Below are positions 1 through 64,000 of a stretch of DNA of 64,000 nucleotides, piece by piece. Under the pieces are notes generated by a model that was not told where the DNA came from, did not search any database, and saw only the letters and a program-made list of their open reading frames with translations. The translations under genes were made by a program, and so were the position numbers. Numbering within the stretch: position 1 is the first letter of the stretch; each line of letters opens with the position of its first letter. This DNA comes from Denitrovibrio acetiphilus DSM 12809 (lineage in GTDB: Bacteria > Chrysiogenota > Deferribacteres > Deferribacterales > Geovibrionaceae), in NCBI RefSeq assembly GCF_000025725.1, contig NC_013943.1, positions 1,612,001-1,676,000 on the forward strand. The letters run 5' to 3'.

Positions 1-184
1 GAACTGTCTTATGATCCATTTCCGTAAGATAATAATCCTTCATCTTTGCGGAAGCCTCGCCGAGCTGCTTTTCACTGTACTGATTTTCAGTACATCCTGT
101 AAATATAAAACAAAACAAAACAACCATAAACATCTGATAAATAAACCTGTTAGAACATAAACCCCAGCAATATAATTTAAGCAT
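1..184 (-). CDS. Lipoprotein, N-terminal part only (runs off window)
   Basis: The reverse strand opens at an ATG at 184 with a purine-rich GGGGG ribosome site just upstream. It reads about 61 residues to the window edge. The N-terminus has a basic start, then a hydrophobic stretch ending in FTGC, which looks like a lipobox, followed by the polar sequence TENQYSEKQLGEASAKM. I read it as an exported, probably lipid-anchored protein of unknown function. The C-terminus lies outside the window, so no family can be named. It is divergent from the next gene, sharing a roughly 190-bp AT-rich promoter region. Confidence 0.6.
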   Translation of the reverse strand, partial: MLKLYCWGLCSNRFIYQMFMVVLFCFIFTGCTENQYSEKQLGEASAKMKDYYLTEMDHKTV

Positions 185-306
185 GGTATCCCCCATTAAC
201 TCTGATTGAAAATAAGCAGTAAATGCTTTACAATGTATTAACTTGTATCACTTGTAATTATTCTACCAGAATTAATCAAAATTTACGAAAATAACACTTT
301 GAAATT

Positions 307-334
307 TTGACATTTTCAGTATTTTGCATATAAT
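307..334 (+). promoter_or_regulatory. Sigma-70-type promoter for the 373-747 gene
   Basis: TTGACA at 307-312 and TATAAT at 329-334 are separated by 16 bp, both hexamers matching the consensus. The predicted transcript start would leave a leader of about 30 nt before the ATG at 373. Confidence 0.7.
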
Positions 335-372
335 TATTGTGGATACGTATTTAATAATTCAAGGCTCGTTAA

Positions 373-747
373 ATGGATCATAAGTTAATAAATGTCTCTG
401 AAAAATCAAATATTGAAATCAACGACTCCTCCATAGAGATGCTTTTCCATGGGGTATGCTTATCCTATGAGTGCCCTCACTTCAGAGCAAATAAATGCCG
501 GATGATGTTTGTTATCCACGAAACCGAAAACTCTGCATGGAAATATTCTCAGACATGGATGACACCTACCAAATTTTTCTTACACATGCTGAAACATGGC
601 GACAATGCCTCTGATGACGCTTTGGAATTATTCAAACAGCTTCAGGAGAAATGGCACTGTCTCGATTCAGATGCGTCTTGTAACTGTGACTTTGTCGATG
701 AGATAAAAGCTTTGCGCAACGCTCTTTTGAAAGACCTCGATTACTAA
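373..747 (+). CDS. Small cytoplasmic protein of unknown function, Cys-containing
   Basis: A 124-residue protein without signal peptide or membrane segment. It has six cysteines in two groups: C-x4-C-x7-C near residues 29-42 (VCLSYECPHFRANKC) and C-x6-C-x-C near residues 95-104 (CLDSDASCNC). The spacing could bind a metal or form disulfides, but I do not recognise a family. It has its own strong promoter at 307-334 and is followed by a separate promoter for the next gene, so it is probably monocistronic. Confidence 0.6.
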   Translation: MDHKLINVSEKSNIEINDSSIEMLFHGVCLSYECPHFRANKCRMMFVIHETENSAWKYSQTWMTPTKFFLHMLKHGDNASDDALELFKQLQEKWHCLDSDASCNCDFVDEIKALRNALLKDLDY

Positions 748-797
748 CATATCTCTTAAGCCCGGTACTACTCAGTATCCCTCACCCAAAGAATCAC

Positions 798-826
798 TTG
801 ACATACGAATATTCAAATATTAATAT
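798..826 (+). promoter_or_regulatory. Sigma-70-type promoter for the BASS transporter
   Basis: TTGACA at 798-803 and TAATAT at 821-826 with the optimal 17-bp spacer, about 45 bp upstream of the ATG at 874. Confidence 0.65.
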
Positions 827-873
827 ATTTTAACAAATTACAAGCATATGCTTATAATTATAAAGGTGAAATC

Positions 874-1890
874 ATGATTAAATATCTATCTATATTGCAG
901 AAGAACCTCGTATGGGCCATCCCTGTTTCAATGATACTCGGACTTATAGGTGGAGGATTCCTCTTTGACGCACACCCGCTCAAACAGCTGATAATACCCA
1001 TAACGTTCTTAATGGTTTACCCTATGATGGCAACGTTAAACATCAGATCAATCTTTAAAGGTCGCGACACAAAACTTCAAATTATTACACAAATTATCAA
1101 TTTTATACTGATTCCGCTCATCGTATATTGTCTTGGTAAAATCTTCTTTACGGGAGACGCACAAAAATTCGGACTATGGGCTGTGGGGCTCTTTCTAATA
1201 GGTGTTCTGCCTGCCTCCGGCATGACTATTTCATGGACTGGATTTGCCAAAGGCAATAAAGAGGCAGCGACCAAAATGCTTGTTTTCGGACTTATAATAG
1301 GTGCAATGGCTGCTCCGGTTTACACAAAAGTATTTATGGGTGCAACAGTTGAAGTAGACATGCTTCATATGTTCAGGCAGATATGCCTGTTCGTATTTCT
1401 CCCTCTTCTGGCTGGGGTTTCAACACAAGCATATATCCGCAAAAGACATGGCAATGAAGCATGGACGAATAAATATAAACCAAAGTTTCCGCCTTTTTCT
1501 GCACTGGGAGTCACCTTAATAGCGTTTGTGGCAATGTCGCTGAAAGCTAAAAATATAATAGCAAATCCTGCTGATCTGATAACAATAATGATTCCTCTTG
1601 TAGTATTTTATCTGACTTCTTACATACTACTCTCAATCATCGGCAGACTCTTTTTCAAAAGAGAAGATGCTATCGCCATGGTTTTTGGTGTGGTGATGCG
1701 TGACCTTTCCATTGCACTGGCAATAGCTATGACTGCTTTTGGAAAAGAAGGGTCTACGATTGCTCTGCTCATATCCCTCGCCTATGTTATACAAATCCAG
1801 TCTGCGGCATGGTATATAAAGCTGGTACCTATGATTTTCAAAGAAGAGGATGTTAATACAGAGCAGATACAAGCTGGCGCAGAGACATAG
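874..1890 (+). CDS. BASS-family (bile acid:sodium symporter / ACR3-like) transporter
   Basis: A 338-residue inner-membrane protein with about ten hydrophobic segments from residue 12 to 320. The helix with VLPASGMTISWTGFAKGN (near residues 110-128) and the later VMRDLSIALAIAMTAFG (near 275-290) resemble the two crossover helices of the bile acid:sodium symporter superfamily, which also contains the arsenite efflux protein ACR3. Family members move organic anions, pantoate-like acids or arsenite. I cannot see the conserved Cys expected for a true ACR3, and no ars genes are adjacent, so the substrate is open. AAGGTG before the ATG serves as ribosome site. Confidence 0.75.
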   Translation: MIKYLSILQKNLVWAIPVSMILGLIGGGFLFDAHPLKQLIIPITFLMVYPMMATLNIRSIFKGRDTKLQIITQIINFILIPLIVYCLGKIFFTGDAQKFGLWAVGLFLIGVLPASGMTISWTGFAKGNKEAATKMLVFGLIIGAMAAPVYTKVFMGATVEVDMLHMFRQICLFVFLPLLAGVSTQAYIRKRHGNEAWTNKYKPKFPPFSALGVTLIAFVAMSLKAKNIIANPADLITIMIPLVVFYLTSYILLSIIGRLFFKREDAIAMVFGVVMRDLSIALAIAMTAFGKEGSTIALLISLAYVIQIQSAAWYIKLVPMIFKEEDVNTEQIQAGAET

Positions 1891-1982
1891 CAAACTCCTC
1901 AAAGGTACAGGTGTGATGCTTATGAAAGTCGCTAGTTATTTACGATTGCACTATAGAAGACCACATCAGCTTATAAATTCCA

Positions 1983-2242
1983 ACGGGTAAACCTGTGGTT
2001 CTATTGCTTCGCACGTGCTTAACACACAAAGTTACAACTTCGTTGTCACAGCTAGAGCATATGCAAAATACGTCACTGCGAAGCCTACAAGGCTGTGGAA
2101 CCTCTGGACTCGTTAGTTAATCCTGAGATTGCTTCGTCATTTTACATTCCTCGCAATGACTTGTAAGCTCTTAAGCTGTGATTAGCTCATTCATCCACGC
2201 ATAAATGCGTGGTGTTCTGTGTCTGCGACCGCATAAAAAAAG
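1983..2242. repeat. Dispersed intergenic repeat, copy A (about 260 bp)
   Basis: This stretch has no convincing gene. It is closely similar over its whole length to 25786-26042. Shared landmarks in order are ACGGGTAAAC, GCACGTGCTTAACACAC (CTCACGTGCTTAACACAC in copy B), ACTTCGTTGTCACA, CATATGCAAAATACGTCACTGCGAA, GTTAATCCTGAGATTGCTTC, CGCAATGACTT, TGTGATTAGCTCATTCATCC and a terminal ATAAAAAAAGGC. It contains a near-perfect hairpin CCACGCATAAATGCGTGG. The middle (CGTCACTGCGAA ... TTCGTCATTTTACATTCC ... CGCAATGAC) is related to the palindromic unit of the tandem array at 10246-10590. The copy ends inside the T-tract of the adjacent minus-strand terminator, as copy B does. Confidence 0.85.
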
Positions 2243-2260
2243 GCAGCCACACGACTGCCT
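2234..2260 (-). terminator. Rho-independent terminator of the csgG-like operon
   Basis: On the minus strand AGGCAG and CTGCCT arms (2241-2246 with 2255-2260) close an 8-nt loop and are followed by a run of seven to eight T. It lies 8 bp after the stop of the gene at 2269-3375. Confidence 0.8.
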
Positions 2261-2268
2261 TGATTAGC

Positions 2269-3375
2269 TCAATATAGTTTTTTGACCAGTATCGAATAGT
2301 CTGTAAGTTTCTCAACCTTATAGTTCGGCTTACTGTTAATTGCTGTTGCAAGATATAATGTCTTTTCCGGATAGGAAACAGCCAGCATATCTGCACTGCG
2401 CTCCTGAACGTCCAGCACCCATGCTGTATATGAAAGCATCTGCTTAAGCTCCATCAGGTCTGCAAGGCTGGGGTTACCTAAAAGCTGAACTGACACAGAC
2501 TTATTGTTTGCCCCTTTCACCTTCTCCATAACGATGCTTATAAGCGTCTGAGAGACTTCCCTATTCATATTCTGCATCATCTGATTTGTGGCATCGGTAA
2601 GACTAGCCCCCATCCCCTTAGCAGCGAGAAAACCGCTGGCAAGTATACGGGAATTGCCATTCTGCTGAGTTAGGAGCCTGTACGTTAGCCTGCCTGTTAC
2701 AACGTTGAAGGGCAGTGAAACACCATAGCCGGTATCTGTACCCTCTGATGCTGTCGTAGCAGTTTCAACTTTACCTATCAGCAGTGTTCCGGCAAGGCTT
2801 TTCACAGCGATATCACGCATTGCCATATAGTTATTTGTCTGCATGGCATTATCAAGAGTTGAAAGGCTGGTTCCGGCAGAGGAAGCTATATCAACAACCT
2901 CCATCTGCTGCATTGTAAGCTGGTTTATAACAGTTTCCGTCAGGATGTTTGTCTCCTCAACGTGCTTATCGGGGAAAACAACAGGGATCATAACAGCGAC
3001 AGAAGTGTTCTTAGCGATCATCCCTACGGCATTTTTAGCCTTTTCCGGAACGATAACTGCACTTATCATAACGCGGTAAAGATTCCCGTCCTCTTCCTCT
3101 CCTGTTATCTTATAGCTTTGGATGATGCCGGACACTTCACTCTTAATTGCTTCATCCACAAGCATAGCATTCTGTACTATGGTGTCAGACTTCACTCTTA
3201 CCCCGGAAGCTTCCTCCATTGCTGCCCATTTTGCGCGGGCAACAGCCTGAAGCTTTGCACTTGCTTTATCTCCGCCTATAATATCTGCCTCACCAATAGA
3301 TGTAACAGTAACAGGAACTGCAAATGCAACTGTGGCAGTAATCACCATAAAAACAGCAAGTATAAATTTTTTCAT
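2269..3375 (-). CDS. Exported FlgT-like/LPP20-type protein
   Basis: A 368-residue protein with a Sec signal peptide (MKKFILAVFMVITATVAFA, cleavage near residue 19). Residues 25-105 (GEADIIGGDKASAKLQAVARA ... VRVKSDTIVQNAMLVDEAIKSEVSGIIQSYKI) match the pattern of the N-terminal domain of flagellar assembly protein FlgT and related periplasmic proteins. The rest is an alpha/beta periplasmic region without recognised catalytic residues. It starts 1 bp after the stop of the preceding exported protein and lies in one operon with a CsgG-like lipoprotein. FlgT-like and CsgG-like proteins both work at outer-membrane ring or pore assemblies, so a shared envelope complex is plausible. Confidence 0.65.
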   Translation of the reverse strand: MKKFILAVFMVITATVAFAVPVTVTSIGEADIIGGDKASAKLQAVARAKWAAMEEASGVRVKSDTIVQNAMLVDEAIKSEVSGIIQSYKITGEEEDGNLYRVMISAVIVPEKAKNAVGMIAKNTSVAVMIPVVFPDKHVEETNILTETVINQLTMQQMEVVDIASSAGTSLSTLDNAMQTNNYMAMRDIAVKSLAGTLLIGKVETATTASEGTDTGYGVSLPFNVVTGRLTYRLLTQQNGNSRILASGFLAAKGMGASLTDATNQMMQNMNREVSQTLISIVMEKVKGANNKSVSVQLLGNPSLADLMELKQMLSYTAWVLDVQERSADMLAVSYPEKTLYLATAINSKPNYKVEKLTDYSILVKKLY

Positions 3376-3376
3376 A

Positions 3377-4366
3377 TCACTCTCCGGCTGGTTCTGTATT
3401 TTTGTCTGTAGTATTCTTGTATATTATAACAAAAGGGATATTACTGTTCTTGGCAACTGCGGAGAAAACGTTATCCGCCGCAGGCAGACCAACTTTTACC
3501 CCAACATCTCCAGATGCCCCCTGAGCAGAGGTACGGTAAGCCCTTTTAACATTTTTCTTAGCAAGTATCTCTTTTGCCTTATCCATATCAGCAGCAAAAA
3601 AGATATTTTTACGTCCGGCAATCCCGGCATAAACTGTTTCTTCCGTTGGCGCCAGAACTTTTACAAATAAAGAAGGAACATATGATGTGTCAGAAGCATC
3701 AATTATGATGCCGTCATACCTGCTCTTTGTAGTCTGGTCAACCGGCTTATACATCGCTCCGTATTTTATATCTTTAAATATATTTATCTTATCGTTATCC
3801 ACAGCATGGAAAAAATCCTTAAGACTCACTTCGATACAGGCATATCCTGTTTTCTCGACACTGTCATAAAAACGCCCCGAATTAGTATAACTTCCGCACT
3901 CTTTGACAATATTAATAAACTTCTCAAAGTCATATTTCTTTTCTTTACCGTTTTTCAGAATAAACTCACTACGTTCTTTTTCAGACATAGCCTCGAATTT
4001 CTTTTTTTCACTCTCTTTTGGTGTGTAATCCATATAGGGAGGAGCGTTAAGTATTGCGTCCCTCACAGTAACACCGTCGCTAATATAACTGTGAACAATA
4101 ACTTTCCAGACAGCCTCTCTGGCTTTTTGCATAGCATCATTCAGTGCAGTGTATTTAGACATCCCATGAGACGATTCCTTTATAACACGTAAAACACCGT
4201 TGCTCAGAAAACCGTCGAAACCTTCTGACGGCTCAGGAAAAGGTTCAAACTTGTACTCTCCCTCAATCTCCAGAACGACATTAACATTGGTGTCATTACT
4301 GTCCGCATATAAAATTGTATATGTGCAAAGCATGACAAGCAGTATTGAAATTATTTTTGAGCGCAT
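3377..4366 (-). CDS. Exported protein of unknown function, second gene of csgG-like operon
   Basis: A 329-residue protein with a signal peptide (MRSKIISILLVMLCTYTILYA). Residues 55-100 (GVLRVIKESSHGMSKYTALNDAMQKAREAVWKVIVHSYISDGVTV) have the same layout as the start of the downstream FlgT-like protein: a strand followed by an Ala-rich helix with an Arg/Ala pair. The two may therefore be distant relatives. No enzyme motif is visible. The gene is 1 bp upstream of the FlgT-like gene and about 100 bp downstream of the CsgG-like gene. Function in an envelope assembly is inferred from neighbours only. Confidence 0.55.
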   Translation of the reverse strand: MRSKIISILLVMLCTYTILYADSNDTNVNVVLEIEGEYKFEPFPEPSEGFDGFLSNGVLRVIKESSHGMSKYTALNDAMQKAREAVWKVIVHSYISDGVTVRDAILNAPPYMDYTPKESEKKKFEAMSEKERSEFILKNGKEKKYDFEKFINIVKECGSYTNSGRFYDSVEKTGYACIEVSLKDFFHAVDNDKINIFKDIKYGAMYKPVDQTTKSRYDGIIIDASDTSYVPSLFVKVLAPTEETVYAGIAGRKNIFFAADMDKAKEILAKKNVKRAYRTSAQGASGDVGVKVGLPAADNVFSAVAKNSNIPFVIIYKNTTDKNTEPAGE

Positions 4367-4435
4367 AGTATTCCTTCAGATAATTTTATATCAATAATAT
4401 AAGGAGATAGGTTTAGATACAAGGTAGAAATCACT

Positions 4436-4456
4436 GCGGGCGGATTTTCCGCCCGC
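4436..4456. other. GC-rich hairpin between the csgG-like gene and its partner
   Basis: A perfect 9-bp stem (GCGGGCGGA with TCCGCCCGC) around a TTT loop, 12 bp after the stop of the CsgG-like gene. There is no T-run, so it is more likely an mRNA-processing or attenuating hairpin than a full terminator. It shares its GGGCGGA core with the hairpin at 55263-55282. Confidence 0.6.
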
Positions 4457-4468
4457 AAATATATCAGT

Positions 4469-5662
4469 TTAGAATAATTTTTTCATAAAGCCCTGCCCCT
4501 TAAGCTGTTGGCGCTTTACAATAACTCCAAGTTTAAGTCTTGCAGTCTGTTCCGGGTCACCCTTCACCTGAACCCATGCCTGATTAGCTGTAACCTGATC
4601 TGAAACAGTTAAATCAAGAGGGATCTTAGACATGTTACATGTGGCAACATTTGTAAACGGATCTACTATCTCGATAAAATCGTAAGCATCAACTTTTGTT
4701 CCGGCTGTAATTCCTTTATCAGAGCCGAGGTTTATGAGTGCTACCGTTTTATTTCCTCTGAGCTGCTGGATGTATCCCCTCTGCGCAAATCTCTGAGAAA
4801 AGTCGGGACGAAGATCTTCAACTGCTTCACCCATTGCTTTTTTAGCAGCAGTGATAGACATTTCAGGGTTGAAGTTCGGCTGATTGCCTGCTACTTCATG
4901 TCCAGTAACTTTTTTATTCAGAAGCTGTTCGCCTGTAGCTACATCAAGAAGCTTTATGGTCATCTCAACATTAACGTTCCAGCCTGCCTGTGTGTTCACC
5001 GCAATAGAAGCAAGAGTGAAAAGACTGCCTAAGCTTTTATCATCTTTAATCTTTTCAACATACTTTGTAGTAATATTATCAACTGTACCAGTAATAATAT
5101 ATTGTACTCCGGCCATTTTACCAAGCTGAACGGCAGTGTTCGGATCACCGATTGTCATCTGAAATTTCTGTTCATTCATTATCTTCTGCAGATGGCTTCT
5201 GTCGTATATTTTCATACCGCCGATACCGGACATGGTATTTTCTACAGCAGACTGTGCATATGTACCGATATTTGGTGCAATCTCTCTCATGAAAGAGTCT
5301 ATATTGCCTGAATAATTAGTATCAGTTTTAGATGCAGAAACTCCACCTACTCCTATACCAACAGGTGTGGCAACGACCCCTGCGACAGCAGCAGATTTTC
5401 TTGTTGTAGAACTCTGACCGGAAACGTGAGTATTGGTAGCTGTCATTTTGCCGTATGTGGTATTGTTCTGAAATTCAACAATAGCCACTCTGGGGATATC
5501 AATTTTGTAAGATGACTGACAAACAGCAGGTATCTGTATCTTCTCAACATCTGCCGGTGAAACTTGATATGCTCCCGGATCAACCTTTGGCCCCCCTGCA
5601 ACACATGCCGAAAGGATCAATAACATCGATAATAAGAGCGAAGAAAGAGCGATTCTCTTCAT
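4469..5662 (-). CDS. CsgG/HfaB-family outer-membrane lipoprotein
   Basis: A 397-residue lipoprotein with signal peptide and lipobox LSAC (Cys20). Residues 55-240 carry the CsgG/HfaB fold: PRVAIVEFQNNTTYG, a Gly/Ala-rich segment (VAGVVATPVGIGVGG), SFMREIAPNIGTYAQSAVENTMSG, YDRSHLQKIMNEQKFQ and AGVQYIITGTVDNI. CsgG forms the curli secretion pore in the outer membrane and HfaB anchors holdfast. No curli subunits or csgEF are adjacent, so curli export is not supported. The extra C-terminal 150 residues are not part of classical CsgG. First gene of a three-gene operon with its own promoter. Confidence 0.75.
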   Translation of the reverse strand: MKRIALSSLLLSMLLILSACVAGGPKVDPGAYQVSPADVEKIQIPAVCQSSYKIDIPRVAIVEFQNNTTYGKMTATNTHVSGQSSTTRKSAAVAGVVATPVGIGVGGVSASKTDTNYSGNIDSFMREIAPNIGTYAQSAVENTMSGIGGMKIYDRSHLQKIMNEQKFQMTIGDPNTAVQLGKMAGVQYIITGTVDNITTKYVEKIKDDKSLGSLFTLASIAVNTQAGWNVNVEMTIKLLDVATGEQLLNKKVTGHEVAGNQPNFNPEMSITAAKKAMGEAVEDLRPDFSQRFAQRGYIQQLRGNKTVALINLGSDKGITAGTKVDAYDFIEIVDPFTNVATCNMSKIPLDLTVSDQVTANQAWVQVKGDPEQTARLKLGVIVKRQQLKGQGFMKKLF

Positions 5663-5690
5663 TCCGCAACCTCCATAATTTTATGCATGC

Positions 5691-5720
5691 ATTATAGACA
5701 TAAAAAAGAAATAAATTCAA
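5691..5720 (-). promoter_or_regulatory. Promoter for the csgG-like operon with adjacent palindrome
   Basis: On the minus strand TTGAAT (5715-5720) and TATAAT (5691-5696) are 18 bp apart, about 30 bp upstream of the start at 5662. Directly upstream, 5723-5739 is a perfect AT-rich 17-bp palindrome (TGATTAAT-A-ATTAATCA) that overlaps the stop codon of the udg gene and could be an operator. Confidence 0.6.
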
Positions 5721-5732
5721 ACTGATTAATAA

Positions 5733-6365
5733 TTAATCACAAGAAAATACTGCCATTACTTTCTGCAGGTCTTCCCAGCATGGCTTTTTCATTTTAGGAT
5801 TTCGCAAAAGATAGGCAGGATGATAGGTAGGCATGACTTTAACGCCATTCAGTTCAACAAATTCGCCTCTTATTTTTGTAATGCCAAGCTTGGTTTTCAA
5901 AAAATTCTGTGCGGCAACGCTGCCGAGACACACAATCACTTTCGGCTTAACATATTCAATCTGACGGTAAAGGTAAGGTATGCATGTATTTGATTCATCT
6001 TCAAAGGGATTTCTGTTCTCAGGAGGTCTGCATTTAACGATATTCGCAATGTAGACAGTATCTCTGGTAAACCCCATAGCTTCTATCATTTTAGTAAGAA
6101 GCTGTCCGGCTCGCCCGACAAAGGGGATCCCCTGTTTGTCCTCTTCAGCACCGGGACCTTCCCCGACAAACATAAGATCTGCTGCCGGATCTCCCACGCC
6201 AAAAACAATATTTAATCTTGTCTCATGCAGACGGCACTTTTTACAGGTACTAACCTCTTTATATAGAGCTTCAAAAGGATTTTCAGGTTTCTGCTCACAT
6301 TCCTGAGCTAAGACATCCTCGACTCCGTAAATTTCTTTTATTGGGTTATTATCAAAGAGTTCCAT
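5733..6365 (-). CDS. udg: Type 4 (UDGa) uracil-DNA glycosylase
   Basis: About 210 residues. It removes uracil from DNA in base-excision repair. Visible hallmarks are the motif [20 protein letters not shown], the later HPAYLLRNP motif, and four cysteines (CKKC early, C in [12 protein letters not shown], and C in SNTCIPYL) that in this family hold a 4Fe-4S cluster. I place the start at the ATG at 6365 (MELFDNNP), which overlaps the coaBC stop by 14 bp. An alternative start 7 codons upstream would lengthen the overlap. Last gene of the yicC-gmk-rpoZ-coaBC-udg operon. Confidence 0.9.
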
Positions 6366-7545
6366 TCTTCTTCCTGAAAATATCATATGCTTTTTCTAAT
6401 ATAATCTCTGCTACGCCGGATTTAGGAAGTTTTCCTGAATCAACAGCAGTCCCGTCAGAAAAAAACATTGAAACCTCATTGTCTTCAGTTTCAAATCCGA
6501 TATCCTGTCTGGAGATATCATTCGCAACGATAAAATCGAGCTTTTTCGCTTCAAGCTTTTTAAGTGCATTTTCACGCACATCATTACTTTCCGCAGCAAA
6601 TCCGGTGAAAACCTGCATATCCTTTTTGAGAGGAGCAATGTTTATTAATATATCCGGATTTTTCTCCAGCCTGATATTCATGTCGTCCGCTGTTTTTTTG
6701 ATTTTTATATCGCTGTAGTCTGCTGGTCTGTAGTCTGCAACAGCAGCAGCCATAATAAGTATGTCCGAGTTGCCGAGTTTATCTTTAACTGCGTTCAGCA
6801 TTTCAGTTGCAGTCTGGACAGATGTCACTTTAAGTCCGCTCAGATCAGCAGTGACAGGACCGGCAACTACATCCACATCGGCACCCATCTCAAGAGCTTT
6901 TCTCGCTATTGCAGCCCCCATCTTTCCGCTTGAACGGTTAGATATAAAACGTACAGGGTCGATAGGCTCAACCGTTGGTCCCGCAGTAACCAAAACCCTG
7001 ATGCCGGCAAGAATCTTATCAGCAAAAAGGTATTCGATTATATCTTCAGGTTCAGACATACGTCCTTTACCGGAAGCTTTACATGCCATCTCGCCCACTC
7101 CAGGTTCAATGATTCTGTGCCCCATACGAAGGAGTCTTCTCATATTTTCCTGAGTGGTGAAATCTGCATACATATCAACATTCATAGCCGGGGCAAAAAT
7201 GATCGGCTTCTGAAATACAAGGGCAGTAGATGTCAGCAGGTTATCTGATATCCCATAAGCAATCTTCGCCATTGTATTTGCTGTGGCAGGAGCAATAACA
7301 AATTCGTCCGCCCAGCCGGCGAGGTCTATATGCTCTATTATATCCGGAGCAAGCCCCGGGTCAAATTCACCAGTATAAGCTCTGTGTCTGGTTATCGTTT
7401 CAAAAGTAAGCGGAGTAATGAACTTGCAGGCGTTATCTGTCATAATGACACGCACATCGTGCCCCGCCTTCATTAACAGCCTGCATAAAGTAATAGTTTT
7501 GTAGCAGGCAATACCGCCCGCAACGCCTATTAAATAGTTACTCAT
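6352..7545 (-). CDS. coaBC: Bifunctional phosphopantothenoylcysteine decarboxylase/synthetase
   Basis: A 397-residue coenzyme A biosynthesis enzyme. It joins cysteine to 4'-phosphopantothenate (CTP-dependent, CoaB) and decarboxylates the product (CoaC, FMN). The N-terminal flavoprotein half shows [10 protein letters not shown], the active-site His in [18 protein letters not shown] and the Cys of [11 protein letters not shown] (around residue 158). The C-terminal synthetase half starts near residue 185 with [20 protein letters not shown] and has AAAVADYRP. Normal full length. It overlaps rpoZ by 8 bp. Confidence 0.95.
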
Positions 7546-7789
7546 GTTCCAGTAAAGCTTCTTCTGCCAGCTCTTCTTCAGACGCTACTCTTTCGAATAC
7601 TATCTGGTGTCTGATTATTTCATCAAGAGCAGTAGTTGTCACTTTGCTGTGGTCATTGTTTTGTCTGGGAGCAGAACCTTCTGTAGGTGCATTCAGCTCT
7701 CTTGCTCTGAGACCGGCAATGTGAACCAGTTTAAAGCGGCTGTGAAGATTGTCCTGTTTTATTATCTTTTCAATATCAAGTAATGGCAC
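7538..7789 (-). CDS. rpoZ: RNA polymerase omega subunit
   Basis: An 83-residue protein matching RpoZ in size and in context between gmk and coaBC. The conserved RFKLVHIAGLRARELN segment and the T-T-x-A-L-D-E-I motif near residues 51-58 are present. It stabilises the beta' subunit of RNA polymerase. The start directly abuts the gmk stop and its 3' end overlaps coaBC. Confidence 0.9.
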   Translation of the reverse strand: MPLLDIEKIIKQDNLHSRFKLVHIAGLRARELNAPTEGSAPRQNNDHSKVTTTALDEIIRHQIVFERVASEEELAEEALLEHE

Positions 7790-8401
7790 TTAGTCTACCT
7801 CCATAATGTCTTCAATTGTTTCTATAGTATCAGCCTTGAGGTGCTCTGCGATATATACCGCTTCCAGCTCGTTTGTGGCTTTGTTGATCTCGCTGTTTAC
7901 AATAATATAGTCATACTCATGGATATGTCGAATTTCTTCTCTGGCATTATCCAGCCTGACTTTCATAATCTCTTCGCTTTCAGTGCGTCTGTTTACAAGC
8001 CTTGTCCGCAAGTCTTTCATAGAAGGTGCGGTGATAAAAATATATATGCCGTAATCAAGCTTTTCCCGAAGCTGACGTGCCCCTTTCGGGTCGATATCAA
8101 GCAGAACATCTCTGCCTGTGCCGAGTATCTCTTCCACACGAATTCTGGATGTGCCGTAATAATTACCGTGCACCTGTGCCCATTCGAGAAACTCATCTCT
8201 GTCTATCATACCCTTAAAAGCCGTTTCGTCTACAAAGTAATAATCTTCGGTGTCTGTTTCATCGTGGCGTGGTTTTCTCGTGGTGTAGGAGACAGAATAA
8301 CCTATTGTATCGAATCTGCCTAGCAATCTATTACATAAAGTTGTCTTTCCTGCACCGCTGGGGGCACTAACGACAAATAACTTGCCTTTATTAAACCTCA
8401 T
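7790..8401 (-). CDS. gmk: Guanylate kinase
   Basis: A 203-residue cytoplasmic enzyme that phosphorylates GMP to GDP with ATP. It has the P-loop SAPSGAGKTT at residues 12-21, the GMP-binding VSYTTRKPRHDE and EFLEWAQVHGNYYGT motifs, and DIDPKGARQL. The length is standard. Its start overlaps the yicC stop by 4 bp (ATGA), typical of translational coupling. Confidence 0.95.
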   Translation of the reverse strand: MRFNKGKLFVVSAPSGAGKTTLCNRLLGRFDTIGYSVSYTTRKPRHDETDTEDYYFVDETAFKGMIDRDEFLEWAQVHGNYYGTSRIRVEEILGTGRDVLLDIDPKGARQLREKLDYGIYIFITAPSMKDLRTRLVNRRTESEEIMKVRLDNAREEIRHIHEYDYIIVNSEINKATNELEAVYIAEHLKADTIETIEDIMEVD

Positions 8402-9267
8402 ACCAGATTCTGAACCTGTTCTCTGATTTTTTCAATCTCGCTTTTAGCTTCCACAACATTATTAATGATAGCTGTTTTCCCGCTTTTGGAGCCGATAGTA
8501 TTAAACTCACGGTTCAGCTCCTGACACATAAAGTCAAGTTTTTTACCACATGCTTCTTCGGTTGTCATTATTTTTACGAACTGTTCGACGTGAGAATCTA
8601 TACGGGTGATCTCTTCCTGAATGTCAGCTTTTTCACCCATAACAGCAGCTTCCTGTATTATCCGTTCTTCGTCAGTAACCCCCAGCTCGTTGATACGTTT
8701 GGTGAAACGCTCTTTCCAGTATTCAAAGACACCCGCTCTGTTTGCGTCTATCTCTTTTGCAATATTCTTAATAGTTTCGAGACGTTCACGCATATCAGCA
8801 GCGAGGTTTTCACCCTCTTTGCCACGCATGTCATTGAGATTTTCAGCACATTCTTTTACTGCATTCAGGACAAATTCACCGAGCTTTTCACCGACATCGT
8901 CAGTCTCTTCGGATTCGAGAATGTCATTAAAGCTGAGAACATGCTCAAGCTTGACTTCGCCCTCAATGCCGAATTTATTTTTAAGATCTGCAAAAACAGA
9001 CATATAGCTTGCCACAGCCTCTTCTCTCAATACGGGCTTGTATTGCTGTTTTTTGAGTTTGAGGTCAATGTTGATATCAACTTTTCCCCTTACCAAAATG
9101 TCTTTTACGATATTTTTAAGGTTAATTTCTATGAAGTTAAAAAGTCTCGGCATCCTTACGTTACTGTCGAAATACCTGCTGTTAACAGATTTCATCTCAA
9201 CTTTCAGGTCACAGAGATCATTTCCTGTGATAAGCTTTCCGTATCCTGTCATGCTTTTAGCGGTCAT
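8398..9267 (-). CDS. yicC: YicC/YloC-family endoribonuclease
   Basis: A 289-residue protein starting with the family signature KSMTGYGK and containing EMKSVNSRYFD near residues 25-35. The C-terminal half holds ERIIQEAAVMGEKADIQEEITRIDSH and KLDFMCQELNREFNTIGSK, which are characteristic of the YicC family and its DUF1732 domain. E. coli YicC is an RNase acting on the small RNA RyhB. First gene of the five-gene operon; divergent from the slipin gene across a 60-130 bp region. Confidence 0.9.
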   Translation of the reverse strand: MTAKSMTGYGKLITGNDLCDLKVEMKSVNSRYFDSNVRMPRLFNFIEINLKNIVKDILVRGKVDINIDLKLKKQQYKPVLREEAVASYMSVFADLKNKFGIEGEVKLEHVLSFNDILESEETDDVGEKLGEFVLNAVKECAENLNDMRGKEGENLAADMRERLETIKNIAKEIDANRAGVFEYWKERFTKRINELGVTDEERIIQEAAVMGEKADIQEEITRIDSHVEQFVKIMTTEEACGKKLDFMCQELNREFNTIGSKSGKTAIINNVVEAKSEIEKIREQVQNLV

Positions 9268-9400
9268 ATGTTACATCCGTTTTTTTTGACTGCGCTTTAA
9301 AAGTGTTTCTTTTTTAACACTGAGGCGTATGATAAGATTAACATTGCCCGCACAGTTTTTAGGGTCTAAAATGATAACGAATATGCTGAGGGAGGTCAAT

Positions 9401-10141
9401 ATGTTTCATCCGGCAATTATACTTGTCTTGCTGGTTTTGATTGTGTTTGTGAATTCAGTTAAGATACTGAAAGAATACGAAAGAGGCGTTGTTCTGCGTC
9501 TGGGACGCTTTGTCAGTGTCCGTGGTCCCGGTTTGATAATCCTTATCCCATGGCTGGAAAAAATGACAAAAGTCAGCCTTAGAACTGTTGTAATGGATGT
9601 TCCTCCGCAGGATGTCATTACAAAAGATAACGTCAGCGTTAAAGTCAACGCTGTACTTTATTTCCGGGCTATTGAGCCGGATAAAGCAATATTAGAAGTG
9701 GATGACTACTTCTTTGCCACAAGTCAGCTTTCCCAGACAACTCTCAGGAGCATTCTGGGGCAGTTTGAGCTGGACGACCTCTTAAGCGAAAGAGATACGA
9801 TAAATCAGAAGCTTCAGGATGTTATCGACAGTCAGACAGACCCTTGGGGTGTTAAAATAAGCGCTGTGGAGATAAAACATATCGATCTGCCCACAGAAAT
9901 GCAGAGAGCTATGGCAAAACAGGCGGAAGCAGAAAGAGAAAGACGGGCGAAGATTATCGCTGCCGAGGGAGAGCTTCAGGCATCCCAGAAACTGCACGAG
10001 GCATCAGAAATTATGTCCCAAAACCCTGTAACCATCCAGATCAGATATCTCCAGACCTTGAATCAGATAGCTTCCGACAGAACAAATACTATTGTTTTTC
10101 CGTTCGGATTAGATAAAATCCAGGAAATGTTCAAGAAATAA
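9401..10141 (+). CDS. Slipin (stomatin/prohibitin SPFH-family membrane protein)
   Basis: 246 residues from the ATG at 9401, chosen because GGAGG lies 6 bp upstream at 9391-9395. One N-terminal transmembrane helix ([17 protein letters not shown]) is followed by the SPFH domain: [39 protein letters not shown] and [21 protein letters not shown] coiled-coil segment rich in [17 protein letters not shown] comes next. Such proteins form oligomeric rings at membrane microdomains, usually with a NfeD partner, which is absent next door. A terminator follows, so it is monocistronic. Confidence 0.9.
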
Positions 10142-10148
10142 ACTCAAC

Positions 10149-10176
10149 AAGGGGTGCTTGCCACCCCTTTTGTTTT
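10149..10176 (+). terminator. Rho-independent terminator after slipin
   Basis: An 8-bp stem AAGGGGTG/CACCCCTT (10149-10156 with 10162-10169) closes a 5-nt loop and is followed by a T-rich tract. Confidence 0.85.
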
Positions 10177-10245
10177 TCTCCATAGTCATTAGTTATTAAA
10201 AATCATTCAACCAAAGTAGTTTATAACCACACAAAGATACAAAAA

Positions 10246-10590
10246 CGTCATTGCGAACTCGCCAGAGTGAAGCAATCTATAACTACCAGAAACATTCCAC
10301 AAGGTAAGATTGCTTCGTCATGCTACTCCTCGCAAAGACAAAAGCACGTCATTGCGAACTCGTCAGAGTGAAGTAATCTATAACCACCAGAAACATTCTC
10401 ACAGGATAAGATTGCTTCGTCATGTTATTCCTCGCAAAGACACAAAGACGTCATTGCGAACTCGCAGAGTGAAGCAATCTGCAACCACTAGAAACGTCCC
10501 ACAAGACAAGATTGCTTCGTCATGCTATTCCTCGCAAAGACAAAAGCACGTCATTGCGAACTCGACAGAGTGAAGCAATCTGCAAAAACA
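10246..10590. repeat. Tandem array of approximately 101-bp palindromic repeat units
   Basis: Units begin with CGTCATTGCGAACTCG at 10246, 10347, 10449 and 10549, so the period is 100-102 bp with three full copies and a partial fourth. Each unit pairs a left part (TCATTGCGAACTC...AGAGTGAAGCAATCT) with a right part (AGATTGCTTCGTCATGCTATTCCTCGCAAAGAC), which can fold into one long imperfect hairpin. The right-part phrase also occurs in the repeats at 1983-2242 and 25786-26042. The gap between slipin and GAPDH holds nothing else I can see apart from short AT-rich flanks. Confidence 0.9.
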
Positions 10591-10725
10591 TAATCATTAT
10601 ACTTTAAACTCTATAGATATTTTCAATAATTGTAATTTCTTCTTCAATTTTTCTGATAATGTGTTATGTATAGACCGTTTAAACATATACATTTATATAA
10701 ACATATTTTAAATAGGAGCCAATTC

Positions 10726-12174
10726 ATGAGCCAGGTAAACACAGAAGTCTACATTCAGGACTGGAATGAGCGTGAAGACATCGCATCGCAGATGGTTCCC
10801 CTCATCACAAAGTTATACAAAGAGAGGGGTGTCGTAACACGTCTTTTCAGCCAATCTCTTTTCCGTAAAGATCCGGTAAACATTCTTAAGTCCCACAGGT
10901 TTTCCCGCCTGATAATCGAACATGAAATATCTGTCAGGGAAACATTCCCTATCCTTCAGGCTCTTGCCGAGATGGAACTCTGCCCGTGTACAATAGACAT
11001 CGGTCGTCTGTATGCAAAATACGAAAAAACAGATAAGTCTGAACCAGTGGGTATCTTCGTACAAAAAGAGCTTGCAAACATCAATACTGGTATTGATGAC
11101 CACAGAGAAGACAGAGATGTTGTCCTTTACGGTTTCGGACGCATAGGAAGGCTCCTTGCAAGAATACTAGTTAACCGTTCAGGAGCTTCAAAAGGGCTGC
11201 GCCTCAGAGCTGTTGTTGTCCGCAATACAGCCAAAAAGGATCTCGCGAAAAGAGCAAGCCTCCTTCGCAGAGACTCTGTTCACGGAGCTTTCGACGGAAC
11301 AATTATTGTCGTCGATGAAGAAGATGCAATCATCGTGAACGGCAACTACATCAAATTCATCTTCGCAGACAGCCCCGAGGAGGTGGACTATACAGCTCAC
11401 GGTATCGACAGAGCCATACTCATCGACAACACCGGTAAATGGAGAGACGAGGAAGGACTTTCCAAACACCTGAAGTCAAAAGGTGTCGATAAAGTTGTCC
11501 TCACAGCACCGGGCAAAGGTGATCTGCCGAACATAGTTTACGGCATAAACCAGCATGTTATCAAAGAGGAAGACAGAATAATCACGGCTGCCAGCTGTAC
11601 AACTAATGCAATAGCACCAACACTTAAAGTTATAAATGACAAATTCGGCATAGTTAACGGACATGTTGAAACATGTCACTCATTTACCAATGACCAGAAC
11701 CTTATAGACAACTATCACAAAAGTGACAGACGGGGGAGAAGTGCACCTCTCAACATGGTAATAACCGAAACCGGTGCAGCAAAAGCGGTTGCGAAAACAC
11801 TTCCGGAGCTTGCAGGCAAACTGACAGGAAATGCTATACGCGTCCCCACACCAAACGTCTCTCTGGCTATACTGAACCTTACTCTCAGCAAGGAAACCAC
11901 AAAGGAAGAGATGAACACTTTCCTCAGAGACAAGTCACTTGATTCTGTGAACTCTGATCAGATAGGTTATGTAAACTCTCCGGAAATAGTTTCAAGCGAT
12001 TTTGTGGGAAACAAGTTTTCAGGAATAGTTGACGGTCTTGCTACGATAGTTGACGGGAGCAGAGCTGTTGTCTATGTCTGGTATGACAACGAATACGGGT
12101 ACAGCCGTCAGGTTAACCGTATTGCGGAATACCTTTGCGGACTCCGCCTGAAAACATACCCTGAAAGATACTGA
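10726..12174 (+). CDS. gap: Glyceraldehyde-3-phosphate dehydrogenase, long N-terminally extended type
   Basis: 482 residues from ATG 10726, chosen for the TAGGAG site 8 bp upstream. GAPDH proper starts near residue 128 with the Rossmann motif VVLYGFGRIGRLLARIL. The catalytic Cys sits in AASCTTNAIAPTL, the partner His in ETCHSFTNDQNL, and the C-terminus has VYVWYDNEYGYSRQVNRI. It oxidises glyceraldehyde-3-phosphate to 1,3-bisphosphoglycerate with NAD(P)+. The first 120 residues, not part of standard GAPDH (about 335 residues), are helical and charged; long forms of this kind exist in some proteobacteria. No glycolytic neighbours; monocistronic. Confidence 0.88.
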   Translation: MSQVNTEVYIQDWNEREDIASQMVPLITKLYKERGVVTRLFSQSLFRKDPVNILKSHRFSRLIIEHEISVRETFPILQALAEMELCPCTIDIGRLYAKYEKTDKSEPVGIFVQKELANINTGIDDHREDRDVVLYGFGRIGRLLARILVNRSGASKGLRLRAVVVRNTAKKDLAKRASLLRRDSVHGAFDGTIIVVDEEDAIIVNGNYIKFIFADSPEEVDYTAHGIDRAILIDNTGKWRDEEGLSKHLKSKGVDKVVLTAPGKGDLPNIVYGINQHVIKEEDRIITAASCTTNAIAPTLKVINDKFGIVNGHVETCHSFTNDQNLIDNYHKSDRRGRSAPLNMVITETGAAKAVAKTLPELAGKLTGNAIRVPTPNVSLAILNLTLSKETTKEEMNTFLRDKSLDSVNSDQIGYVNSPEIVSSDFVGNKFSGIVDGLATIVDGSRAVVYVWYDNEYGYSRQVNRIAEYLCGLRLKTYPERY

Positions 12175-12232
12175 GACAGTAATCAGAAACTAACCTGTAA
12201 ATTTACTACAGGACGCTGAAAATAGTATACAG

Positions 12233-12265
12233 GAGCCGGTACTTTCATGTGTCGGCTCTTTTTTT
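12233..12265 (+). terminator. Rho-independent terminator after GAPDH
   Basis: GAGCCG (12233-12238) pairs with CGGCTC (12253-12258) and is followed by seven T. Confidence 0.85.
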
Positions 12266-12379
12266 CATATCCTGCTTGCAAATTTCTATAAAATCCGTAA
12301 AATTCTTTCTGTTTGTCTGACACTATTATATGTTAGAATCATAAAGTTAATAACCCTACACAAGGGCGAGGTTTAGTTA

Positions 12380-13498
12380 ATGAATAAAGCTTATCTTGTA
12401 CTCTCCGACGGAACTGTTTTTGAAGGTCAGAGCTTCGGCGCAGAAGCCACTAAGACAGGGGAAGTTGTTTTCAACACTTCTATGTCCGGCTATCAGGAGA
12501 TACTCACAGACCCGTCTTACTACGGTCAGATGGTGACAATGACATATCCGCTGATAGGAAACTCTGGCATAAACAGCGAAGATTTCGAATCTGACAATGT
12601 CTGGCTTTCTGCTTTCATAGTGAAGGAATACAGCCAGCTTTACAGCAACTATCGTGCTGATAAATCTCTTGGCGATTTTTTAAAGGAACAAGGTGTCATC
12701 GGCATCGAAGGTATTGATACACGTATGCTTGTACGCCACATCCGCGAACAGGGCTCTATGAATGCTGTCCTGAGTACTGAGATTGATGATATAGACAATC
12801 TTAAAAAGATGGCAGCGGCAATACCAAGTATTGAAGGTCAGGACTACGTTAAAGAAGTTACATGTAAAAAGCCCTATGAGTGGACACAGAAAACATGGAC
12901 TATTGAAAACGGATACACTGACTGCACTGCCCCGAAAAGACATATTGTCGCAATAGATTTCGGCATAAAAAAGAATATTCTACGCTATTTTGCAGATATG
13001 GATTGTAAAGTTACCGTTGTCCCTGCTGACACTCCTTTCAGCGAAATTGAAAAGCTAAACCCTGACGGTGTCTTTCTTTCAAATGGTCCCGGAGACCCGG
13101 AACCGATCGTTTACGGCATTGAAACAGCCAGAATGGTACTTGAGAAATATCCGACATTCGGCATCTGCCTGGGCAACCAGATACTCGGTCTTGCCCTCGG
13201 TGGAAAAACATATAAGCTCAAATTCGGTCACCACGGCGGAAACCAGCCGGTAAAAGACCTCGAGACAGGCAAAGTTGAGATAACACCACAGAACCACTGT
13301 TTTGCTGTGGACGTTGACAGCCTTGGCGACAGGGTCGAGGTTACACATGTCAACCTTAACGATAACACAGTCGAAGGGCTGCGCCATAAAGACTATCCGC
13401 TCTTTTCTGTGCAGTACCACCCAGAAAACGGCCCCGGACCACAGGATGCGGCATATCTTTTTAAGCGTTTTATCGAAATGATTGATAATAACAAATAA
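12380..13498 (+). CDS. carA: Carbamoyl-phosphate synthase small (glutaminase) subunit
   Basis: A 372-residue class I glutamine amidotransferase that supplies ammonia to CarB for arginine and pyrimidine synthesis. The N-terminal CarA domain has FNTSMSGYQEILTDPSY and VKEYS. The C-terminal glutaminase domain (from about residue 185) has FLSNGPGDPEP, the nucleophile in FGICLGNQILGLALGG, GHHGGNQPV, and the His-Glu pair in SVQYHPENGPGP. It is full length. carB is not adjacent, unlike in many bacteria; mltG follows after 2 bp, so the two are co-transcribed. Confidence 0.95.
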   Translation: MNKAYLVLSDGTVFEGQSFGAEATKTGEVVFNTSMSGYQEILTDPSYYGQMVTMTYPLIGNSGINSEDFESDNVWLSAFIVKEYSQLYSNYRADKSLGDFLKEQGVIGIEGIDTRMLVRHIREQGSMNAVLSTEIDDIDNLKKMAAAIPSIEGQDYVKEVTCKKPYEWTQKTWTIENGYTDCTAPKRHIVAIDFGIKKNILRYFADMDCKVTVVPADTPFSEIEKLNPDGVFLSNGPGDPEPIVYGIETARMVLEKYPTFGICLGNQILGLALGGKTYKLKFGHHGGNQPVKDLETGKVEITPQNHCFAVDVDSLGDRVEVTHVNLNDNTVEGLRHKDYPLFSVQYHPENGPGPQDAAYLFKRFIEMIDNNK

Positions 13499-13500
13499 TA

Positions 13501-14502
13501 ATGTATAAAATATTCGGTCTTGCCGTCATACTGGCGGCTTTCCTTTTAACTTCCATTGCAGGGTATTGGATAATCCAGTGTGAAAAATTTCTGGACAATA
13601 CCATTGTGACAGTTGAGCTGAATATTGAGCAAAATGAAACTTTTAACGGTCTTTATAAAAGACTTTTCGCACATCTGGATACTCCGCCTTTTTTCAGACT
13701 GTATCTCATCAAAAAAGTTAAACTAGACAGAAATATTAAATACGGATACTACCGTGCCGACAAACTCCCCGTCAGACGCATTGTTGATGCCATAATGAAA
13801 GGACGACAGTCCACAATAAAGGTCACCATCCCCGAAGGCTATAATATGTATGACGTGGCAAACAGAATGTCTGAACGGATAGTTGAGAGTCCCGGAGAAT
13901 TTCTGAAGACGGTTAAAGATAAAACATACATTAAAAACCTTACCGGTATGGGGTACCAGACCCTTGAGGGATTTCTCTATCCTGACACATATTTCTTCTC
14001 CCCAAAGTCCGAACCGCAGTATGTCATATCTGCGATGTATCAGGCTTTTCTTAAATCACTCCCAGAGCATTTCGACGAGAAAGCAGAAAAGCTCGGACTC
14101 ACAAGATATCAGGCTGTCATACTGGCATCTATAATACAGAAAGAGACATATGACCCTCTGGAAGCTCCGCTGATAGCATCTGTCTTTCACAACAGGATGA
14201 AATATCGTATGCGCCTTCAGGCTGATCCGACAATAATCTATGGTCTTTACCCTGAATTTGACGGGAATATACGCAAAACAGACCTACGTGACAGGTCAAA
14301 CCCTTATAACACATATAAGATAAACGGTCTTCCGCCCACTCCTATATGCAGCCCATCCATTGTTGCACTGGAAGCTGCCGTTAATCCTGCCGATACAAAA
14401 TATCTGTATTTTGTTGCTGATAAAGAACGGAAACATATATTCTCTACCAACTATGACGAACACATGCGGCAGGTTTATTACCACCAAAAGCTGAACCGAT
14501 AA
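13501..14502 (+). CDS. mltG: Endolytic peptidoglycan transglycosylase MltG (YceG-like)
   Basis: A 333-residue inner-membrane protein with one N-terminal anchor (IFGLAVILAAFLLTSIAGYWI). A LysM-like region follows (TVELNIEQNETFNGLYKRL ... VTIPEGYNMYDVANRM). The catalytic YceG domain has TLEGFLYPDTYFF, the active-site Glu in LASIIQKETYDP, and VFHNRMKYRMRLQADPTIIYGL. It cleaves nascent glycan strands and is thought to set their length. It starts 2 bp after carA. Confidence 0.93.
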   Translation: MYKIFGLAVILAAFLLTSIAGYWIIQCEKFLDNTIVTVELNIEQNETFNGLYKRLFAHLDTPPFFRLYLIKKVKLDRNIKYGYYRADKLPVRRIVDAIMKGRQSTIKVTIPEGYNMYDVANRMSERIVESPGEFLKTVKDKTYIKNLTGMGYQTLEGFLYPDTYFFSPKSEPQYVISAMYQAFLKSLPEHFDEKAEKLGLTRYQAVILASIIQKETYDPLEAPLIASVFHNRMKYRMRLQADPTIIYGLYPEFDGNIRKTDLRDRSNPYNTYKINGLPPTPICSPSIVALEAAVNPADTKYLYFVADKERKHIFSTNYDEHMRQVYYHQKLNR

Positions 14503-14548
14503 ACCGGTTCCCCTTTAATAAAATATATTTGCACATTATTATTAACTT

Positions 14549-15892
14549 ATGTCAAAACATATAAATGTACGTGTACATAATACAAAGACTCTTGAAATAA
14601 AACTGGAATACATCCCCGCAGACCAGCCGGACACATCGGACTATGTTATTGACCTTTATCTATCCATGCCGGCAAATATGAGTATAAACGAAAATACTTA
14701 TGAAAAAAGATATTTCTACTACGATCTTTTCCGGTCTATACGTCTGAAATCCCCTGACTTTATGCTTAATAAATACTATAACAGACTTAAGAATTTTGAT
14801 GAATCCTGCTCAGGCGAAATACACGAGAAGAGCTGTGTGTATACCTTTAAGAAATTCATAACCGGATATAGGTCTATGCTCAGAAACTCCGCTGGAGCCC
14901 TTGGAAAAACAAGCATAGAGGCAGATATCGAATATCTTCTTGAAAATGTTCACAAGAACAGGAGTGTTTTCCGGCGACTCCACAGGGAGTTCGGAGACAA
15001 GCACCCTATGTTTTCTATGGCGGACGAGTTCACAAGCATTGTGACAAACATATATCTCGTTCGCTTATATGAAAAAATCAGACACCACAATAAGATTCTT
15101 AATACAATAAAAAGCGAACTCAAATATAGACGGAAACACTTTCCAATGTCTGTTCCCGGGGATGAAGATCAGAACAGCAGGCTTATCAGCAGATATGATT
15201 ACCTCAAAGGGTATTTCTATAATGTACTCTCACTTCGGGCTAAACGAAAAGCAGGCGACAAAGCTGTTAAGAATTTCTTATACGCTTCCGCTGCCGGTCT
15301 ATCTATGATTATCGCAACAGTCATAGCCTTCTGGGCACAGCAGAGATACGGTAACTTCACCCTAGCCTTTTTCGTTGCCCTTGTGGTCGGCTACATGTTT
15401 AAGGACAGGATAAAGGACGGTGTAAGGTCACTGCTGGAAAAACTCGCGTCTCCTATCATCTACGACTATGTGACTCTTATATATGAAAGTTCCGGAGAAT
15501 ACGCCATGGGCAAAACCTGGGAACGTGCCGGTTTTGTGGAAGGAAACAGATTGAACGCTGATATCGACATATCCAGAACGGACAACAGAAATATTCTCCA
15601 CTTCAACAAAAAAGTGCACATAAAGAACAGTAAGATCAAAAAGCTGCTGGACCCTGAAATACACGGCATTACTGACCTTATGAGACTTAATATCAGCAGG
15701 TTTACATCGGGACTTGAAGAACCTCTCGCACTGATGTACTCTGTTCGGGATGAAAAACTGGAAAAGACCTTTGCTGAAAAGATATATGATGTTGAGGTCT
15801 TTTTGCAGATTGCAGCAAGCGGAAGGTCTGAAACACTTAAAGGCATCATGACTCTCACCGCAAAAGGAATTAAAAATTTTAGGATAGTTTAA
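14549..15892 (+). CDS. Membrane protein of unknown function
   Basis: A 447-residue protein I do not recognise. Residues 1-240 are polar and basic with a predicted helical segment (KHFPMSVPGDEDQNSRLISRYD). Two adjacent transmembrane helices lie near residues 247-285 (FLYASAAGLSMIIATVIAF and FTLAFFVALVVGYMFKD). The remaining 160 residues look cytoplasmic and strand-rich. No clear ribosome site precedes the ATG; translation may depend on coupling. It sits between mltG and ppx, whose start is immediately after its stop, so it belongs to the carA-mltG-ppx-DUF445 transcription unit. Confidence 0.7.
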   Translation: MSKHINVRVHNTKTLEIKLEYIPADQPDTSDYVIDLYLSMPANMSINENTYEKRYFYYDLFRSIRLKSPDFMLNKYYNRLKNFDESCSGEIHEKSCVYTFKKFITGYRSMLRNSAGALGKTSIEADIEYLLENVHKNRSVFRRLHREFGDKHPMFSMADEFTSIVTNIYLVRLYEKIRHHNKILNTIKSELKYRRKHFPMSVPGDEDQNSRLISRYDYLKGYFYNVLSLRAKRKAGDKAVKNFLYASAAGLSMIIATVIAFWAQQRYGNFTLAFFVALVVGYMFKDRIKDGVRSLLEKLASPIIYDYVTLIYESSGEYAMGKTWERAGFVEGNRLNADIDISRTDNRNILHFNKKVHIKNSKIKKLLDPEIHGITDLMRLNISRFTSGLEEPLALMYSVRDEKLEKTFAEKIYDVEVFLQIAASGRSETLKGIMTLTAKGIKNFRIV

Positions 15893-16807
15893 ATGAAAGT
15901 TGCAGCTATAGACATAGGCTCCAATGCTGTCAGACTGCTCATAGCAGAAGTCGAAGGCAGAAAGATCAAAGAAACCTGCTACACCAAAAGATACATTACA
16001 AAACTTGGGGAAAACATTAACAGTCAGCAGTTATTGAGCGATACCTCAATTGAACGAACCATAACAGCCCTTAAAGACTTCGTAATCACCATCAACGAAC
16101 ATAAAGTTGACAGAGTTCACGCTGTCGCCACAAGTGCTGTACGAGAGGCAAAAAATCCGGAACTGCTAACTGCGGGAGCGAAAGAGCTAGGGCTGCGTAT
16201 AGAGATTATTGATGGCGATACCGAGGCAGGACTGATCTATGACGGCGTCACAGCCGGGATAGACACTGAAGGCAAGAAAGTGCTTATGTTTGACATTGGC
16301 GGCGGCTCAACAGAATTTATTTACGCAGACCCTGAAAAAGGGCGTGCAGGGATAAGTATCCCTATGGGCGTCGTGAAAATGGCAGAAATGTATAACTTTA
16401 AGCAGGTTGTTAACATGGAGCACATGGACAGGATGCGTATACCGGTTTTCAGCCTTATTGATCAGGTTTTAAAAACGCTGGAGTGCAAGCCGGATGTACT
16501 GATCGGTTCCGCAGGAACCCCTACTACGCTGGCGGCAATGGATATGCAGATGACAACATATGACCAGAAGAAAGTAAACGGATACGTGATCCCTATTGAA
16601 AAGATAAAAGAACACTTCGACAAACTATGCTCGATGACATCCGAAGAACGCCTTAATGTCCCGGGAATGGAACAGGGGCGAGAAGAGATAATCATCCCCG
16701 GCATACTTATTGCCGGAGAACTTATGAATATGATCGGTATATACGATCTTCAGGTTTCAGACTACGGACTAAGGGAGGGACTGGCAATTGCAATCGCAAA
16801 TGTATAG
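15893..16807 (+). CDS. ppx: Exopolyphosphatase / guanosine pentaphosphate phosphohydrolase family protein
   Basis: A 304-residue member of the Ppx/GppA family with the sugar-kinase/HSP70 fold. The phosphate-binding loops are AIDIGSNAVRLLIAEV (residues 4-19) and FDIGGGSTEFIY (around 139-150). HAVATSAVREAKN and the catalytic Glu in GDTEAGLIYDG are present. It hydrolyses inorganic polyphosphate or pppGpp; which one cannot be told from sequence. The short (about 300-residue) form lacks the C-terminal HD domain of E. coli Ppx. The stop overlaps the next gene. Confidence 0.88.
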   Translation: MKVAAIDIGSNAVRLLIAEVEGRKIKETCYTKRYITKLGENINSQQLLSDTSIERTITALKDFVITINEHKVDRVHAVATSAVREAKNPELLTAGAKELGLRIEIIDGDTEAGLIYDGVTAGIDTEGKKVLMFDIGGGSTEFIYADPEKGRAGISIPMGVVKMAEMYNFKQVVNMEHMDRMRIPVFSLIDQVLKTLECKPDVLIGSAGTPTTLAAMDMQMTTYDQKKVNGYVIPIEKIKEHFDKLCSMTSEERLNVPGMEQGREEIIIPGILIAGELMNMIGIYDLQVSDYGLREGLAIAIANV

Positions 16808-18287
16808 CCTTCTGGCAACACCTCTTGTAACTGGTCTCGTGGGTTACTGTACGAACTGGCTCGCTATAAAAATGCTTTTCCGCCCGCACAAAAAGAGTGT
16901 ATTTTCACTTGGTTGGCAGGGAGTTATCCCGAAAAACAGGCAAAAACTAGCAGGAGAAATCGGTGCTCTGGTAGGTGACAAACTGCTCCGCACAGATGAT
17001 ATCCAGTCCGCATTCTTTTCAGAAAACATGCAGGATAAACTGGAAAGAGCCATTGAAACCGAACTGAAGACCTTTATGGAGAAAGACTTCGGAACTCTTG
17101 AGCAGATTATTGAAAAAACAGGACTGAAAAGTAAAACCGCTATCACCGCCCTTTTAGGTGAAATAAATTCCGACGGGGTGCTGGACAGCTTCTTCCATGG
17201 GATAAGCGAAAAAATATCTTCTGAAATATACTCAATGAAGATAGGCGAACTTGAAGAATACACTGAAAATATAAAATCCGCAGTAAATGCCGTACTCTCA
17301 ACAGGCAAAATACAGGCAGAGGCTTCCAACAGCATCTCTGCGTCTATCAATAATTTTGTAATGTCCGGCAAAAGCCTGACGGATATCATACCGGAAAGCC
17401 TGACGGCAAAAACTGGGCAGCTCTCCGGTTTCATAACTAACAAGATCCTCGACGCTATGGACAAGGCTATGGCAGACCCGGCAACCAGAAAGAAAGTCAG
17501 CAAACAGCTTATAAACATCAAAAACAGCCATTTTAAAGACGGCGCTGTTGACCAGCTCAAGCTGGGTGTTCTGAATATGTTCATGACAGAAGATACTATT
17601 GATGAGATGGTCGATAAGTACCTGCCGAACCTAATAACCTCTGTTAAAGACAGTGAAGAGGTTAAAAAGAAGATTGCGATGTCCATAAACGACTACATAA
17701 CAGGAATACTGAAAAAACCGCTCTTCATGCATGCCGACACTCTGGGGATGGAAGCACTGTTTCAACTGCGCAGCTCTGTCGTTACGGCGGCAAGAGGGAC
17801 ACTTGATTCATCAGAATTCTCATCCAAGATGTCCGGTATGATAATAGGCATGATAAAGCAGAATTCAGAGAAAACATTGGGCGAACTGCTTGATGAATTG
17901 CAGTTAAAAGACGCTCTTGACGCAAAACTTGCAAATGGTTTCAGCCTGAAGATACAGGATGCCGCAGAATTCCTGACAAAGATGGCATCCGGACTGCACA
18001 TCAGAAACATATATTCAGTTGTCCCCAAAAAACTCTTCTACGCTGTCAAGATTGCTCTGCTCAAAGAAATTAATAAGATTGTTGAAAAGAACTCTCCGAA
18101 GATGCTTGAGGCGATAAACTTCCCAAAAATAACTGAAGACAGGATAAATACACTCAATCTTTATGAGGTTGAGAATCTTCTGTTCTCCTTTATGAGAGAC
18201 AGCTTCAGGTGGATAAACATCCTCGGTTTTATCATCGGCTTTCTGCTCGGAGCAGTTCAGATAGGGGTTACTTATCTGTTAGGCTAG
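16788..18287 (+). CDS. DUF445-family membrane protein
   Basis: A 499-residue protein with the DUF445 signature at its start: LLATPLVTGLVGYCTNWLAIKMLFRPHK and GVIPKNRQKLAGEIG. A transmembrane segment is at each end (residues 6-25 and 475-495, [19 protein letters not shown]). The long middle part is helical and repeats EKIS/KTGL-like segments. Function unknown in the family. I take the TTG at 16788 as start because GGGAGGGA lies 8 bp upstream; an ATG at 16800 is possible. It overlaps ppx by 20 bp, and its 3' end overlaps the convergent sensor kinase by 20 bp. Confidence 0.8.
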   Translation: MQSQMYSLLATPLVTGLVGYCTNWLAIKMLFRPHKKSVFSLGWQGVIPKNRQKLAGEIGALVGDKLLRTDDIQSAFFSENMQDKLERAIETELKTFMEKDFGTLEQIIEKTGLKSKTAITALLGEINSDGVLDSFFHGISEKISSEIYSMKIGELEEYTENIKSAVNAVLSTGKIQAEASNSISASINNFVMSGKSLTDIIPESLTAKTGQLSGFITNKILDAMDKAMADPATRKKVSKQLINIKNSHFKDGAVDQLKLGVLNMFMTEDTIDEMVDKYLPNLITSVKDSEEVKKKIAMSINDYITGILKKPLFMHADTLGMEALFQLRSSVVTAARGTLDSSEFSSKMSGMIIGMIKQNSEKTLGELLDELQLKDALDAKLANGFSLKIQDAAEFLTKMASGLHIRNIYSVVPKKLFYAVKIALLKEINKIVEKNSPKMLEAINFPKITEDRINTLNLYEVENLLFSFMRDSFRWINILGFIIGFLLGAVQIGVTYLLG

Positions 18288-20433
18288 CTGGGTCTGTGTA
18301 CTTACGCAGTTCAACTATAAATTTTGTGCCGGGGTTCAGGTCTTCGAAGTAGAGCCGCCCTTTCATGTTCTGCTCAATAATGATCTTTGACATGTAGAGC
18401 CCTACACCTGTGCCCTTACCTTCTTCTTTTGTTGTAAAATACGGCTCAAAAATTCTGTCTGCGACATCAGCAGGTATCCCCGAGCCATTGTCTGAGACAT
18501 ATATCTGTACAGATGAGTCAAGCTCTATAACTCCAACTTCGATAAGAGGATCGGTAGCAAATTCTTCACGGCGTTCTTCAACAGCATCCTTTGCGTTCTG
18601 CACAAGGTTTAGTAAGACCTGTTTATATTCGTTCGGAAAGCCTTTTATGAATGTACATCTGTCGTTCTGACATCCGAACTCTTCGGTATTGTTAAAAACT
18701 ACTTGCTTACCATGACAGTTCAGAATAAGAGTAATGTTATTGCGAACAAGCTGAACTCCGAGAAGCGTAATAGCACTAAGGGTTTCCCTGCAAACTTCGA
18801 ATACGATTTCATCCTTGTCCGGCTTAAAAAAGTTTTTAAAATCATCAATTGTTTTAGACATAAAATTAATTTGCTTCATAGACAAGCCAACAAGCTCTTT
18901 AAGGTATGATTCGCTAAGTTCGTTATGTTTATACGAATCCTCAAAGTCCTGAATGTATATTGCTATCGTATTAAGCGGCTGACGCCATTGGTGGGCAATT
19001 GCGCTCATCATCTGCCCCATGGCAGCCATTTTCGACTGCTGCATCATTAGCCTTTCATTCTGGCGTCTGCGGTGGACTTCCTGTTCAACTTTATTTTCTA
19101 GATATTCCTGCCTGCGGTTTAAGAGTTCACTAGCTTTCTTTCTTGATGTTACGTCCATAATAACAAGCTGGATAAAAGTCTGACCAGAAACCTCAAGACG
19201 GCTGGCGGATATCTCTGCGTTAAAAACATCTCCCCATGACTTCACAAAGTCAAGATCAAATGACCATTTCTTTGTTTTAACCATCTTGTTGATGATCTCC
19301 TGAACACGGTGAACATAATCTTTAGTGACAAGCATTTCAAGAAACATCTTAAGGAGCTCTTCACGCTCATACCCAAACTGAGAAACCATTTCTCCGTTTA
19401 CATCCACAATGCTCCCCTCTTCTGAGATAATAGCAATGGGGTTATAAGAGGTATTAAAAAGGTTGCTGTATTTTTCCTGACTTTCCCGCAGTTCTGTTTG
19501 TATCTTTTCCCGTTCCTCAATCTCGTTTTTCAGCTCATAGTTCTTTTCTATGAGTTCTTTTGTTTTGCGCCTTATCTCTGAACGCATCAGCATCAGCAAT
19601 ACTATTATCAACAGAACAGGAACAAGCAAAACCGCCACGACGATTTTTATCGTTTTAAAATAAGTCCCCTTCGTCGCTCCGCCAACCCATTTCTGATATG
19701 AATGATAATAAGCAGAGTTTTCCTGATGCTTCATCTCCTGTATGTATGGGTCAAGAGCAGATATTATTTTAAATGATTTTTCACTATCTTTTTTAAGAGC
19801 AAAGCGCACCTCGACAGGATGTACAAGGATGGTACTCTTTTCTATATTATATTTTATGGAATTGGTAAGTCCGAAAAAACGATTCGTCAACCCAGCATCG
19901 GCATAACCGTGATAAAGAGCATCCAGAACATCTGTATAATTGTCGCAAACATAGTATTTCAGATCAATATTAAAAGCATCAGCAAGATACTTCATTCCAT
20001 ATTTGCCTGCGAAATAGATGTCATCTTTCAGAACTGCAAGGGTCATCCCGTCCAGATCAAGAATAGTATTGGCACGTACGCCATGGCGTAAATATATTTC
20101 TCCCCAGTTACTTAAAACATTCTCACTATTATATTGAACAACCTCTGTCCGCTCCAGACTAAACCCTACGGGAAACATGATATCTACTTCTCCAGTTTGA
20201 AGCATTTTGAACATGTCTGACCAGACACCAAATACAAATTCAAGGTTCCAGTTCTCTTTTTCCGCAACTTGTGAAAGGATATCATAGCCAAGCCCAGAGG
20301 GCTGTCCGTTATCTGCTTTGAACATCAGAGGATAATTTTGGTATACGCCGACTTTTATGTTTAATTGCTCAGCCCATGTTGTAGTTGTTAGCAAAATGAA
20401 TAAAAATAAGAATAAAGCTTTAAGGTTTTTCAT
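18268..20433 (-). CDS. Sensor histidine kinase with periplasmic solute-binding-protein domain and PAS
   Basis: 721 residues. Signal peptide or anchor at 1-21, then a type 3 solute-binding domain (residues 25-255: [44 protein letters not shown]). A membrane helix at about 263-285, a coiled coil, a PAS domain (about 320-440) and a kinase core follow. The phosphorylated His is in [14 protein letters not shown] (Hqwrq type), the N box in [11 protein letters not shown], and G boxes in DNGSGIP and [10 protein letters not shown]. An unusual Cys-containing stretch (NCHGKQVV...EFGCQNDRC) interrupts the ATPase region. No response regulator is adjacent, so it is an orphan; the ligand is probably a small solute. 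Confidence 0.88.
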
Positions 20434-20542
20434 GTTTTACCATTTGTCGTTTTAAGTAGATTCTAGCAAAAAAAAAATTAATAAACAATAAAATCAACAT
20501 TATATAATCTTATATTATATATTGTTTACAGAGTTGTTTATA

Positions 20543-20571
20543 TTGACAATAAAGATCATTTTCCTTAATAT
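20543..20571 (+). promoter_or_regulatory. Promoter of the tRNA-Leu gene
   Basis: TTGACA at 20543-20548 and TAATAT at 20566-20571 with a 17-bp spacer, ending about 20 bp before the tRNA. Confidence 0.75.
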
Positions 20572-20592
20572 TACATTTCTTTTCACATATAT

Positions 20593-20676
20593 GCCGAAGT
20601 GGTGGAATTGGTAGACACGAAGGACTCAAAATCCTTTGCTAGCGATAGTGTGCGGGTTCGATTCCCGCCTTCGGCA
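20593..20676 (+). tRNA. tRNA-Leu (anticodon CAA)
   Basis: An 84-nt class II tRNA. The acceptor stem GCCGAAG pairs with CTTCGGC, the anticodon arm AAGGA-CTCAAAA-TCCTT gives anticodon CAA (reads UUG), a long variable arm follows, and the T arm is CGGG-TTCGATT-CCCG. The discriminator base is A and the CCA end is not encoded. It stands alone with its own promoter and terminator. Confidence 0.97.
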
Positions 20677-20688
20677 TCAATAACTTAA

Positions 20689-20718
20689 GGCTCTGACAAC
20701 ATCAGAGCCTTTTTATTT
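20689..20718 (+). terminator. Rho-independent terminator after tRNA-Leu
   Basis: GGCTCTGA (20689-20696) pairs perfectly with TCAGAGCC (20702-20709), loop CAACA, followed by a T-rich run. Confidence 0.88.
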
Positions 20719-20771
20719 TAGCCTCGTATTAGTCATTTTATAATAAATTTGTAATCAGCTATACAAAAAAC

Positions 20772-21542
20772 CTAAAACTTACCAGAGCAGGCAGTAAGCC
20801 TATGAAATGCTTCCGAGTTCGCTCTTTTCACACCATGCTTCATACTCAAGCGATCCACAATTTTAGCATTGTCCAGCACCAGAATATTTTCACAAAGCTT
20901 AAAAACAACTCTAACATCATGAGAAATAACAAGCAGAGATATATTGTGCACTCTTTTAAGTTCTGCTAATAACTCTACAATCTGCGCCTGAACAATCATA
21001 TCAAGATTACTAACCGCTTCATCCAGAATAAGAAGTTTTGGTTTAAGCGCCAGCGCACGGGCAATGCATATTCTCTGCTGCTGACCACCGCTAAACCTAT
21101 TAATATTCTTGTCCATCTCTGACGGATCAAGCCCCACAGAAGACATAAGTTCTGCGGTTTGCTTCACAAGCTCCGGTCTGGAAAAGTGATAATAATTATG
21201 CAGTGGTTCTGTTATAACTCTGAAGGCGCTCCAGCGTGGGTTCATAGTACTCGCCGGATCCTGGAAAACAGCCTGCATATTCTTCCTGAAAGACTTATCT
21301 CCTTTCTCTACAGCCTGATGCACATCCACACCGTCAAATAATACCTCACCGGCGGTAGGTTTTTCCAACCCTAAAATTATCCTTGTAAGCGTGCTCTTCC
21401 CCGAACCGTTTTCACCTAGCAGCCCAAAACTTTCACCTTCTTTTATATCAAAAGAAATATCGTCCAGCACTCTCTTCTCTTTACTACAAGCAAACCAACT
21501 GCCCTTTCTGTATGTCATAGATATATTACTACATTTCAGCAT
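20772..21542 (-). CDS. nikE: Nickel/peptide-type ABC transporter ATP-binding protein (NikE-like)
   Basis: 256 residues from the ATG at 21542, preferred over an upstream start because it overlaps the previous gene by only 14 bp. Walker A GENGSGKST, Q-loop AVFQDPASTMNP, signature FSGGQQQRICIARAL and Walker B LLILDEAVSNLD are all intact. The QDP...MNPR segment is typical of the second ATPase of dipeptide/nickel importers. It energises uptake through the NikB-NikC permease. Last gene of the nik operon. Confidence 0.88.
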   Translation of the reverse strand: MLKCSNISMTYRKGSWFACSKEKRVLDDISFDIKEGESFGLLGENGSGKSTLTRIILGLEKPTAGEVLFDGVDVHQAVEKGDKSFRKNMQAVFQDPASTMNPRWSAFRVITEPLHNYYHFSRPELVKQTAELMSSVGLDPSEMDKNINRFSGGQQQRICIARALALKPKLLILDEAVSNLDMIVQAQIVELLAELKRVHNISLLVISHDVRVVFKLCENILVLDNAKIVDRLSMKHGVKRANSEAFHRLTACSGKF

Positions 21543-22323
21543 TGCACCCTTCCAGATCAATATCCCAGTCATTCTGGTAAAGTCCCCTGTTAGACGTCAC
21601 CAGACTTTTTGTATAGCTGTTCCTGTTTTCATCATGTAACTCATTAACTTTAAAGCTGTCCACAAGTTCAGCATTATTCATAACCAGCACTCTGTCAGCC
21701 ATATTCTCAGCAACACTAAGGTCATGGGTTATCAGCAGCAGAGCACTGTCTTTTGGTCTTATTCTCTTAATAAGTTTCAATATTTCAGCCTGACCCGAGA
21801 TATCAAGATCCGAAGTCGGCTCATCTGCAATGATAACTTTTGTCCCCAGCGCAAGTGTCAGAGCGATCATAAGCCGCTGAAGCATCCCGCCGCTAAGCTG
21901 GAAAGGGTATGAATCAAGAATTTCCATTGGGGTATCTAATTCCACTTCTGATATTATTTTGCAGAAATACGCATCATTGCATAAACTGTCTTTACCGTTA
22001 GAACTAAGTATGTCGCTAAACTGCGAGCGCATATTAAAGAGCTGATCAAAACATGTTGCAGGTGCCTGCATTATCATGCTGATATACCCCCCACGCATAT
22101 ATGGCTCAAAAGGCTTTCCGCAAATACTCACCTCTCCGCCTGTCTTAATAAGCCCCGCAGGCAACAGCCCTTGAACAGCCATACTTGTAACAGATTTGCC
22201 ACATCCAGACTGTCCCAGCAGCACAACTGTTTCGCCAGAGCTCAGCTCGAAGGAGATATCATTAATTATCTTTTTACCTAAAGTGGTTTCAACATTCAGT
22301 TTTTCAACTTTTAACAGATTCAT
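21529..22323 (-). CDS. nikD: Nickel/peptide-type ABC transporter ATP-binding protein (NikD-like)
   Basis: 264 residues. Walker A LLGQSGCGKSVTS, the MIMQAPATCFDQLFNMRSQ Q-loop region, signature LSGGMLQRLMIALTLAL and Walker B VIIADEPTSDLD. E. coli NikD has the same truncated layout and LSGGMLQR signature. It pairs with NikE as the two ATPases of the importer. The start directly abuts the nikC stop. Confidence 0.88.
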   Translation of the reverse strand: MNLLKVEKLNVETTLGKKIINDISFELSSGETVVLLGQSGCGKSVTSMAVQGLLPAGLIKTGGEVSICGKPFEPYMRGGYISMIMQAPATCFDQLFNMRSQFSDILSSNGKDSLCNDAYFCKIISEVELDTPMEILDSYPFQLSGGMLQRLMIALTLALGTKVIIADEPTSDLDISGQAEILKLIKRIRPKDSALLLITHDLSVAENMADRVLVMNNAELVDSFKVNELHDENRNSYTKSLVTSNRGLYQNDWDIDLEGCNAEM

Positions 22324-23138
22324 CAGAGCACCTTCTCTGTCAGAGACGGATCCAGCTTATCCCTGACTATTTCGCCAATACTGTTAAATATCGCAACTAT
22401 GAAAAATATGCATAGCCCCGGATATATCATCAGTCCCGGATGCTCTCGTATGTATGGTGCAGCATCGTTTATCATAACACCCCACTCCGGTACAGGAGCC
22501 TGAACACCCAGCCCAAGAAAGCTAAGTCCGGCGACATGCAGAAGCATATGCCCAAGGTCGAGTGTTGCGAGTATCATTATCTGAACCAGTACAGACGGCA
22601 TAATGTGCCTTATTATTATCCGGAAATGTGACCCGCCTGCGCTTTGAGCGGCAAGTACGTATCCCTTAACCTTCAGCTCAAGCACGAGGGACCGGACAAT
22701 CCTCGCATACCATGCCCAGTGCGTAAGAGCAATGGCAAGTACAACATTCAGAAGCCCCACCCCAAGCACACTTATAAAGAAAAGCGCCAGTATAAAAGTC
22801 GGAAATGTCAGAAACACATCGCATATACGCATCAGTATACTGTCAAACGCTCCCCCCCTGTAGCCGGCAATACAACCAACAGTCAGAGAAAACAGAAGCG
22901 TCAGACCGCTTATAGCCATAACACTGAGAAGCGACATTCTGGTTCCATAAATTAATCTGGAGAAAACATCCCGTCCGAGGTGATCTGTCCCGAGTAAGTG
23001 GTCACTACCAGCCGGTAAAAACTTACTGCTGAGGTCTGTATAGAAAGGGTCGTAAGGTGTTATAAAGTCTGCAAAAACAGCCCCCAGAACAACACATAAG
23101 AGTATCATTGTTAGTATAATCAAATATTTATTTTTCAT
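22323..23138 (-). CDS. nikC: Nickel ABC transporter permease NikC-like
   Basis: 271 residues with about six membrane helices. The dipeptide/nickel permease signature is seen in HLLGTDHLGRDVFSRLIYGTRMSL (residues 48-70) and in the EAA-type loop LAAQSAGGSHFRIIIRHIMPSVL. It forms the membrane channel with NikB. Overlaps nikB by 4 bp. Confidence 0.9.
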   Translation of the reverse strand: MKNKYLIILTMILLCVVLGAVFADFITPYDPFYTDLSSKFLPAGSDHLLGTDHLGRDVFSRLIYGTRMSLLSVMAISGLTLLFSLTVGCIAGYRGGAFDSILMRICDVFLTFPTFILALFFISVLGVGLLNVVLAIALTHWAWYARIVRSLVLELKVKGYVLAAQSAGGSHFRIIIRHIMPSVLVQIMILATLDLGHMLLHVAGLSFLGLGVQAPVPEWGVMINDAAPYIREHPGLMIYPGLCIFFIVAIFNSIGEIVRDKLDPSLTEKVL

Positions 23139-24067
23139 TTTTCATATCTTATCTTTGGGTTCAGATACGCATACACGATATCTGTAGCCAGATTCATTAT
23201 TACAAATATTGCTGTCATCAGTATCATAAAACACTGAATAACCGGATAGTCATGGTTATGTATAGAGCTAACAACATAACGCCCAACCCCAGGCCATGCA
23301 AAAAGTGTTTCAACAACCACCGCTCCCCCCAGAAGCTCGCCAAAATGCATCCCAAATGATGTGACTATAGGAAGCATAGAATTCTTCAGCGTATATTTGC
23401 TGACGATCTTCTTTTCGCTAACACCCATAACCCGTGCATAAGTCACAGACCTCTGATTAAAGTGCTCCAGAAAGCTTGTCCTAGTCAGACGGGTATTTAT
23501 AGCGATAGACATAAAAGAAAGTGTCAGTATGGGCATTATGTAGCTCAGAACACCATGTTCGCCGAAAGCGGGTAAAAGCTGTAGCTTCACAGCAAAGAAA
23601 TACATCAGAATAAACCCAAGCCAGAAACTCGGTGTCGACACACCAATAAATGAAATGAGTTTTACGATATTGTCAAAAATACGGTTACGCCGAAGAGCAG
23701 CAGCAATCCCCATAGGTATACTCAGCAGTATAACTACAAGCATTGAAGTACACGCCAGCTTAAGGGTCGTCGGGAAGTAGTACATCAAATCCCCAAAAAC
23801 ATCCCGCTTCGTAGTATACGACTTGCCGAAATCAAGAACTGCAGCATTTTTAAGCCAATGGACATACTGTTCAACAAGGGGTTTATTAAGCCCCAGCTCA
23901 ACTCTTGTAACCTCCAGAGCCTCCTGTGTGGGAGGTATTCTGGAATTAAGCAGATAGGCAAGAGCCGGATCAATAGGCCCCAGCCTCAGAACACCAAAGA
24001 CTATAACAGAAACGGCAAACATAATCGGTATCAGTAACCCTATACGCTTAAGTATAAATGCAGCCAT
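23135..24067 (-). CDS. nikB: Nickel ABC transporter permease NikB-like
   Basis: 310 residues with about six membrane helices; start typical of the family (FILKRIGLLIPIMFAVSVIVF). It has LNKPLVEQYVHWL...LDFGKSYTTKRDV and the EAA loop YARVMGVSEKKIVSKYTLKNSMLPI. It partners NikC. The start overlaps the nikA stop by one base. Confidence 0.9.
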   Translation of the reverse strand: MAAFILKRIGLLIPIMFAVSVIVFGVLRLGPIDPALAYLLNSRIPPTQEALEVTRVELGLNKPLVEQYVHWLKNAAVLDFGKSYTTKRDVFGDLMYYFPTTLKLACTSMLVVILLSIPMGIAAALRRNRIFDNIVKLISFIGVSTPSFWLGFILMYFFAVKLQLLPAFGEHGVLSYIMPILTLSFMSIAINTRLTRTSFLEHFNQRSVTYARVMGVSEKKIVSKYTLKNSMLPIVTSFGMHFGELLGGAVVVETLFAWPGVGRYVVSSIHNHDYPVIQCFMILMTAIFVIMNLATDIVYAYLNPKIRYEK

Positions 24068-25632
24068 TATTCTGAAACGCTCATTTTATGAAACATAAAT
24101 TCAGTAGTCATCTCACCGAATTCAAAATTGCTGATGCGGTTTTTGTTATACACAGCAAGATCAAGCCCATAACTTATAGGCAGATAAACAGCTTCTTTAT
24201 GCAGTGTTGACAATACATATCTGTAGCGCTTTTTAATGTCAGCTTCGTCAGTGGAAACAAGTAGTTTGCTGATATTATCATCTATTTCAGCCTTTTCACT
24301 CAGCCCAGCCTGAACCTGATAATCTGCATGGGAAGGTTTTCTCATTGACGCAGTGAAAGAACCCGGTTCGAAAGGAGGTCCCCATGTTTTATTAAATATC
24401 ATATCGAAGTTGCCGTTAGCCTGAAGGCTATAGAATATAGTATTCTCCTCTGCCCGCAGATTGATTTTAATTCCTACTTTCAGCAGGTCAGCCTGAATAG
24501 CTTCGGCAAGGGCTTTCTGCTTGGGGTCAGTTCCGATATAATGCAGGTCAAGGGAAAGAGTCATCCCCCCCTTCTCTCTGTATGTTCCTTTTAATTTCCA
24601 TCCGGCATCCTCAAGGAGCTGCACAGATTTCGCTTTATCATATCCATAAGGCTGAAGTCCCAGCCCGCAGTATTGCAGTGATTCACTGTAAAGGGTGTCT
24701 GCTCTCTTTTCCAGATCAAGGAGAATATATTTAACAATTGCATCTTTATTAACAGCATGCATGATAGCTCTTCTGACATTCAGTTCCTTTGTTGCCCCTC
24801 TGTTCGAGTTCAGAGCAAGCATATTAGTATTTCTGGAACCTGATTTAGCGGTAACAAATTGCGGATTTTTCTGAAGCCGTACAAAATTTTCCAGTGTAAA
24901 ACTTCCATCACCAAGGAGTATGTCAACCTCTCCGGTTTCGAGGGCAACTACCCTGCTGTGCGGATCAGGCAAAACTTTCACCAGCAACTTTGAGTATTCA
25001 GGTTTAGCTCCCCAATAGCTCTCATTACGGACAAAAAGGTCATATTGACCAAGTCTTGTTTCTTTGAGAACCCATGGACCTGTTCCGATAGGCTTTTTTA
25101 TCCCTTTGCTGGTTTCTGCTTCATTATCAATAAACCCAGACGGTGCAAGTATCCTGAACGGTCTTGGGAGACTAAGCTCCTGCAATGTCAGACTGTAAGG
25201 TCTTTTCAGGTGCATAACGAAAGTCTGATCATTCTTTGCCTCCCAGCTTTCTATCATGCTCACAAGTGCCAGCCAGCCGTGTCTGGAAGCATTTGCCATT
25301 ATAGCCTGAAAATTCATAGCAACTGCTTCTGCGTTGAATGTTGTCCCGTCTGAGAAGGTGACACCGTTTCGAAGATAAAATGTATAAGTCAGCCCGTCAG
25401 GGGAAATTTCCCAGCTCTCTGCCAGAGACGGCTCTATATCTTTCCCGTCATACCTGACCAGGGCATCATAAATCATAACCTGAGCGAACATCTGATTTGG
25501 AGTGTATAAATGCGGATTACCTGCGCCGACATTAACAGGCCATGCAGTTACAAGAGTGTCCTTCTGCCCTGCAAACGAGAACATGAAGGAAGATAGAATC
25601 AGTGCAATAGATAACAGCACTTTCTTAAACAT
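24067..25632 (-). CDS. nikA: Nickel ABC transporter periplasmic binding protein NikA
   Basis: 521 residues from ATG 25632, which lies 8 bp after GAGG; a GTG three codons upstream is possible. Signal peptide to about residue 22. The sequence follows E. coli NikA closely: TAWPVNVGAGNPHLYTPNQM, LQELSLPRPFRILAPSGF, KKPIGTGPWVLKETRL and RKPSHADYQVQAGL. NikA binds nickel held by small organic chelators and delivers it to NikBC. This match is specific enough to prefer nickel over peptide for the whole operon. No nickel enzyme is in this window. Confidence 0.92.
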   Translation of the reverse strand: MFKKVLLSIALILSSFMFSFAGQKDTLVTAWPVNVGAGNPHLYTPNQMFAQVMIYDALVRYDGKDIEPSLAESWEISPDGLTYTFYLRNGVTFSDGTTFNAEAVAMNFQAIMANASRHGWLALVSMIESWEAKNDQTFVMHLKRPYSLTLQELSLPRPFRILAPSGFIDNEAETSKGIKKPIGTGPWVLKETRLGQYDLFVRNESYWGAKPEYSKLLVKVLPDPHSRVVALETGEVDILLGDGSFTLENFVRLQKNPQFVTAKSGSRNTNMLALNSNRGATKELNVRRAIMHAVNKDAIVKYILLDLEKRADTLYSESLQYCGLGLQPYGYDKAKSVQLLEDAGWKLKGTYREKGGMTLSLDLHYIGTDPKQKALAEAIQADLLKVGIKINLRAEENTIFYSLQANGNFDMIFNKTWGPPFEPGSFTASMRKPSHADYQVQAGLSEKAEIDDNISKLLVSTDEADIKKRYRYVLSTLHKEAVYLPISYGLDLAVYNKNRISNFEFGEMTTEFMFHKMSVSE

Positions 25633-25733
25633 AGTGATCACCTCTGAAAATAAATAAAATGACGACGCACATGAATATCTGCATCAAATCGGATGCATGA
25701 TAACATTCAAACATTTCAGGAGCAACATAAAAA

Positions 25734-25760
25734 GTAATACTTTTCCAAAATTAGTATTAC
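25734..25760. promoter_or_regulatory. NikR-like operator upstream of nikA
   Basis: A perfect inverted repeat GTAATAC-N13-GTATTAC, about 100 bp upstream of nikA. The 7-13-7 layout with GT...AC arms resembles the NikR boxes I recall from Desulfovibrio-type bacteria (GTGTTAC-N13/14-GTAACAC). A second, smaller repeat (TGCATC-N6-GATGCA, 25680-25697) lies closer to the gene. Repression of nik by nickel-loaded NikR is inferred; nikR itself is not here. Confidence 0.65.
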
Positions 25761-25785
25761 CACATTATTACGCGCATAGTTTCTC

Positions 25786-26042
25786 ACGGGTAAACCCGTG
25801 GTTATATTGCTCCTCACGTGCTTAACACACTAATTTACAACTTCGTTGTCACAACTAAAGCATATGCAAAATACGTCACTGCGAATCCCGCAGGGCTGTG
25901 ACAGTCTCTGGACTCATTAGTTAATCCTGAGATTGCTTCTTCATTACATTCCCCGCAATGACTTATAAGCTCTAAAGCTGTGATTAGCTCATTCATCCAC
26001 GCATAAATGAGTGGGGTTCTGTCTTCGAGCGTATAAAAAAAG
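25786..26042. repeat. Dispersed intergenic repeat, copy B (about 257 bp)
   Basis: A diverged second copy of 1983-2242 in the same orientation. It starts with a hairpin ACGGGTAAACCCGT and ends in ATAAAAAAAGGC, which doubles as the T-tract of the next minus-strand terminator. The CCACGCATAAATG hairpin of copy A is degraded here. No gene is supported in this interval. Confidence 0.85.
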
Positions 26043-26067
26043 GCGGATGCACATAAGTACACCCGCC
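26035..26067 (-). terminator. Terminator of flavoprotein-cytochrome module A
   Basis: On the minus strand GGCGGGTG and CATCCGCC (26060-26067 with 26042-26049) form a stem with one mismatch, followed by seven T. Confidence 0.8.
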
Positions 26068-26129
26068 ACGACATATGCCCAGCATTATAAGGAGGAATTT
26101 ACCTTGTTGCCGGACTGCTCAGTCACCTC

Positions 26130-27050
26130 TTAAAATGGTTTAACTATATCAATCCAGAAAGAATGCCCTTTTGCTCTGTCTTCGGCGTAGAATTCATTCT
26201 GATACTTAACTTTGACTCCGAAACTGTTGTCCGGGAAAAACACCCCAGCCTCTAAACCTATGGCATGAACTTGATCTTTCACAGAATCAGCAGCAGCATC
26301 GTCTCCGTCGTCGTCAGTAACCTGCCAGTGTGAGTACCCTATCAGACCGATATCATAGAATTTATTAATTGTCTTGCCGATACCCCAGTCAACACTGAAA
26401 TCATCACCATAAGTAATATCCAGATCACGGTTTTCAAGATGCTTTTCGTATCTGGCTATGTAGCTTATATTCCACCCTTTACCTTCTCCGATGTAATATG
26501 TAATCCCCTGTGAAAGCATGACAGTATAGTGATCCTGTCCGATATTTACAGAGCTGTTTTTATCATACTCGCCGGTAGGAACAAACAGTGCTGTACCAAA
26601 GACAGCATCATACTGGGCACCGTGCCATGAAAGGATAAGCGGTTCCACAGTGATATCACTCAGGCTGAAGTCATCGTCGTCAACTCCAGCAGCCTTGATT
26701 TCTAGATCTGTATAAACAAAAGGTACTATAAGCTGAAAGCCGTAGTCAGCTCCCAGAATCTTCTTATCTGTGATATAAACAAAACGGTTGACGTTCGCAA
26801 TAACGCTGATATCAAAACCGATATTAGAATCATCCCCACTGCTGTCAGTCATGGTGTCCGAAGTGTAATAATTGTTGTACATAAGATAATAAAAACCGGG
26901 GCCGGGTACTGTGCCCGCCTTAAGCCCTTCGGAACCTATTCCATAGTGCTGGTCTGCATTAGAAAGCACCGGAATAAATGTTATGAATGCAAACAGTGCC
27001 GCGGTAATAAAACTTTTTGCAAAAATACTGCTAAGGTTAGTTACTTTCAT
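26130..27050 (-). CDS. MetA/SphA-type outer-membrane transporter, module A
   Basis: 306 residues from ATG 27050 (GGAG ten bases upstream; a TTG further up is less likely). Signal peptide to about residue 33. The mature part is rich in alternating aromatic strands and ends in DIVKPF, a C-terminal Phe typical of outer-membrane beta-barrels. The pattern (PGPGFYYLMYNNYYTSD, VPTGEYDKNS) matches the family annotated as MetA-pathway of phenol degradation, thought to be aromatic-substrate porins. A paralogue sits at 34194-35084. Third gene of module A, suggesting uptake of the flavoprotein substrate across the outer membrane. Confidence 0.78.
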   Translation of the reverse strand: MKVTNLSSIFAKSFITAALFAFITFIPVLSNADQHYGIGSEGLKAGTVPGPGFYYLMYNNYYTSDTMTDSSGDDSNIGFDISVIANVNRFVYITDKKILGADYGFQLIVPFVYTDLEIKAAGVDDDDFSLSDITVEPLILSWHGAQYDAVFGTALFVPTGEYDKNSSVNIGQDHYTVMLSQGITYYIGEGKGWNISYIARYEKHLENRDLDITYGDDFSVDWGIGKTINKFYDIGLIGYSHWQVTDDDGDDAAADSVKDQVHAIGLEAGVFFPDNSFGVKVKYQNEFYAEDRAKGHSFWIDIVKPF

Positions 27051-27080
27051 CACCTTCTCCTTTTTCAACTTTTTTATAAA

Positions 27081-27105
27081 ACGGCAAGGGAGTGCCCCCT
27101 GCCGT
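27081..27105. other. Intercistronic hairpin between cytochrome and porin, module A
   Basis: ACGGCA...TGCCGT stem extended by GGG/CCC, located 5 bp after the cytochrome stop. It has no T-run, so it may protect or adjust the upstream mRNA. Module B has a similar hairpin at 35106-35133. Confidence 0.6.
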
Positions 27106-27110
27106 AAAGA

Positions 27111-27617
27111 TCATTTAGGTTCCCACCCTTCGGGCAGTCTTCCCCTCCAGTCTGCTATGTGACACTCAGAACATACAAAAGTAGATTTCTGGTGCACCTT
27201 GTGGCAGATGTAGCAATCAGGCTCGTTCAGGTGAGATTCATGAGGGTTGCGCCCCCACTCTTCTGTCAGATGTTCTGTCCGTTCCGCCAGCTCTTTATAG
27301 CTTCCATGACAGCTAAAGCAGAAATCAGATTCATATTCCCGTGTAAACATAGGGTCGTCGTACTCACCATTTTTATAGAGTTGTTCCTCTGTTTTTCTTG
27401 TTTCCTCTGTTCTCTCATGGCAGTCAACACAACCTATCCCGGCATTAAAATGCTTATGCACGAGTAACGTTTCGTCCTTTAAACCTTCGTCATATGGTTT
27501 GATAATATGACAGACTTCTGCACATCCTCCCGTTTCTCCGGCAAAGGACACAGCACTGAAAGCAAATATAGAAGCTATCGCAGCCAGCAGAGCTAATTTG
27601 TTTATCATAACTAACAT
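27111..27617 (-). CDS. Periplasmic multihaem c-type cytochrome, module A
   Basis: 168 residues with a signal peptide (INKLALLAAIASIFAFSAVSFA). Four standard haem motifs are visible (CVDCH, CFSCH, CYICH, CSECH) plus an N-terminal CAEVCH, which has three residues between the cysteines. The layout resembles the tetrahaem domain fused to flavocytochrome c fumarate reductases, here as a separate protein next to the flavoprotein gene. It should pass electrons from the quinone pool side to the periplasmic flavoprotein. Start at 27617 or at ATG 27608 (MINKL). No quinol-oxidising NapC/CymA partner is in the window. Confidence 0.88.
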   Translation of the reverse strand: MLVMINKLALLAAIASIFAFSAVSFAGETGGCAEVCHIIKPYDEGLKDETLLVHKHFNAGIGCVDCHERTEETRKTEEQLYKNGEYDDPMFTREYESDFCFSCHGSYKELAERTEHLTEEWGRNPHESHLNEPDCYICHKVHQKSTFVCSECHIADWRGRLPEGWEPK

Positions 27618-27632
27618 CCGGCAGTGACCGTT

Positions 27633-29339
27633 TTATAAGTCAATTGACGGAATAAGCTTTTCAGGATTTTTACCCGCTGCAAGCATCCCAGCCATACGAC
27701 CAAATGTCAGACAACGTCCATGACCTATCCCCGGACATATAGTAGGATAATCATTGGCAAAGAATTCACCCTGAGCAGCACCGACAACATAAAGACCTTT
27801 GATAGGGTCGCCGTCACTGTCAAGAACCTGAAGGCTTGTGTCAGTACGCAGACCGCCGCACATTGTAAGCACAGTACTTGCGAGCTTGCCTGCATAAAAC
27901 GGAGGTTTAACGATAGGGGTCAGCAGCTCTTTGCGTTTACCATAGTCAGGATCATCCTGCATTTTATAAAGTTCGTTATACCTTGCCACTGTCTTTTTGA
28001 GATTTTCCACAGGCACATTCATCTTAGATGCAAGTTCCTCTATACTGTTTGCCACAAGGACCTTACCGTCTTTTATGTGTGCTTTCTGTGTCATGATCTC
28101 AACTTCTTTATTCCACCCCTTACCCCAAGGCTGCCACATCTGACCATAGAAGAGCCCGCCGCCGAGATTGTTGTCAACCTGATACTTAACCTGATCAGCC
28201 CAGTCCTTGTCATAGATGGTCCATGCTATGCCGTCCGGCTCAAGCTCCTTGGTACAGCTTTTTGACTGGGTATTAACATCTTCGTTTTTAAATCTGTCAC
28301 CGAGTGCATTTACGTGCAGAAAACCATAGCTGGCTGCGCCGGCTTCAAGGTGGATAACGGCAGCATGGGGTTCATACCTCTGCATAGCGCCACCAGCCTG
28401 CATAGCCATGATGATGCCGTCACCTGTGTTGCATTTATTAGGAAAATATATCTGCGCATCAGCATTAAGGGTAAAAGGTGAATAGCGCTGTATAAGCTCT
28501 CTGTTCGAGGCGTAATCACCTGTTGCAATAATGACTTTGTCAGCAAGAAACCTTGTGTACCTTCCGGGTTTACCAGCATAAATCCCCTGAAGATTCCCCT
28601 GTTCATCTCTGATAATCTGCACAGCAGGCATTTTATAGTTAAAATGAACTCCCTGTGCTTTAGCTTCTTTCTCGAATGCGGGAACAAGTGTAACATTGCC
28701 TATCCCTTTGGAATTGCCATAAACATAGCTCAGGTCAGCATCTTTCTCATGGAAAATGTGTGTCACAGGATATTCTGTATAGTCAGGTCCCTTGTAGTAA
28801 CCTTCCCACATTGTTACCTGCAGATTATACTTTTCAGAAATATCAATTGCCCAGTCCATACACGCACCGCTTTTTCTTGCGAAAAGCCAGAGAAGGTCTT
28901 CGTCAATACGCCCCTGAGCCCATGCTATCCAGTCACGTATAATCTGACGGTAATCATTATCGATCCCCATTTTTCTCTGGAGTTTACTTCCGAAAGCAGT
29001 AATGTGTCCGCCTCTCGCAGCCCATGAAGGGTTTTTGTCTACAAGCTGAACACTTGCCCCGTTTTCAGCGGCAGATATTGCAGCAGCCAGACCGGAAAGT
29101 CCGGCGCCTATAACTATCACATCTGACTTCACAGTATTTTTAACGTGCCTTTCCGGAATAGGCTTAACAGGAGCTTCCCAGCTCCATGTATGGCACTGTT
29201 CTACTGGCTTGCCTATTGCATCACCACCCGCAACAGCAGAACCTGGAAAAGCAGCAGAAGCAGCAACAACTGCGGCACCGGCAGCGCCGGTTTTAAGAAA
29301 ACTTCTTCTTGAAAGATCTGATTTACCTTTCTTACTCAT
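27633..29339 (-). CDS. Tat-exported FAD-dependent respiratory reductase (flavocytochrome c-type flavoprotein), module A
   Basis: 568 residues. Tat signal SRRSFLK at residues 10-16, then a hydrophobic stretch. FAD-binding DVIVIGAGLSGLAAAISAAE at about 73-92 and C-terminal GLYVVGAAQGEFFANDYP...GHGRCLTFGRMAG. It belongs to the FAD_binding_2 family with fumarate, urocanate, methacrylate and arylacrylate reductases. Where Shewanella fumarate reductase has NEITTRDK with the acid-base Arg, this one reads NEDVNTQSK, and the C-terminal NRLGG motif is absent, so fumarate is unlikely. With the separate cytochrome it resembles methacrylate-reductase-type systems. Driven by the sigma-54 promoter at 29391-29406. 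Substrate unknown. Confidence 0.85.
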   Translation of the reverse strand: MSKKGKSDLSRRSFLKTGAAGAAVVAASAAFPGSAVAGGDAIGKPVEQCHTWSWEAPVKPIPERHVKNTVKSDVIVIGAGLSGLAAAISAAENGASVQLVDKNPSWAARGGHITAFGSKLQRKMGIDNDYRQIIRDWIAWAQGRIDEDLLWLFARKSGACMDWAIDISEKYNLQVTMWEGYYKGPDYTEYPVTHIFHEKDADLSYVYGNSKGIGNVTLVPAFEKEAKAQGVHFNYKMPAVQIIRDEQGNLQGIYAGKPGRYTRFLADKVIIATGDYASNRELIQRYSPFTLNADAQIYFPNKCNTGDGIIMAMQAGGAMQRYEPHAAVIHLEAGAASYGFLHVNALGDRFKNEDVNTQSKSCTKELEPDGIAWTIYDKDWADQVKYQVDNNLGGGLFYGQMWQPWGKGWNKEVEIMTQKAHIKDGKVLVANSIEELASKMNVPVENLKKTVARYNELYKMQDDPDYGKRKELLTPIVKPPFYAGKLASTVLTMCGGLRTDTSLQVLDSDGDPIKGLYVVGAAQGEFFANDYPTICPGIGHGRCLTFGRMAGMLAAGKNPEKLIPSIDL

Positions 29340-29390
29340 TAGTAATCTCCTAAAAATTATTTGAGAAAAACTCTCTTCGTGCTGTTACAA

Positions 29391-29406
29391 TGCAATGAAC
29401 ATGCCA
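29391..29406 (-). promoter_or_regulatory. Sigma-54 (-24/-12) promoter of module A
   Basis: On the minus strand TGGCATG-TTCA-TTGCA fits the consensus TGGCAYG-N4-TTGCW with the invariant GG and GC 10 bp apart. The -12 end is about 50 bp upstream of the flavoprotein ATG. Confidence 0.85.
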
Positions 29407-29471
29407 AAACAAACGATTTCCATAACCCATTCGTAACTCTTAAAACACATATATTTACACGCAAAACTATT

Positions 29472-29507
29472 TTATCATTTTGATAATAATTCATTTCATT
29501 TTGATAA
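29472..29507. promoter_or_regulatory. Paired upstream activator sites for the XylR/DmpR-type regulator
   Basis: TTATCA-TTT-TGATAA at 29472-29486 is a perfect inverted repeat; TTTCA-TTT-TGATAA at about 29494-29507 is a degenerate second copy. Centres are 21 bp apart (two helical turns) and 70-100 bp upstream of the -24 element, which is the usual placement for enhancer-binding proteins. They also lie directly upstream of the regulator gene, allowing autoregulation. Confidence 0.65.
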
Positions 29508-29561
29508 AATTATAGTTGTATAAAATACTTTTTGATGTAACATTTTATATAGGAGCAAAAC

Positions 29562-31169
29562 ATGAACTTAGGTAACAGAAACATATCTGAACTCTTAAAA
29601 GTCAATCCGGAAACAAAGATAATAACCTTTCTCGACAGGCGAGTTTTAATTGATGACAGCATATCGCAGGGACTTTTGCGTAAGGAGCTGATACAGATAT
29701 TCGGCAAATACGGTGCGAAAAATGTCCTTACCAGATACGGCTACGCCCACGGGTGGCGCACAGCGGAAATGCTGAAAAAAGAGTCCCCTGACCTTTTCTA
29801 CGGCTCTCACGGAGGAGCTTACCTGCATATGCTATACGGAATCGTTTTCACCACCAGGCTGGAACAAACAGACGGAATGGGCGATGCTCCTCTCATTCAT
29901 TCAAAGCTGGAGTATTCGTATGAAGCCGAACAGCACATTCTGCACTTCGGCGTTGCTGATGAACCCATATGCTGGACACTTACAGGCTTTGCCAGCGGAT
30001 ATGAATCTTTTAAGAACAGCCGTGATGTGTATTTCATTGAGACCAAATGCGTTGGAAAAGGGGACGACTACTGCGAAATTGAGGGGAGATTTGCGGAAAA
30101 ATGGGGGGACGATCTTACAGAACATCTGCCATTTTACGGCATGGCTTCCACAAATGACATTCTTCAGGAGCTTTCATCTCAGATACATTTCTCTGAGAAA
30201 AAACTTATTGAAACAAAAAATAAACTTAAAAACCTTGAACTAAAAAAGAACTGCTCCGGAGGGATGGTTGTCCGCAGTAAAAAAATGCAGGAGGTCACTG
30301 ACCTTGCCCACAGAGCAGCCAGAGTAAACACCACCATACTGATCTGCGGCGAAAGCGGTGTGGGAAAGGAAGTTCTTGCCAGATATATACACAGCAAATC
30401 GCCAGACTCAGACAAACCTTTTGTCGCTGTTAACTGTGGAGCATTTTCTGAAAGCCTGCTGGAATCAGAACTATTCGGTCATGCAAAAGGTTCCTTCACA
30501 GGTGCGGAAAAAGAACATAAAGGACTTTTCGAAGAAGCAGAAGGGGGAACACTCTTTCTGGATGAAATAGGCGAAACATCAAAAAACATGCAGGTCAAAC
30601 TGCTCAGGGTTATTCAAGAGAAAGAGATACGCCGGGTCGGTGAAAATCAGCCGAGAAAAATCAACCTCAGAATCATATCTGCAACCAACAAAAATCTTGA
30701 AAAAGAAGTTCAGGAAGGAAATTTCAGAAAAGATCTTTTTTACAGACTAAACGTAATTAACATTAAGATCCCCCCTCTGTGTCAAAGAACAGAAGATATC
30801 CTCCCACTTGCACATTGTTTTATAAAAAGCGCAGCAGAGGAGATGAATGTACAGGTGACCGGAATAGCTCCTTCAGCATCAGAAGCTTTACTCAGATACA
30901 ACTGGCCTGGCAATGTACGGGAGCTGCATAACGTTATCCACAGAGCAGCAGCACTTGCTGATTCGTCGATGATTGAAGAAAATGATCTGCCGCCTGAGTT
31001 GCTGACAAGCTGTTCAGCACCGAGTACGCCTATCAGCCTTGCCGAAATGGAAAAAGAGCATATCAGAAATTGCCTCATCATAAACAACGGAGATAAAAAA
31101 AGAACCGCTCAGACCCTCAACATAGGCATCGCCACCCTTTATCGTAAAATCAAAGAGTATCAGTTATAG
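29562..31169 (+). CDS. XylR/DmpR-type sigma-54-dependent transcriptional activator
   Basis: 535 residues. An aromatic-sensing XylR_N domain at 12-115 (VNPETKIITFLDRRVLI...RYGYAHGWRTAEML) and a V4R domain at about 135-180 with conserved Cys137, Cys163 and Cys171 that could hold zinc come first. A linker coiled coil and an AAA+ domain from about 235 follow: Walker A GESGVGKE 263-270, the sigma-54 contact loop GSFTGA 310-315 (usual GAFTGA), and Walker B GGTLFLDEIGE. A Fis-type HTH is at the C-terminus (KRTAQTLNIGIATLYRKI). In XylR, DmpR and PoxR binding of an aromatic effector releases the ATPase. It is divergent from module A, whose promoter it presumably activates. Confidence 0.93.
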   Translation: MNLGNRNISELLKVNPETKIITFLDRRVLIDDSISQGLLRKELIQIFGKYGAKNVLTRYGYAHGWRTAEMLKKESPDLFYGSHGGAYLHMLYGIVFTTRLEQTDGMGDAPLIHSKLEYSYEAEQHILHFGVADEPICWTLTGFASGYESFKNSRDVYFIETKCVGKGDDYCEIEGRFAEKWGDDLTEHLPFYGMASTNDILQELSSQIHFSEKKLIETKNKLKNLELKKNCSGGMVVRSKKMQEVTDLAHRAARVNTTILICGESGVGKEVLARYIHSKSPDSDKPFVAVNCGAFSESLLESELFGHAKGSFTGAEKEHKGLFEEAEGGTLFLDEIGETSKNMQVKLLRVIQEKEIRRVGENQPRKINLRIISATNKNLEKEVQEGNFRKDLFYRLNVINIKIPPLCQRTEDILPLAHCFIKSAAEEMNVQVTGIAPSASEALLRYNWPGNVRELHNVIHRAAALADSSMIEENDLPPELLTSCSAPSTPISLAEMEKEHIRNCLIINNGDKKRTAQTLNIGIATLYRKIKEYQL

Positions 31170-31204
31170 GTATATCCACCTGCCCCTATAAGGAAATTTA
31201 CCTG
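31164..31204. promoter_or_regulatory. NarL-like paired boxes upstream of the MFS gene
   Basis: TTATAGG at 31164-31170 and CCTATAA at 31185-31191 form an inverted repeat. ATAGGTA (the reverse of TACCTAT, a NarL-type heptamer) starts it, and ATAAGGAAATTT follows 22 bp later. The same arrangement recurs at 32465 and 38057. Confidence 0.4.
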
Positions 31205-31280
31205 CATTTTTAAGTAGTACTCCCGATTGTTTATACCCAGCGACAACATTAATATTCATGTATGAACATAGGAGTAATTT

Positions 31281-32468
31281 ATGCCCGAAGCTGAGAGGAA
31301 GAGAACATACTTTATTTTATTTGTCGTTAACTTCCTGATAACATTTGCTTTTGGAATAAATGATTCTCTATTTTCATTATATATGGGAGAAATTAAGGCG
31401 GGCGGTTTCATAATCGGTCTGGCTTTTACTCTGTATTCACTTTCTAAAATAAGTCTCAGCCCCCTCGCTGGTAAATTACTGGACAGGCATGGAGCCTTCA
31501 GGATTATATTTTCAGGACTTATCTTATACCTGCTGGTTTCAATAGCCTACTATGCTACTAATGACAAAAATCTTATACTTATAGTAAGAATCATGCAGGG
31601 GTCGGCATGCGCTCTTTTCCGCCCTGTGATGCACTATGTCCTTGGCTCTAATGCGGAAACAGGCAAGAGAGGTAAAACACTGGGAACTTTTGATCTTTCC
31701 TTCTATCTGGCATTAGCCACTGCTCCTGTTTTTGGAGGGATTATCAAAGAATATTTCGGATTTTCCGTTATTTTTATAATAATGCTTATCTGTACATTAT
31801 CAGCCATATTACTTGTGCTTTTCATTAAGAATAGACTCACCATCAGTTACCGATCAGATAAAAAAATAACATCACCCCGTCACACACAACCAGAACAGCT
31901 CAAAGCACTTTATGTATATATCTTTTTCAAAGGGTGGGCTGTAACATCAATGGCAATGCTACTGCCCATATATATGCACCTCATAGGCTATAAAGAGTCA
32001 TATATAGGGCTGACACTTGGACTTGCTACCGCTGCAACAGCATTCTCTCTGCCAATTACAGGACATCTGGCAGACAAAGCAAGGAAAGAAATCATGTTAT
32101 CTGCCGGAGGTGTTATGTCCGGTCTACTGCTTATTGTGATTTTTTCAGCAGAAAGTATGGATTCATTTATTGTATCATCATGTATGTACGGTTTTGTAAA
32201 TGCTATATCGCAACCGGCATGTTCTTCCATGCTGATAGAATCCGCACAAGGCAATGCACTCGGCAGATCAATAGGCAGATTCAACTCTATCATGGGCATA
32301 GGAGCTTCTTCAGGAGCACTCGTAAGTTCAGTTTTATATAGCTGCTCCGGAATCTTCACCGCTGTATGCCTCTCCTCTGCCCTTAGCATATTCGGCGGAG
32401 CCTTCGTAATGCATTCCACTTCAACTTTACTTCAACAGGAAACAAGAAAAAACGCTCTAATCAGATAG
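31281..32468 (+). CDS. Major facilitator superfamily transporter
   Basis: 395 residues with 12 predicted helices. MFS features: GGFIIGLAFTLYSLSKISLSPLAGKLLDRHG with the D-R/K loop between helices 2 and 3, and GHLADKARKE at the equivalent second-half loop. A good ribosome site (ATAGGAG) precedes the ATG. Lying between the XylR-like regulator and module B, it may move a substrate or product of the reductases over the inner membrane, but as the reductases are periplasmic this is only contextual. Drug efflux is an alternative. Confidence 0.8.
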   Translation: MPEAERKRTYFILFVVNFLITFAFGINDSLFSLYMGEIKAGGFIIGLAFTLYSLSKISLSPLAGKLLDRHGAFRIIFSGLILYLLVSIAYYATNDKNLILIVRIMQGSACALFRPVMHYVLGSNAETGKRGKTLGTFDLSFYLALATAPVFGGIIKEYFGFSVIFIIMLICTLSAILLVLFIKNRLTISYRSDKKITSPRHTQPEQLKALYVYIFFKGWAVTSMAMLLPIYMHLIGYKESYIGLTLGLATAATAFSLPITGHLADKARKEIMLSAGGVMSGLLLIVIFSAESMDSFIVSSCMYGFVNAISQPACSSMLIESAQGNALGRSIGRFNSIMGIGASSGALVSSVLYSCSGIFTAVCLSSALSIFGGAFVMHSTSTLLQQETRKNALIR

Positions 32469-32499
32469 GTAAATCTCCCGCAGGTTTATAGGGGAAATT
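32465..32499. promoter_or_regulatory. NarL-like paired boxes upstream of module B
   Basis: ATAGGTAAAT at 32465 and ATAGGGGAAATTT at 32488 are 23 bp apart, starting within the stop region of the MFS gene. This closely resembles the element at 31164-31204. Confidence 0.4.
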
Positions 32500-32545
32500 T
32501 CATCGCATCTGCTGAAAACTATATTCACACATAAGGACAATCATT

Positions 32546-32564
32546 CGAATTATGCAGTAATTCG
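32546..32564. promoter_or_regulatory. Perfect inverted repeat upstream of module B
   Basis: CGAATTA-TGCAG-TAATTCG, a 19-bp operator-like palindrome about 80 bp before the module B flavoprotein start. Downstream, TTATCATTTTTATAA at 32592-32606 differs by one base from the activator site of module A, and CCGGA-N7-TCCGG at 32609-32625 is a leader hairpin. No -24/-12 promoter is visible here. Confidence 0.55.
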
Positions 32565-32646
32565 CCTAATAGTGGATTCAATACAAAAGTTTTATCATTT
32601 TTATAACACCGGATTAAAAGTCCGGCGAATATTTTAGGAGGAAAAA

Positions 32647-34182
32647 ATGCAAAGGGTTATCAAAAAACTATTTGTATCAGCAGTTGTTACAGCATTATCT
32701 ATGTTTGTGATGACAGCGTACGCACGCGACAGAGTTTATGAAACAGATGTAGTTGTCATAGGTGTCGGAGGCTCTGGTGTTTCTGCGGCAGTTTCAGCAG
32801 CAGAACACGGAGCAAAAGTAATCGCTCTTGAAAAACAGGAAGTTGCAGGCGGAAGCTCAAACTTCGCAGAAGGTCTTTTTGCTGTTCAGACAGAAGAATA
32901 GAGATTAAAATTTGTTGATCTTACTCCCGAAGAAGTATTTAAACAGTCTATGGAAATCAATCAGGGCTACAAGGTTAACCCAGCGCTGGTTATGACCTAC
33001 ATCAAAGAATCCACAAATACAATCAACTGGCTCAAAGGTGAAGGCGTAAAATTCAAAGTCTTCCGCATGTCAGCAGAAGAACCTCAGGTTTGGCATCTGG
33101 TTCAGGACTACAAAGGCGCACACCACGGTGCTGCTCTCATCACAAGAATGGTGGAAAGAGCAGAAGAACTGGGTGTTAAAATTATGTACAGCACACCCGG
33201 ACAAAAACTTATAGTAGACAAAGGTGTTGTCAAAGGTGTTGAAGCAGTTGATAAAAGAGGAAATAAAGTCATTATAAAAGCTAAGGCTGTAATCGTTGCG
33301 ACTGGCGGTTTCGGCGACAGTAAAGACAAGATAGACCAATGGACTCCTTTTAACTCAAAAGAAGTTCAACAGATCATCCCACTTGGTAAAACCAGTGACG
33401 GAATCCAGATGACAAAAGATGCAGGTGCAGATACTGTTGGTCTCGGTCTTATGCTTCACCCAGCTATTATTGATAAACACCTCCCTCCTATGGGAGATGC
33501 TCTCGGCATGACATGGGAACCAAACCTCTGGGTAAACAAATACGGCGACAGAGTAACAGATGAAACCATCGTCCACAACTTTGCCATAGCAGGCAATATC
33601 ATAGAAGCCCAGAGAGGTGCTTATGTCTGGAGTGTATTTGACGAAAACACCGTAAAATACATCGAAGAAAACGGCTCCAGAACAGGGCTTGGTGTTCTGA
33701 TCCCTGTCGGCACAAAATTCACTAAAATCAGAGAGGAAATTAAAAATGCCGTAGCAGCCGGAAGCAAAAAAGTTGCTTATGCTGACTCCATTAATGATCT
33801 TGCAAAACAGATGGGTACAGACCCTGTAAAACTTCAGGCTTCTGTTAAACAATATAACGAGATCGCTGCTAAAAACAAAGATGAAAAATTCGGCAGAAAC
33901 CCTGAAACAGTTATCCCTATAGACAATCCAACTTACTATGCTGTAAGGGTTCAGCCGGCATTTTTTACAACGCTCGGCGGGGCAAGGGTTACTACTGACT
34001 TTGAAGTAACCAACGATAAAGACGAAATCATCAAAGGGCTTTACGCAGCTGGATGTGATGCAGGCGGTCAATACGGCAGAACGTACACTCTTTGGGCTTC
34101 AGGTTCTGCGTATTCTTTTGCAGCTACATCAGGACGCCTTTCCGGTGTAAACGCAGCAGCATACGCTGCAAAAACTAAATAA
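32647..34182 (+). pseudogene. Sec-exported flavocytochrome c-type FAD reductase with in-frame amber codon, module B
   Basis: One reading frame of about 511 codons interrupted only by TAG at 32899-32901 (codon 85). The first part has a Sec signal peptide and the FAD motif DVVVIGVGGSGVSAAVSAAEHGAKV, ending ...FAVQTEE; after TAG the frame continues RLKFVDLTPEEVFKQSMEINQGYK to the normal C-terminus (GLYAAGCDAGGQYGRTYTLWASG). The next ATG, at 32950, has no good ribosome site and would lack the FAD-binding half. The rest is well preserved, so a recent CAG-to-TAG change, suppression, or a sequence error are all possible. The position of the fumarate-reductase catalytic Arg is His here (DETIVHNF). 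Confidence 0.85.
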
Positions 34183-34193
34183 GAGGTATTTTT

Positions 34194-35084
34194 ATGTCTT
34201 CAATAAACAAAATAATGCTTCTGGTTACACTAAGCATTGCTGCTCTGACATTCTCTTTCACAGCAAATGCCAGTGAAGGCGGCGGCAGCTCTTATCCTAA
34301 CGGTGCAGAGTCCATTATGGCAGGTGCTATACCGCCACCAGGATTTTACTTCATCAACTATACGAATTACTACACCGCAGACAAGATGATTGATAACGAT
34401 GGTGACGAACAGCATGTCAATCTTGATCTTAAGGTTAAAGCAAATGTTTTCAGGTTTATATACATCACTGATAAACAGTTTCTCGGCGGTTTTATAGGAT
34501 TTCACACCCTTATCCCTCTTATGGATATGGATCTGGATATCATGGGAATGGACGATGACGACTCCGGACTTGGTGATATAACAATTGGGACAAACCTGTC
34601 ATGGCACACAAAAAACTGGAATTTTGCCGCAGGGCTTGACATAACTGCTCCAACAGGACAATACGACAAAGATGAACTTGTAAACGTGGGGAGAAACTAC
34701 TACTCGATAGAACCCGTTCTTGGCTTTACTTATCTGTCCGATGGTGGCTATGAAGCTTCTGTAAAGGCGATGTATGACTTTAATACTGAAAACAATGATA
34801 CAGACTACCAAACCGGTCAGGAGTTCCACTTTGACTATCACACAGGCTACCATATCGGCAACTGGGTTGCAGGCATAAGCGGATATTACTACAAACAGGT
34901 GACAGACGATGAACAAAACGGACACACTGTAGATAACTACAAAGGTCAGGTACTTGCCATAGGACCTGCTTTGAAATATCAATACAAAAACATGAGTTTC
35001 ATAGCAAAATACCAGAAAGAAACAATGGTCAGGAACAGAACAGAAGGCGAAAAATACTGGGTTAAATTCATATACGCATTCTGA
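34194..35084 (+). CDS. MetA/SphA-type outer-membrane transporter, module B
   Basis: 296 residues with a signal peptide (to ANA near residue 25) and the terminal Phe of a beta-barrel (KFIYAF). It is a paralogue of 26130-27050: both have PxPGFYxxxYxNYYTxDxMxD near the mature start, RFxYITDK, DDDD...DIT and PTGxYDK. It belongs to the phenol-degradation MetA family of putative porins. It starts 11 bp after the flavoprotein gene. Confidence 0.78.
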   Translation: MSSINKIMLLVTLSIAALTFSFTANASEGGGSSYPNGAESIMAGAIPPPGFYFINYTNYYTADKMIDNDGDEQHVNLDLKVKANVFRFIYITDKQFLGGFIGFHTLIPLMDMDLDIMGMDDDDSGLGDITIGTNLSWHTKNWNFAAGLDITAPTGQYDKDELVNVGRNYYSIEPVLGFTYLSDGGYEASVKAMYDFNTENNDTDYQTGQEFHFDYHTGYHIGNWVAGISGYYYKQVTDDEQNGHTVDNYKGQVLAIGPALKYQYKNMSFIAKYQKETMVRNRTEGEKYWVKFIYAF

Positions 35085-35105
35085 CCTGAAAACTTCACTA
35101 TTATT

Positions 35106-35133
35106 TTGCGGTCGCCCTGAAAAGCGACCGCAA
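35106..35133. other. Intercistronic hairpin between porin and cytochrome, module B
   Basis: A perfect 10-bp stem TTGCGGTCGC/GCGACCGCAA with an 8-nt loop, without T-run. Same relative place as the hairpin in module A. Confidence 0.7.
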
Positions 35134-35162
35134 TAAAATCATTATAAAAACAAGGTAATAAG

Positions 35163-35816
35163 ATGAAATATATATTAACAATTGCAGCAGTATTTCTATT
35201 TTCATTCGCCGCAGTATCAGCCGGAGAAATAGGATTTAAATGCAGTGAATGCCATGAAACACCTCAGGATATCCTCCCTGATGGACATATAACGAAAAAA
35301 GTCTTTGAAGGTTGCTTTGACTGCCACCAGACAGGAAAGAAAGTCAGATTGAGCAATAAAGTTCATGCTGTTCATATATCTTTTAGTGATATATCTGGCG
35401 AAACATGTCTTTCTTGTCACATTGAAGCTGAACCTGGACTTATAAGAGTTGACTCTGTAAACGATTATGTAATTGAAACAGAATTTGGCGTAAAAAGTTT
35501 CCAATCTCTTTACACTACTGGTAAACTGGCAAATTCACACAAAAATGCAGGACTAAGCTGCGGTGACTGCCACGCAACATATGACTATGACGAAATTGAC
35601 AATATGGCGCCGAAATGCAAAGAATGTCACGGGGACTATCCTGAAGTATCAAAACTCACAGCGGATGCAGAATACGAAACAAATCCGCATGAGTCACACT
35701 TTCCAAACCTTGCCTGCACAAAATGTCACAGTGTACATGATGATTTCAAGGACTATTGCTCTGAGAAATGTCACAAATGGGATTTCAATTGGCAGCAAAA
35801 AGTTTCTGCCAAATAA
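35163..35816 (+). CDS. Periplasmic multihaem c-type cytochrome, module B
   Basis: 217 residues with signal peptide (MKYILTIAAVFLFSFAAVSA). Six CXXCH motifs (CSECH, CFDCH, CLSCH, CGDCH, CKECH, CTKCH) and a C-terminal CSEKCH with three intervening residues, so six or seven haems. The second half (ECHGDYPEV...NPHESHFPNLACTKCHSVH...CHKWDF) resembles the module A cytochrome (NPHESHLNEPDCYICHKVH). It is expected to donate electrons to the module B flavoprotein. A weak hairpin AGCAGGAAG/CTTCCTGCT at 35845-35873 follows. Confidence 0.88.
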   Translation: MKYILTIAAVFLFSFAAVSAGEIGFKCSECHETPQDILPDGHITKKVFEGCFDCHQTGKKVRLSNKVHAVHISFSDISGETCLSCHIEAEPGLIRVDSVNDYVIETEFGVKSFQSLYTTGKLANSHKNAGLSCGDCHATYDYDEIDNMAPKCKECHGDYPEVSKLTADAEYETNPHESHFPNLACTKCHSVHDDFKDYCSEKCHKWDFNWQQKVSAK

Positions 35817-36191
35817 CCGCCTACCATATTATTTTCAGAACAAAAGCAGGAAGCGCTGCAAAACCTTCCTGCTTAACTCTTGGTTCATTCAAATATCTGG
35901 TAACAACTTTTGGTTTATTATTAATACACTAACAGTATAACAACAAGTTAAATATACTAATGAATCTCTCCCATATCAAATATTACAAAAACACAATAGA
36001 ACGATAATACAATAAATACTTATTAGCACATAAAAAAGTGATCATGGCTAGCTACAAGTACCCTTAATGTTAACTAACATGCTAATTTTTTATAATTTTC
36101 AGTATTCATTACAGAAATACTACCATTTCGAACCAAAATCATTTATAACTAAATTGTAAGCAATTTATGTTTTTTATAGCGAGGGTCAGTA
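35817..36191. other. Intergenic region, no gene seen
   Basis: An AT-rich 375-bp gap. It holds only the hairpin at 35845-35873 (possible terminator of module B, weak T-run) and the presumed chemoreceptor promoter, which I cannot place with confidence. TACCCTTAAT near 36060 is a single NarL-like half-site. Confidence 0.5.
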
Positions 36192-38051
36192 ATGAAATTC
36201 AGAAATCTTTCCATCCAATTTAAATCTATCATTCTGATAGCAGCCTGCATTGTTCTATACATCTCATTAATAGTTTATATGGAAGCCAGAAGAAGCCACA
36301 TGCTTGACGATGTCATCTCTGTCAATGTCAAGAACCTTAACTCCGTTGTGTACAATCTTGTTACAGATTCTCTTTCAGAAGGAGGATTGGACTATGTAAA
36401 AGAGATGATAGCTAAAGTCAAGGCGATGCCCGGTTTTATAGCTCTTTCTGTTTACCGCACTGACGGCAGTGTTGTCTATAACTCCAACAATGACGACTCA
36501 CATCTTGTAATCGAGACACACAAGGAACCATTCAAAGAAGTGAAAACTAAGAGTGTTGTCTATCACACACCCATAATAAACGATGCAAGCTGTATCGACT
36601 GTCACGAAGACTGGAAAGTGGGAGATGTTTCCGGCTATACTAGTGTAGAGCTTGATACTAGTCAGATCAACACTATTACACGCATCAAAAACTATATGAT
36701 AACCGCAAACATCCTTATAGGTTTCATAATAATCTGTCTTGTTTATCTGGTTATAAAATTTGTTGTCGTAAAAAAGGTCAAAAAGCTCGGCTCCATCATA
36801 GATTCAGCACAGGCAAATCTTGACCTTACAGCAAGGTCACATAATGATATAGCGGATGAAATAGGCAGTATCTCAGATGGATATAACGGACTGATGGCTG
36901 TGATCGAAAAAGATATAATCAAAACATTTTCTTCCATAGCAAATGTTTACGAACAAATCATGCCTATTACAATTAATAACAATTACACAAAAGATATATC
37001 AGAAGAAAATCTTAAAATTGCCGGTGAACTTGAAAACTCCGGAGAGCAATTCAGTATTTCAATTCAGGATACTCAAGGCAATGTGGAAGAGCTTTACAGC
37101 ATGTCAGACATACTTTGCTCCACTGCGAACGAAGGGGAAATACTTATTAAAGACTCTGTTGAACAGTCAAAAAACGTAAGTACACTTGCAGAGAGCATGA
37201 ACGAACAAATGCTTGAGCTTTTAAACGCTTCAAAAGATGTCACATCTATGATGAGTATTATTGAAGACATCACTGAACAGACAAACCTGCTTGCGCTCAA
37301 CGCAGCAATCGAAGCTGCCCGTGCCGGAGATGCAGGGCGTGGTTTTGCTGTGGTTGCCGGAGAAGTCAGATCCCTTGCAGAGAAAACTAAAGTTTCCGCT
37401 GAAAACATTAATAAAGTTGTCAAAATCATGCAGACAAAAGTTGATAAAGCAGAAGAAAACAGCATGGAAGTCATATCACTTGTAGCAAACCAGATGGAGG
37501 GCATAAGTAATACCCACAGAAAATTTGAAAGCATCAACAGTACCCTGCGCGACCTTAACGATACGACTGCTAAAGTTGCAAAGTCTATTGAAATCCAGTC
37601 TGCTTCCACATCCCAGGTTGTTTCTGCTGCGAAAATGTCTGCTGAAAGAGCTGAAGCCATGTCAGACGTTACAGAACAAATGAAGGTCTTTGCTGCCCAT
37701 ATCTTTGATTATCTGAAACAAACTGAATCTGAACTTAATAAATTCAGTCTGGATAAAAATAAAATGGCTTTCATCAATTTTAAAATCGAACTCACAAACA
37801 CCATTGCCAACAGATTAATCAGAAACGATGTGAAACAAAATATCCCACTTGGATCAATGGCTGAAAACTCACATTACAAAGATATGAAAGCAAAACTTGA
37901 CCAGAGGGAGCTCAACGAACTTGAGTCAAGATATAGGGCTTTTAACAGTTCGCTCAGTAACTATAAAGGATGGGACGACATCATGGCTAGTGTCACTTCT
38001 CTTTTTGAATGCATCAATAATATAATTGAAAGAGTTATGAGAGCCAGTTAA
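36192..38051 (+). CDS. Methyl-accepting chemotaxis protein with periplasmic c-type haem motif
   Basis: 619 residues. Membrane helix at 11-30, periplasmic sensor 31-167 containing CIDCH (Cys134-His138), second helix at 168-190, then HAMP-like and signalling domain with the tip [38 protein letters not shown]. Haem-bearing periplasmic sensor domains of this kind are known from Geobacter chemoreceptors and respond to redox or ligands. The last 85 residues ([14 protein letters not shown]...[13 protein letters not shown]) are laid out like a CZB zinc domain but lack its His and Cys ligands. Next to the respiratory modules it may steer cells toward their electron acceptors. Confidence 0.88.
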
Positions 38052-38056
38052 CAGAC

Positions 38057-38094
38057 ATAGGTAAAACTACCGTATTTACATAACGGATTCACCT
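38057..38094. promoter_or_regulatory. NarL-like paired boxes upstream of the kinase-regulator pair
   Basis: ATAGGTAAAAC at 38057 and ATAACGGATTCACC at 38080 are 23 bp apart, the third occurrence of this arrangement. It lies before the terminator, so a role for the downstream kinase is less certain. Confidence 0.3.
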
Positions 38095-38103
38095 AATAAC
38101 AAC

Positions 38104-38159
38104 AAGCCCCGAGCTATAATACTAATATATTTAGTTTTTATAGAGCGGGGCTTTTTTTT
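38104..38159 (+). terminator. Terminator after the haem chemoreceptor
   Basis: A stem AAGCCCCG (38104-38111) with CGGGGCTT (38146-38153), extended by CTATAA/TTATAG, followed by eight T. Confidence 0.88.
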
Positions 38160-38245
38160 GTCATTTTTTTCCCCCTCTCCGTTTAAGTTGATAAATCATG
38201 TAATTCATCTATATTTTATAATAATAAAACAAAAGTGGTAAAAAC

Positions 38246-39694
38246 ATGCCTGCAAAATACCCGAAAACCCTTAAAGAATGTTACGCCGTAATTGATTCTC
38301 TCAAGCAGGAAATCACAATGGTAAAGGGAGCATATAACGAGATAATGAACTCCGACATTGTTAAAAGACGTATGATGGATGATGCTCATCTGGGTGAAAT
38401 CGAACTCGACACAAAAAGCAATATTGTAGGCATCAACAGAGGGTTTGAAACCCTTCTGGGTTATGAAGAAGGAGAACTTTTACAACTAACTTTTTATGAC
38501 CTGCTCAGCGAAGGACACGAGACACACGATTATGTTTTTCCCATATTTAAAAGAACAGGCGTGGTCAGGAACCTTACGTGGAAGATGAAAACAAAACAGG
38601 GACAGCCACTAACGGTAGTTCTCTGCGGCAGGGCAGTATATGACGAAGCCGGACAGTTTAAAAAGGCTGTAGGTATAATTCTTGACATTACAGAACAAGT
38701 AAACATTTTCGAAACACTTCAGGAAGTGGAAAGAGAAAAAGCTCTCATTATGGATGTCATGACCGACTGCATCATTTACTACGACACCGACCTGCGTGTT
38801 ATCTGGGCAAATAAAATGGTTTCAAAAATATCAGGAATACCTCCGGAAGAACTGGCAGGGAAAAGATGTTTTGAAATATGCCATAAAGCTCAGGGGTTCT
38901 GCAAAGGCTGCCCTCTGGGTGATCCTCTTCACACAACACATCCAAAAGCAGGAGAAATACGAGCAAATGACCTGATATTCTACATTATGACCTACCCTGT
39001 CAAGAACAGTAGCGGAAAAACTATAGGGATTGTACAGATAATAAGAAATACCACCGAGCAAAAGATGCTGGAACGGGAAGTGCTTGAAATTTCCACAAAG
39101 GAACGCAAAAAAATTGGGAATGACCTACACGACGGTCTAGGACAGATGCTGACAGGAATTTCATACATGTCTAATGCTCTCCAGCGAAATCTTTCAGGAA
39201 ACGAAAACACACTTCCTATAGCAGAGAACATTGAAGCTTATTCTAAAAGAGCCTTACAGATGATGCGTGACATACTGAACGGACTCTGCCCTGTTGCAGA
39301 AGACCCTGACGGGCTAATGACAGCATTGGAAACTCTATGCTCAAACGTATCTTCAATTTATAATGTTAAATGCTATTATGACTGCTGTAAGGACATTCAG
39401 GTTCCTGACTATGAGGTATCAAATAATCTTTACTTTATCGCTCAGGAGGCTGTCTCGAACGCTATCAAACACAGCAAATGCACCCGGGTCACCATAAGGC
39501 TCAAAATTATAAATGATAATCTCCTGCTCACTATAGAAGACGATGGAATTGGATTTATAGAAGAGGCGGGAGCTCAGACAGGACTCGGTATGCGCAGCAT
39601 GAGATACAGGGCATCAATTATTTGCGGGACAATTGACATCAGCTCAACTCAAGGTAAAGGAACCACTATTAAAGTATTTACCCAAGTAGACTAG
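38246..39694 (+). CDS. NarX/DegS-type sensor histidine kinase with two PAS domains
   Basis: 482 residues, cytoplasmic. An N-terminal coiled coil is followed by PAS 1 (about 45-155) and PAS 2 (about 165-285). PAS 2 contains the cysteine cluster KRCFEICHKAQGFCKGCPLG, which in similar PAS domains may bind metal or sense redox. A HisKA_3 dimerisation domain has phospho-His in ERKKIGNDLHDGLGQML, and a HATPase domain has EAVSNAIKHSKC and EDDGIGF. It is the cognate partner of the LuxR-type regulator 13 bp downstream. The signal is likely intracellular. Confidence 0.9.
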   Translation: MPAKYPKTLKECYAVIDSLKQEITMVKGAYNEIMNSDIVKRRMMDDAHLGEIELDTKSNIVGINRGFETLLGYEEGELLQLTFYDLLSEGHETHDYVFPIFKRTGVVRNLTWKMKTKQGQPLTVVLCGRAVYDEAGQFKKAVGIILDITEQVNIFETLQEVEREKALIMDVMTDCIIYYDTDLRVIWANKMVSKISGIPPEELAGKRCFEICHKAQGFCKGCPLGDPLHTTHPKAGEIRANDLIFYIMTYPVKNSSGKTIGIVQIIRNTTEQKMLEREVLEISTKERKKIGNDLHDGLGQMLTGISYMSNALQRNLSGNENTLPIAENIEAYSKRALQMMRDILNGLCPVAEDPDGLMTALETLCSNVSSIYNVKCYYDCCKDIQVPDYEVSNNLYFIAQEAVSNAIKHSKCTRVTIRLKIINDNLLLTIEDDGIGFIEEAGAQTGLGMRSMRYRASIICGTIDISSTQGKGTTIKVFTQVD

Positions 39695-39707
39695 GAGAAA
39701 CGGGAAA

Positions 39708-40367
39708 ATGAAAAATTATTCAGTTTTTATTATAGACGATCACGCAGTAGTACGTGAAGGGCTTGCGATGGTTATAAATCAGGAAGCCGACATGGAAGTC
39801 TGCGGATCGGCGGACGATGGCCCTGTTGCGCTTCAGAAGTTGTTTAACATTGAACCAGACATCATCATAGTTGACCTGTCTCTGACAACATCGGACGGAC
39901 TTGAGGTCATTAAGGCAATAAAGGCCCGCTACCCAAACATATTCATATTAGTACTCTCTATGCGGGAAGAGATGGTGTTTGCTGAAAGGTGTGTACGTGC
40001 AGGTGCTTCCGGCTATGTTATGAAGAGTGAAAAGCCCAGTGTAATTATCGAAGCGCTGCGTAAGATTATTAAAGGTAAGATTTACTTCAGCGAAAAAATG
40101 ACTGAATACATTCTGAATAAAGCTATGAATGTTAAAAACTGTGAAGACAAAGATGTTGTTGAGGCTCTGACAGATAGAGAATTTCAGGTTTTCCAGATGA
40201 TAGGAAACGGGTTCACCACAAAGCAGATAGCAACAAAACTGAACCTGAGCGTTAAAACAATTGACGCTTTCCGGGAGAGCATGAAGCATAAATTAGGGCT
40301 TAAAAGCGCACCAGAGCTGTCACAGTATGCCATAAAGTGGGCACATTATCAGGACGTAATAATATAA
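39708..40367 (+). CDS. NarL/FixJ-family response regulator
   Basis: 219 residues. Receiver domain 1-120 with the acidic pair IDDH, phospho-acceptor Asp in PDIIIVDLSLTTSDGLEV and the Lys in YVMKSEKP. LuxR-type HTH at the C-terminus (LTDREFQVFQMIGNGFTTKQIATKLNLSVKTIDAFRESMKHKLGL). AGGAG precedes the ATG. Together with the kinase it probably regulates nearby respiratory genes; candidate ATAGGTA boxes occur in three neighbouring gene upstream regions. Confidence 0.92.
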   Translation: MKNYSVFIIDDHAVVREGLAMVINQEADMEVCGSADDGPVALQKLFNIEPDIIIVDLSLTTSDGLEVIKAIKARYPNIFILVLSMREEMVFAERCVRAGASGYVMKSEKPSVIIEALRKIIKGKIYFSEKMTEYILNKAMNVKNCEDKDVVEALTDREFQVFQMIGNGFTTKQIATKLNLSVKTIDAFRESMKHKLGLKSAPELSQYAIKWAHYQDVII

Positions 40368-40543
40368 TTCCCAAACTTTTATAGGGAGATAACAGCTATC
40401 GTTTCCGGTAATTCTGCTGATGGTTTTAATCCCCCAACAGGCTTAATATTACCACATAAGAACAATGAAACTTCTCATTAAATCCTCCTGCGATACATCC
40501 CAGAGGTAAATGATCTTCCTCAGAAGATTTTCTCCAACGTTTT

Positions 40544-40574
40544 GCGGGTATACATAGCATGATAGTATGCCCGC
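40544..40574. other. Hairpin after citG, possible end of the citrate lyase transcript
   Basis: GCGGGTATAC (40544-40553) with GTATGCCCGC (40565-40574), one mismatch, 4 bp beyond the citG stop. There is no clear T-run on either strand. Confidence 0.5.
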
Positions 40575-40577
40575 TTC

Positions 40578-41405
40578 CTAAAACTCCTGCCCTATTCTGC
40601 AAACAGCAAAAGTTACCGCAATAAGGTCCGCAACCCCGCCCATCGTGAGATTCATCTCAACAAACTCTTTATTAAGACCGCGAAGGAGCTTCTGTACATC
40701 ACCTCCGCTCATTACGCACTCTTCTATCTTCAGTCCGTCTCTTTTCAGCTTATTAAGCCCAGCCTCTCCGCATCTGTGAAGTGCAGTGGTATCTTCAACA
40801 ATCTGCATCAGCATTCCCATGGCGTAGTAAGCAGAGGTACTGTGCCCTTCCCCCGACGCTCTTGTTGTTGTATAAGCAGGGATTGCTTCATCAAAAACAG
40901 CAGGAAGCCCCAGCAGGCACTCCCCTATTATGCCCTTAACTTTATACTGAGCTCTGGCGCCGCTCCCCTTTGTCGCTGTGGGGACAGTCTCCAGAAACAT
41001 TGCAGATGTCTCTTTTATCCCTTCACGCAGGTTGTCAAAGCACAGCGCAGAGATAAGCAGTATTCCCCCCAGAAAAATATATCCTCTGTGGGTATTGCTT
41101 CCACACTCCCTCATCATCCTCTCTTCTGCTCTAATGGCTATCTTGCGTAGTTCAGACACATCTGTACCGACACGAAGAGCTCCAGCCATTTCCGCAAAGT
41201 ACAGTTCCAAAAGCCCTATTGACCGCACCATTATATTATAGCTCAGGTCAGGGTGTGAGCCGTGGTCAAACACATCCACAAGTCCTGGTTTCGGGCTGAG
41301 TTCAAGTTCTCTAACAGCCCCTTCCACCAGTGCGGATATAACTTTCTCTACATCTTTACTTTTTGAGGAGCTTTTCAGCTGCGTTAATGATTGTATTGGC
41401 GTCAT
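40578..41405 (-). CDS. citG: Triphosphoribosyl-dephospho-CoA synthase
   Basis: 275 residues with LSPKPGLVDVFDHGSHPDL at about 37-55, GSNTHRGYIFLGG and ATKGSGARAQY, hallmarks of the CitG family. It makes the triphosphoribosyl-dephospho-CoA precursor of the citrate lyase prosthetic group from ATP and dephospho-CoA. The chosen start overlaps citX by 50 bp; a later start is possible. Last gene of the cit operon. Confidence 0.9.
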   Translation of the reverse strand: MTPIQSLTQLKSSSKSKDVEKVISALVEGAVRELELSPKPGLVDVFDHGSHPDLSYNIMVRSIGLLELYFAEMAGALRVGTDVSELRKIAIRAEERMMRECGSNTHRGYIFLGGILLISALCFDNLREGIKETSAMFLETVPTATKGSGARAQYKVKGIIGECLLGLPAVFDEAIPAYTTTRASGEGHSTSAYYAMGMLMQIVEDTTALHRCGEAGLNKLKRDGLKIEECVMSGGDVQKLLRGLNKEFVEMNLTMGGVADLIAVTFAVCRIGQEF

Positions 41406-41847
41406 GTCTCTTGTTTCTCATACAGTCTGCTGCGGGCTGACCGCAAACCAGACATTGACGGGGGGGCAAACCAAGACTTTTCCTGTCCGCCTGCTCCCCG
41501 TTTGCATTATATACGTCTATATCAAGCAGTCTTGCAGCTTTGGATGATTCTTCTATCTCCACTGCAATGCGCTTTGTTTTCTCCGTATCTTTTGAGCACA
41601 TCAGTATTGCGTAATATCCCGCTTCATCTTCAACAGATACACAGTCAACCGCAGAAAGTTTTTCATGGACAGTTTCACAGGCATGCTGGAAAATCTCCAA
41701 CACCCCCGCCGGCTTCTTATCCTGCCCCGGTATATTCAAAGAAATCATAACCACCGAGCCAGAACAGGTTCGTAAATATTCTGAAAGATGCTGCTCTCTG
41801 CTGTCTCTGGCCAGCAGAAGTTTATTCTTTAACTCTTCTAACTGCAT
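41356..41847 (-). CDS. citX: Apo-citrate lyase phosphoribosyl-dephospho-CoA transferase
   Basis: 163 residues. The C-terminal motif LPPRQCLVCGQPAADCMRNKRH is diagnostic for CitX, which loads the prosthetic group onto the CitD carrier protein. The N-terminal ARDSREQHL is also typical. Overlaps the citF end by 26 bp. Confidence 0.9.
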   Translation of the reverse strand: MQLEELKNKLLLARDSREQHLSEYLRTCSGSVVMISLNIPGQDKKPAGVLEIFQHACETVHEKLSAVDCVSVEDEAGYYAILMCSKDTEKTKRIAVEIEESSKAARLLDIDVYNANGEQADRKSLGLPPRQCLVCGQPAADCMRNKRHDANTIINAAEKLLKK

Positions 41848-43360
41848 CCACTATTGTTCCGTCTCTGTATTCCACAACGGCTATCACATCATCTTCAAAC
41901 TCAAGCGGTTTTGGTTCCCCTGTTATGTTTATGATTTCGCTTTGAAGCTGGCGGATATCTTTCACTGGCAGTTTCCTCTTCAGAAGTTCTTTTTTCAGAT
42001 CTTCATGTTTATCATTAACAGCGATACCACGTTCACAGACGATAACATCCACAGTCTCCCCAGGGGTTGTAACTGTCGTTACGTTGTCTCTGATAATTGG
42101 CAGACGCCCCCTTATAGAAGGTGCTGTAATGATAGAAAGTTTCGCTCCGGCTGCTGTGTCGCTGTGTCCGCCTGTATTATGCAGAAGATAGCCGTTTGAC
42201 TCGGTGTTCACGTTAACATTAAAATCAACGTCAACTTCTGTAGCGCCGAGTATAACAGCATCCAGCATGTTTACAACACACCCGCTGTTAAAAGGGTTTG
42301 CATACATATCGGCACTGATCTCCTGATGATTCAGGTGTGAGCCTATGGACTCTACAGCATCAAGGTCAAAACACTGAACATCAAAAAGCGTCTGAAAAAG
42401 ACCTTCGTTGAGCATTTTTACAAAATAACTTGTAATACCGCCAGAACCAAAACTCCCTTTTATACCATACTGAAGCATCTTTTTACGGACATTTTCAGCA
42501 ACGGCAAGGGATGTCCCCCCGCTGCCCGTCTGAAATGAAAATCCGTCTTTCATCAAACCGGCGCAGTCGATGACTTCTGCTGCATATTTTGCTATCAAAA
42601 GTCCTATCGGGTCTTTTGTTATCCTTGTTGTGGTAGAAACGATCTTTGAAGGGTCTCCGAGATTCGCAACCTCAACAACATAATCAACGTTTGTCTGAGA
42701 TATAGACACAGGTGACACTGGGTAATGCTGAAGGTTATCTGTTACAGCCACAACAGTTCTTGCGTATTCTGCATCCAGATGTGCATACCCAAGACTGCCA
42801 CAGGCGGAAGGACCGTAATACCCATTCATATTTCCGTATATGTCGCAAATGGGTGCAGCGATAAACGCAACATCCACAACGACTTCACCTGTAACCATAG
42901 AGCGTGCTCGCCCGCCGTGTGTGCGGACAGTTATCGGACACCTGATCTCACCCTTTGAAGCGAGTTCACCTATCAGACCGTTAACACCGCACTCAAAAGC
43001 GCTTATCACGCCTTTATTAATATATGGGATAAGCTCGGCATGCACAGGGTGTATTGAGCTTGAAGCTATCTTTATATCTCTGATGCCCAGAGCATCAATC
43101 TCTTTGACAACAGTATTAAGCAGGGCATCACCATTTCTGAGGTGGTGGTGGGTGGCTATTGTCATGCCGTCTTTTAAACCGCTGGCGATGATAGCCTCTC
43201 TTATGCCGTCGAGTATCTTGCTCTGCCCGGGGTTAACTCTGCGGACAGGTCTGCTCGCTCTATCGCCTTCAGGCTTTATTGAAAACGGGTCTTTGTATGG
43301 TATGCATTTTTTTCCATTAAAGCTGTCAGGAATCTCCCTGCCCAGACTATTTCGAGCCAT
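41822..43360 (-). CDS. citF: Citrate lyase alpha subunit (citrate:acetyl-ACP transferase)
   Basis: 512 residues, full length. GMTIATHHHLRNGDALLN, YGNMNGYYGPSACGSLGYA, FSFQTGSGGTSLAVAENV and LHNTGGHSDTAAGAKLSI are characteristic of CitF. It swaps acetyl for citryl on the CitD carrier before CitE cleaves. The start overlaps the citE stop by 14 bp. Confidence 0.95.
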   Translation of the reverse strand: MARNSLGREIPDSFNGKKCIPYKDPFSIKPEGDRASRPVRRVNPGQSKILDGIREAIIASGLKDGMTIATHHHLRNGDALLNTVVKEIDALGIRDIKIASSSIHPVHAELIPYINKGVISAFECGVNGLIGELASKGEIRCPITVRTHGGRARSMVTGEVVVDVAFIAAPICDIYGNMNGYYGPSACGSLGYAHLDAEYARTVVAVTDNLQHYPVSPVSISQTNVDYVVEVANLGDPSKIVSTTTRITKDPIGLLIAKYAAEVIDCAGLMKDGFSFQTGSGGTSLAVAENVRKKMLQYGIKGSFGSGGITSYFVKMLNEGLFQTLFDVQCFDLDAVESIGSHLNHQEISADMYANPFNSGCVVNMLDAVILGATEVDVDFNVNVNTESNGYLLHNTGGHSDTAAGAKLSIITAPSIRGRLPIIRDNVTTVTTPGETVDVIVCERGIAVNDKHEDLKKELLKRKLPVKDIRQLQSEIINITGEPKPLEFEDDVIAVVEYRDGTIVDAVRRVKE

Positions 43361-44273
43361 AAATCACCTCATCATCCAGTTCATATTCGATCAGCCCCTG
43401 AGAAATGGCGCTTTTGATAACTCTTGTTGCTCTTTTAACAACAGGAGCATCTACCATTTTTCCGTTCAGGGATATAACACCTGTCCCCATTGCCCTTGCC
43501 TTAATGATCGCCTCAACAACCTGTTTTGCGTAATCGATCTCCTCTGCTGTAGGTGCAAATATCTCGTGGATAAGCTCTATCTGTCTCGGGTTAATTAGTG
43601 ACTTACCGGAAAAACCAAGAGTTTTGATAAGACGTACTTCTTTAGCGAAGCTCTCCATGTCTGAAACATCGGCAAAGATAGTATCCAGCGCCTGTATACC
43701 CGCTGCTTTTGCAGCCCATATAACCCTTGTTCTCGCGTGGAAGAGTTCTTCACCGCTTTTAGTTCGCTCTATCTCCATACTTGCAGTGTAATCCTCCGCA
43801 CCAAAAGCAAGAGCAATAACACGATCAGAGCATCTTGCTGTTTTGATACAGTTGATAACCCCCTGGGCACTCTCAATGGACGGAATGATTTTGAATGTTC
43901 CGATCTCAAGCTTAAGTTCTTCCTCGAACTCTGTAAGGAGTGTATCAAGCCTTTCCACTATCTCGGGAGTATCCGCTTTAGGAAGTCTTATTCCGTCAGG
44001 TTTTGCCGGAAGTACCTTCACAAGGTCATCATACCCCCACTCTGTATCCAGCGCATTTATTCTTACGAAAACTTCTTTATTTCTATCTTTATATGTTTCA
44101 ATAAACTTAGTAACCAGTTCCCTTGCCGCATCTTTTTCACTCAGGGGGACAGCATCTTCAAGGTCGATAAAAACCCCGTCACAAGTAAAAATAGGAACAT
44201 TCTGAATCATGGACGGCATATTGCCCGGTACATAAAGAAACGAGCGTCTCAGCTTTACCTCTTCTTTATTCAT
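43347..44273 (-). CDS. citE: Citrate lyase beta subunit (citryl-ACP lyase)
   Basis: 308 residues of the CitE/HpcH family: RRSFLYVPGNMPSMIQN at the start, DGVFIDLEDAVPLSEKD with metal-binding Asp/Glu, FVRINALDTEWGYDDL and LAFGAEDYTASMEIERT. It cleaves citryl-thioester into oxaloacetate and acetyl-carrier. Follows the PPC gene directly. Confidence 0.95.
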   Translation of the reverse strand: MNKEEVKLRRSFLYVPGNMPSMIQNVPIFTCDGVFIDLEDAVPLSEKDAARELVTKFIETYKDRNKEVFVRINALDTEWGYDDLVKVLPAKPDGIRLPKADTPEIVERLDTLLTEFEEELKLEIGTFKIIPSIESAQGVINCIKTARCSDRVIALAFGAEDYTASMEIERTKSGEELFHARTRVIWAAKAAGIQALDTIFADVSDMESFAKEVRLIKTLGFSGKSLINPRQIELIHEIFAPTAEEIDYAKQVVEAIIKARAMGTGVISLNGKMVDAPVVKRATRVIKSAISQGLIEYELDDEVIYGSK

Positions 44274-44743
44274 TACTTATCCTCAATAAAAATTGTTGTT
44301 GTCCCGGCAGATTTTGAAAGATGTCTCTCAATACCGGAAACAATTATCTCTGTCACTACAAGCTCACATGAAGCAAAAACTTTTGCATCGAAAAGATGTC
44401 CTCCGAAAACTTCACCGGAAGCCTTGGACACCATGGTATGAAGGTGGACGTCAGCTTCATCATTTTCATCAGGAAAGATGTTGCCTGAAAGCCCCAAAAG
44501 CTCCAAAGGACCAGCCATCTGATGGATAGTCATTCTGGCATTGGTCAGAGGAAGCGTTGCTCCGGTTTTAATCCCGCGGAATCTAACGTCTGTAACAGAA
44601 CCTACAGCTGAAACAAGCATAGCATTTTTGACATCAGCCTCTTTCGCAAAGTTCTTAAGCGACTCATGGATATTTTCACCCTGAGATATCTTTAGGATGA
44701 AACGTCTGCCGTTTTCGCAGCTTTTAAACCATGCTCCTTTCAT
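44273..44743 (-). CDS. PPC/DUF296-domain protein inside the citrate lyase operon
   Basis: 156 residues. The PPC (plant and prokaryote conserved) fold is seen in GRRFILKISQGENIHESLKNFAKE, NAMLVSAVGSVTDVRFRG, EVFGGHLFDAKVFASCELVVTEI and metal-type histidines in DVHLHTMV. Family members form trimers; plant relatives bind AT-rich DNA, bacterial roles are mostly unknown. It is not part of the standard cit gene set. Its start overlaps citD by 4 bp and its stop abuts citE, so it is co-translated with the lyase subunits; a regulatory or assembly role is guesswork. Confidence 0.85.
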   Translation of the reverse strand: MKGAWFKSCENGRRFILKISQGENIHESLKNFAKEADVKNAMLVSAVGSVTDVRFRGIKTGATLPLTNARMTIHQMAGPLELLGLSGNIFPDENDEADVHLHTMVSKASGEVFGGHLFDAKVFASCELVVTEIIVSGIERHLSKSAGTTTIFIEDK

Positions 44744-45012
44744 TTTGCAACTCCTGCCGAACGCTGAACCGCCGTCTTAAGCCTTGCTTCAATAGCATAA
44801 TCAAGAGCGCCTCTGTCGTTTATCCTTATATGGCCATTTTCAACATCAAGTCCTTTCAGAGTGTCCTGAGCCTTGGCTCTTATAAGGTGCTCAAACTGCT
44901 TAGCAACAGTTGACTCGATGTCTATCAGTAATTCTTCAGCCGGCTCTACAAAAACCATTAAGTCGCTTGACTGCATGGTTCCCGCCTGAGCTTTCTTCAT
45001 TATTTTCATCAA
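44740..45012 (-). CDS. citD: Citrate lyase acyl carrier protein (gamma subunit)
   Basis: 90 residues. The motif AQAGTMQSSDLMVFVEP near the N-terminus contains the serine that carries the phosphoribosyl-dephospho-CoA group, and GALDYAIEARLKTAVQR is typical of the C-terminus. Overlaps citC and the PPC gene by 4 bp each. Confidence 0.93.
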   Translation of the reverse strand: MMKIMKKAQAGTMQSSDLMVFVEPAEELLIDIESTVAKQFEHLIRAKAQDTLKGLDVENGHIRINDRGALDYAIEARLKTAVQRSAGVAK

Positions 45013-46022
45013 TGCCTCCCTGACATTTGAGAAGTATTTATTTCATTATTAAATTCGTCAGAATTTATATATTCCATCGTTGAAGGGGGCAGATAGTTAA
45101 CTGCCTCCTGTGCTCGACCTTCTATAAGAAGCCGACGCACCTTTGATGCACTTATAGCATCACATCCGGTTTTAAGTCTCTCAATCTCTTCAAAGCTTAT
45201 ACCACTTAAGGGGAGTATACTACGCATTCCGCTGTTATACGCCCCCGTTATTTTGCAATAAGGCTCTGTTCCTGCAAAACGGGTTGTAATATTAAAGAAA
45301 GGAGCGATATATTTAACAAAAATATTAAGATCAGTCTCAAGCTGGTGAAGGCTGACATCTGTTTCTGCATCTATAAAATATGAAGGGAATGTTCCGCGGC
45401 TCACAGCGTAATACCCAGTAGGCAGCACTGTTACATTGTCCAGATGTGCCACCCCTTTTTCCACAAGCCTGTAACGCACACGGAAAGGGAACGAAGATGA
45501 ATCTTCTTCCACAACAAACACATACAGGTGATCACACTTTGCTGCCGCCTGTTCCACAAGATACTGATGCCCTTTGGTGAAAGGATTGCAGTTCATTATC
45601 ACTGCTCCATTGTCACCTTTCCTGACACAGCTTTTATATTTACGCAGATAATCCTTGATACCACTGCCGTATTCCAGCAGAGCAACCTTAGATGTTACAC
45701 TCAGTAAATGAAAATTAAGTGCTGTAAAAGCGTGATATAATTCGGGTTTTGTAAAGATAAGAAATGACTCATGACCAGCCTCAAAACCATTAGCAACAAG
45801 CGAAGTAATAAGTTCTGAGTATATTTCCGAAGCCTGACTGTCCTGAGAAACAGCTATCATTTTTAAAATGTAGCCATCCCTCGCACCAGTAGCTATAAGT
45901 TTCCCTTTAGAATCATGGATGCCCATTACTACATCGTAATGGTCGTCGTACTGCAAATTGTATGAAGCCAAAAGCTCTCTGACCATTAAGATATCTCTAT
46001 CCGTCAGAAGTTGCTCAACCAT
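45009..46022 (-). CDS. citC: [Citrate (pro-3S)-lyase] ligase
   Basis: 337 residues from ATG 46022, chosen because GAGG lies 5-6 bp upstream; an earlier in-frame start has no such site. An N-terminal GNAT-like region is followed by the nucleotidyltransferase motif GAVIMNCNPFTKGHQYLVEQA and a later SASKVRRLL. It acetylates CitD with ATP and acetate to activate the lyase. First gene of the cit operon; no citrate transporter or CitAB sensor is adjacent. Confidence 0.92.
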   Translation of the reverse strand: MVEQLLTDRDILMVRELLASYNLQYDDHYDVVMGIHDSKGKLIATGARDGYILKMIAVSQDSQASEIYSELITSLVANGFEAGHESFLIFTKPELYHAFTALNFHLLSVTSKVALLEYGSGIKDYLRKYKSCVRKGDNGAVIMNCNPFTKGHQYLVEQAAAKCDHLYVFVVEEDSSSFPFRVRYRLVEKGVAHLDNVTVLPTGYYAVSRGTFPSYFIDAETDVSLHQLETDLNIFVKYIAPFFNITTRFAGTEPYCKITGAYNSGMRSILPLSGISFEEIERLKTGCDAISASKVRRLLIEGRAQEAVNYLPPSTMEYINSDEFNNEINTSQMSGRH

Positions 46023-46484
46023 TTTTTCCTCAAAAACATTAAAGTTTCGATACTTTCTAAACGTATGATATATCAAGAAAAACTAATTACAAGCATTCTT
46101 TTAAACTCTCTTTTAACCACGCAGGATATAAAAGTGTGTTGACTAATACAGAACAAAAAAGGATTTATTATCAGGATATTAGAAATATGATTATCTAATA
46201 CATATATGAAAGTTTAACGTTTCACACATCAAAATATAAAACAAGTTGATACAGAGAACTACTTAATTTAAAGAAAATATACTTATTTTACTTTTTCTAT
46301 GTCTCCATATTAATAAAAATTACCTTATAACATAAAAACTAGCCCTGAGCTTTATTCAAATCTGGTCCTTGTTTTGCCACCTTATTTCAATATAATTTTC
46401 ATACATTTTGCGGAGAGATAAGTAATCAATGTTTTGGATGTCATTATTATATACAGAATTGTATTAAACTGTGCGGAGGCTTCT
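46023..46484. other. Divergent promoter region of cit operon and chemoreceptor
   Basis: An AT-rich 460-bp gap with no gene I can support. For the chemoreceptor, TTGTTT (46369-46374) and TATAAT (46391-46396), 16 bp apart, are a possible promoter. I see no clear FNR-type palindrome. Confidence 0.45.
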
Positions 46485-48233
46485 TTGAAACTTAAAACTA
46501 AAATAATATTTGCTGCTGTGGCGGTAATGATAATTACTGTAATTATCATCCTTACACAAACAACTACGAAGTCATATGGGCAGCAGCTTAATATGACTCA
46601 AGAACACCTTAAAAAAGAAGCATATTATCTTTCAAAAAGTATCAATACATGGGTTAACAGCCACGTAACTGTTCTTGAAGCAATGGCAAAAGGCTTATCA
46701 GAAAATACCATATCAAAGGATGAAATTTCTGACAGGATTATTCCATTTAATAACCAGTTTGACTTCAAATCATTTCTTGTTGTTTTTGAGGGGACAAACA
46801 AAGTTGTCCAGTCCGAAGGCTGGGTTCCTCCATCAGACTGGAACCCGCATACGCGCGACTGGTATGTAGATCTAAAAAATACAGAAAAAACCGGGCTGTC
46901 TGCCCCTTTTATTCATTCTCAGTATAAAACAGAAGCACTTGTGCTTAATTCACCTCTTTTTACAGACAACAGGTTTTCAGGTGCAATAAGCACCACTTTA
47001 GAACTAAAGCCTCTTATCAAAGCTGTTGAAACAAAAATTGGTAAATCAGGCTACAGCTTTATTATATACAAAGACGGCACAATGATAGCCAACCCTAATA
47101 AATCTTTGATAATGAAAGCAAATGCATTTGATAAAATGCCTGGGTTTAAAGAACTGGTAGAAAAATCTGACAGCGGAACATATGAGTATAATTTTAACGG
47201 CATACAGAAAATGCTATATTACTATGTGGTTCCCGCCAATGGCTGGATATGCGCAATCACAATTGATAAAAACGAAATAGTCCAGCCAATTAAAAGCCAG
47301 ACTTTAACTATTATTATTACAAGTATATTCCTGATGGTTCTAAGTGCATGTCTCCTAATGGCTTTCCTTATTTATGGGTTTAAACCACTTGATAAGCTTG
47401 TAATAATGCTGGCTGACATTTCTGAAGGAGAAGGAGACCTTACCAAAAAACTTGAAGCAGGTGGTAAAGATGAACTGAATCAGGCTGGGCACTATTTCAA
47501 CAAATTTATCCAGAAACTTTCAGAAAGCCTCAAAAGTGTTGTAAGCCTTTCCGCTGATGCTGCAAATGAAAGCGAAAACATCAACCATACAATAGAAGTC
47601 ATGGCATCTGAACTGCATAAACAGGCACAGGACATACTAGGCCTTGCCGGAGCAATAGAAGAAATGAATACAACAGTATTGCAGGTGAGTGAAAATGCAA
47701 ACACCGCAGCATCACAAGCAGAAGAAACAAAAGAAAATGCCAAAGAAGGCAAACAGGCAGTCAATGATACTGTAAAAATGATGGAACAGATCAATTCTTT
47801 TGTCAAAGAATCAGCAGATGTCATTGCAAGAATGACCTCTTCCGTAACTCAGATCAATGATATAACTATAGTTATAAATGACATAGCAGACCAAACCAAC
47901 TTGCTTGCCCTCAATGCCGCCATAGAAGCAGCTAGAGCAGGAGAACACGGAAGAGGGTTTGCAGTTGTGGCAGACGAAGTACGTAAACTTGCTGAAAGAA
48001 CACAAACAGCCACAAGCGAAATATCAAAAATGGTTGATGAAATACAAGCTGAGTCAGAAAATGTCAGCACCAGTATAAAAAGCGGTGTTGATACAGTTCA
48101 AAGAGGTAAAGAAATTGCTCAAATATCTAATGATAAACTTGATATGATCATAGATGTTGCCACTGTGACATTAGACATGGTAACACAAATGGCAACAGCA
48201 TCAGAACAACAGGCAGCAAGAGCGTGTAAATAA
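46485..48233 (+). pseudogene. Methyl-accepting chemotaxis protein, 5' part, interrupted by IS element
   Basis: Start at TTG 46485, with GGAGG five bases upstream. One membrane helix ([20 protein letters not shown]), a dCache-type periplasmic sensor (about 35-275; [30 protein letters not shown]), a second helix ([22 protein letters not shown]), HAMP, and the signalling domain with [37 protein letters not shown]. Native sequence ends at 48219 and five foreign codons follow (RACK-stop). The missing 50 residues are at 49507-49666. The signalling tip is intact, so a shortened receptor could still be made. Confidence 0.9.
48212..48219. repeat. Target-site duplication, left copy
   Basis: GGCAGCAA, repeated exactly at 49507-49514 on the other side of the insertion sequence. 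Removing the element plus one copy restores the chemoreceptor reading frame (...EQQAATTTEIS...). Confidence 0.92.
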
Positions 48234-49506
48234 AAGTGTGTAAACGTCGTATGTGTTAAACTAACATGCGAGGTTTATGATGAAATTCAACAAGGACAAA
48301 CTGAAAGATCTGCTTGCTGAAAGCGATGTAAAGACCACAGAAGACCTTCAGGTGTTTATGCGTGACATGATGAAAGAAGTCATAGAAACGCTCTACGAAG
48401 GTGAGCTTGAAGCTCATTTAGGCTATAAGAAACATGAACCGAACGTAAGTGACGGCAACAGCCGTAACGGTCGTTCTTCCAAGAAAGTACAATCACAAAT
48501 GGGCGAAATGGAACTCGAAGTACCCCGTGATCGCCTATCAACCTTTTCGCCTGAAATAGTCAAGAAACGCCAGACAGATATATCAGGCATTGAAGCTAAA
48601 GTAATTTCCATGTATGCCAGGGGTATGAGTAACCGTGACATCAAAGAGCACATCTTTGATATCTACGGTCATGAGCTATCGCCGGAGACAGTCAGCGTTA
48701 TTACAGCCAAGATTCTCCCACAGGCTAAAGAATGGCAGAACAGAGCCTTGGAAGAGATATACGCCATCGTCTTTATGGACGGCATGGTTTTAAAGATGCG
48801 TGTGGACGGAGCTGTTCGCAACGTCACTATCTACTTTGTGATCGGCATCAGCATGGAAGGTCATAAATCCTGTCTGGGGCTGTATCTTGCCGAGACAGAA
48901 TCCGCTAAATACTGGCTGACAGTTATGAACGAGCTAAAGAACCGTGGAGTACAGGATATTCTTATCTTTGCCGTAGACAACCTCAAGGGCATCTCAGAAG
49001 CTATAACAGCCGCTTTTCCACAGTCTGAGATTCAGAAATGCGTAGTCCATCAGATACGCAACTCTCTCCGCTTTGTGCCCTGGAAGGAGCGTAAGACTGT
49101 GGCTGCTGACCTCAAGAAAATCTATGCCGCAGCGACCGAGGAACAAGCCAGAGCTGAGCTGGATGCCTTTGCTGAGAAGTGGGACAGCAAATATCCTAAC
49201 ATCTCGAAATCATGGCGGAACAACTGGACTGAGCTTTCTACGTATTTCAAATATTCCAAGGAGCTCAGGAAGCTGATTTATACCACGAATCCGGTTGAGA
49301 GCTTCCATTCTGCCATCAGGAAATCAACCAAAGGAAAAGGAGCCTTTCCGACGGAAGAATCCCTTGTAAAGCTCTTATATTTAGCTATTTTAGGTATCGA
49401 AAAGAAATGGACTATGCCAATCAGGGATTGGGGTGTAATATACTCACAGCTATATATCAACTATGAAGACAGAATTACGACTTTACACAGTTAATATGAC
49501 ACGCTC
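48220..49506 (+). mobile_element. IS256-family insertion sequence, 1,287 bp
   Basis: Bounded by terminal inverted repeats GAGCGTGT...ACACGCTC, perfect for 8 bp and matching again at TGTGTAAA about 18-25 bp in. Flanked by an 8-bp duplication (GGCAGCAA). It carries one full transposase gene and inserted into a chemoreceptor gene. The intact ends, ORF and duplication indicate a recent and potentially active element. Confidence 0.95.
48277..49494 (+). CDS. IS256-family (mutator type) transposase
   Basis: 405 residues of the MULE/IS256 DDE family. FMRDMMKEVIETLYEGELEAHLGY and PRDRLSTFSPEIVKKRQ near the N-terminus; catalytic acids in YAIVFMDGMVLK, IFAVDNLKGI and TTNPVESFHSAIRK; KCVVHQIRNSLRFV between them. 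Full length without stops. It catalyses cut-and-copy transposition of the surrounding element. Confidence 0.96.
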   Translation: MMKFNKDKLKDLLAESDVKTTEDLQVFMRDMMKEVIETLYEGELEAHLGYKKHEPNVSDGNSRNGRSSKKVQSQMGEMELEVPRDRLSTFSPEIVKKRQTDISGIEAKVISMYARGMSNRDIKEHIFDIYGHELSPETVSVITAKILPQAKEWQNRALEEIYAIVFMDGMVLKMRVDGAVRNVTIYFVIGISMEGHKSCLGLYLAETESAKYWLTVMNELKNRGVQDILIFAVDNLKGISEAITAAFPQSEIQKCVVHQIRNSLRFVPWKERKTVAADLKKIYAAATEEQARAELDAFAEKWDSKYPNISKSWRNNWTELSTYFKYSKELRKLIYTTNPVESFHSAIRKSTKGKGAFPTEESLVKLLYLAILGIEKKWTMPIRDWGVIYSQLYINYEDRITTLHS

Positions 49507-49666
49507 GGCAGCAACCACCACAGAAATCAGCAACAGCGTCTCTCATATATCTAACGCTTCACAAACAACAGAACAGCAGCTTAATGAACTTATGGATATT
49601 TCAAAAAATCTCAGCCGGCTTTCTGATACTCTGAAAGAAACTGTCAGCATATTTAAGATTGCTTAA
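49507..49666 (+). pseudogene. Methyl-accepting chemotaxis protein, 3' remainder
   Basis: After the right target duplication the frame reads AATTTEISNSVSHISNASQT...ETVSIFKIA, the expected C-terminal end of the interrupted receptor. It is a displaced gene end, not an independent gene; the upstream ATG in this frame lies in the insertion sequence. Confidence 0.92.
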
Positions 49667-49700
49667 CACCTTGATTTTCTTAAGGGCAATACCGAAGATA

Positions 49701-49736
49701 GATCAGTTAACCTGCTTTCTAAAAGGTTAACTGATC
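49701..49736. other. Perfect 12-bp inverted repeat
   Basis: GATCAGTTAACC-N12-GGTTAACTGATC, between the chemoreceptor end and its terminator. No T-run follows directly. Could be a processing hairpin or protein-binding palindrome. Confidence 0.7.
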
Positions 49737-49765
49737 AGCCTTAGCCAATGAAGGCTCATTTTTTT
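49737..49765 (+). terminator. Terminator of the chemoreceptor gene
   Basis: AGCCTT (49737-49742) with AAGGCT (49751-49756), then CA and seven T. It overlaps the stop of the convergent methyltransferase gene. Confidence 0.75.
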
Positions 49766-50520
49766 ACTATTATCAGACCAAGATTAACTATTGTAGCATA
49801 AGCGAGATTAACACCATCTTCAGAATACTTTTCAAGCTCTGCTCTTATCACAGCATTGTCCGGTTCAACGTTGTATTCTCTGATCTCATCAGCAAGTTTT
49901 TCGACCATTTCCTCAATGCTTCTGTGCCTTTCCCACTCATCAGTCATTGGTGTATGGGTATAATTAAGCTTATTCTCATCCAGCCACTTGATAAAGCTAT
50001 CAGCAAAATCAAGCTTCATGGGGGCAATACCGAATTTTGCATACACATTCATAACCATTTCAGGCTCAACACGTCCGTGCCAACCGAGAAAGACCACATT
50101 TTCTAATGCATAATCAACCATTTTAGCAAAATCTTCCGGAGTTTTAACCGCAGGGGTTATTGTGCAGAATGTCACATCCCATCTTTCATCAGTCGTATAC
50201 TCTTTCCAGTTCACTCTGATACTTTTAAGATTAGACAACCCTTCGTCTCTGGCATCAGCGTCCATTATAGCGAGCATGTCTTCTGATATGTCTGTACCGG
50301 TGACATCCTTAGCTATTTTAGCCAGACGCAGAGTATAGCGCCCTGTACCACAGCCTATATCAAGAATCGTCTTCCCTTTCAGCGGAACACCTTTCTCCTG
50401 AATCATTTCAATTACGCTATCTTCAAACCCAGTGGTCTCATCTTTAAATCTGGGATAAGTAGCAGCTCTTTTATTCCACTTTTCCGCCATATTAAATTTA
50501 GTTGTTTTCTGTCTCAGCAT
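49756..50520 (-). CDS. Class I SAM-dependent methyltransferase
   Basis: 254 residues from ATG 50520, which follows AGGAG at a good distance; a GTG 9 codons upstream would overlap tonB. SAM-binding motif ILDIGCGTGRYTLRLAK at about 52-68 and acidic VTGTDISEDML. The substrate is unknown. It is the last gene of the TonB receptor operon, so the target may be related to a chelate, cobamide or porphyrin taken up by that system, but this is only context. Confidence 0.8.
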   Translation of the reverse strand: MLRQKTTKFNMAEKWNKRAATYPRFKDETTGFEDSVIEMIQEKGVPLKGKTILDIGCGTGRYTLRLAKIAKDVTGTDISEDMLAIMDADARDEGLSNLKSIRVNWKEYTTDERWDVTFCTITPAVKTPEDFAKMVDYALENVVFLGWHGRVEPEMVMNVYAKFGIAPMKLDFADSFIKWLDENKLNYTHTPMTDEWERHRSIEEMVEKLADEIREYNVEPDNAVIRAELEKYSEDGVNLAYATIVNLGLIIVKK

Positions 50521-50533
50521 CGGTAATCTCCTG

Positions 50534-51298
50534 CTATATTTCTGCACCGTTTATAGTAAAGCTTACGGGCAGACTGATAATTATATCTTTATTGAAGCTA
50601 ACATTAAAGGGGGCAGATTTGTTTATTGATTTAAGTACAATTTTATCCAGCGCTTTATACCCCGAAGAGTCCAGTATAGTAATGTTTTTAAGCTGACCAA
50701 CGGGAGAAAGGCATATCTCGACTTTCACAACGCCTGTCCAGCCCATTCTTCTTGCCGCAGAGGGGTAGCTCAGGTTATTTTTTATCTTATGTCTTATCTT
50801 ATCAAGTTTCTCATATGAAACTAAATTTGATGTATCAATAGGCGCAGGCACAGCATCAGGAACCACTTCTTCAACCAGAGGGGCTTCCTGTGTAAATGTC
50901 TCACTCTCCGGAGTAACTTCCGGCAAAGACTTAACCTGTTCATATGCGGTTAACTCAACCTGAGGCTCAGGTTCAGCAATTTCTTTGAAAACCGGAGCTT
51001 CCAAAGCTTTAACTTTTTCCACAGGCTTTTTTTTCGCAACCTTTGCTTTTGTTATCTCCTTTTTGATAACGGGTTTAACCTTCATCAACGGCTTTGTTTC
51101 TTCGGGGGCTTTTGCAGTTATAGGAACCGGACGTTTTTTTACATACCGAACAGTTACATCAGAAAAAGCAGCGGGGGTGAGCTTCGCATAAACTGTCTTA
51201 TCGTTCAGATCAAGACGGTACGCAATCATTATATGCAAAGCAATCGACAGAACCACTGTAACGTAAAATATTTTATATTCTTCATATTTTTTCAACAT
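50534..51298 (-). CDS. tonB: TonB energy-transducing protein
   Basis: 254 residues from ATG 51298 (MLKKYEEYKIFY). One N-terminal membrane anchor (YVTVVLSIALHIMIAY), a Lys/Glu/Pro-rich periplasmic spacer, and a TonB C-terminal domain with SYPSAARRMGWTGVVKVEICLS and ILDSSGYKALDKIVLKSI. It couples the inner-membrane proton gradient to outer-membrane receptors. ExbB/ExbD are not in the window. Overlaps the preceding gene by 17 bp. Confidence 0.9.
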   Translation of the reverse strand: MLKKYEEYKIFYVTVVLSIALHIMIAYRLDLNDKTVYAKLTPAAFSDVTVRYVKKRPVPITAKAPEETKPLMKVKPVIKKEITKAKVAKKKPVEKVKALEAPVFKEIAEPEPQVELTAYEQVKSLPEVTPESETFTQEAPLVEEVVPDAVPAPIDTSNLVSYEKLDKIRHKIKNNLSYPSAARRMGWTGVVKVEICLSPVGQLKNITILDSSGYKALDKIVLKSINKSAPFNVSFNKDIIISLPVSFTINGAEI

Positions 51299-52907
51299 TA
51301 ATAACCGCCGGTCTGATAATGCCGAATTTACTGACAAAATCATGCAAAAAAATATCCCTTACGCTAATGACTACAGTAAGGTCAGTCTTCATAACTTCTT
51401 TAATAAGAGAGAACCACCCTTCTCCCTTAAGCTCCAGCTTTCCTGCTTCATCTATAAAAACATATTTACTGTCTTTCATATCTCTTCTGACAGTTTCAAT
51501 GCCATACTGAAGTGCTGTTTCCGAAAAAATAAACTTACCCGTCCTGTCTCTCTGGCAAAACAGCTCAGTTCCATTGCTGCGGAGATTCCTGATATAATAT
51601 TTGTCCTTCACAGGCTCCAACTGATGCGCGAAGGCACAGAAACCGCAAACACCCAGAAACGAAAGCCTTTCAGCCTCTTTCAGCATAAATGTAGTTTTAC
51701 CGGAATTAACCCCACCCGTGACAATTATCACATTTGCAAATTGCTTCTCAGCCACAGAGTGTGCGGTTGTAACAAGGGAACGGAAAGTTCTCACGGGATT
51801 TTTCATGGCGCCTCTCCCTGCGAAGATTGGTTCAACAGCATTTCTTGTAATACCTGCTGTTTGAAGGGCAGTCTTTATTGTGTCCCCGTATCTCTTCTGA
51901 ATAAAGTTCCTGATAACCGGATGGGTGATTTCAAATGTTATCCCTGTGATGAATAAAGCCATAAAATATGCTCTAAACACCATCCTTACTCCTCCGGATA
52001 TCGCAACAACTGATAACACGCCATTCCCGTCAGCAGCATATATAAAAACACCTGACAGAAAAGATATCACAATGATAGGAAGCCAGAACTTCAGCTTAAG
52101 AAATTTCTTAAGCATATTGCGGTAACGCACTGCTGTATATACACTGAATATCAGCATCATAGGTATCACGACACTGTTTTCCGACAAAAAGATAAAAGTC
52201 ATAATCACACATATCAGATTCGCTGCCATCCATGGAAAAGATGGTTCAGGGGAAGAACCCATGGCAGGCTCTGACTGAACCTGTGGGGCAACGGGAATTT
52301 CTTTGATATAAAGCATATGAGCCGGCTTATTCTCGATAGACCTTCCTACGTTATATCCCGCAACAGCAACAATGCAACCCCACACAGCATAAACTGATGC
52401 AATGATCATAATACCGGCAACAGGAGTGAGGCTTTTCAGCCCTGTAACCCCTGCTGTTTCCTCAATAAATGTCGCATACAATATATATATATTTGCTCCA
52501 TACATCATAAGCATACGTATGAATTTATGAACAAGAGTGTACAGCAGCGCCAGAGAACCGCCCAGAGCAAAGCCAAAAACATTACTCCCCAGAATCTTCT
52601 GCCCGGCTTCCATCAGACAGCCTTCAAAAGATATAGATATAGCTGGATTTATAATCTTGTGACTAGGGGAAAAGAATTTAAGTATTGCAGCTGTCAGCCC
52701 TGCCCGCCAGAAAAGCCCCTGTTCTCTCCATCTGGCATTAATTCCCGAAAGTAGTGCAATACCAATGCTTGCCATTATGTATCCCTTCATGGGTACTTTC
52801 AGGTTATGCAGCAGAGACCCGAGCAGAAGCTCAGAGGTGCCCCAGACACCTCCGGCAACCGCTCCTCTTTCCCATTTGTTTTGCAGAGTCGTTTTATCTT
52901 TTGTCAT
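51282..52907 (-). CDS. Polytopic membrane protein fused to a THEP1-like NTPase
   Basis: 541 residues. Residues 1-205 have about five hydrophobic segments (GAVAGGVWGTSELLLGSLLHN, GYIMASIGIALLSG). Residues 230-375 contain further membrane helices (FWLPIIVISFLSGVFIYAA) and a soluble loop, reminiscent of an ECF-type T component. From about 390 a nucleotide-binding domain begins: Walker A VTGGVNSGKTT (396-406) and Walker B YVFIDEAGKLEL, as in the NTPase_1/THEP1 family. I do not know this architecture as a described transporter. It lies 1 bp after the TonB receptor gene and overlaps tonB, suggesting the inner-membrane step of the same uptake pathway. Confidence 0.72.
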   Translation of the reverse strand: MTKDKTTLQNKWERGAVAGGVWGTSELLLGSLLHNLKVPMKGYIMASIGIALLSGINARWREQGLFWRAGLTAAILKFFSPSHKIINPAISISFEGCLMEAGQKILGSNVFGFALGGSLALLYTLVHKFIRMLMMYGANIYILYATFIEETAGVTGLKSLTPVAGIMIIASVYAVWGCIVAVAGYNVGRSIENKPAHMLYIKEIPVAPQVQSEPAMGSSPEPSFPWMAANLICVIMTFIFLSENSVVIPMMLIFSVYTAVRYRNMLKKFLKLKFWLPIIVISFLSGVFIYAADGNGVLSVVAISGGVRMVFRAYFMALFITGITFEITHPVIRNFIQKRYGDTIKTALQTAGITRNAVEPIFAGRGAMKNPVRTFRSLVTTAHSVAEKQFANVIIVTGGVNSGKTTFMLKEAERLSFLGVCGFCAFAHQLEPVKDKYYIRNLRSNGTELFCQRDRTGKFIFSETALQYGIETVRRDMKDSKYVFIDEAGKLELKGEGWFSLIKEVMKTDLTVVISVRDIFLHDFVSKFGIIRPAVINVEKI

Positions 52908-52908
52908 A

Positions 52909-54891
52909 TCAGATCTTTATCATAAGCCTTGTAAACCAGTATCTCCCCTCCTGAGGAAATCCCTCAGAGTATGAGTAATCTCTGTCGAAGAGGTTTTCGA
53001 TACCAGCCTCAACCGTCACACGCTCCATCGCATTGTAGCCTATTTTTGTATCTACAAGGTACATCCCGCCCATCTCTGTCCAGTCGCCTCTGTTTTCTTC
53101 GTACTGGCTTGTCTGAAGAGTAAGGTTGGAGGAAACATAAAATTTATTGAGTGTCAGAACATGATTGAGAAAAAGCCTGTGTTCCGGACGGTCAACAAGT
53201 TTGTCTGTATCTCTGTCACTGCTTTCATTTTTAGCATCAAGATATGTGTAGGCAAGTGTAACGTCGTTGATATCCATAAAAGTTCCGTTCAGAAAAACTT
53301 CAAAACCTTTATACGTAGCTTTATCGGCATTTTGTTTCTGGTCATAAACAGTGCCGTCAATAGTTACTGACCCATCTGTAATAAGGTCTTTTATTTCAGA
53401 ATAGAAGACATTTGCCTGAAGTGTAACAAAACTGCTCAGAGCCTGTTTAACACCAATTTCATAATTTACGGCCTTCTCTTCTTCAAGATCGGGGTTTTCA
53501 ACATAGTCGCCGTCTATATAAGTAGAATACAGATCTTTCAGAGAGGGAAAACGTGTTGTTTTAGCAACAGAAGCGTGTAACTGGGTTTCGTCTGAATATG
53601 TATAGAGAAGTTCAGCCTTCGGACTGAAAGTATGTATAGAATCTCTGAGATCGTCCCCTTCTGTGCCGTCTTCATTATCAGCATGTACAGGTTCGTTTCT
53701 GTCATAGGCAAGCCCTAGGGTCAGCAGAAGCTTGTTGTTAAGCACAATAGCGTCTTCGATACCTGCATAAACCGTATCAGCCTCATACTTCAACCACGGT
53801 TCGCCGGAGTCACCTTTTGATTTGTGCTGATCTCTTCTGTATTGAAATGTAAGAGACACTGTATTTCCCGGAATTATATCTGTTGTCATGCCGAGAACAG
53901 CTCCCATAGCATAATCGTCATATGTGCTCTCCCATGCCTTTCTGGAAAGCTGGGTGCTGTATGTATCGTCATCATAAGAGTTAATAACGTTGTAATACTC
54001 ATCACGGTAGACTCTCGCCCTAACCTTCAAGTGGTCAAAAGCTGTGTCCGCTATAAGATAGTATGTCTTCTTATCCCAATCGGTCATACGCCAGTACCTT
54101 GAAGAGTCCAGAACACCGTGAGGAATACCCCTTTCGCTGGCGATGTAGTTGTACCCCAGACTAACTTCCGTTTTGTCAGTGGGAGTCAGACCAAGTTTAA
54201 AATTAGCTGTTTTTGACAGATAGTCAGAGTTCTCTCTCTCGTCTCCATCCTCTTTCACTGTTTTGTGAAAATTATCTGAAAGCATATAGCCGTCAGAGTC
54301 TTCGTAATTACCGGAAAATGCTATATAAAACTTTTCCTGCTTAGTCCCCAGCGAAAGACCTGAGCTGAATCTATTGTTTCTCCCGTATTCGAGATCCATT
54401 TCCGCTTCAAACGGTTTAACAGGTTTTCTCGAGACAATATTTACAGCCCCTCCCAACGCATTTGCACCAAAATCAACAGATGGAGCGCCGGTCTGAAGCT
54501 CTATCTTCCCAACGCTGTAAAGTCCTATCTTGCCCATATCAACATAGCCGTCATACGGGAGCGAAACGGGAATACCATCCATAAAGATTGGAATATGCCT
54601 TTGATCATAACCGCGGACATAGATATTTTTTTCGTTTCTGGTTCCGCTGGTGATAGAAATACCGGGCATCATACCGAGGGCTTCCGTCACATCCTTCATC
54701 CCTGCCTTTTCAAACTGCTCCCTGTAAAGCTGTTTAGAATTAATTGTAGCTGAGCTTGTTTGTGCCTGTTCGGTGCTCACACTGATCTCTCCAAGCTTAT
54801 AGACACTTTCTTCATCAGCAGATGCGATAAAAGATACATTGAGCATCATCATACTGATGAACATTACAAAAACACTTCTTATCATTAACAT
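52909..54891 (-). CDS. TonB-dependent outer-membrane receptor
   Basis: 660 residues from ATG 54891, which has GGAG 8 bp upstream; several in-frame ATGs further up lack this. Signal peptide (SVFVMFISMMMLNVSFIASA), TonB box/plug region (KLGEISVSTEQA, GMKDVTEALGMMPGISITSG, NIYVRGYDQRHIPIFMDGIPV, GANALGGAVNIVSRKP) and a 22-strand barrel. The final part (VEAGIENLFDRDYSYSEGFPQEGRYWFTRLMIKI) is typical of BtuB/siderophore receptors. The substrate is not clear; vitamin B12, haem or an iron chelate are candidates. First gene of the four-gene operon. Confidence 0.9.
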   Translation of the reverse strand: MLMIRSVFVMFISMMMLNVSFIASADEESVYKLGEISVSTEQAQTSSATINSKQLYREQFEKAGMKDVTEALGMMPGISITSGTRNEKNIYVRGYDQRHIPIFMDGIPVSLPYDGYVDMGKIGLYSVGKIELQTGAPSVDFGANALGGAVNIVSRKPVKPFEAEMDLEYGRNNRFSSGLSLGTKQEKFYIAFSGNYEDSDGYMLSDNFHKTVKEDGDERENSDYLSKTANFKLGLTPTDKTEVSLGYNYIASERGIPHGVLDSSRYWRMTDWDKKTYYLIADTAFDHLKVRARVYRDEYYNVINSYDDDTYSTQLSRKAWESTYDDYAMGAVLGMTTDIIPGNTVSLTFQYRRDQHKSKGDSGEPWLKYEADTVYAGIEDAIVLNNKLLLTLGLAYDRNEPVHADNEDGTEGDDLRDSIHTFSPKAELLYTYSDETQLHASVAKTTRFPSLKDLYSTYIDGDYVENPDLEEEKAVNYEIGVKQALSSFVTLQANVFYSEIKDLITDGSVTIDGTVYDQKQNADKATYKGFEVFLNGTFMDINDVTLAYTYLDAKNESSDRDTDKLVDRPEHRLFLNHVLTLNKFYVSSNLTLQTSQYEENRGDWTEMGGMYLVDTKIGYNAMERVTVEAGIENLFDRDYSYSEGFPQEGRYWFTRLMIKI

Positions 54892-54946
54892 TTGCATTCT
54901 CCATCTGTTTTTCGTTATATATTTCATTACATAACGCATAATCTGT

Positions 54947-54975
54947 TTTATACTCAAACGTAAAAGTATTGTCAA
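54947..54975 (-). promoter_or_regulatory. Promoter of the TonB receptor operon
   Basis: On the minus strand TTGACA (54970-54975), a 17-bp spacer and TATAAA (54947-54952). No convincing Fur box or riboswitch is visible in the leader of about 50 nt. Confidence 0.75.
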
Positions 54976-55141
54976 TTAATTCTAAATGAAAATAAAGGCG
55001 TGCTCAGTATTATTATAAACGTATATTATTGATAAAGAACTAACTAATCGACATGTTCAGCAAGTAATAACGATAGAAAAAGATGCGGTTAGGATTTTCT
55101 CCCGGCATCGGGCAAATTCAAAACAGAAAGACAGTCGCTAT

Positions 55142-55276
55142 TCAATCTTTAAGCTTTCTATAGAGAGTCGCCCTGCTGATACCAAGCAGTTTCGTAGCTT
55201 CACTGGTAGCCACATTAATGGTAACCGTCACTAAAAGGTTTATTATCCCTATCTTTTCATAAGGGCGGAAAATCAT
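55142..55276 (-). pseudogene. Fis-type HTH remnant of a sigma-54 activator (44 codons)
   Basis: A short frame ATG 55276 to TGA 55142 encodes ...SEATKLLGISRATLYRKLKD, an excellent match to the C-terminal Fis-type helix-turn-helix of sigma-54 activators, including the terminal TLYRKLK. The upstream AAA+ domain is missing because the intact MFS gene ends 14 bp before the ATG. The start codon lies inside the MFS gene's 3' hairpin, so I regard it as a deletion remnant rather than a working small DNA-binding protein. Confidence 0.65.
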
Positions 55277-55282
55277 CCGCCC
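55263..55282. other. GC-rich hairpin after the MFS gene
   Basis: GGGCGGA-AAATCA-TCCGCCC, 8 bp beyond the stop at 55290. No T-run; same core as the hairpin at 4436-4456. Confidence 0.6.
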
Positions 55283-55289
55283 ATTTTCC

Positions 55290-56471
55290 CTATTTAACTT
55301 TAATAAAAAAGACAAGCACAAAACCAGTCAGCATAATAGGAATAAGCATAAGTGCCGCTGTCACCCAACCGGCATGTTCTATAAGCTCACCAAACAAAGC
55401 TGGTCCGACACACATACCGATATACTGACCGAAAGCAAGAATAGACATGCCCGCCCCTGCATGTGACGGATATTTCATTATTTCTGCTGCTGCTGAAAAA
55501 GCTGCTGGCGCTATCATTGCTGCAAAAGAACCAAGAAGTATAAGTGTGAAGGGGATCATTTTGTCAGAAACAACAAAAGGAAGTGCGACTCCCATTGAGG
55601 CAAAAAATATGCCGCATAGAATTACTTTCTTATATGATTTAATACGGTATGCAATATAACCTGCGACTGGACTGATGATAAGAGAAGCAACAAGAAAAAG
55701 ACTTGTAACCGCAGATGCCTTTTCAGGAGTAAAATCACGCTGAATCTCAAGGAATGAAGGCATAAATGTACATATTGCCATCACCATTATATTAAAAATA
55801 ACAAAAACAGCAGCCAGAACCCATATGCTGGTATTTGAGTATGGACGGAAAGAACTCTCATCATCGCCCCCATGTTCTTCATTTATACTCTCATTGAGGG
55901 TATCAGGCATACGGAAAAAAAGAATGAACACAAAAAGCATAACTAAAGTATAAAGACTGCTAAACCCCCATACTGATTTCCAGCCCCAAAAACTATTCAT
56001 GGCAGGAGCTATCAGAAACATAAGGATGCTGCCGGCAGATACCCAGGTTGCCCATATCCCCATAGGTATGCTGCGTTTTTCAGGAGGAAACCAGACTGCA
56101 ATAGCCGCCGGAGCAATAACAGAAATTAGACACATTCCCACACCTTCGATAATACGGCTTATGATCATCTGCGCAGAGTTGTCAGATGCCCATCCTATAA
56201 ATGACCCTATCATAAGGGCACCAAGAGCCACTATCCCTGACCTCTTCAGCCCCAGACCATGCACTATAAATCCGGAAGGCAGAGCGAGAGCTATGCCCAT
56301 GATAGCAAATACAGACATCATGAATCCTGCTGACGCTATGCTAAGATTTAAAGATGACATCATGAAAAACATAACCGGAGGAACCTTAAAAAGATTGACG
56401 GGTGCTGCAATACTTACCAAGAAAATAATAATAAAAATTGTTAATGAATAATCAAAACGTTTCCGACTCAT
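55290..56471 (-). CDS. MFS transporter (CynX/NimT-like)
   Basis: 393 residues, 12 helices. GIALALPSGFIVHGLGLKRSG, IISRIIEGVGMCLISVIAPAAIAVWFPPEKRSIPMGIWATWVSAG is the conserved helix 4-5 region of anion-type MFS carriers. A good AGGAG site precedes the ATG. Substrate unknown. It stands apart from the downstream siderophore-type cassette (over 500 bp upstream gap) and could be an independent organic-anion carrier. Confidence 0.82.
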   Translation of the reverse strand: MSRKRFDYSLTIFIIIFLVSIAAPVNLFKVPPVMFFMMSSLNLSIASAGFMMSVFAIMGIALALPSGFIVHGLGLKRSGIVALGALMIGSFIGWASDNSAQMIISRIIEGVGMCLISVIAPAAIAVWFPPEKRSIPMGIWATWVSAGSILMFLIAPAMNSFWGWKSVWGFSSLYTLVMLFVFILFFRMPDTLNESINEEHGGDDESSFRPYSNTSIWVLAAVFVIFNIMVMAICTFMPSFLEIQRDFTPEKASAVTSLFLVASLIISPVAGYIAYRIKSYKKVILCGIFFASMGVALPFVVSDKMIPFTLILLGSFAAMIAPAAFSAAAEIMKYPSHAGAGMSILAFGQYIGMCVGPALFGELIEHAGWVTAALMLIPIMLTGFVLVFFIKVK

Positions 56472-56742
56472 AATACATCTCCTGTTTAAACGAGAAAAAA
56501 ATATACATATTGTTAGAGTAGTTTCTAAATTAATATTTGTGTTTCAGGGGAACTTCTGAACAGCTTTTTATCATACAATAAATAGTGTTTTTGTGCTTCA
56601 AAAAAAGTTAACTTAGCAGCTTAAATATTTTAATATTCATACAGCTCATTCTTGTTATGCCGCTATACAAAATATTAATCGCTCAAACTAATTATCGACC
56701 AATAAAATACGTAAAAACCATAACATTTAAAAATGTGGTCAG

Positions 56743-56764
56743 GTTCAGAACTCACTATCTGAAC
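56743..56764. promoter_or_regulatory. Inverted repeat GTTCAGA-N8-TCTGAAC
   Basis: Perfect 7-bp arms in the intergenic region upstream of the decayed gene at 56819. Operator-like; the regulator is unknown. Confidence 0.5.
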
Positions 56765-56818
56765 ATTGTTAACTATGTATCTCTGTGAAATTGTATTGAA
56801 AACTATAAAGGAGAAAAT

Positions 56819-57035
56819 ATGAGGTTAAATTTGATTTTTTGTATTTTCCTGTTTCGCTTGTATTTCTTTAATCGCAGTTGCACAGGAAGATAACTCTTCT
56901 ATCAGAAATTCATCTCATTGCCGGCAGCGGGTGTATTTACTGCCATTGAGATATGGCAGATGCCGCACATATGCACAAAAAATGCACTGGTAAAAACCAA
57001 TATGTGCAGCACCGCAAAAGATTTAGTTGTTTTTT
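56819..57035 (+). pseudogene. Decayed exported protein, possibly a small c-type cytochrome
   Basis: AAGGAG followed by ATG at 56819 begins a signal peptide (MRLNLIFCIFLF) that shifts frame and continues ACISLIAVAQEDNSS, a plausible cleavage region. Further frames show GSGCIYCH, a haem motif followed at once by a stop, and then DMADAAHMHKKC. I read this as a short exported cytochrome-like gene broken by at least two lesions. The fragments are short, so coincidence cannot be excluded. The 3' end runs into the convergent MFS gene. The rest of 56472-56742 is AT-rich with nothing recognised. Confidence 0.35.
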
Positions 57036-58235
57036 CTACACTTCAGCAGGCTCAGGAACAATGTTCCTGTCTTTGTGTCTCAGCGAAACAACAGAAAGAA
57101 ATATAAAGGCTAAAGAAGCAGCAGCAAAAGGAACAACAGGATCCAACCCATATAAAGCGGTGCTCACAAGGGGACCGGCTATCATACCTATACCCTGAGC
57201 GGCGGAAACAGTCCCTGCTGCCATCCCCTGTTCGTGTGATTCAACAGAATTAGCCGCCAGAGCCTGAAAGGCTGGAAATATCATCCCCATTCCCAAAGAC
57301 GCCACACAAAAGCCGAATATTAGCACAAGCTGCGAGTCCATAACAGATACAACCGCCATCCCTATCCCTGCTGTAACAGCACCTATTCTCAACCATAAAG
57401 AGGGCATAACCGACCTGAACCGTGAAACAGCTATCTGGCTGGCAACAAATGTAATACCTATAGATGAAAGGGTATACCCCGTAACCTTTGAACTTTCTAT
57501 AACTCCCAGTCCAAGACCGTCCATCACAAAAAAACCAAGACAAACCTGCGACGTAACTACACTATACATGGTAAGAAAAGCAGCAGACATGGGCAGCCTC
57601 AGACGAGGATCCACCATTTTTACTTTTCCATCCTGCTCTGTGTGCTCCTGTTTTGATTCAGGCAGTTTAAAATAAAGCACCATAAATGCTATAAGTGGTA
57701 ATAATGCCGCAACATACAGAGGTACCGCAAGACCATAAACAGCCAGCATCCCTCCGAAAGCAGGTCCGAAGATCATCCCCATACCTGTTGATGCACCAAG
57801 TTTAGCCATATATGAAGCTCTCTCAACAGGTTCTACTTTATCAGCTATATATGCCGCAGAAACAGGAGGAACAGCGGAGTAAAACAACCCTATCATCCCC
57901 CGTGTAAAAATCAGTATAAATAGTGTAACTACAACTGCCGGAGGCGACACAAGCGCGAAATCTACAAAAGCGGCAAGAGCCATATAAGAGGCGGTAAATC
58001 CCAGAGTGCCGGCAAGCAGAATAATGCGTCTTCCGGTTCTGTCGCTTCGCTTACCCCACGCCCGTGCTGTAACTATCCAGATAACACCTGCAACAGCGAC
58101 AGTAAGACCTGCATGCCATTCCTGAAGACCAAGCTCTCTGATAAGAGGGCCAACCACAGACAGAAATGCCATCAAAGCGGAAATACATAAAATATTAGCA
58201 ATCATCAAAGGTTTAATTTCTTTCATTTCTTTCAC
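57036..58235 (-). CDS. MFS transporter (DHA1/TetA-like)
   Basis: 399 residues, 12 helices. Motif A appears as WGKRSDRTGRRIIL in the first half and motif C-like GMGMIFGPAFGGMLAVYG near helix 5, both typical of proton-driven efflux pumps of the DHA1 group. It is 7 bp after the FptX-like gene and so probably co-transcribed with the siderophore cassette; it may export a siderophore or its remains, or be a second permease. Confidence 0.8.
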   Translation of the reverse strand: MKEMKEIKPLMIANILCISALMAFLSVVGPLIRELGLQEWHAGLTVAVAGVIWIVTARAWGKRSDRTGRRIILLAGTLGFTASYMALAAFVDFALVSPPAVVVTLFILIFTRGMIGLFYSAVPPVSAAYIADKVEPVERASYMAKLGASTGMGMIFGPAFGGMLAVYGLAVPLYVAALLPLIAFMVLYFKLPESKQEHTEQDGKVKMVDPRLRLPMSAAFLTMYSVVTSQVCLGFFVMDGLGLGVIESSKVTGYTLSSIGITFVASQIAVSRFRSVMPSLWLRIGAVTAGIGMAVVSVMDSQLVLIFGFCVASLGMGMIFPAFQALAANSVESHEQGMAAGTVSAAQGIGMIAGPLVSTALYGLDPVVPFAAASLAFIFLSVVSLRHKDRNIVPEPAEV

Positions 58236-58242
58236 CTGTTTA

Positions 58243-59526
58243 TCATATGTTTAAGCTTTCAGAAGCCATCATTCCGGCAGCGGATGTTTCATCAGACGTG
58301 TCTGCAGCGCTATAGAACCTTACAGAAAGATATACCCCTGCCAGAGAACATAACGACGCAGAAATAAGTATCAGGCTGTATCCGAAAAAACCAGCCAGTA
58401 TAGTCCCCATAATACCGCTGATAATCCCTACCAGAAAAGTCAGGCTATGCTGCATGGCGAAATCAGTTGCCGGAGTTTCTTCAGAACACATATCCATCAT
58501 AATAGTTGACAGAACAGTTGACGACGGAGCATAGATCAGCAGCATAGAACCTATTGCAAGACTTGCCCAGAAACCGCTATACCCAAAAACAGGCAGCAAG
58601 AGCATAAGAATACATAGTGACTGCATAAAAGCCAACACCACCAGCATTCTCTTGCGGCCTAATCTGTTTATCATACGACCACAAATATAAGCAGTGGCAG
58701 CACCGACGGCAGCTCCTAAGACATTTACAATAAATCCTATCTTCTCAACAGACCACCCGACATCAACCATTATAGGACCTATCAGAAAATACGAAAGAGA
58801 CACGCCCATAGGGTATATTGTCATAAGCCTGAGCCAGCGCATCTTCCCTCTGCCACTCCAGAAACGTAGAATTATTCTGTGATAAGGAATCTTTTCTTTC
58901 CCATAAGATACATGCTCCCCCTCTTTGAAAAAAAGAAGCTGCCCAATAGCCAGAACAGAGAGTGTACACATAAAAATAAAACTCCCGGACCACCCCAGAA
59001 GCCCATACAGAACAAGAGCCAAACCGCCCCCCAGCATGTATCCCATCATACCGCCTGCTATTTTTATTCCGTTTCCGACGCCTCTGTTACTCTCTCCGAC
59101 TAACCTGTAAACAAGTGCGTCCAGTGCGACGTCGTGTGTTGCAGCCAGAAAACCAACAACCATGCTCAAAGCGATTATCACAGTAATATGCTCGGTGACA
59201 TCACACATGCCAATCAGTACTAAAACACCAAAGAGAAGAAACTGAATAGAAACCAGCCACCCTTTAAGATGCCCCACACCTTTGAAAAGCCGAACTCTGT
59301 CTATAAAAGGAGCCCAGAGAAATTTAAAAACCATAAATATCCCCAGCAGGTAAACAAAGCCAATCTTCTCAAGGGGCAGACCATTCTTTCTGAATATAAC
59401 GATCAGACCCTCCAGCAAAAAGCTGAAACCGAGAAACTGCACCACAAAAAGCGAAAAAAGCATAAAAAGCTCTCTCGACTTAACTTTTGCAGGCGCTCTG
59501 TTTATGCACTTACATGAATCTGCCAT
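58243..59526 (-). CDS. RhtX/FptX/YbtX-type MFS permease
   Basis: 427 residues from ATG 59526 (MADSCKC). 12 helices with the AmpG/RhtX-like features LEKIGFVYLLGIFMVFKFLWAPFIDRVRLF near helix 2-3 and ATHDVALDALVYRL near helix 4-5. RhtX and FptX import rhizobactin and pyochelin over the inner membrane, and YbtX is coded in the yersiniabactin cluster. Its place next to two YbtP/Q-like ABC genes and a TonB receptor supports a siderophore role. Confidence 0.8.
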   Translation of the reverse strand: MADSCKCINRAPAKVKSRELFMLFSLFVVQFLGFSFLLEGLIVIFRKNGLPLEKIGFVYLLGIFMVFKFLWAPFIDRVRLFKGVGHLKGWLVSIQFLLFGVLVLIGMCDVTEHITVIIALSMVVGFLAATHDVALDALVYRLVGESNRGVGNGIKIAGGMMGYMLGGGLALVLYGLLGWSGSFIFMCTLSVLAIGQLLFFKEGEHVSYGKEKIPYHRIILRFWSGRGKMRWLRLMTIYPMGVSLSYFLIGPIMVDVGWSVEKIGFIVNVLGAAVGAATAYICGRMINRLGRKRMLVVLAFMQSLCILMLLLPVFGYSGFWASLAIGSMLLIYAPSSTVLSTIMMDMCSEETPATDFAMQHSLTFLVGIISGIMGTILAGFFGYSLILISASLCSLAGVYLSVRFYSAADTSDETSAAGMMASESLNI

Positions 59527-61283
59527 TCCTGCACCCTCTTTTGAGATTCCCACATCGCCTTATATTTGCCATTAAGCTTCAGCAGGTCACTATGACAGCC
59601 GGATTCTCGAACCCTGCCTTCATCCATAACAATAATACTGTCAGCTCCGGCAATGGTGGATAGTCTGTGAGCTATTACTATAACAGTTCTGTCATATACA
59701 AGAGCATCAATAGCCCTCTGAACAGCAAGCTCACTTTCAGTATCCAGAGCTGCTGTAGGCTCATCCAGTATAACTATCGGGGCATCTTTCAGTATGGCGC
59801 GGGCAATGCTAATGCGCTGTTTCTCCCCGCCTGAAAGACTCCCGCCAATATCTCCTGCTTTTGTTCCGTACCCGTCAGGCAGACGCTGAATAAACTCGTG
59901 GCAATATGCACTGCGGGCAGCCGTCATAACCTCTTCGTCTGTTGCGTCCGGGCGTCCCATTCTGATGTTATTTAGTATTGTGTCATCAAAAAGATATACA
60001 TCCTGAAATACAACAGACAGCATCTTCATCAGGTCATCCGGCTGAAAGCTTCGTATATCTTTACCGCCTATTTTAATGCTCCCTTTTGCAGGGTCTGCAT
60101 ATCTCATTATCATTTTAGCTATTGTTGTTTTACCCGAACCGGAAGGTCCCACAAGAGCAGTCATGGAATTTTTCTCCATTTTAAGGCTGACATTATCAAG
60201 GGCTTTCATTTCTGTATCCTTATATAGAAAGTCAACACCTTCAAATTCTATTTCAAAACTGTCAGGCATCTCTCCTTGCCCTTCTATATCAAGCTCTTTC
60301 TCTCCCATCAGCTCCTTTATCCTGCCAAATCCCGCCCCCATTATGTCAAACATTGTTGCAATATGAACAAACAGGGATAAAGGCTCGGTAAGGCGTGAAA
60401 CAGCCACAAGAAGTGCAGCCATAACCGGAATAGTCAGCGAGCCGCCTTTTATCAGATAAGCTCCTAATACCAGAACCACCAGAAGACCGATTTCAACCAC
60501 AGCAGCCATAACCAGAGACGGGAGAACTGTCATGGTTGACGCTTCTTTCTGTATGTTTTTAAGCTTTTTAAGGGAAGTCTGCAAAGATTGTGCTTTCTCT
60601 CCTGTCATATTCAAAGCACGAAGGACATGAACTCCCTGTATATATTCAACTATGTCACTGCCAACTTCAGCGTGAGCGTCGGCAACATCCTGTTTTTCCT
60701 GTTGAGAAAGCCGCCTTCGCCATTTATAGACAGGGATCGCCATAGGAAGTATAAGGAGCAGTGCCCCCGCCAGACGCCAATCGATGAATACCGTCACGAC
60801 AAGCACACCGAAAGGGATAAAAAATGTCTGTAATATCTGACCGGCAAGAACTCCCATATGCATAACAGACTCTTCAACATTGTTTGCCAGAACAGAATTC
60901 AGTTCACCTGTCCTCCTGCTATAAAGTATTTCAAGAGGCATAGTGCGCAGCTTCTTCCCAAGCTTTACACGGAGGCTGTTTGTAATGTCCACTATGTGAC
61001 CATGATAATCATGCCTGTACGCAAACCAGCGAAGCAGAGAATCGACAAAAGCAAGGGATGCCATCACCCCGAGCCAGAAAAATGCCTTTGAAGGGTCTGC
61101 ATTCTCACCGAAACTGTATACAAGAACAGGGAAGAAACATGTAAAGGATACCCCCTGTGCTATATAGGCAATGATAAACAAGATACACATTTTTTTAAAA
61201 CCTGCGCTCCTGTCATCAGAAATTTCCAGAGACATCTGGTATGATTCCCTGAGGTTAAGAACTTTATTATTAACTTGCTTCAT
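59502..61283 (-). CDS. ABC transporter, fused membrane and ATPase domains (YbtQ-like)
   Basis: 593 residues from ATG 61283, with AGAGGAAAG just before it. Six membrane helices (about 25-300) then an ATPase domain: Walker A GPSGSGKTT, Q-loop VFQDVYLFDDT, signature LSGGEKQRISIARAIL, Walker B IVILDEPTAALD. It has exporter architecture, but the YbtP/YbtQ pair of this type imports iron-yersiniabactin. It overlaps the upstream ABC gene by 14 bp, so the two probably form a heterodimer. Efflux is the alternative. Confidence 0.85.
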   Translation of the reverse strand: MKQVNNKVLNLRESYQMSLEISDDRSAGFKKMCILFIIAYIAQGVSFTCFFPVLVYSFGENADPSKAFFWLGVMASLAFVDSLLRWFAYRHDYHGHIVDITNSLRVKLGKKLRTMPLEILYSRRTGELNSVLANNVEESVMHMGVLAGQILQTFFIPFGVLVVTVFIDWRLAGALLLILPMAIPVYKWRRRLSQQEKQDVADAHAEVGSDIVEYIQGVHVLRALNMTGEKAQSLQTSLKKLKNIQKEASTMTVLPSLVMAAVVEIGLLVVLVLGAYLIKGGSLTIPVMAALLVAVSRLTEPLSLFVHIATMFDIMGAGFGRIKELMGEKELDIEGQGEMPDSFEIEFEGVDFLYKDTEMKALDNVSLKMEKNSMTALVGPSGSGKTTIAKMIMRYADPAKGSIKIGGKDIRSFQPDDLMKMLSVVFQDVYLFDDTILNNIRMGRPDATDEEVMTAARSAYCHEFIQRLPDGYGTKAGDIGGSLSGGEKQRISIARAILKDAPIVILDEPTAALDTESELAVQRAIDALVYDRTVIVIAHRLSTIAGADSIIVMDEGRVRESGCHSDLLKLNGKYKAMWESQKRVQEWQIHVSA

Positions 61284-63066
61284 CTTTCCTCTCTCTGACA
61301 CTAATGTCCCAAGACTGCGCCTGCTCATAGTTACCCCACAAACGGGCATATATACCGCCTGAATCTTTCAGATATTCATGACGTCCCCTTTCGACAACAC
61401 AGCCCCCATCCATCACAATTATCTGATCAACATCTCTGATGGTTGAAAGTCTGTGAGCGATGACTATCACGGTTTTATTTTTGGTGAGATTCGCAATGGC
61501 TCTGATTATCTCTTCTTCGTTTTCAGGGTCAGCAAACGCTGTTGCTTCATCCAGCACTATAACCGGCGCATCCCGGAGTATCGCTCTGGCAATGGTTATC
61601 CGCTGTTTCTGTCCTCCGGACAGCCTGGCTCCTCTGTCACCCGCTTTTGTGCTGTATCCATCAGGCAGAGTCATTATAAAATCATGTATACATGCAGCTT
61701 TTGCAGCTTTTATAATCTCTTCGTGGGTTGCGTCAGGCTTTGCCATTCTGATGTTGTCAGAAAGCGAGTCGTGAAACAGAAAAGTATCCTGAAAAACAAA
61801 AGAAACATGCTCCATAAGTTTTTCAGGGCTGATATTCCGGACATCAATACCACCGACTTTAATACAACCGCTCTCAACGTCCCAAAACCTTGGGATCAGC
61901 TTTGCCACAGTGCTCTTGCCTGCTCCTGAAGGTCCGACAACAGCCGTCACTGTCCCTTTTGGAACTTCAAAACTCACATCACGCAGAGCATACTCTTTTC
62001 TGCTGCTGTATCTGAAAAATACATTTTCAAACACAACAGATGAATCCTGTGGTTCTTTTGGGGTTTCACTGACAGACAGAACGGGAGAATTGAGTACTTC
62101 ATTTATTCTGAAAGCCCCCGCCTGAGATTTTTTTATAAAATTATTCAGCCACATTAAGGGCATCATAGCATCAGCCATACCTGTACTCATCATAAGTGCC
62201 GCTACAAATGCAGAGAACGACAAAGTTCCTGCCGATTTGAAATATATACCCGCAGCGGTTACAGCCAGCAAAGTAGGAATGGGGCTGAGTATGAGCAGAC
62301 CTATCCTTGCAGGAATGCCCGTGGCATTTATCCACTCTTTCAGCCCTTTCTTATAAATATCCAAAGCGGTCTGATATCTCATAAAAGAGCTTTTACCATC
62401 GTCAAATGTTCGTACCACAGGCATTGCCTGAACGAACTCTATGACGGCAGAATTTATCATCTCCTGCCCTTCTTCATATTTTTTTCGGTATGATGCGGCA
62501 TCACGCATTACAAACCCCATCACAGTGAAACCGATAACCAGTACAATCGTACTGACAAGAGCTAGCCGCCAGTCAATTATAAACATCAACGCCATAGACG
62601 CTACGGGCGCAGCTATCGTGCGTCCTATGAAAGGAGTGCTGTCCGCTACGAACGCATGCAGACTCATCACATCATCCACCATAACCTTTTTCAACGCACC
62701 CGACCCTGTTGTTAAAATATACCCCATAGGAACCTTTGCTAAATGACCGGCTATTCTGGTACGAAGGATCTCTTCCAGAGCAAAAGCACCGTTGTGCGAA
62801 ACTTTAAAAGCATAGGTTCTGAAAATAAAAGCGATTGCTGTCAGCAGTATGGTTAACCATACTGATTCCCACACTCCGAACCTAAAACCGATAAACTCTG
62901 TCTCACCGCCGTTTACCAGCGCACCAACAGCCAGTGCCATAAAAAGCATGGCTCCTACAGCAGAAAATGCGCTGAGACCAGCAAGTGTTATACCTGCTTT
63001 GATTTCAAACATAACAGGAGCCATGATGCTCCACAGCCCCTGTTTCATAGTATTATTCTTTTTCAT
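61270..63066 (-). CDS. ABC transporter, fused membrane and ATPase domains (YbtP-like)
   Basis: 598 residues. Membrane domain about 15-310 (MEIVL-type helices; MGYILTTGSGALKKVMVDD). ATPase domain: Walker A GPSGAGKST, Q-loop VFQDTFLFHDS, signature LSGGQKQRITIARAIL, Walker B VIVLDEATAFADPENE; the FADPENE sequence after Walker B is typical of the YbtP/siderophore-linked group. It lies 6 bp after the TonB receptor gene and is the first of two ABC half-transporters. Confidence 0.85.
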   Translation of the reverse strand: MKKNNTMKQGLWSIMAPVMFEIKAGITLAGLSAFSAVGAMLFMALAVGALVNGGETEFIGFRFGVWESVWLTILLTAIAFIFRTYAFKVSHNGAFALEEILRTRIAGHLAKVPMGYILTTGSGALKKVMVDDVMSLHAFVADSTPFIGRTIAAPVASMALMFIIDWRLALVSTIVLVIGFTVMGFVMRDAASYRKKYEEGQEMINSAVIEFVQAMPVVRTFDDGKSSFMRYQTALDIYKKGLKEWINATGIPARIGLLILSPIPTLLAVTAAGIYFKSAGTLSFSAFVAALMMSTGMADAMMPLMWLNNFIKKSQAGAFRINEVLNSPVLSVSETPKEPQDSSVVFENVFFRYSSRKEYALRDVSFEVPKGTVTAVVGPSGAGKSTVAKLIPRFWDVESGCIKVGGIDVRNISPEKLMEHVSFVFQDTFLFHDSLSDNIRMAKPDATHEEIIKAAKAACIHDFIMTLPDGYSTKAGDRGARLSGGQKQRITIARAILRDAPVIVLDEATAFADPENEEEIIRAIANLTKNKTVIVIAHRLSTIRDVDQIIVMDGGCVVERGRHEYLKDSGGIYARLWGNYEQAQSWDISVRERKDEAS

Positions 63067-63072
63067 TTTGCA

Positions 63073-64000
63073 TCAGAAATAATATGCGGCGCCAACGCCA
63101 AGGATACGCCCTCTGGAAGGCATGCCAACGATAACATCCGCGCCATCCACCATAGATGCTCCGTAGTTCCAGCCATAGAGGTCATAAACTTTATCCAATA
63201 TGTTATCACCCCACACATAGACTTCTAAGTTTTCACTCATTACTCCTATGCGGAAATCAAGTTTGTTATAAGAGTCAAGTTCAAATGTGTTTGCAGGATC
63301 CCCTTCTCTGCTGCCGATATACCTGTTTGTCACAGTAGTAACAAGAGCAGGTGCTTTAAATCCCCAGAAAGGCTTCAGCGAAAGACTGTGAGCAATCGAA
63401 ACTGTTGCGTTCCACTCGGGAGAGTTTGGAATACTGTTTCCTTCCTTCGCACCTGAGGTTGAGCCGCCCGGCACAGTTTTGATCTCTGCATCGGTGTAGC
63501 CAAAACCTGCTGTGATGGTGAACCCGCCCCCCGGTTTAACAAAACCGCTGAACTCTGCACCTTTGCTCTCTGTATCAAAATTCTCCACGTCAGATACTCT
63601 ATCCATGTGGTTCCATACCATCACATGGTCATCTTTTATATCGTTATAAAAGAATGCAACGTTTAAGCCTGATTTACCATTCGGAGCTTCAAACTTTGCC
63701 CCCAGTTCAAAACTATCTATTTCAGCTTCGTCATATATAAGATCGTTATCGTATCCGTTTATAAACGCGTTTCCCCAGTCGTTATATCCTTTTGCCTTAT
63801 GCCCTCTGGCATAAGTAAGATAAACATTCGTATCCTCACGCACAGCATAGCTTACAGAAACTCTCCCTGTTCCATAGGATTCAGACATTTCATCAGAATC
63901 AGAGGCTGTTCTGATTGTGCTGGGGTTTGATGGATTAGCCGTCCAGTCTGTATCATACTCCTTTTTATCCCACGTATAACGCAAACCGCCGGTAAGTTTC
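63073..64000 (-). CDS. TonB-dependent receptor, C-terminal part (runs off window)
   Basis: About 309 residues of barrel sequence continue past the window edge without a start. Features: LTGGLRYTWDKKEYD, YLTYARGHKAKGYNDWG, LELGAKFE-like EIDSFELGAKFEAP, YVWGDNILDKVYDLYGW and the terminal GVGAAYYF. These match the C-terminal half of siderophore receptors of the FyuA/iron-complex type. It leads the operon with the ABC pair and FptX-like permease, so it should bring the same ligand through the outer membrane. Confidence 0.9.
   Translation of the reverse strand, partial: KLTGGLRYTWDKKEYDTDWTANPSNPSTIRTASDSDEMSESYGTGRVSVSYAVREDTNVYLTYARGHKAKGYNDWGNAFINGYDNDLIYDEAEIDSFELGAKFEAPNGKSGLNVAFFYNDIKDDHVMVWNHMDRVSDVENFDTESKGAEFSGFVKPGGGFTITAGFGYTDAEIKTVPGGSTSGAKEGNSIPNSPEWNATVSIAHSLSLKPFWGFKAPALVTTVTNRYIGSREGDPANTFELDSYNKLDFRIGVMSENLEVYVWGDNILDKVYDLYGWNYGASMVDGADVIVGMPSRGRILGVGAAYYF

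Follow-up and report, generated by a model that had tools for sequence, protein, structure and literature searches.

A TonB-linked family of membrane proteins with a THEP1-type NTPase is a candidate importer of molybdenum cofactor or its pterin

A gene of Denitrovibrio acetiphilus DSM 12809 encodes membrane domains fused to a THEP1-type P-loop NTPase. It belongs to a widespread family whose gene neighbours include molybdenum cofactor genes and whose members co-occur with molybdoenzymes in genomes where moaC, a Mod/Wtp permease and mostly MoeA are absent. We consider it probable that the family takes up finished molybdenum cofactor (Moco) or its pterin, that is, Mo-molybdopterin or metal-free molybdopterin.

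The window is a 64,000-nucleotide stretch of contig NC_013943.1. Within it, the fusion gene is an uninterrupted minus-strand ORF of 541 codons with an ATG start, and it is the second gene of an operon of overlapping genes in the order TonB-dependent receptor (TBDR), fusion, TonB and methyltransferase (Table 1). A single nucleotide separates the TBDR stop from the fusion start (TGA-t-ATG). The last codons of the fusion gene run into the TonB ORF, which in turn overlaps at its end with the methyltransferase ORF. Pfam identified the plug and barrel of the receptor as well as TonB, both elements of a TonB-dependent uptake system, and also the methyltransferase. A sequence-only reading had described a membrane protein fused to a THEP1-like NTPase in a TonB operon, and this description was borne out by the open reading frame, the gene spacing and the Pfam matches. 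Two other regions of the window were noted. Upstream on the same strand (55290-64000) lies a siderophore-type cluster with a partial TBDR (63073-), ABC exporter-type proteins (61270-63066 and 59502-61349) and three MFS proteins, one of them RhtX/FptX-like, in a layout resembling YbtPQX. At 46434-49494, a methyl-accepting chemotaxis gene is apparently shortened at its 3' end directly before a mutator-type transposase gene (48277-49494).

Table 1. Features of the operon and of the fusion protein, with positions in the window and supporting matches.
Feature	Position	Strand	Support
TBDR gene (outer membrane), first of operon	52909..54975	(-)	Pfam TonB_dep_Rec_b-barrel 2e-39 and Plug 1e-17
Fusion gene: membrane domains and NTPase_1, candidate Moco/molybdopterin importer	51282..52907	(-)	541 aa, start ATG
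S-component-like membrane domain, residues 1-192	52332..52907	(-)	alignments; AF2 pLDDT mostly >80; Foldseek 5edl
Second membrane domain, residues 218-386	51750..52256	(-)	AF2 helices; T-component-like in layout only
NTPase_1/THEP1-type P-loop NTPase domain, residues 392-541	51285..51734	(-)	Pfam NTPase_1 4e-12
Walker A GGVNSGKT, residues 398-405	51693..51716	(-)	G403 and K404 invariant in 60 homologues
Walker B FIDEAGKLEL, residues 484-493	51429..51458	(-)	D486, E487, G489 and E492 invariant in 60 homologues
TonB gene	50534..51343	(-)	Pfam TonB_C 3e-15; TTG at 51295 is the probable start
SAM-dependent methyltransferase gene	49756..50547	(-)	Pfam Methyltransf_25 7e-14

The C-terminal domain is a member of the NTPase_1/THEP1 family. 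Residues 394-526 matched PF03266 at 46.8 bits against a cut-off of 23.9, a cut-off also passed by 6/6 Deferribacterota homologues, and both Walker A (GxxxxGK[ST]) and Walker B (DExGxxE) are present; the DEAGKLEL motif previously pointed out as the Walker B lies inside the Pfam match. Profile searches of PDB sequences with this domain recovered 1ye8 (3e-16) and 2i3b (3.5e-13), and Foldseek matched it to human THEP1 (2i3b, prob 1.0). Residues 1-386, in contrast to the NTPase domain, matched no Pfam and no NCBIfam family; they are predicted to be helical and are largely hydrophobic.

We modelled the protein with AlphaFold from 60 homologues (pLDDT 85, pTM 0.72), replacing a poor model made from six sequences (pLDDT 68). 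In the alignments, W12, G19, W22, E26, G30, H34, N35, P39, W60, K77, S80, P81 and P88 are invariant in the S-like domain and R312, E326 and P330 in the second membrane domain, which in the model ends in two long helices (330-363 and 371-386) running into the NTPase. Foldseek returned the ECF S-component 5edl among weak matches (prob 0.96, TMt 0.46, E = 0.31), which makes an S-component reading of the modelled residues 1-192 possible. The layout of modelled residues 218-386 suggests a resemblance to an ECF T-component. PDB profile searches gave no sequence match for either membrane part (the S-like domain or residues 218-386), and a Pfam search of residues 218-386 for a T-component found no match. 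The likeness to ECF S or T components that had been proposed is retained as a possible fold match on the S side and as a likeness of layout on the T side. The NTPase is an NTPase_1 domain rather than ABC_tran, and since it is not an EcfA-type ABC ATPase, the evidence does not extend to a classical ECF mechanism. An internal duplication of the S domain was considered and dropped, as the second matches were noise.

Full-length homologues with 36-46% identity are found in five other Deferribacterota species. A genome scan with the single fusion protein as query gave no match. A scan of GTDB genomes with a pattern of the membrane part returned 232 related stretches, and the 80 that we kept are chiefly from Bacteroidota, with single loci in Acidobacteriota (Bryobacteraceae), Elusimicrobia, Ignavibacteria and others. 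A single gene encodes all three parts at most loci; several loci have the NTPase in a gene of its own alongside. In a sample of 247 Bacteroidales genomes, 84 (about a third) carried the membrane part, fused in 57 and apart in 27, and 24 of these 27 had a matching NTPase as a separate match. As the membrane part and the NTPase are fused in most genomes and co-occur in the rest, we take them to work together. Judged by its sequences, the family appears to be undescribed, its membrane part lying outside Pfam and NCBIfam. The fusion had been called novel; it is not confined to this genome but is the usual form in a widely distributed family.

Several variants were seen. At four loci (L173, L174, L176 and L181:5110-6315), stand-alone S-like proteins of 132-213 aa are encoded next to MobA and narGHJI, and NTPase_1 has its own gene; such small proteins, from moaC-less genomes, are a minimal form that lacks the second membrane domain. 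In genome G022 (L019:9786-10646), an in-frame deletion joins the first ~37 fusion codons to tonB, with the loss of nearly the whole importer. In another Deferribacterota genome (L020:9145-14048), an NTPase_1 gene that stands alone is grouped with those for DUF364, a Peripla_BP_2 protein, an ABC ATPase and TonB, which suggests that an ABC-type importer, too, is served by this pairing of NTPase and DUF364.

We clustered the genes of 140 loci, wider regions included, and checked what the recurrent neighbours encode. The commonest neighbour was DUF364, found at 33/140 loci and immediately adjacent in all 33. MobA occurred at 18/140 loci (16 adjacent), MocA at 9/140, an orthologous TBDR at 16/140, ModE-like HTH regulators at 11/140, DMSOR-type molybdoenzymes at 13/140 and XDH at 8/140. 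A molybdenum gene lies within five genes at only 43/140 loci, or at 71/140 if DUF364 and the TBDR are counted. Individual gene orders include TBDR, DUF364, fusion, MoeA and MogA (L108); molybdoenzyme, 4Fe-4S protein, TBDR and fusion with MobA next (L113); MobA, membrane protein, PhsA-like enzyme, 4Fe-4S and NrfD (L125); and membrane protein, NTPase, XdhA and XdhB (L128). The TBDR link recurs: by BLAST, the window TBDR has 28-31% identity over ~640-680 aa to receptors at positions -1/-2 of loci in Bacteroidota and in one Bryobacteraceae (Acidobacteriota) MAG.

These neighbours point to the molybdenum cofactor rather than to a corrinoid, haem or nickel. The latter cargoes had been suggested by the sequence-only reading and were abandoned: no such genes recur next to orthologues, and genome-wide co-occurrence also favours the molybdenum cofactor. 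A riboswitch search at Rfam gathering thresholds, covering the window and nine orthologous loci, gave no match. A TonB-linked single-chain inner-membrane importer of a vitamin-like cargo, as that reading had proposed, is consistent with the evidence. A methyltransferase homologue lies beside the fusion only in Deferribacterota (three genomes, opposite strand, ~34% identity by BLAST), and with this narrow recurrence its proposed action on the cargo stays speculative. In one Bacteroidales clade (L026-L088; 11-13 related genomes), the gene follows genes for a Tat-exported sugar-isomerase-like protein, a Gfo/Idh oxidoreductase and a cytochrome/FGE-like protein.

If the family served molybdate, carriers would be expected to make their own pterin. 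Among the 247 Bacteroidales genomes, 107 have moaC, and it is more frequent in carriers (57/84) than in non-carriers (50/163; OR 4.8, p 4e-8, without tree correction); yet 27 of the 84 carriers lack it. Molybdoenzymes (XDH-type or DMSOR-type) were present in 26/27 of these moaC-less carriers versus 6/47 randomly drawn moaC-less non-carriers (p 3e-13), a contrast that partly reflects the near-universal presence of molybdoenzymes in carriers, for which reason we added tests on Mod/Wtp, contigs, the tree and MoeA. The family thus occurs where molybdoenzymes exist without moaC; in one carrier (G234) we found no molybdoenzyme. A Mod/Wtp permease was absent from 26/27 moaC-less carriers. MoeA was absent from 20/27, and its presence in the other seven compares with 0/47 in the moaC-less non-carriers.

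Four of the six molybdoenzyme-bearing moaC-less non-carriers hold divergent or truncated versions of the system. In three (G110, G202 and G323), MobA and a narGHJI operon adjoin the gene for a stand-alone S-like protein (132-213 aa), a separate NTPase_1 gene is nearby, and G110 has a TBDR as well; the S-like matches are weak taken alone (a search of small size gave E ~1e-4 to 1e-3), but the gene set is identical. In the fourth (G131), the contig ends inside the membrane gene. With these four recounted as carriers, molybdoenzymes are present in 30/31 versus 2/43. Genomes without moaC make up ~31% of molybdoenzyme-bearing carriers versus an estimated 22% of molybdoenzyme-bearing non-carriers, or ~9% after the four divergent cases are moved, where the latter two shares are extrapolated from the 47-genome sample and the contrast is smaller than the headline one. 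The contrast between carriers and non-carriers rests on the other missing genes as much as on the moaC-less share.

The MoaE model gave no match even in moaC-positive Bacteroidales controls and is thus uninformative on import of cPMP combined with an MPT synthase. The absence of a MoaE match in three moaC-positive carriers (G058, G152 and G322) and in carrier G025 suggests that their lineages use a molybdopterin synthase that is divergent or of another kind. nifD never overlapped with carriers, which rules out molybdenum supply for nitrogenase. We also rejected a mere replacement of ModABC, as moaC-positive carriers mostly keep Mod/Wtp and the window genome has ModABC.

Most of the surveyed genomes are MAGs, and G304, where a 6.7-kb contig carries MoaA and MoeA and a Wtp permease is also present, is probably a false moaC negative. 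On this account, incomplete or wrongly binned MAGs could have produced the moaC-less pattern, which would then say nothing about the substrate. We consider such an artefact improbable. In 35/57 moaC-positive carriers moaC and a Mod/Wtp permease are on different contigs, whereas any Mod/Wtp permease was found in 1/27 moaC-less carriers (binomial P 3e-10); lost contigs are thus not the cause, since Mod/Wtp is gone too though usually encoded elsewhere. At three loci (L167, L171 and L172) MoeA lies mid-contig and moaA and moaC are not there, molybdoenzymes adjoin the family gene on the same contig, and G277, a 4.8-Mb genome in a single contig of 4,812,386 bases, encodes the importer, the NTPase and two XDH-type proteins but neither moaC nor MoeA. 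On the family tree the moaC label changes at least 20 times, with 8 changes forced by well-supported branches, so that moaC was lost repeatedly and not in one clade.

A different cargo with the same metal would be molybdate, tungstate or a Mo/W chelate (molybdophore), imported under ModE-like control into a cell that makes its own cofactor. The ModE-like HTH at 11 loci, a TBDR suited to a metallophore, and locus L020, where a Peripla_BP_2 protein, an ABC ATPase and TonB accompany NTPase_1 and DUF364, are consistent with this, as are the ties that the literature draws between DUF364 and transporters of Mo, W, V and Fe (PMC2954201). However, it leaves the molybdoenzymes of genomes without moaC, and mostly without MoeA, unexplained; Mod/Wtp is present as well in 45/57 moaC-positive carriers, and the family never occurs in nitrogenase genomes. 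We regard this reading as rather unlikely. The tight linkage to MobA, MocA and molybdoenzyme operons would also suit a membrane-bound maturation or storage factor that passes Moco or nucleotides to molybdoenzymes without any import, and so would the NTPase domain; MobB is likewise a P-loop protein. Such a factor could not substitute for moaC, though, and the linked TBDR and TonB genes speak for uptake, and we give this possibility little weight. Uptake of a siderophore or other iron chelate, with the operon as a continuation of the siderophore-type cluster, seems least plausible and highly improbable: that cluster lies upstream in the window and a Fur-type regulator lies upstream in related genomes, but siderophore-type genes are not beside the orthologues, whose conserved neighbours are molybdenum genes.

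For uptake of Moco or its pterin, we infer substrate, direction, energy coupling and the roles of DUF364 and the methyltransferase as follows. The TBDR, driven by TonB, would take the pterin through the outer membrane, and the membrane domains (residues 1-386) would move it through the inner membrane. The THEP1-type NTPase in the cytosol, whether part of the same chain or not, may power transport or remove the pterin. MobA or MocA would then form MGD or MCD for molybdoenzymes, and MoeA and MogA, where kept, would insert Mo after import of molybdopterin. In many Bacteroidota DUF364 would help with processing, a place that the methyltransferase may fill in the window genome. Free Moco is oxygen-labile, which counts against its import. 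A pterin-related role for DUF364 fits its structure-based prediction of binding or acting on flavin- or pterin-like ligands in metal uptake (PMC2954201). The window genome has MoeA, a MoaE match, ModABC, a second Mod-like ABC set and 19 Molydop_binding matches, and no DUF364; given its own MoeA, MoaE and ModABC, the system would there scavenge Moco and supplement synthesis in a heavy molybdoenzyme user. We lean slightly towards the fuller proposal of a TonB-fed, single-chain importer in the inner membrane that takes up finished Moco by means of a non-ABC NTPase of the THEP1 type, with many Bacteroidota as natural auxotrophs sharing a cofactor pool.

The non-subscription literature searched contained no bacterial Moco importer. 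Uptake of exogenous Moco has been seen only in C. elegans and not examined or observed in other organisms, and how Moco passes membranes has been raised as a question (PMC9793310, 2022). Moco exchange in anammox consortia was inferred from MAGs without a carrier being named (PMC10116762). The family is probably an importer of finished Moco, a type of uptake so far unreported for bacteria, and with its defined partners this candidate makes both membrane passage and exchange of Moco testable. If the proposal is true, Moco joins the shared vitamins, and DUF364 and a group of THEP1-type NTPases acquire functions.

The family shares features with several known systems. Its NTPase resembles NTPase_1/THEP1 proteins (PF03266; 1ye8, human NTPCR 2i3b) in P-loop, Walker A, DExGxxE Walker B, sequence and fold, but known members are soluble, whereas here the domain is fused to or beside an uncharacterised membrane protein. 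Possible parallels with ECF transporters are an S-like helical domain (possible fold match 5edl) that is also found alone, another membrane domain that ends in long cytosolic helices, a partner that binds nucleotide and, as proposed here, a vitamin-type cargo; unlike them the family has no ECF family sequence match, a non-ABC NTPase and everything in one chain. DUF364, its commonest neighbour, links it to the DUF364/DUF4213 systems with metal ABC transporters, from which the window genome differs in having no DUF364. The ModABC/WtpABC importers of molybdate and tungstate also serve molybdoenzymes but are unrelated proteins: Pfam and NCBIfam detected no ModB-type permease or ABC ATPase in the fusion protein or operon, and the family remains where Mod/Wtp and moaC are lost. 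TonB-dependent vitamin uptake of the BtuB (B12) or PqqU (PQQ) type likewise has a TBDR and TonB and carries a finished cofactor, as we propose here, whereas the inner-membrane part of the present family is neither BtuCD nor a known permease and its proposed cargo is Moco or molybdopterin.
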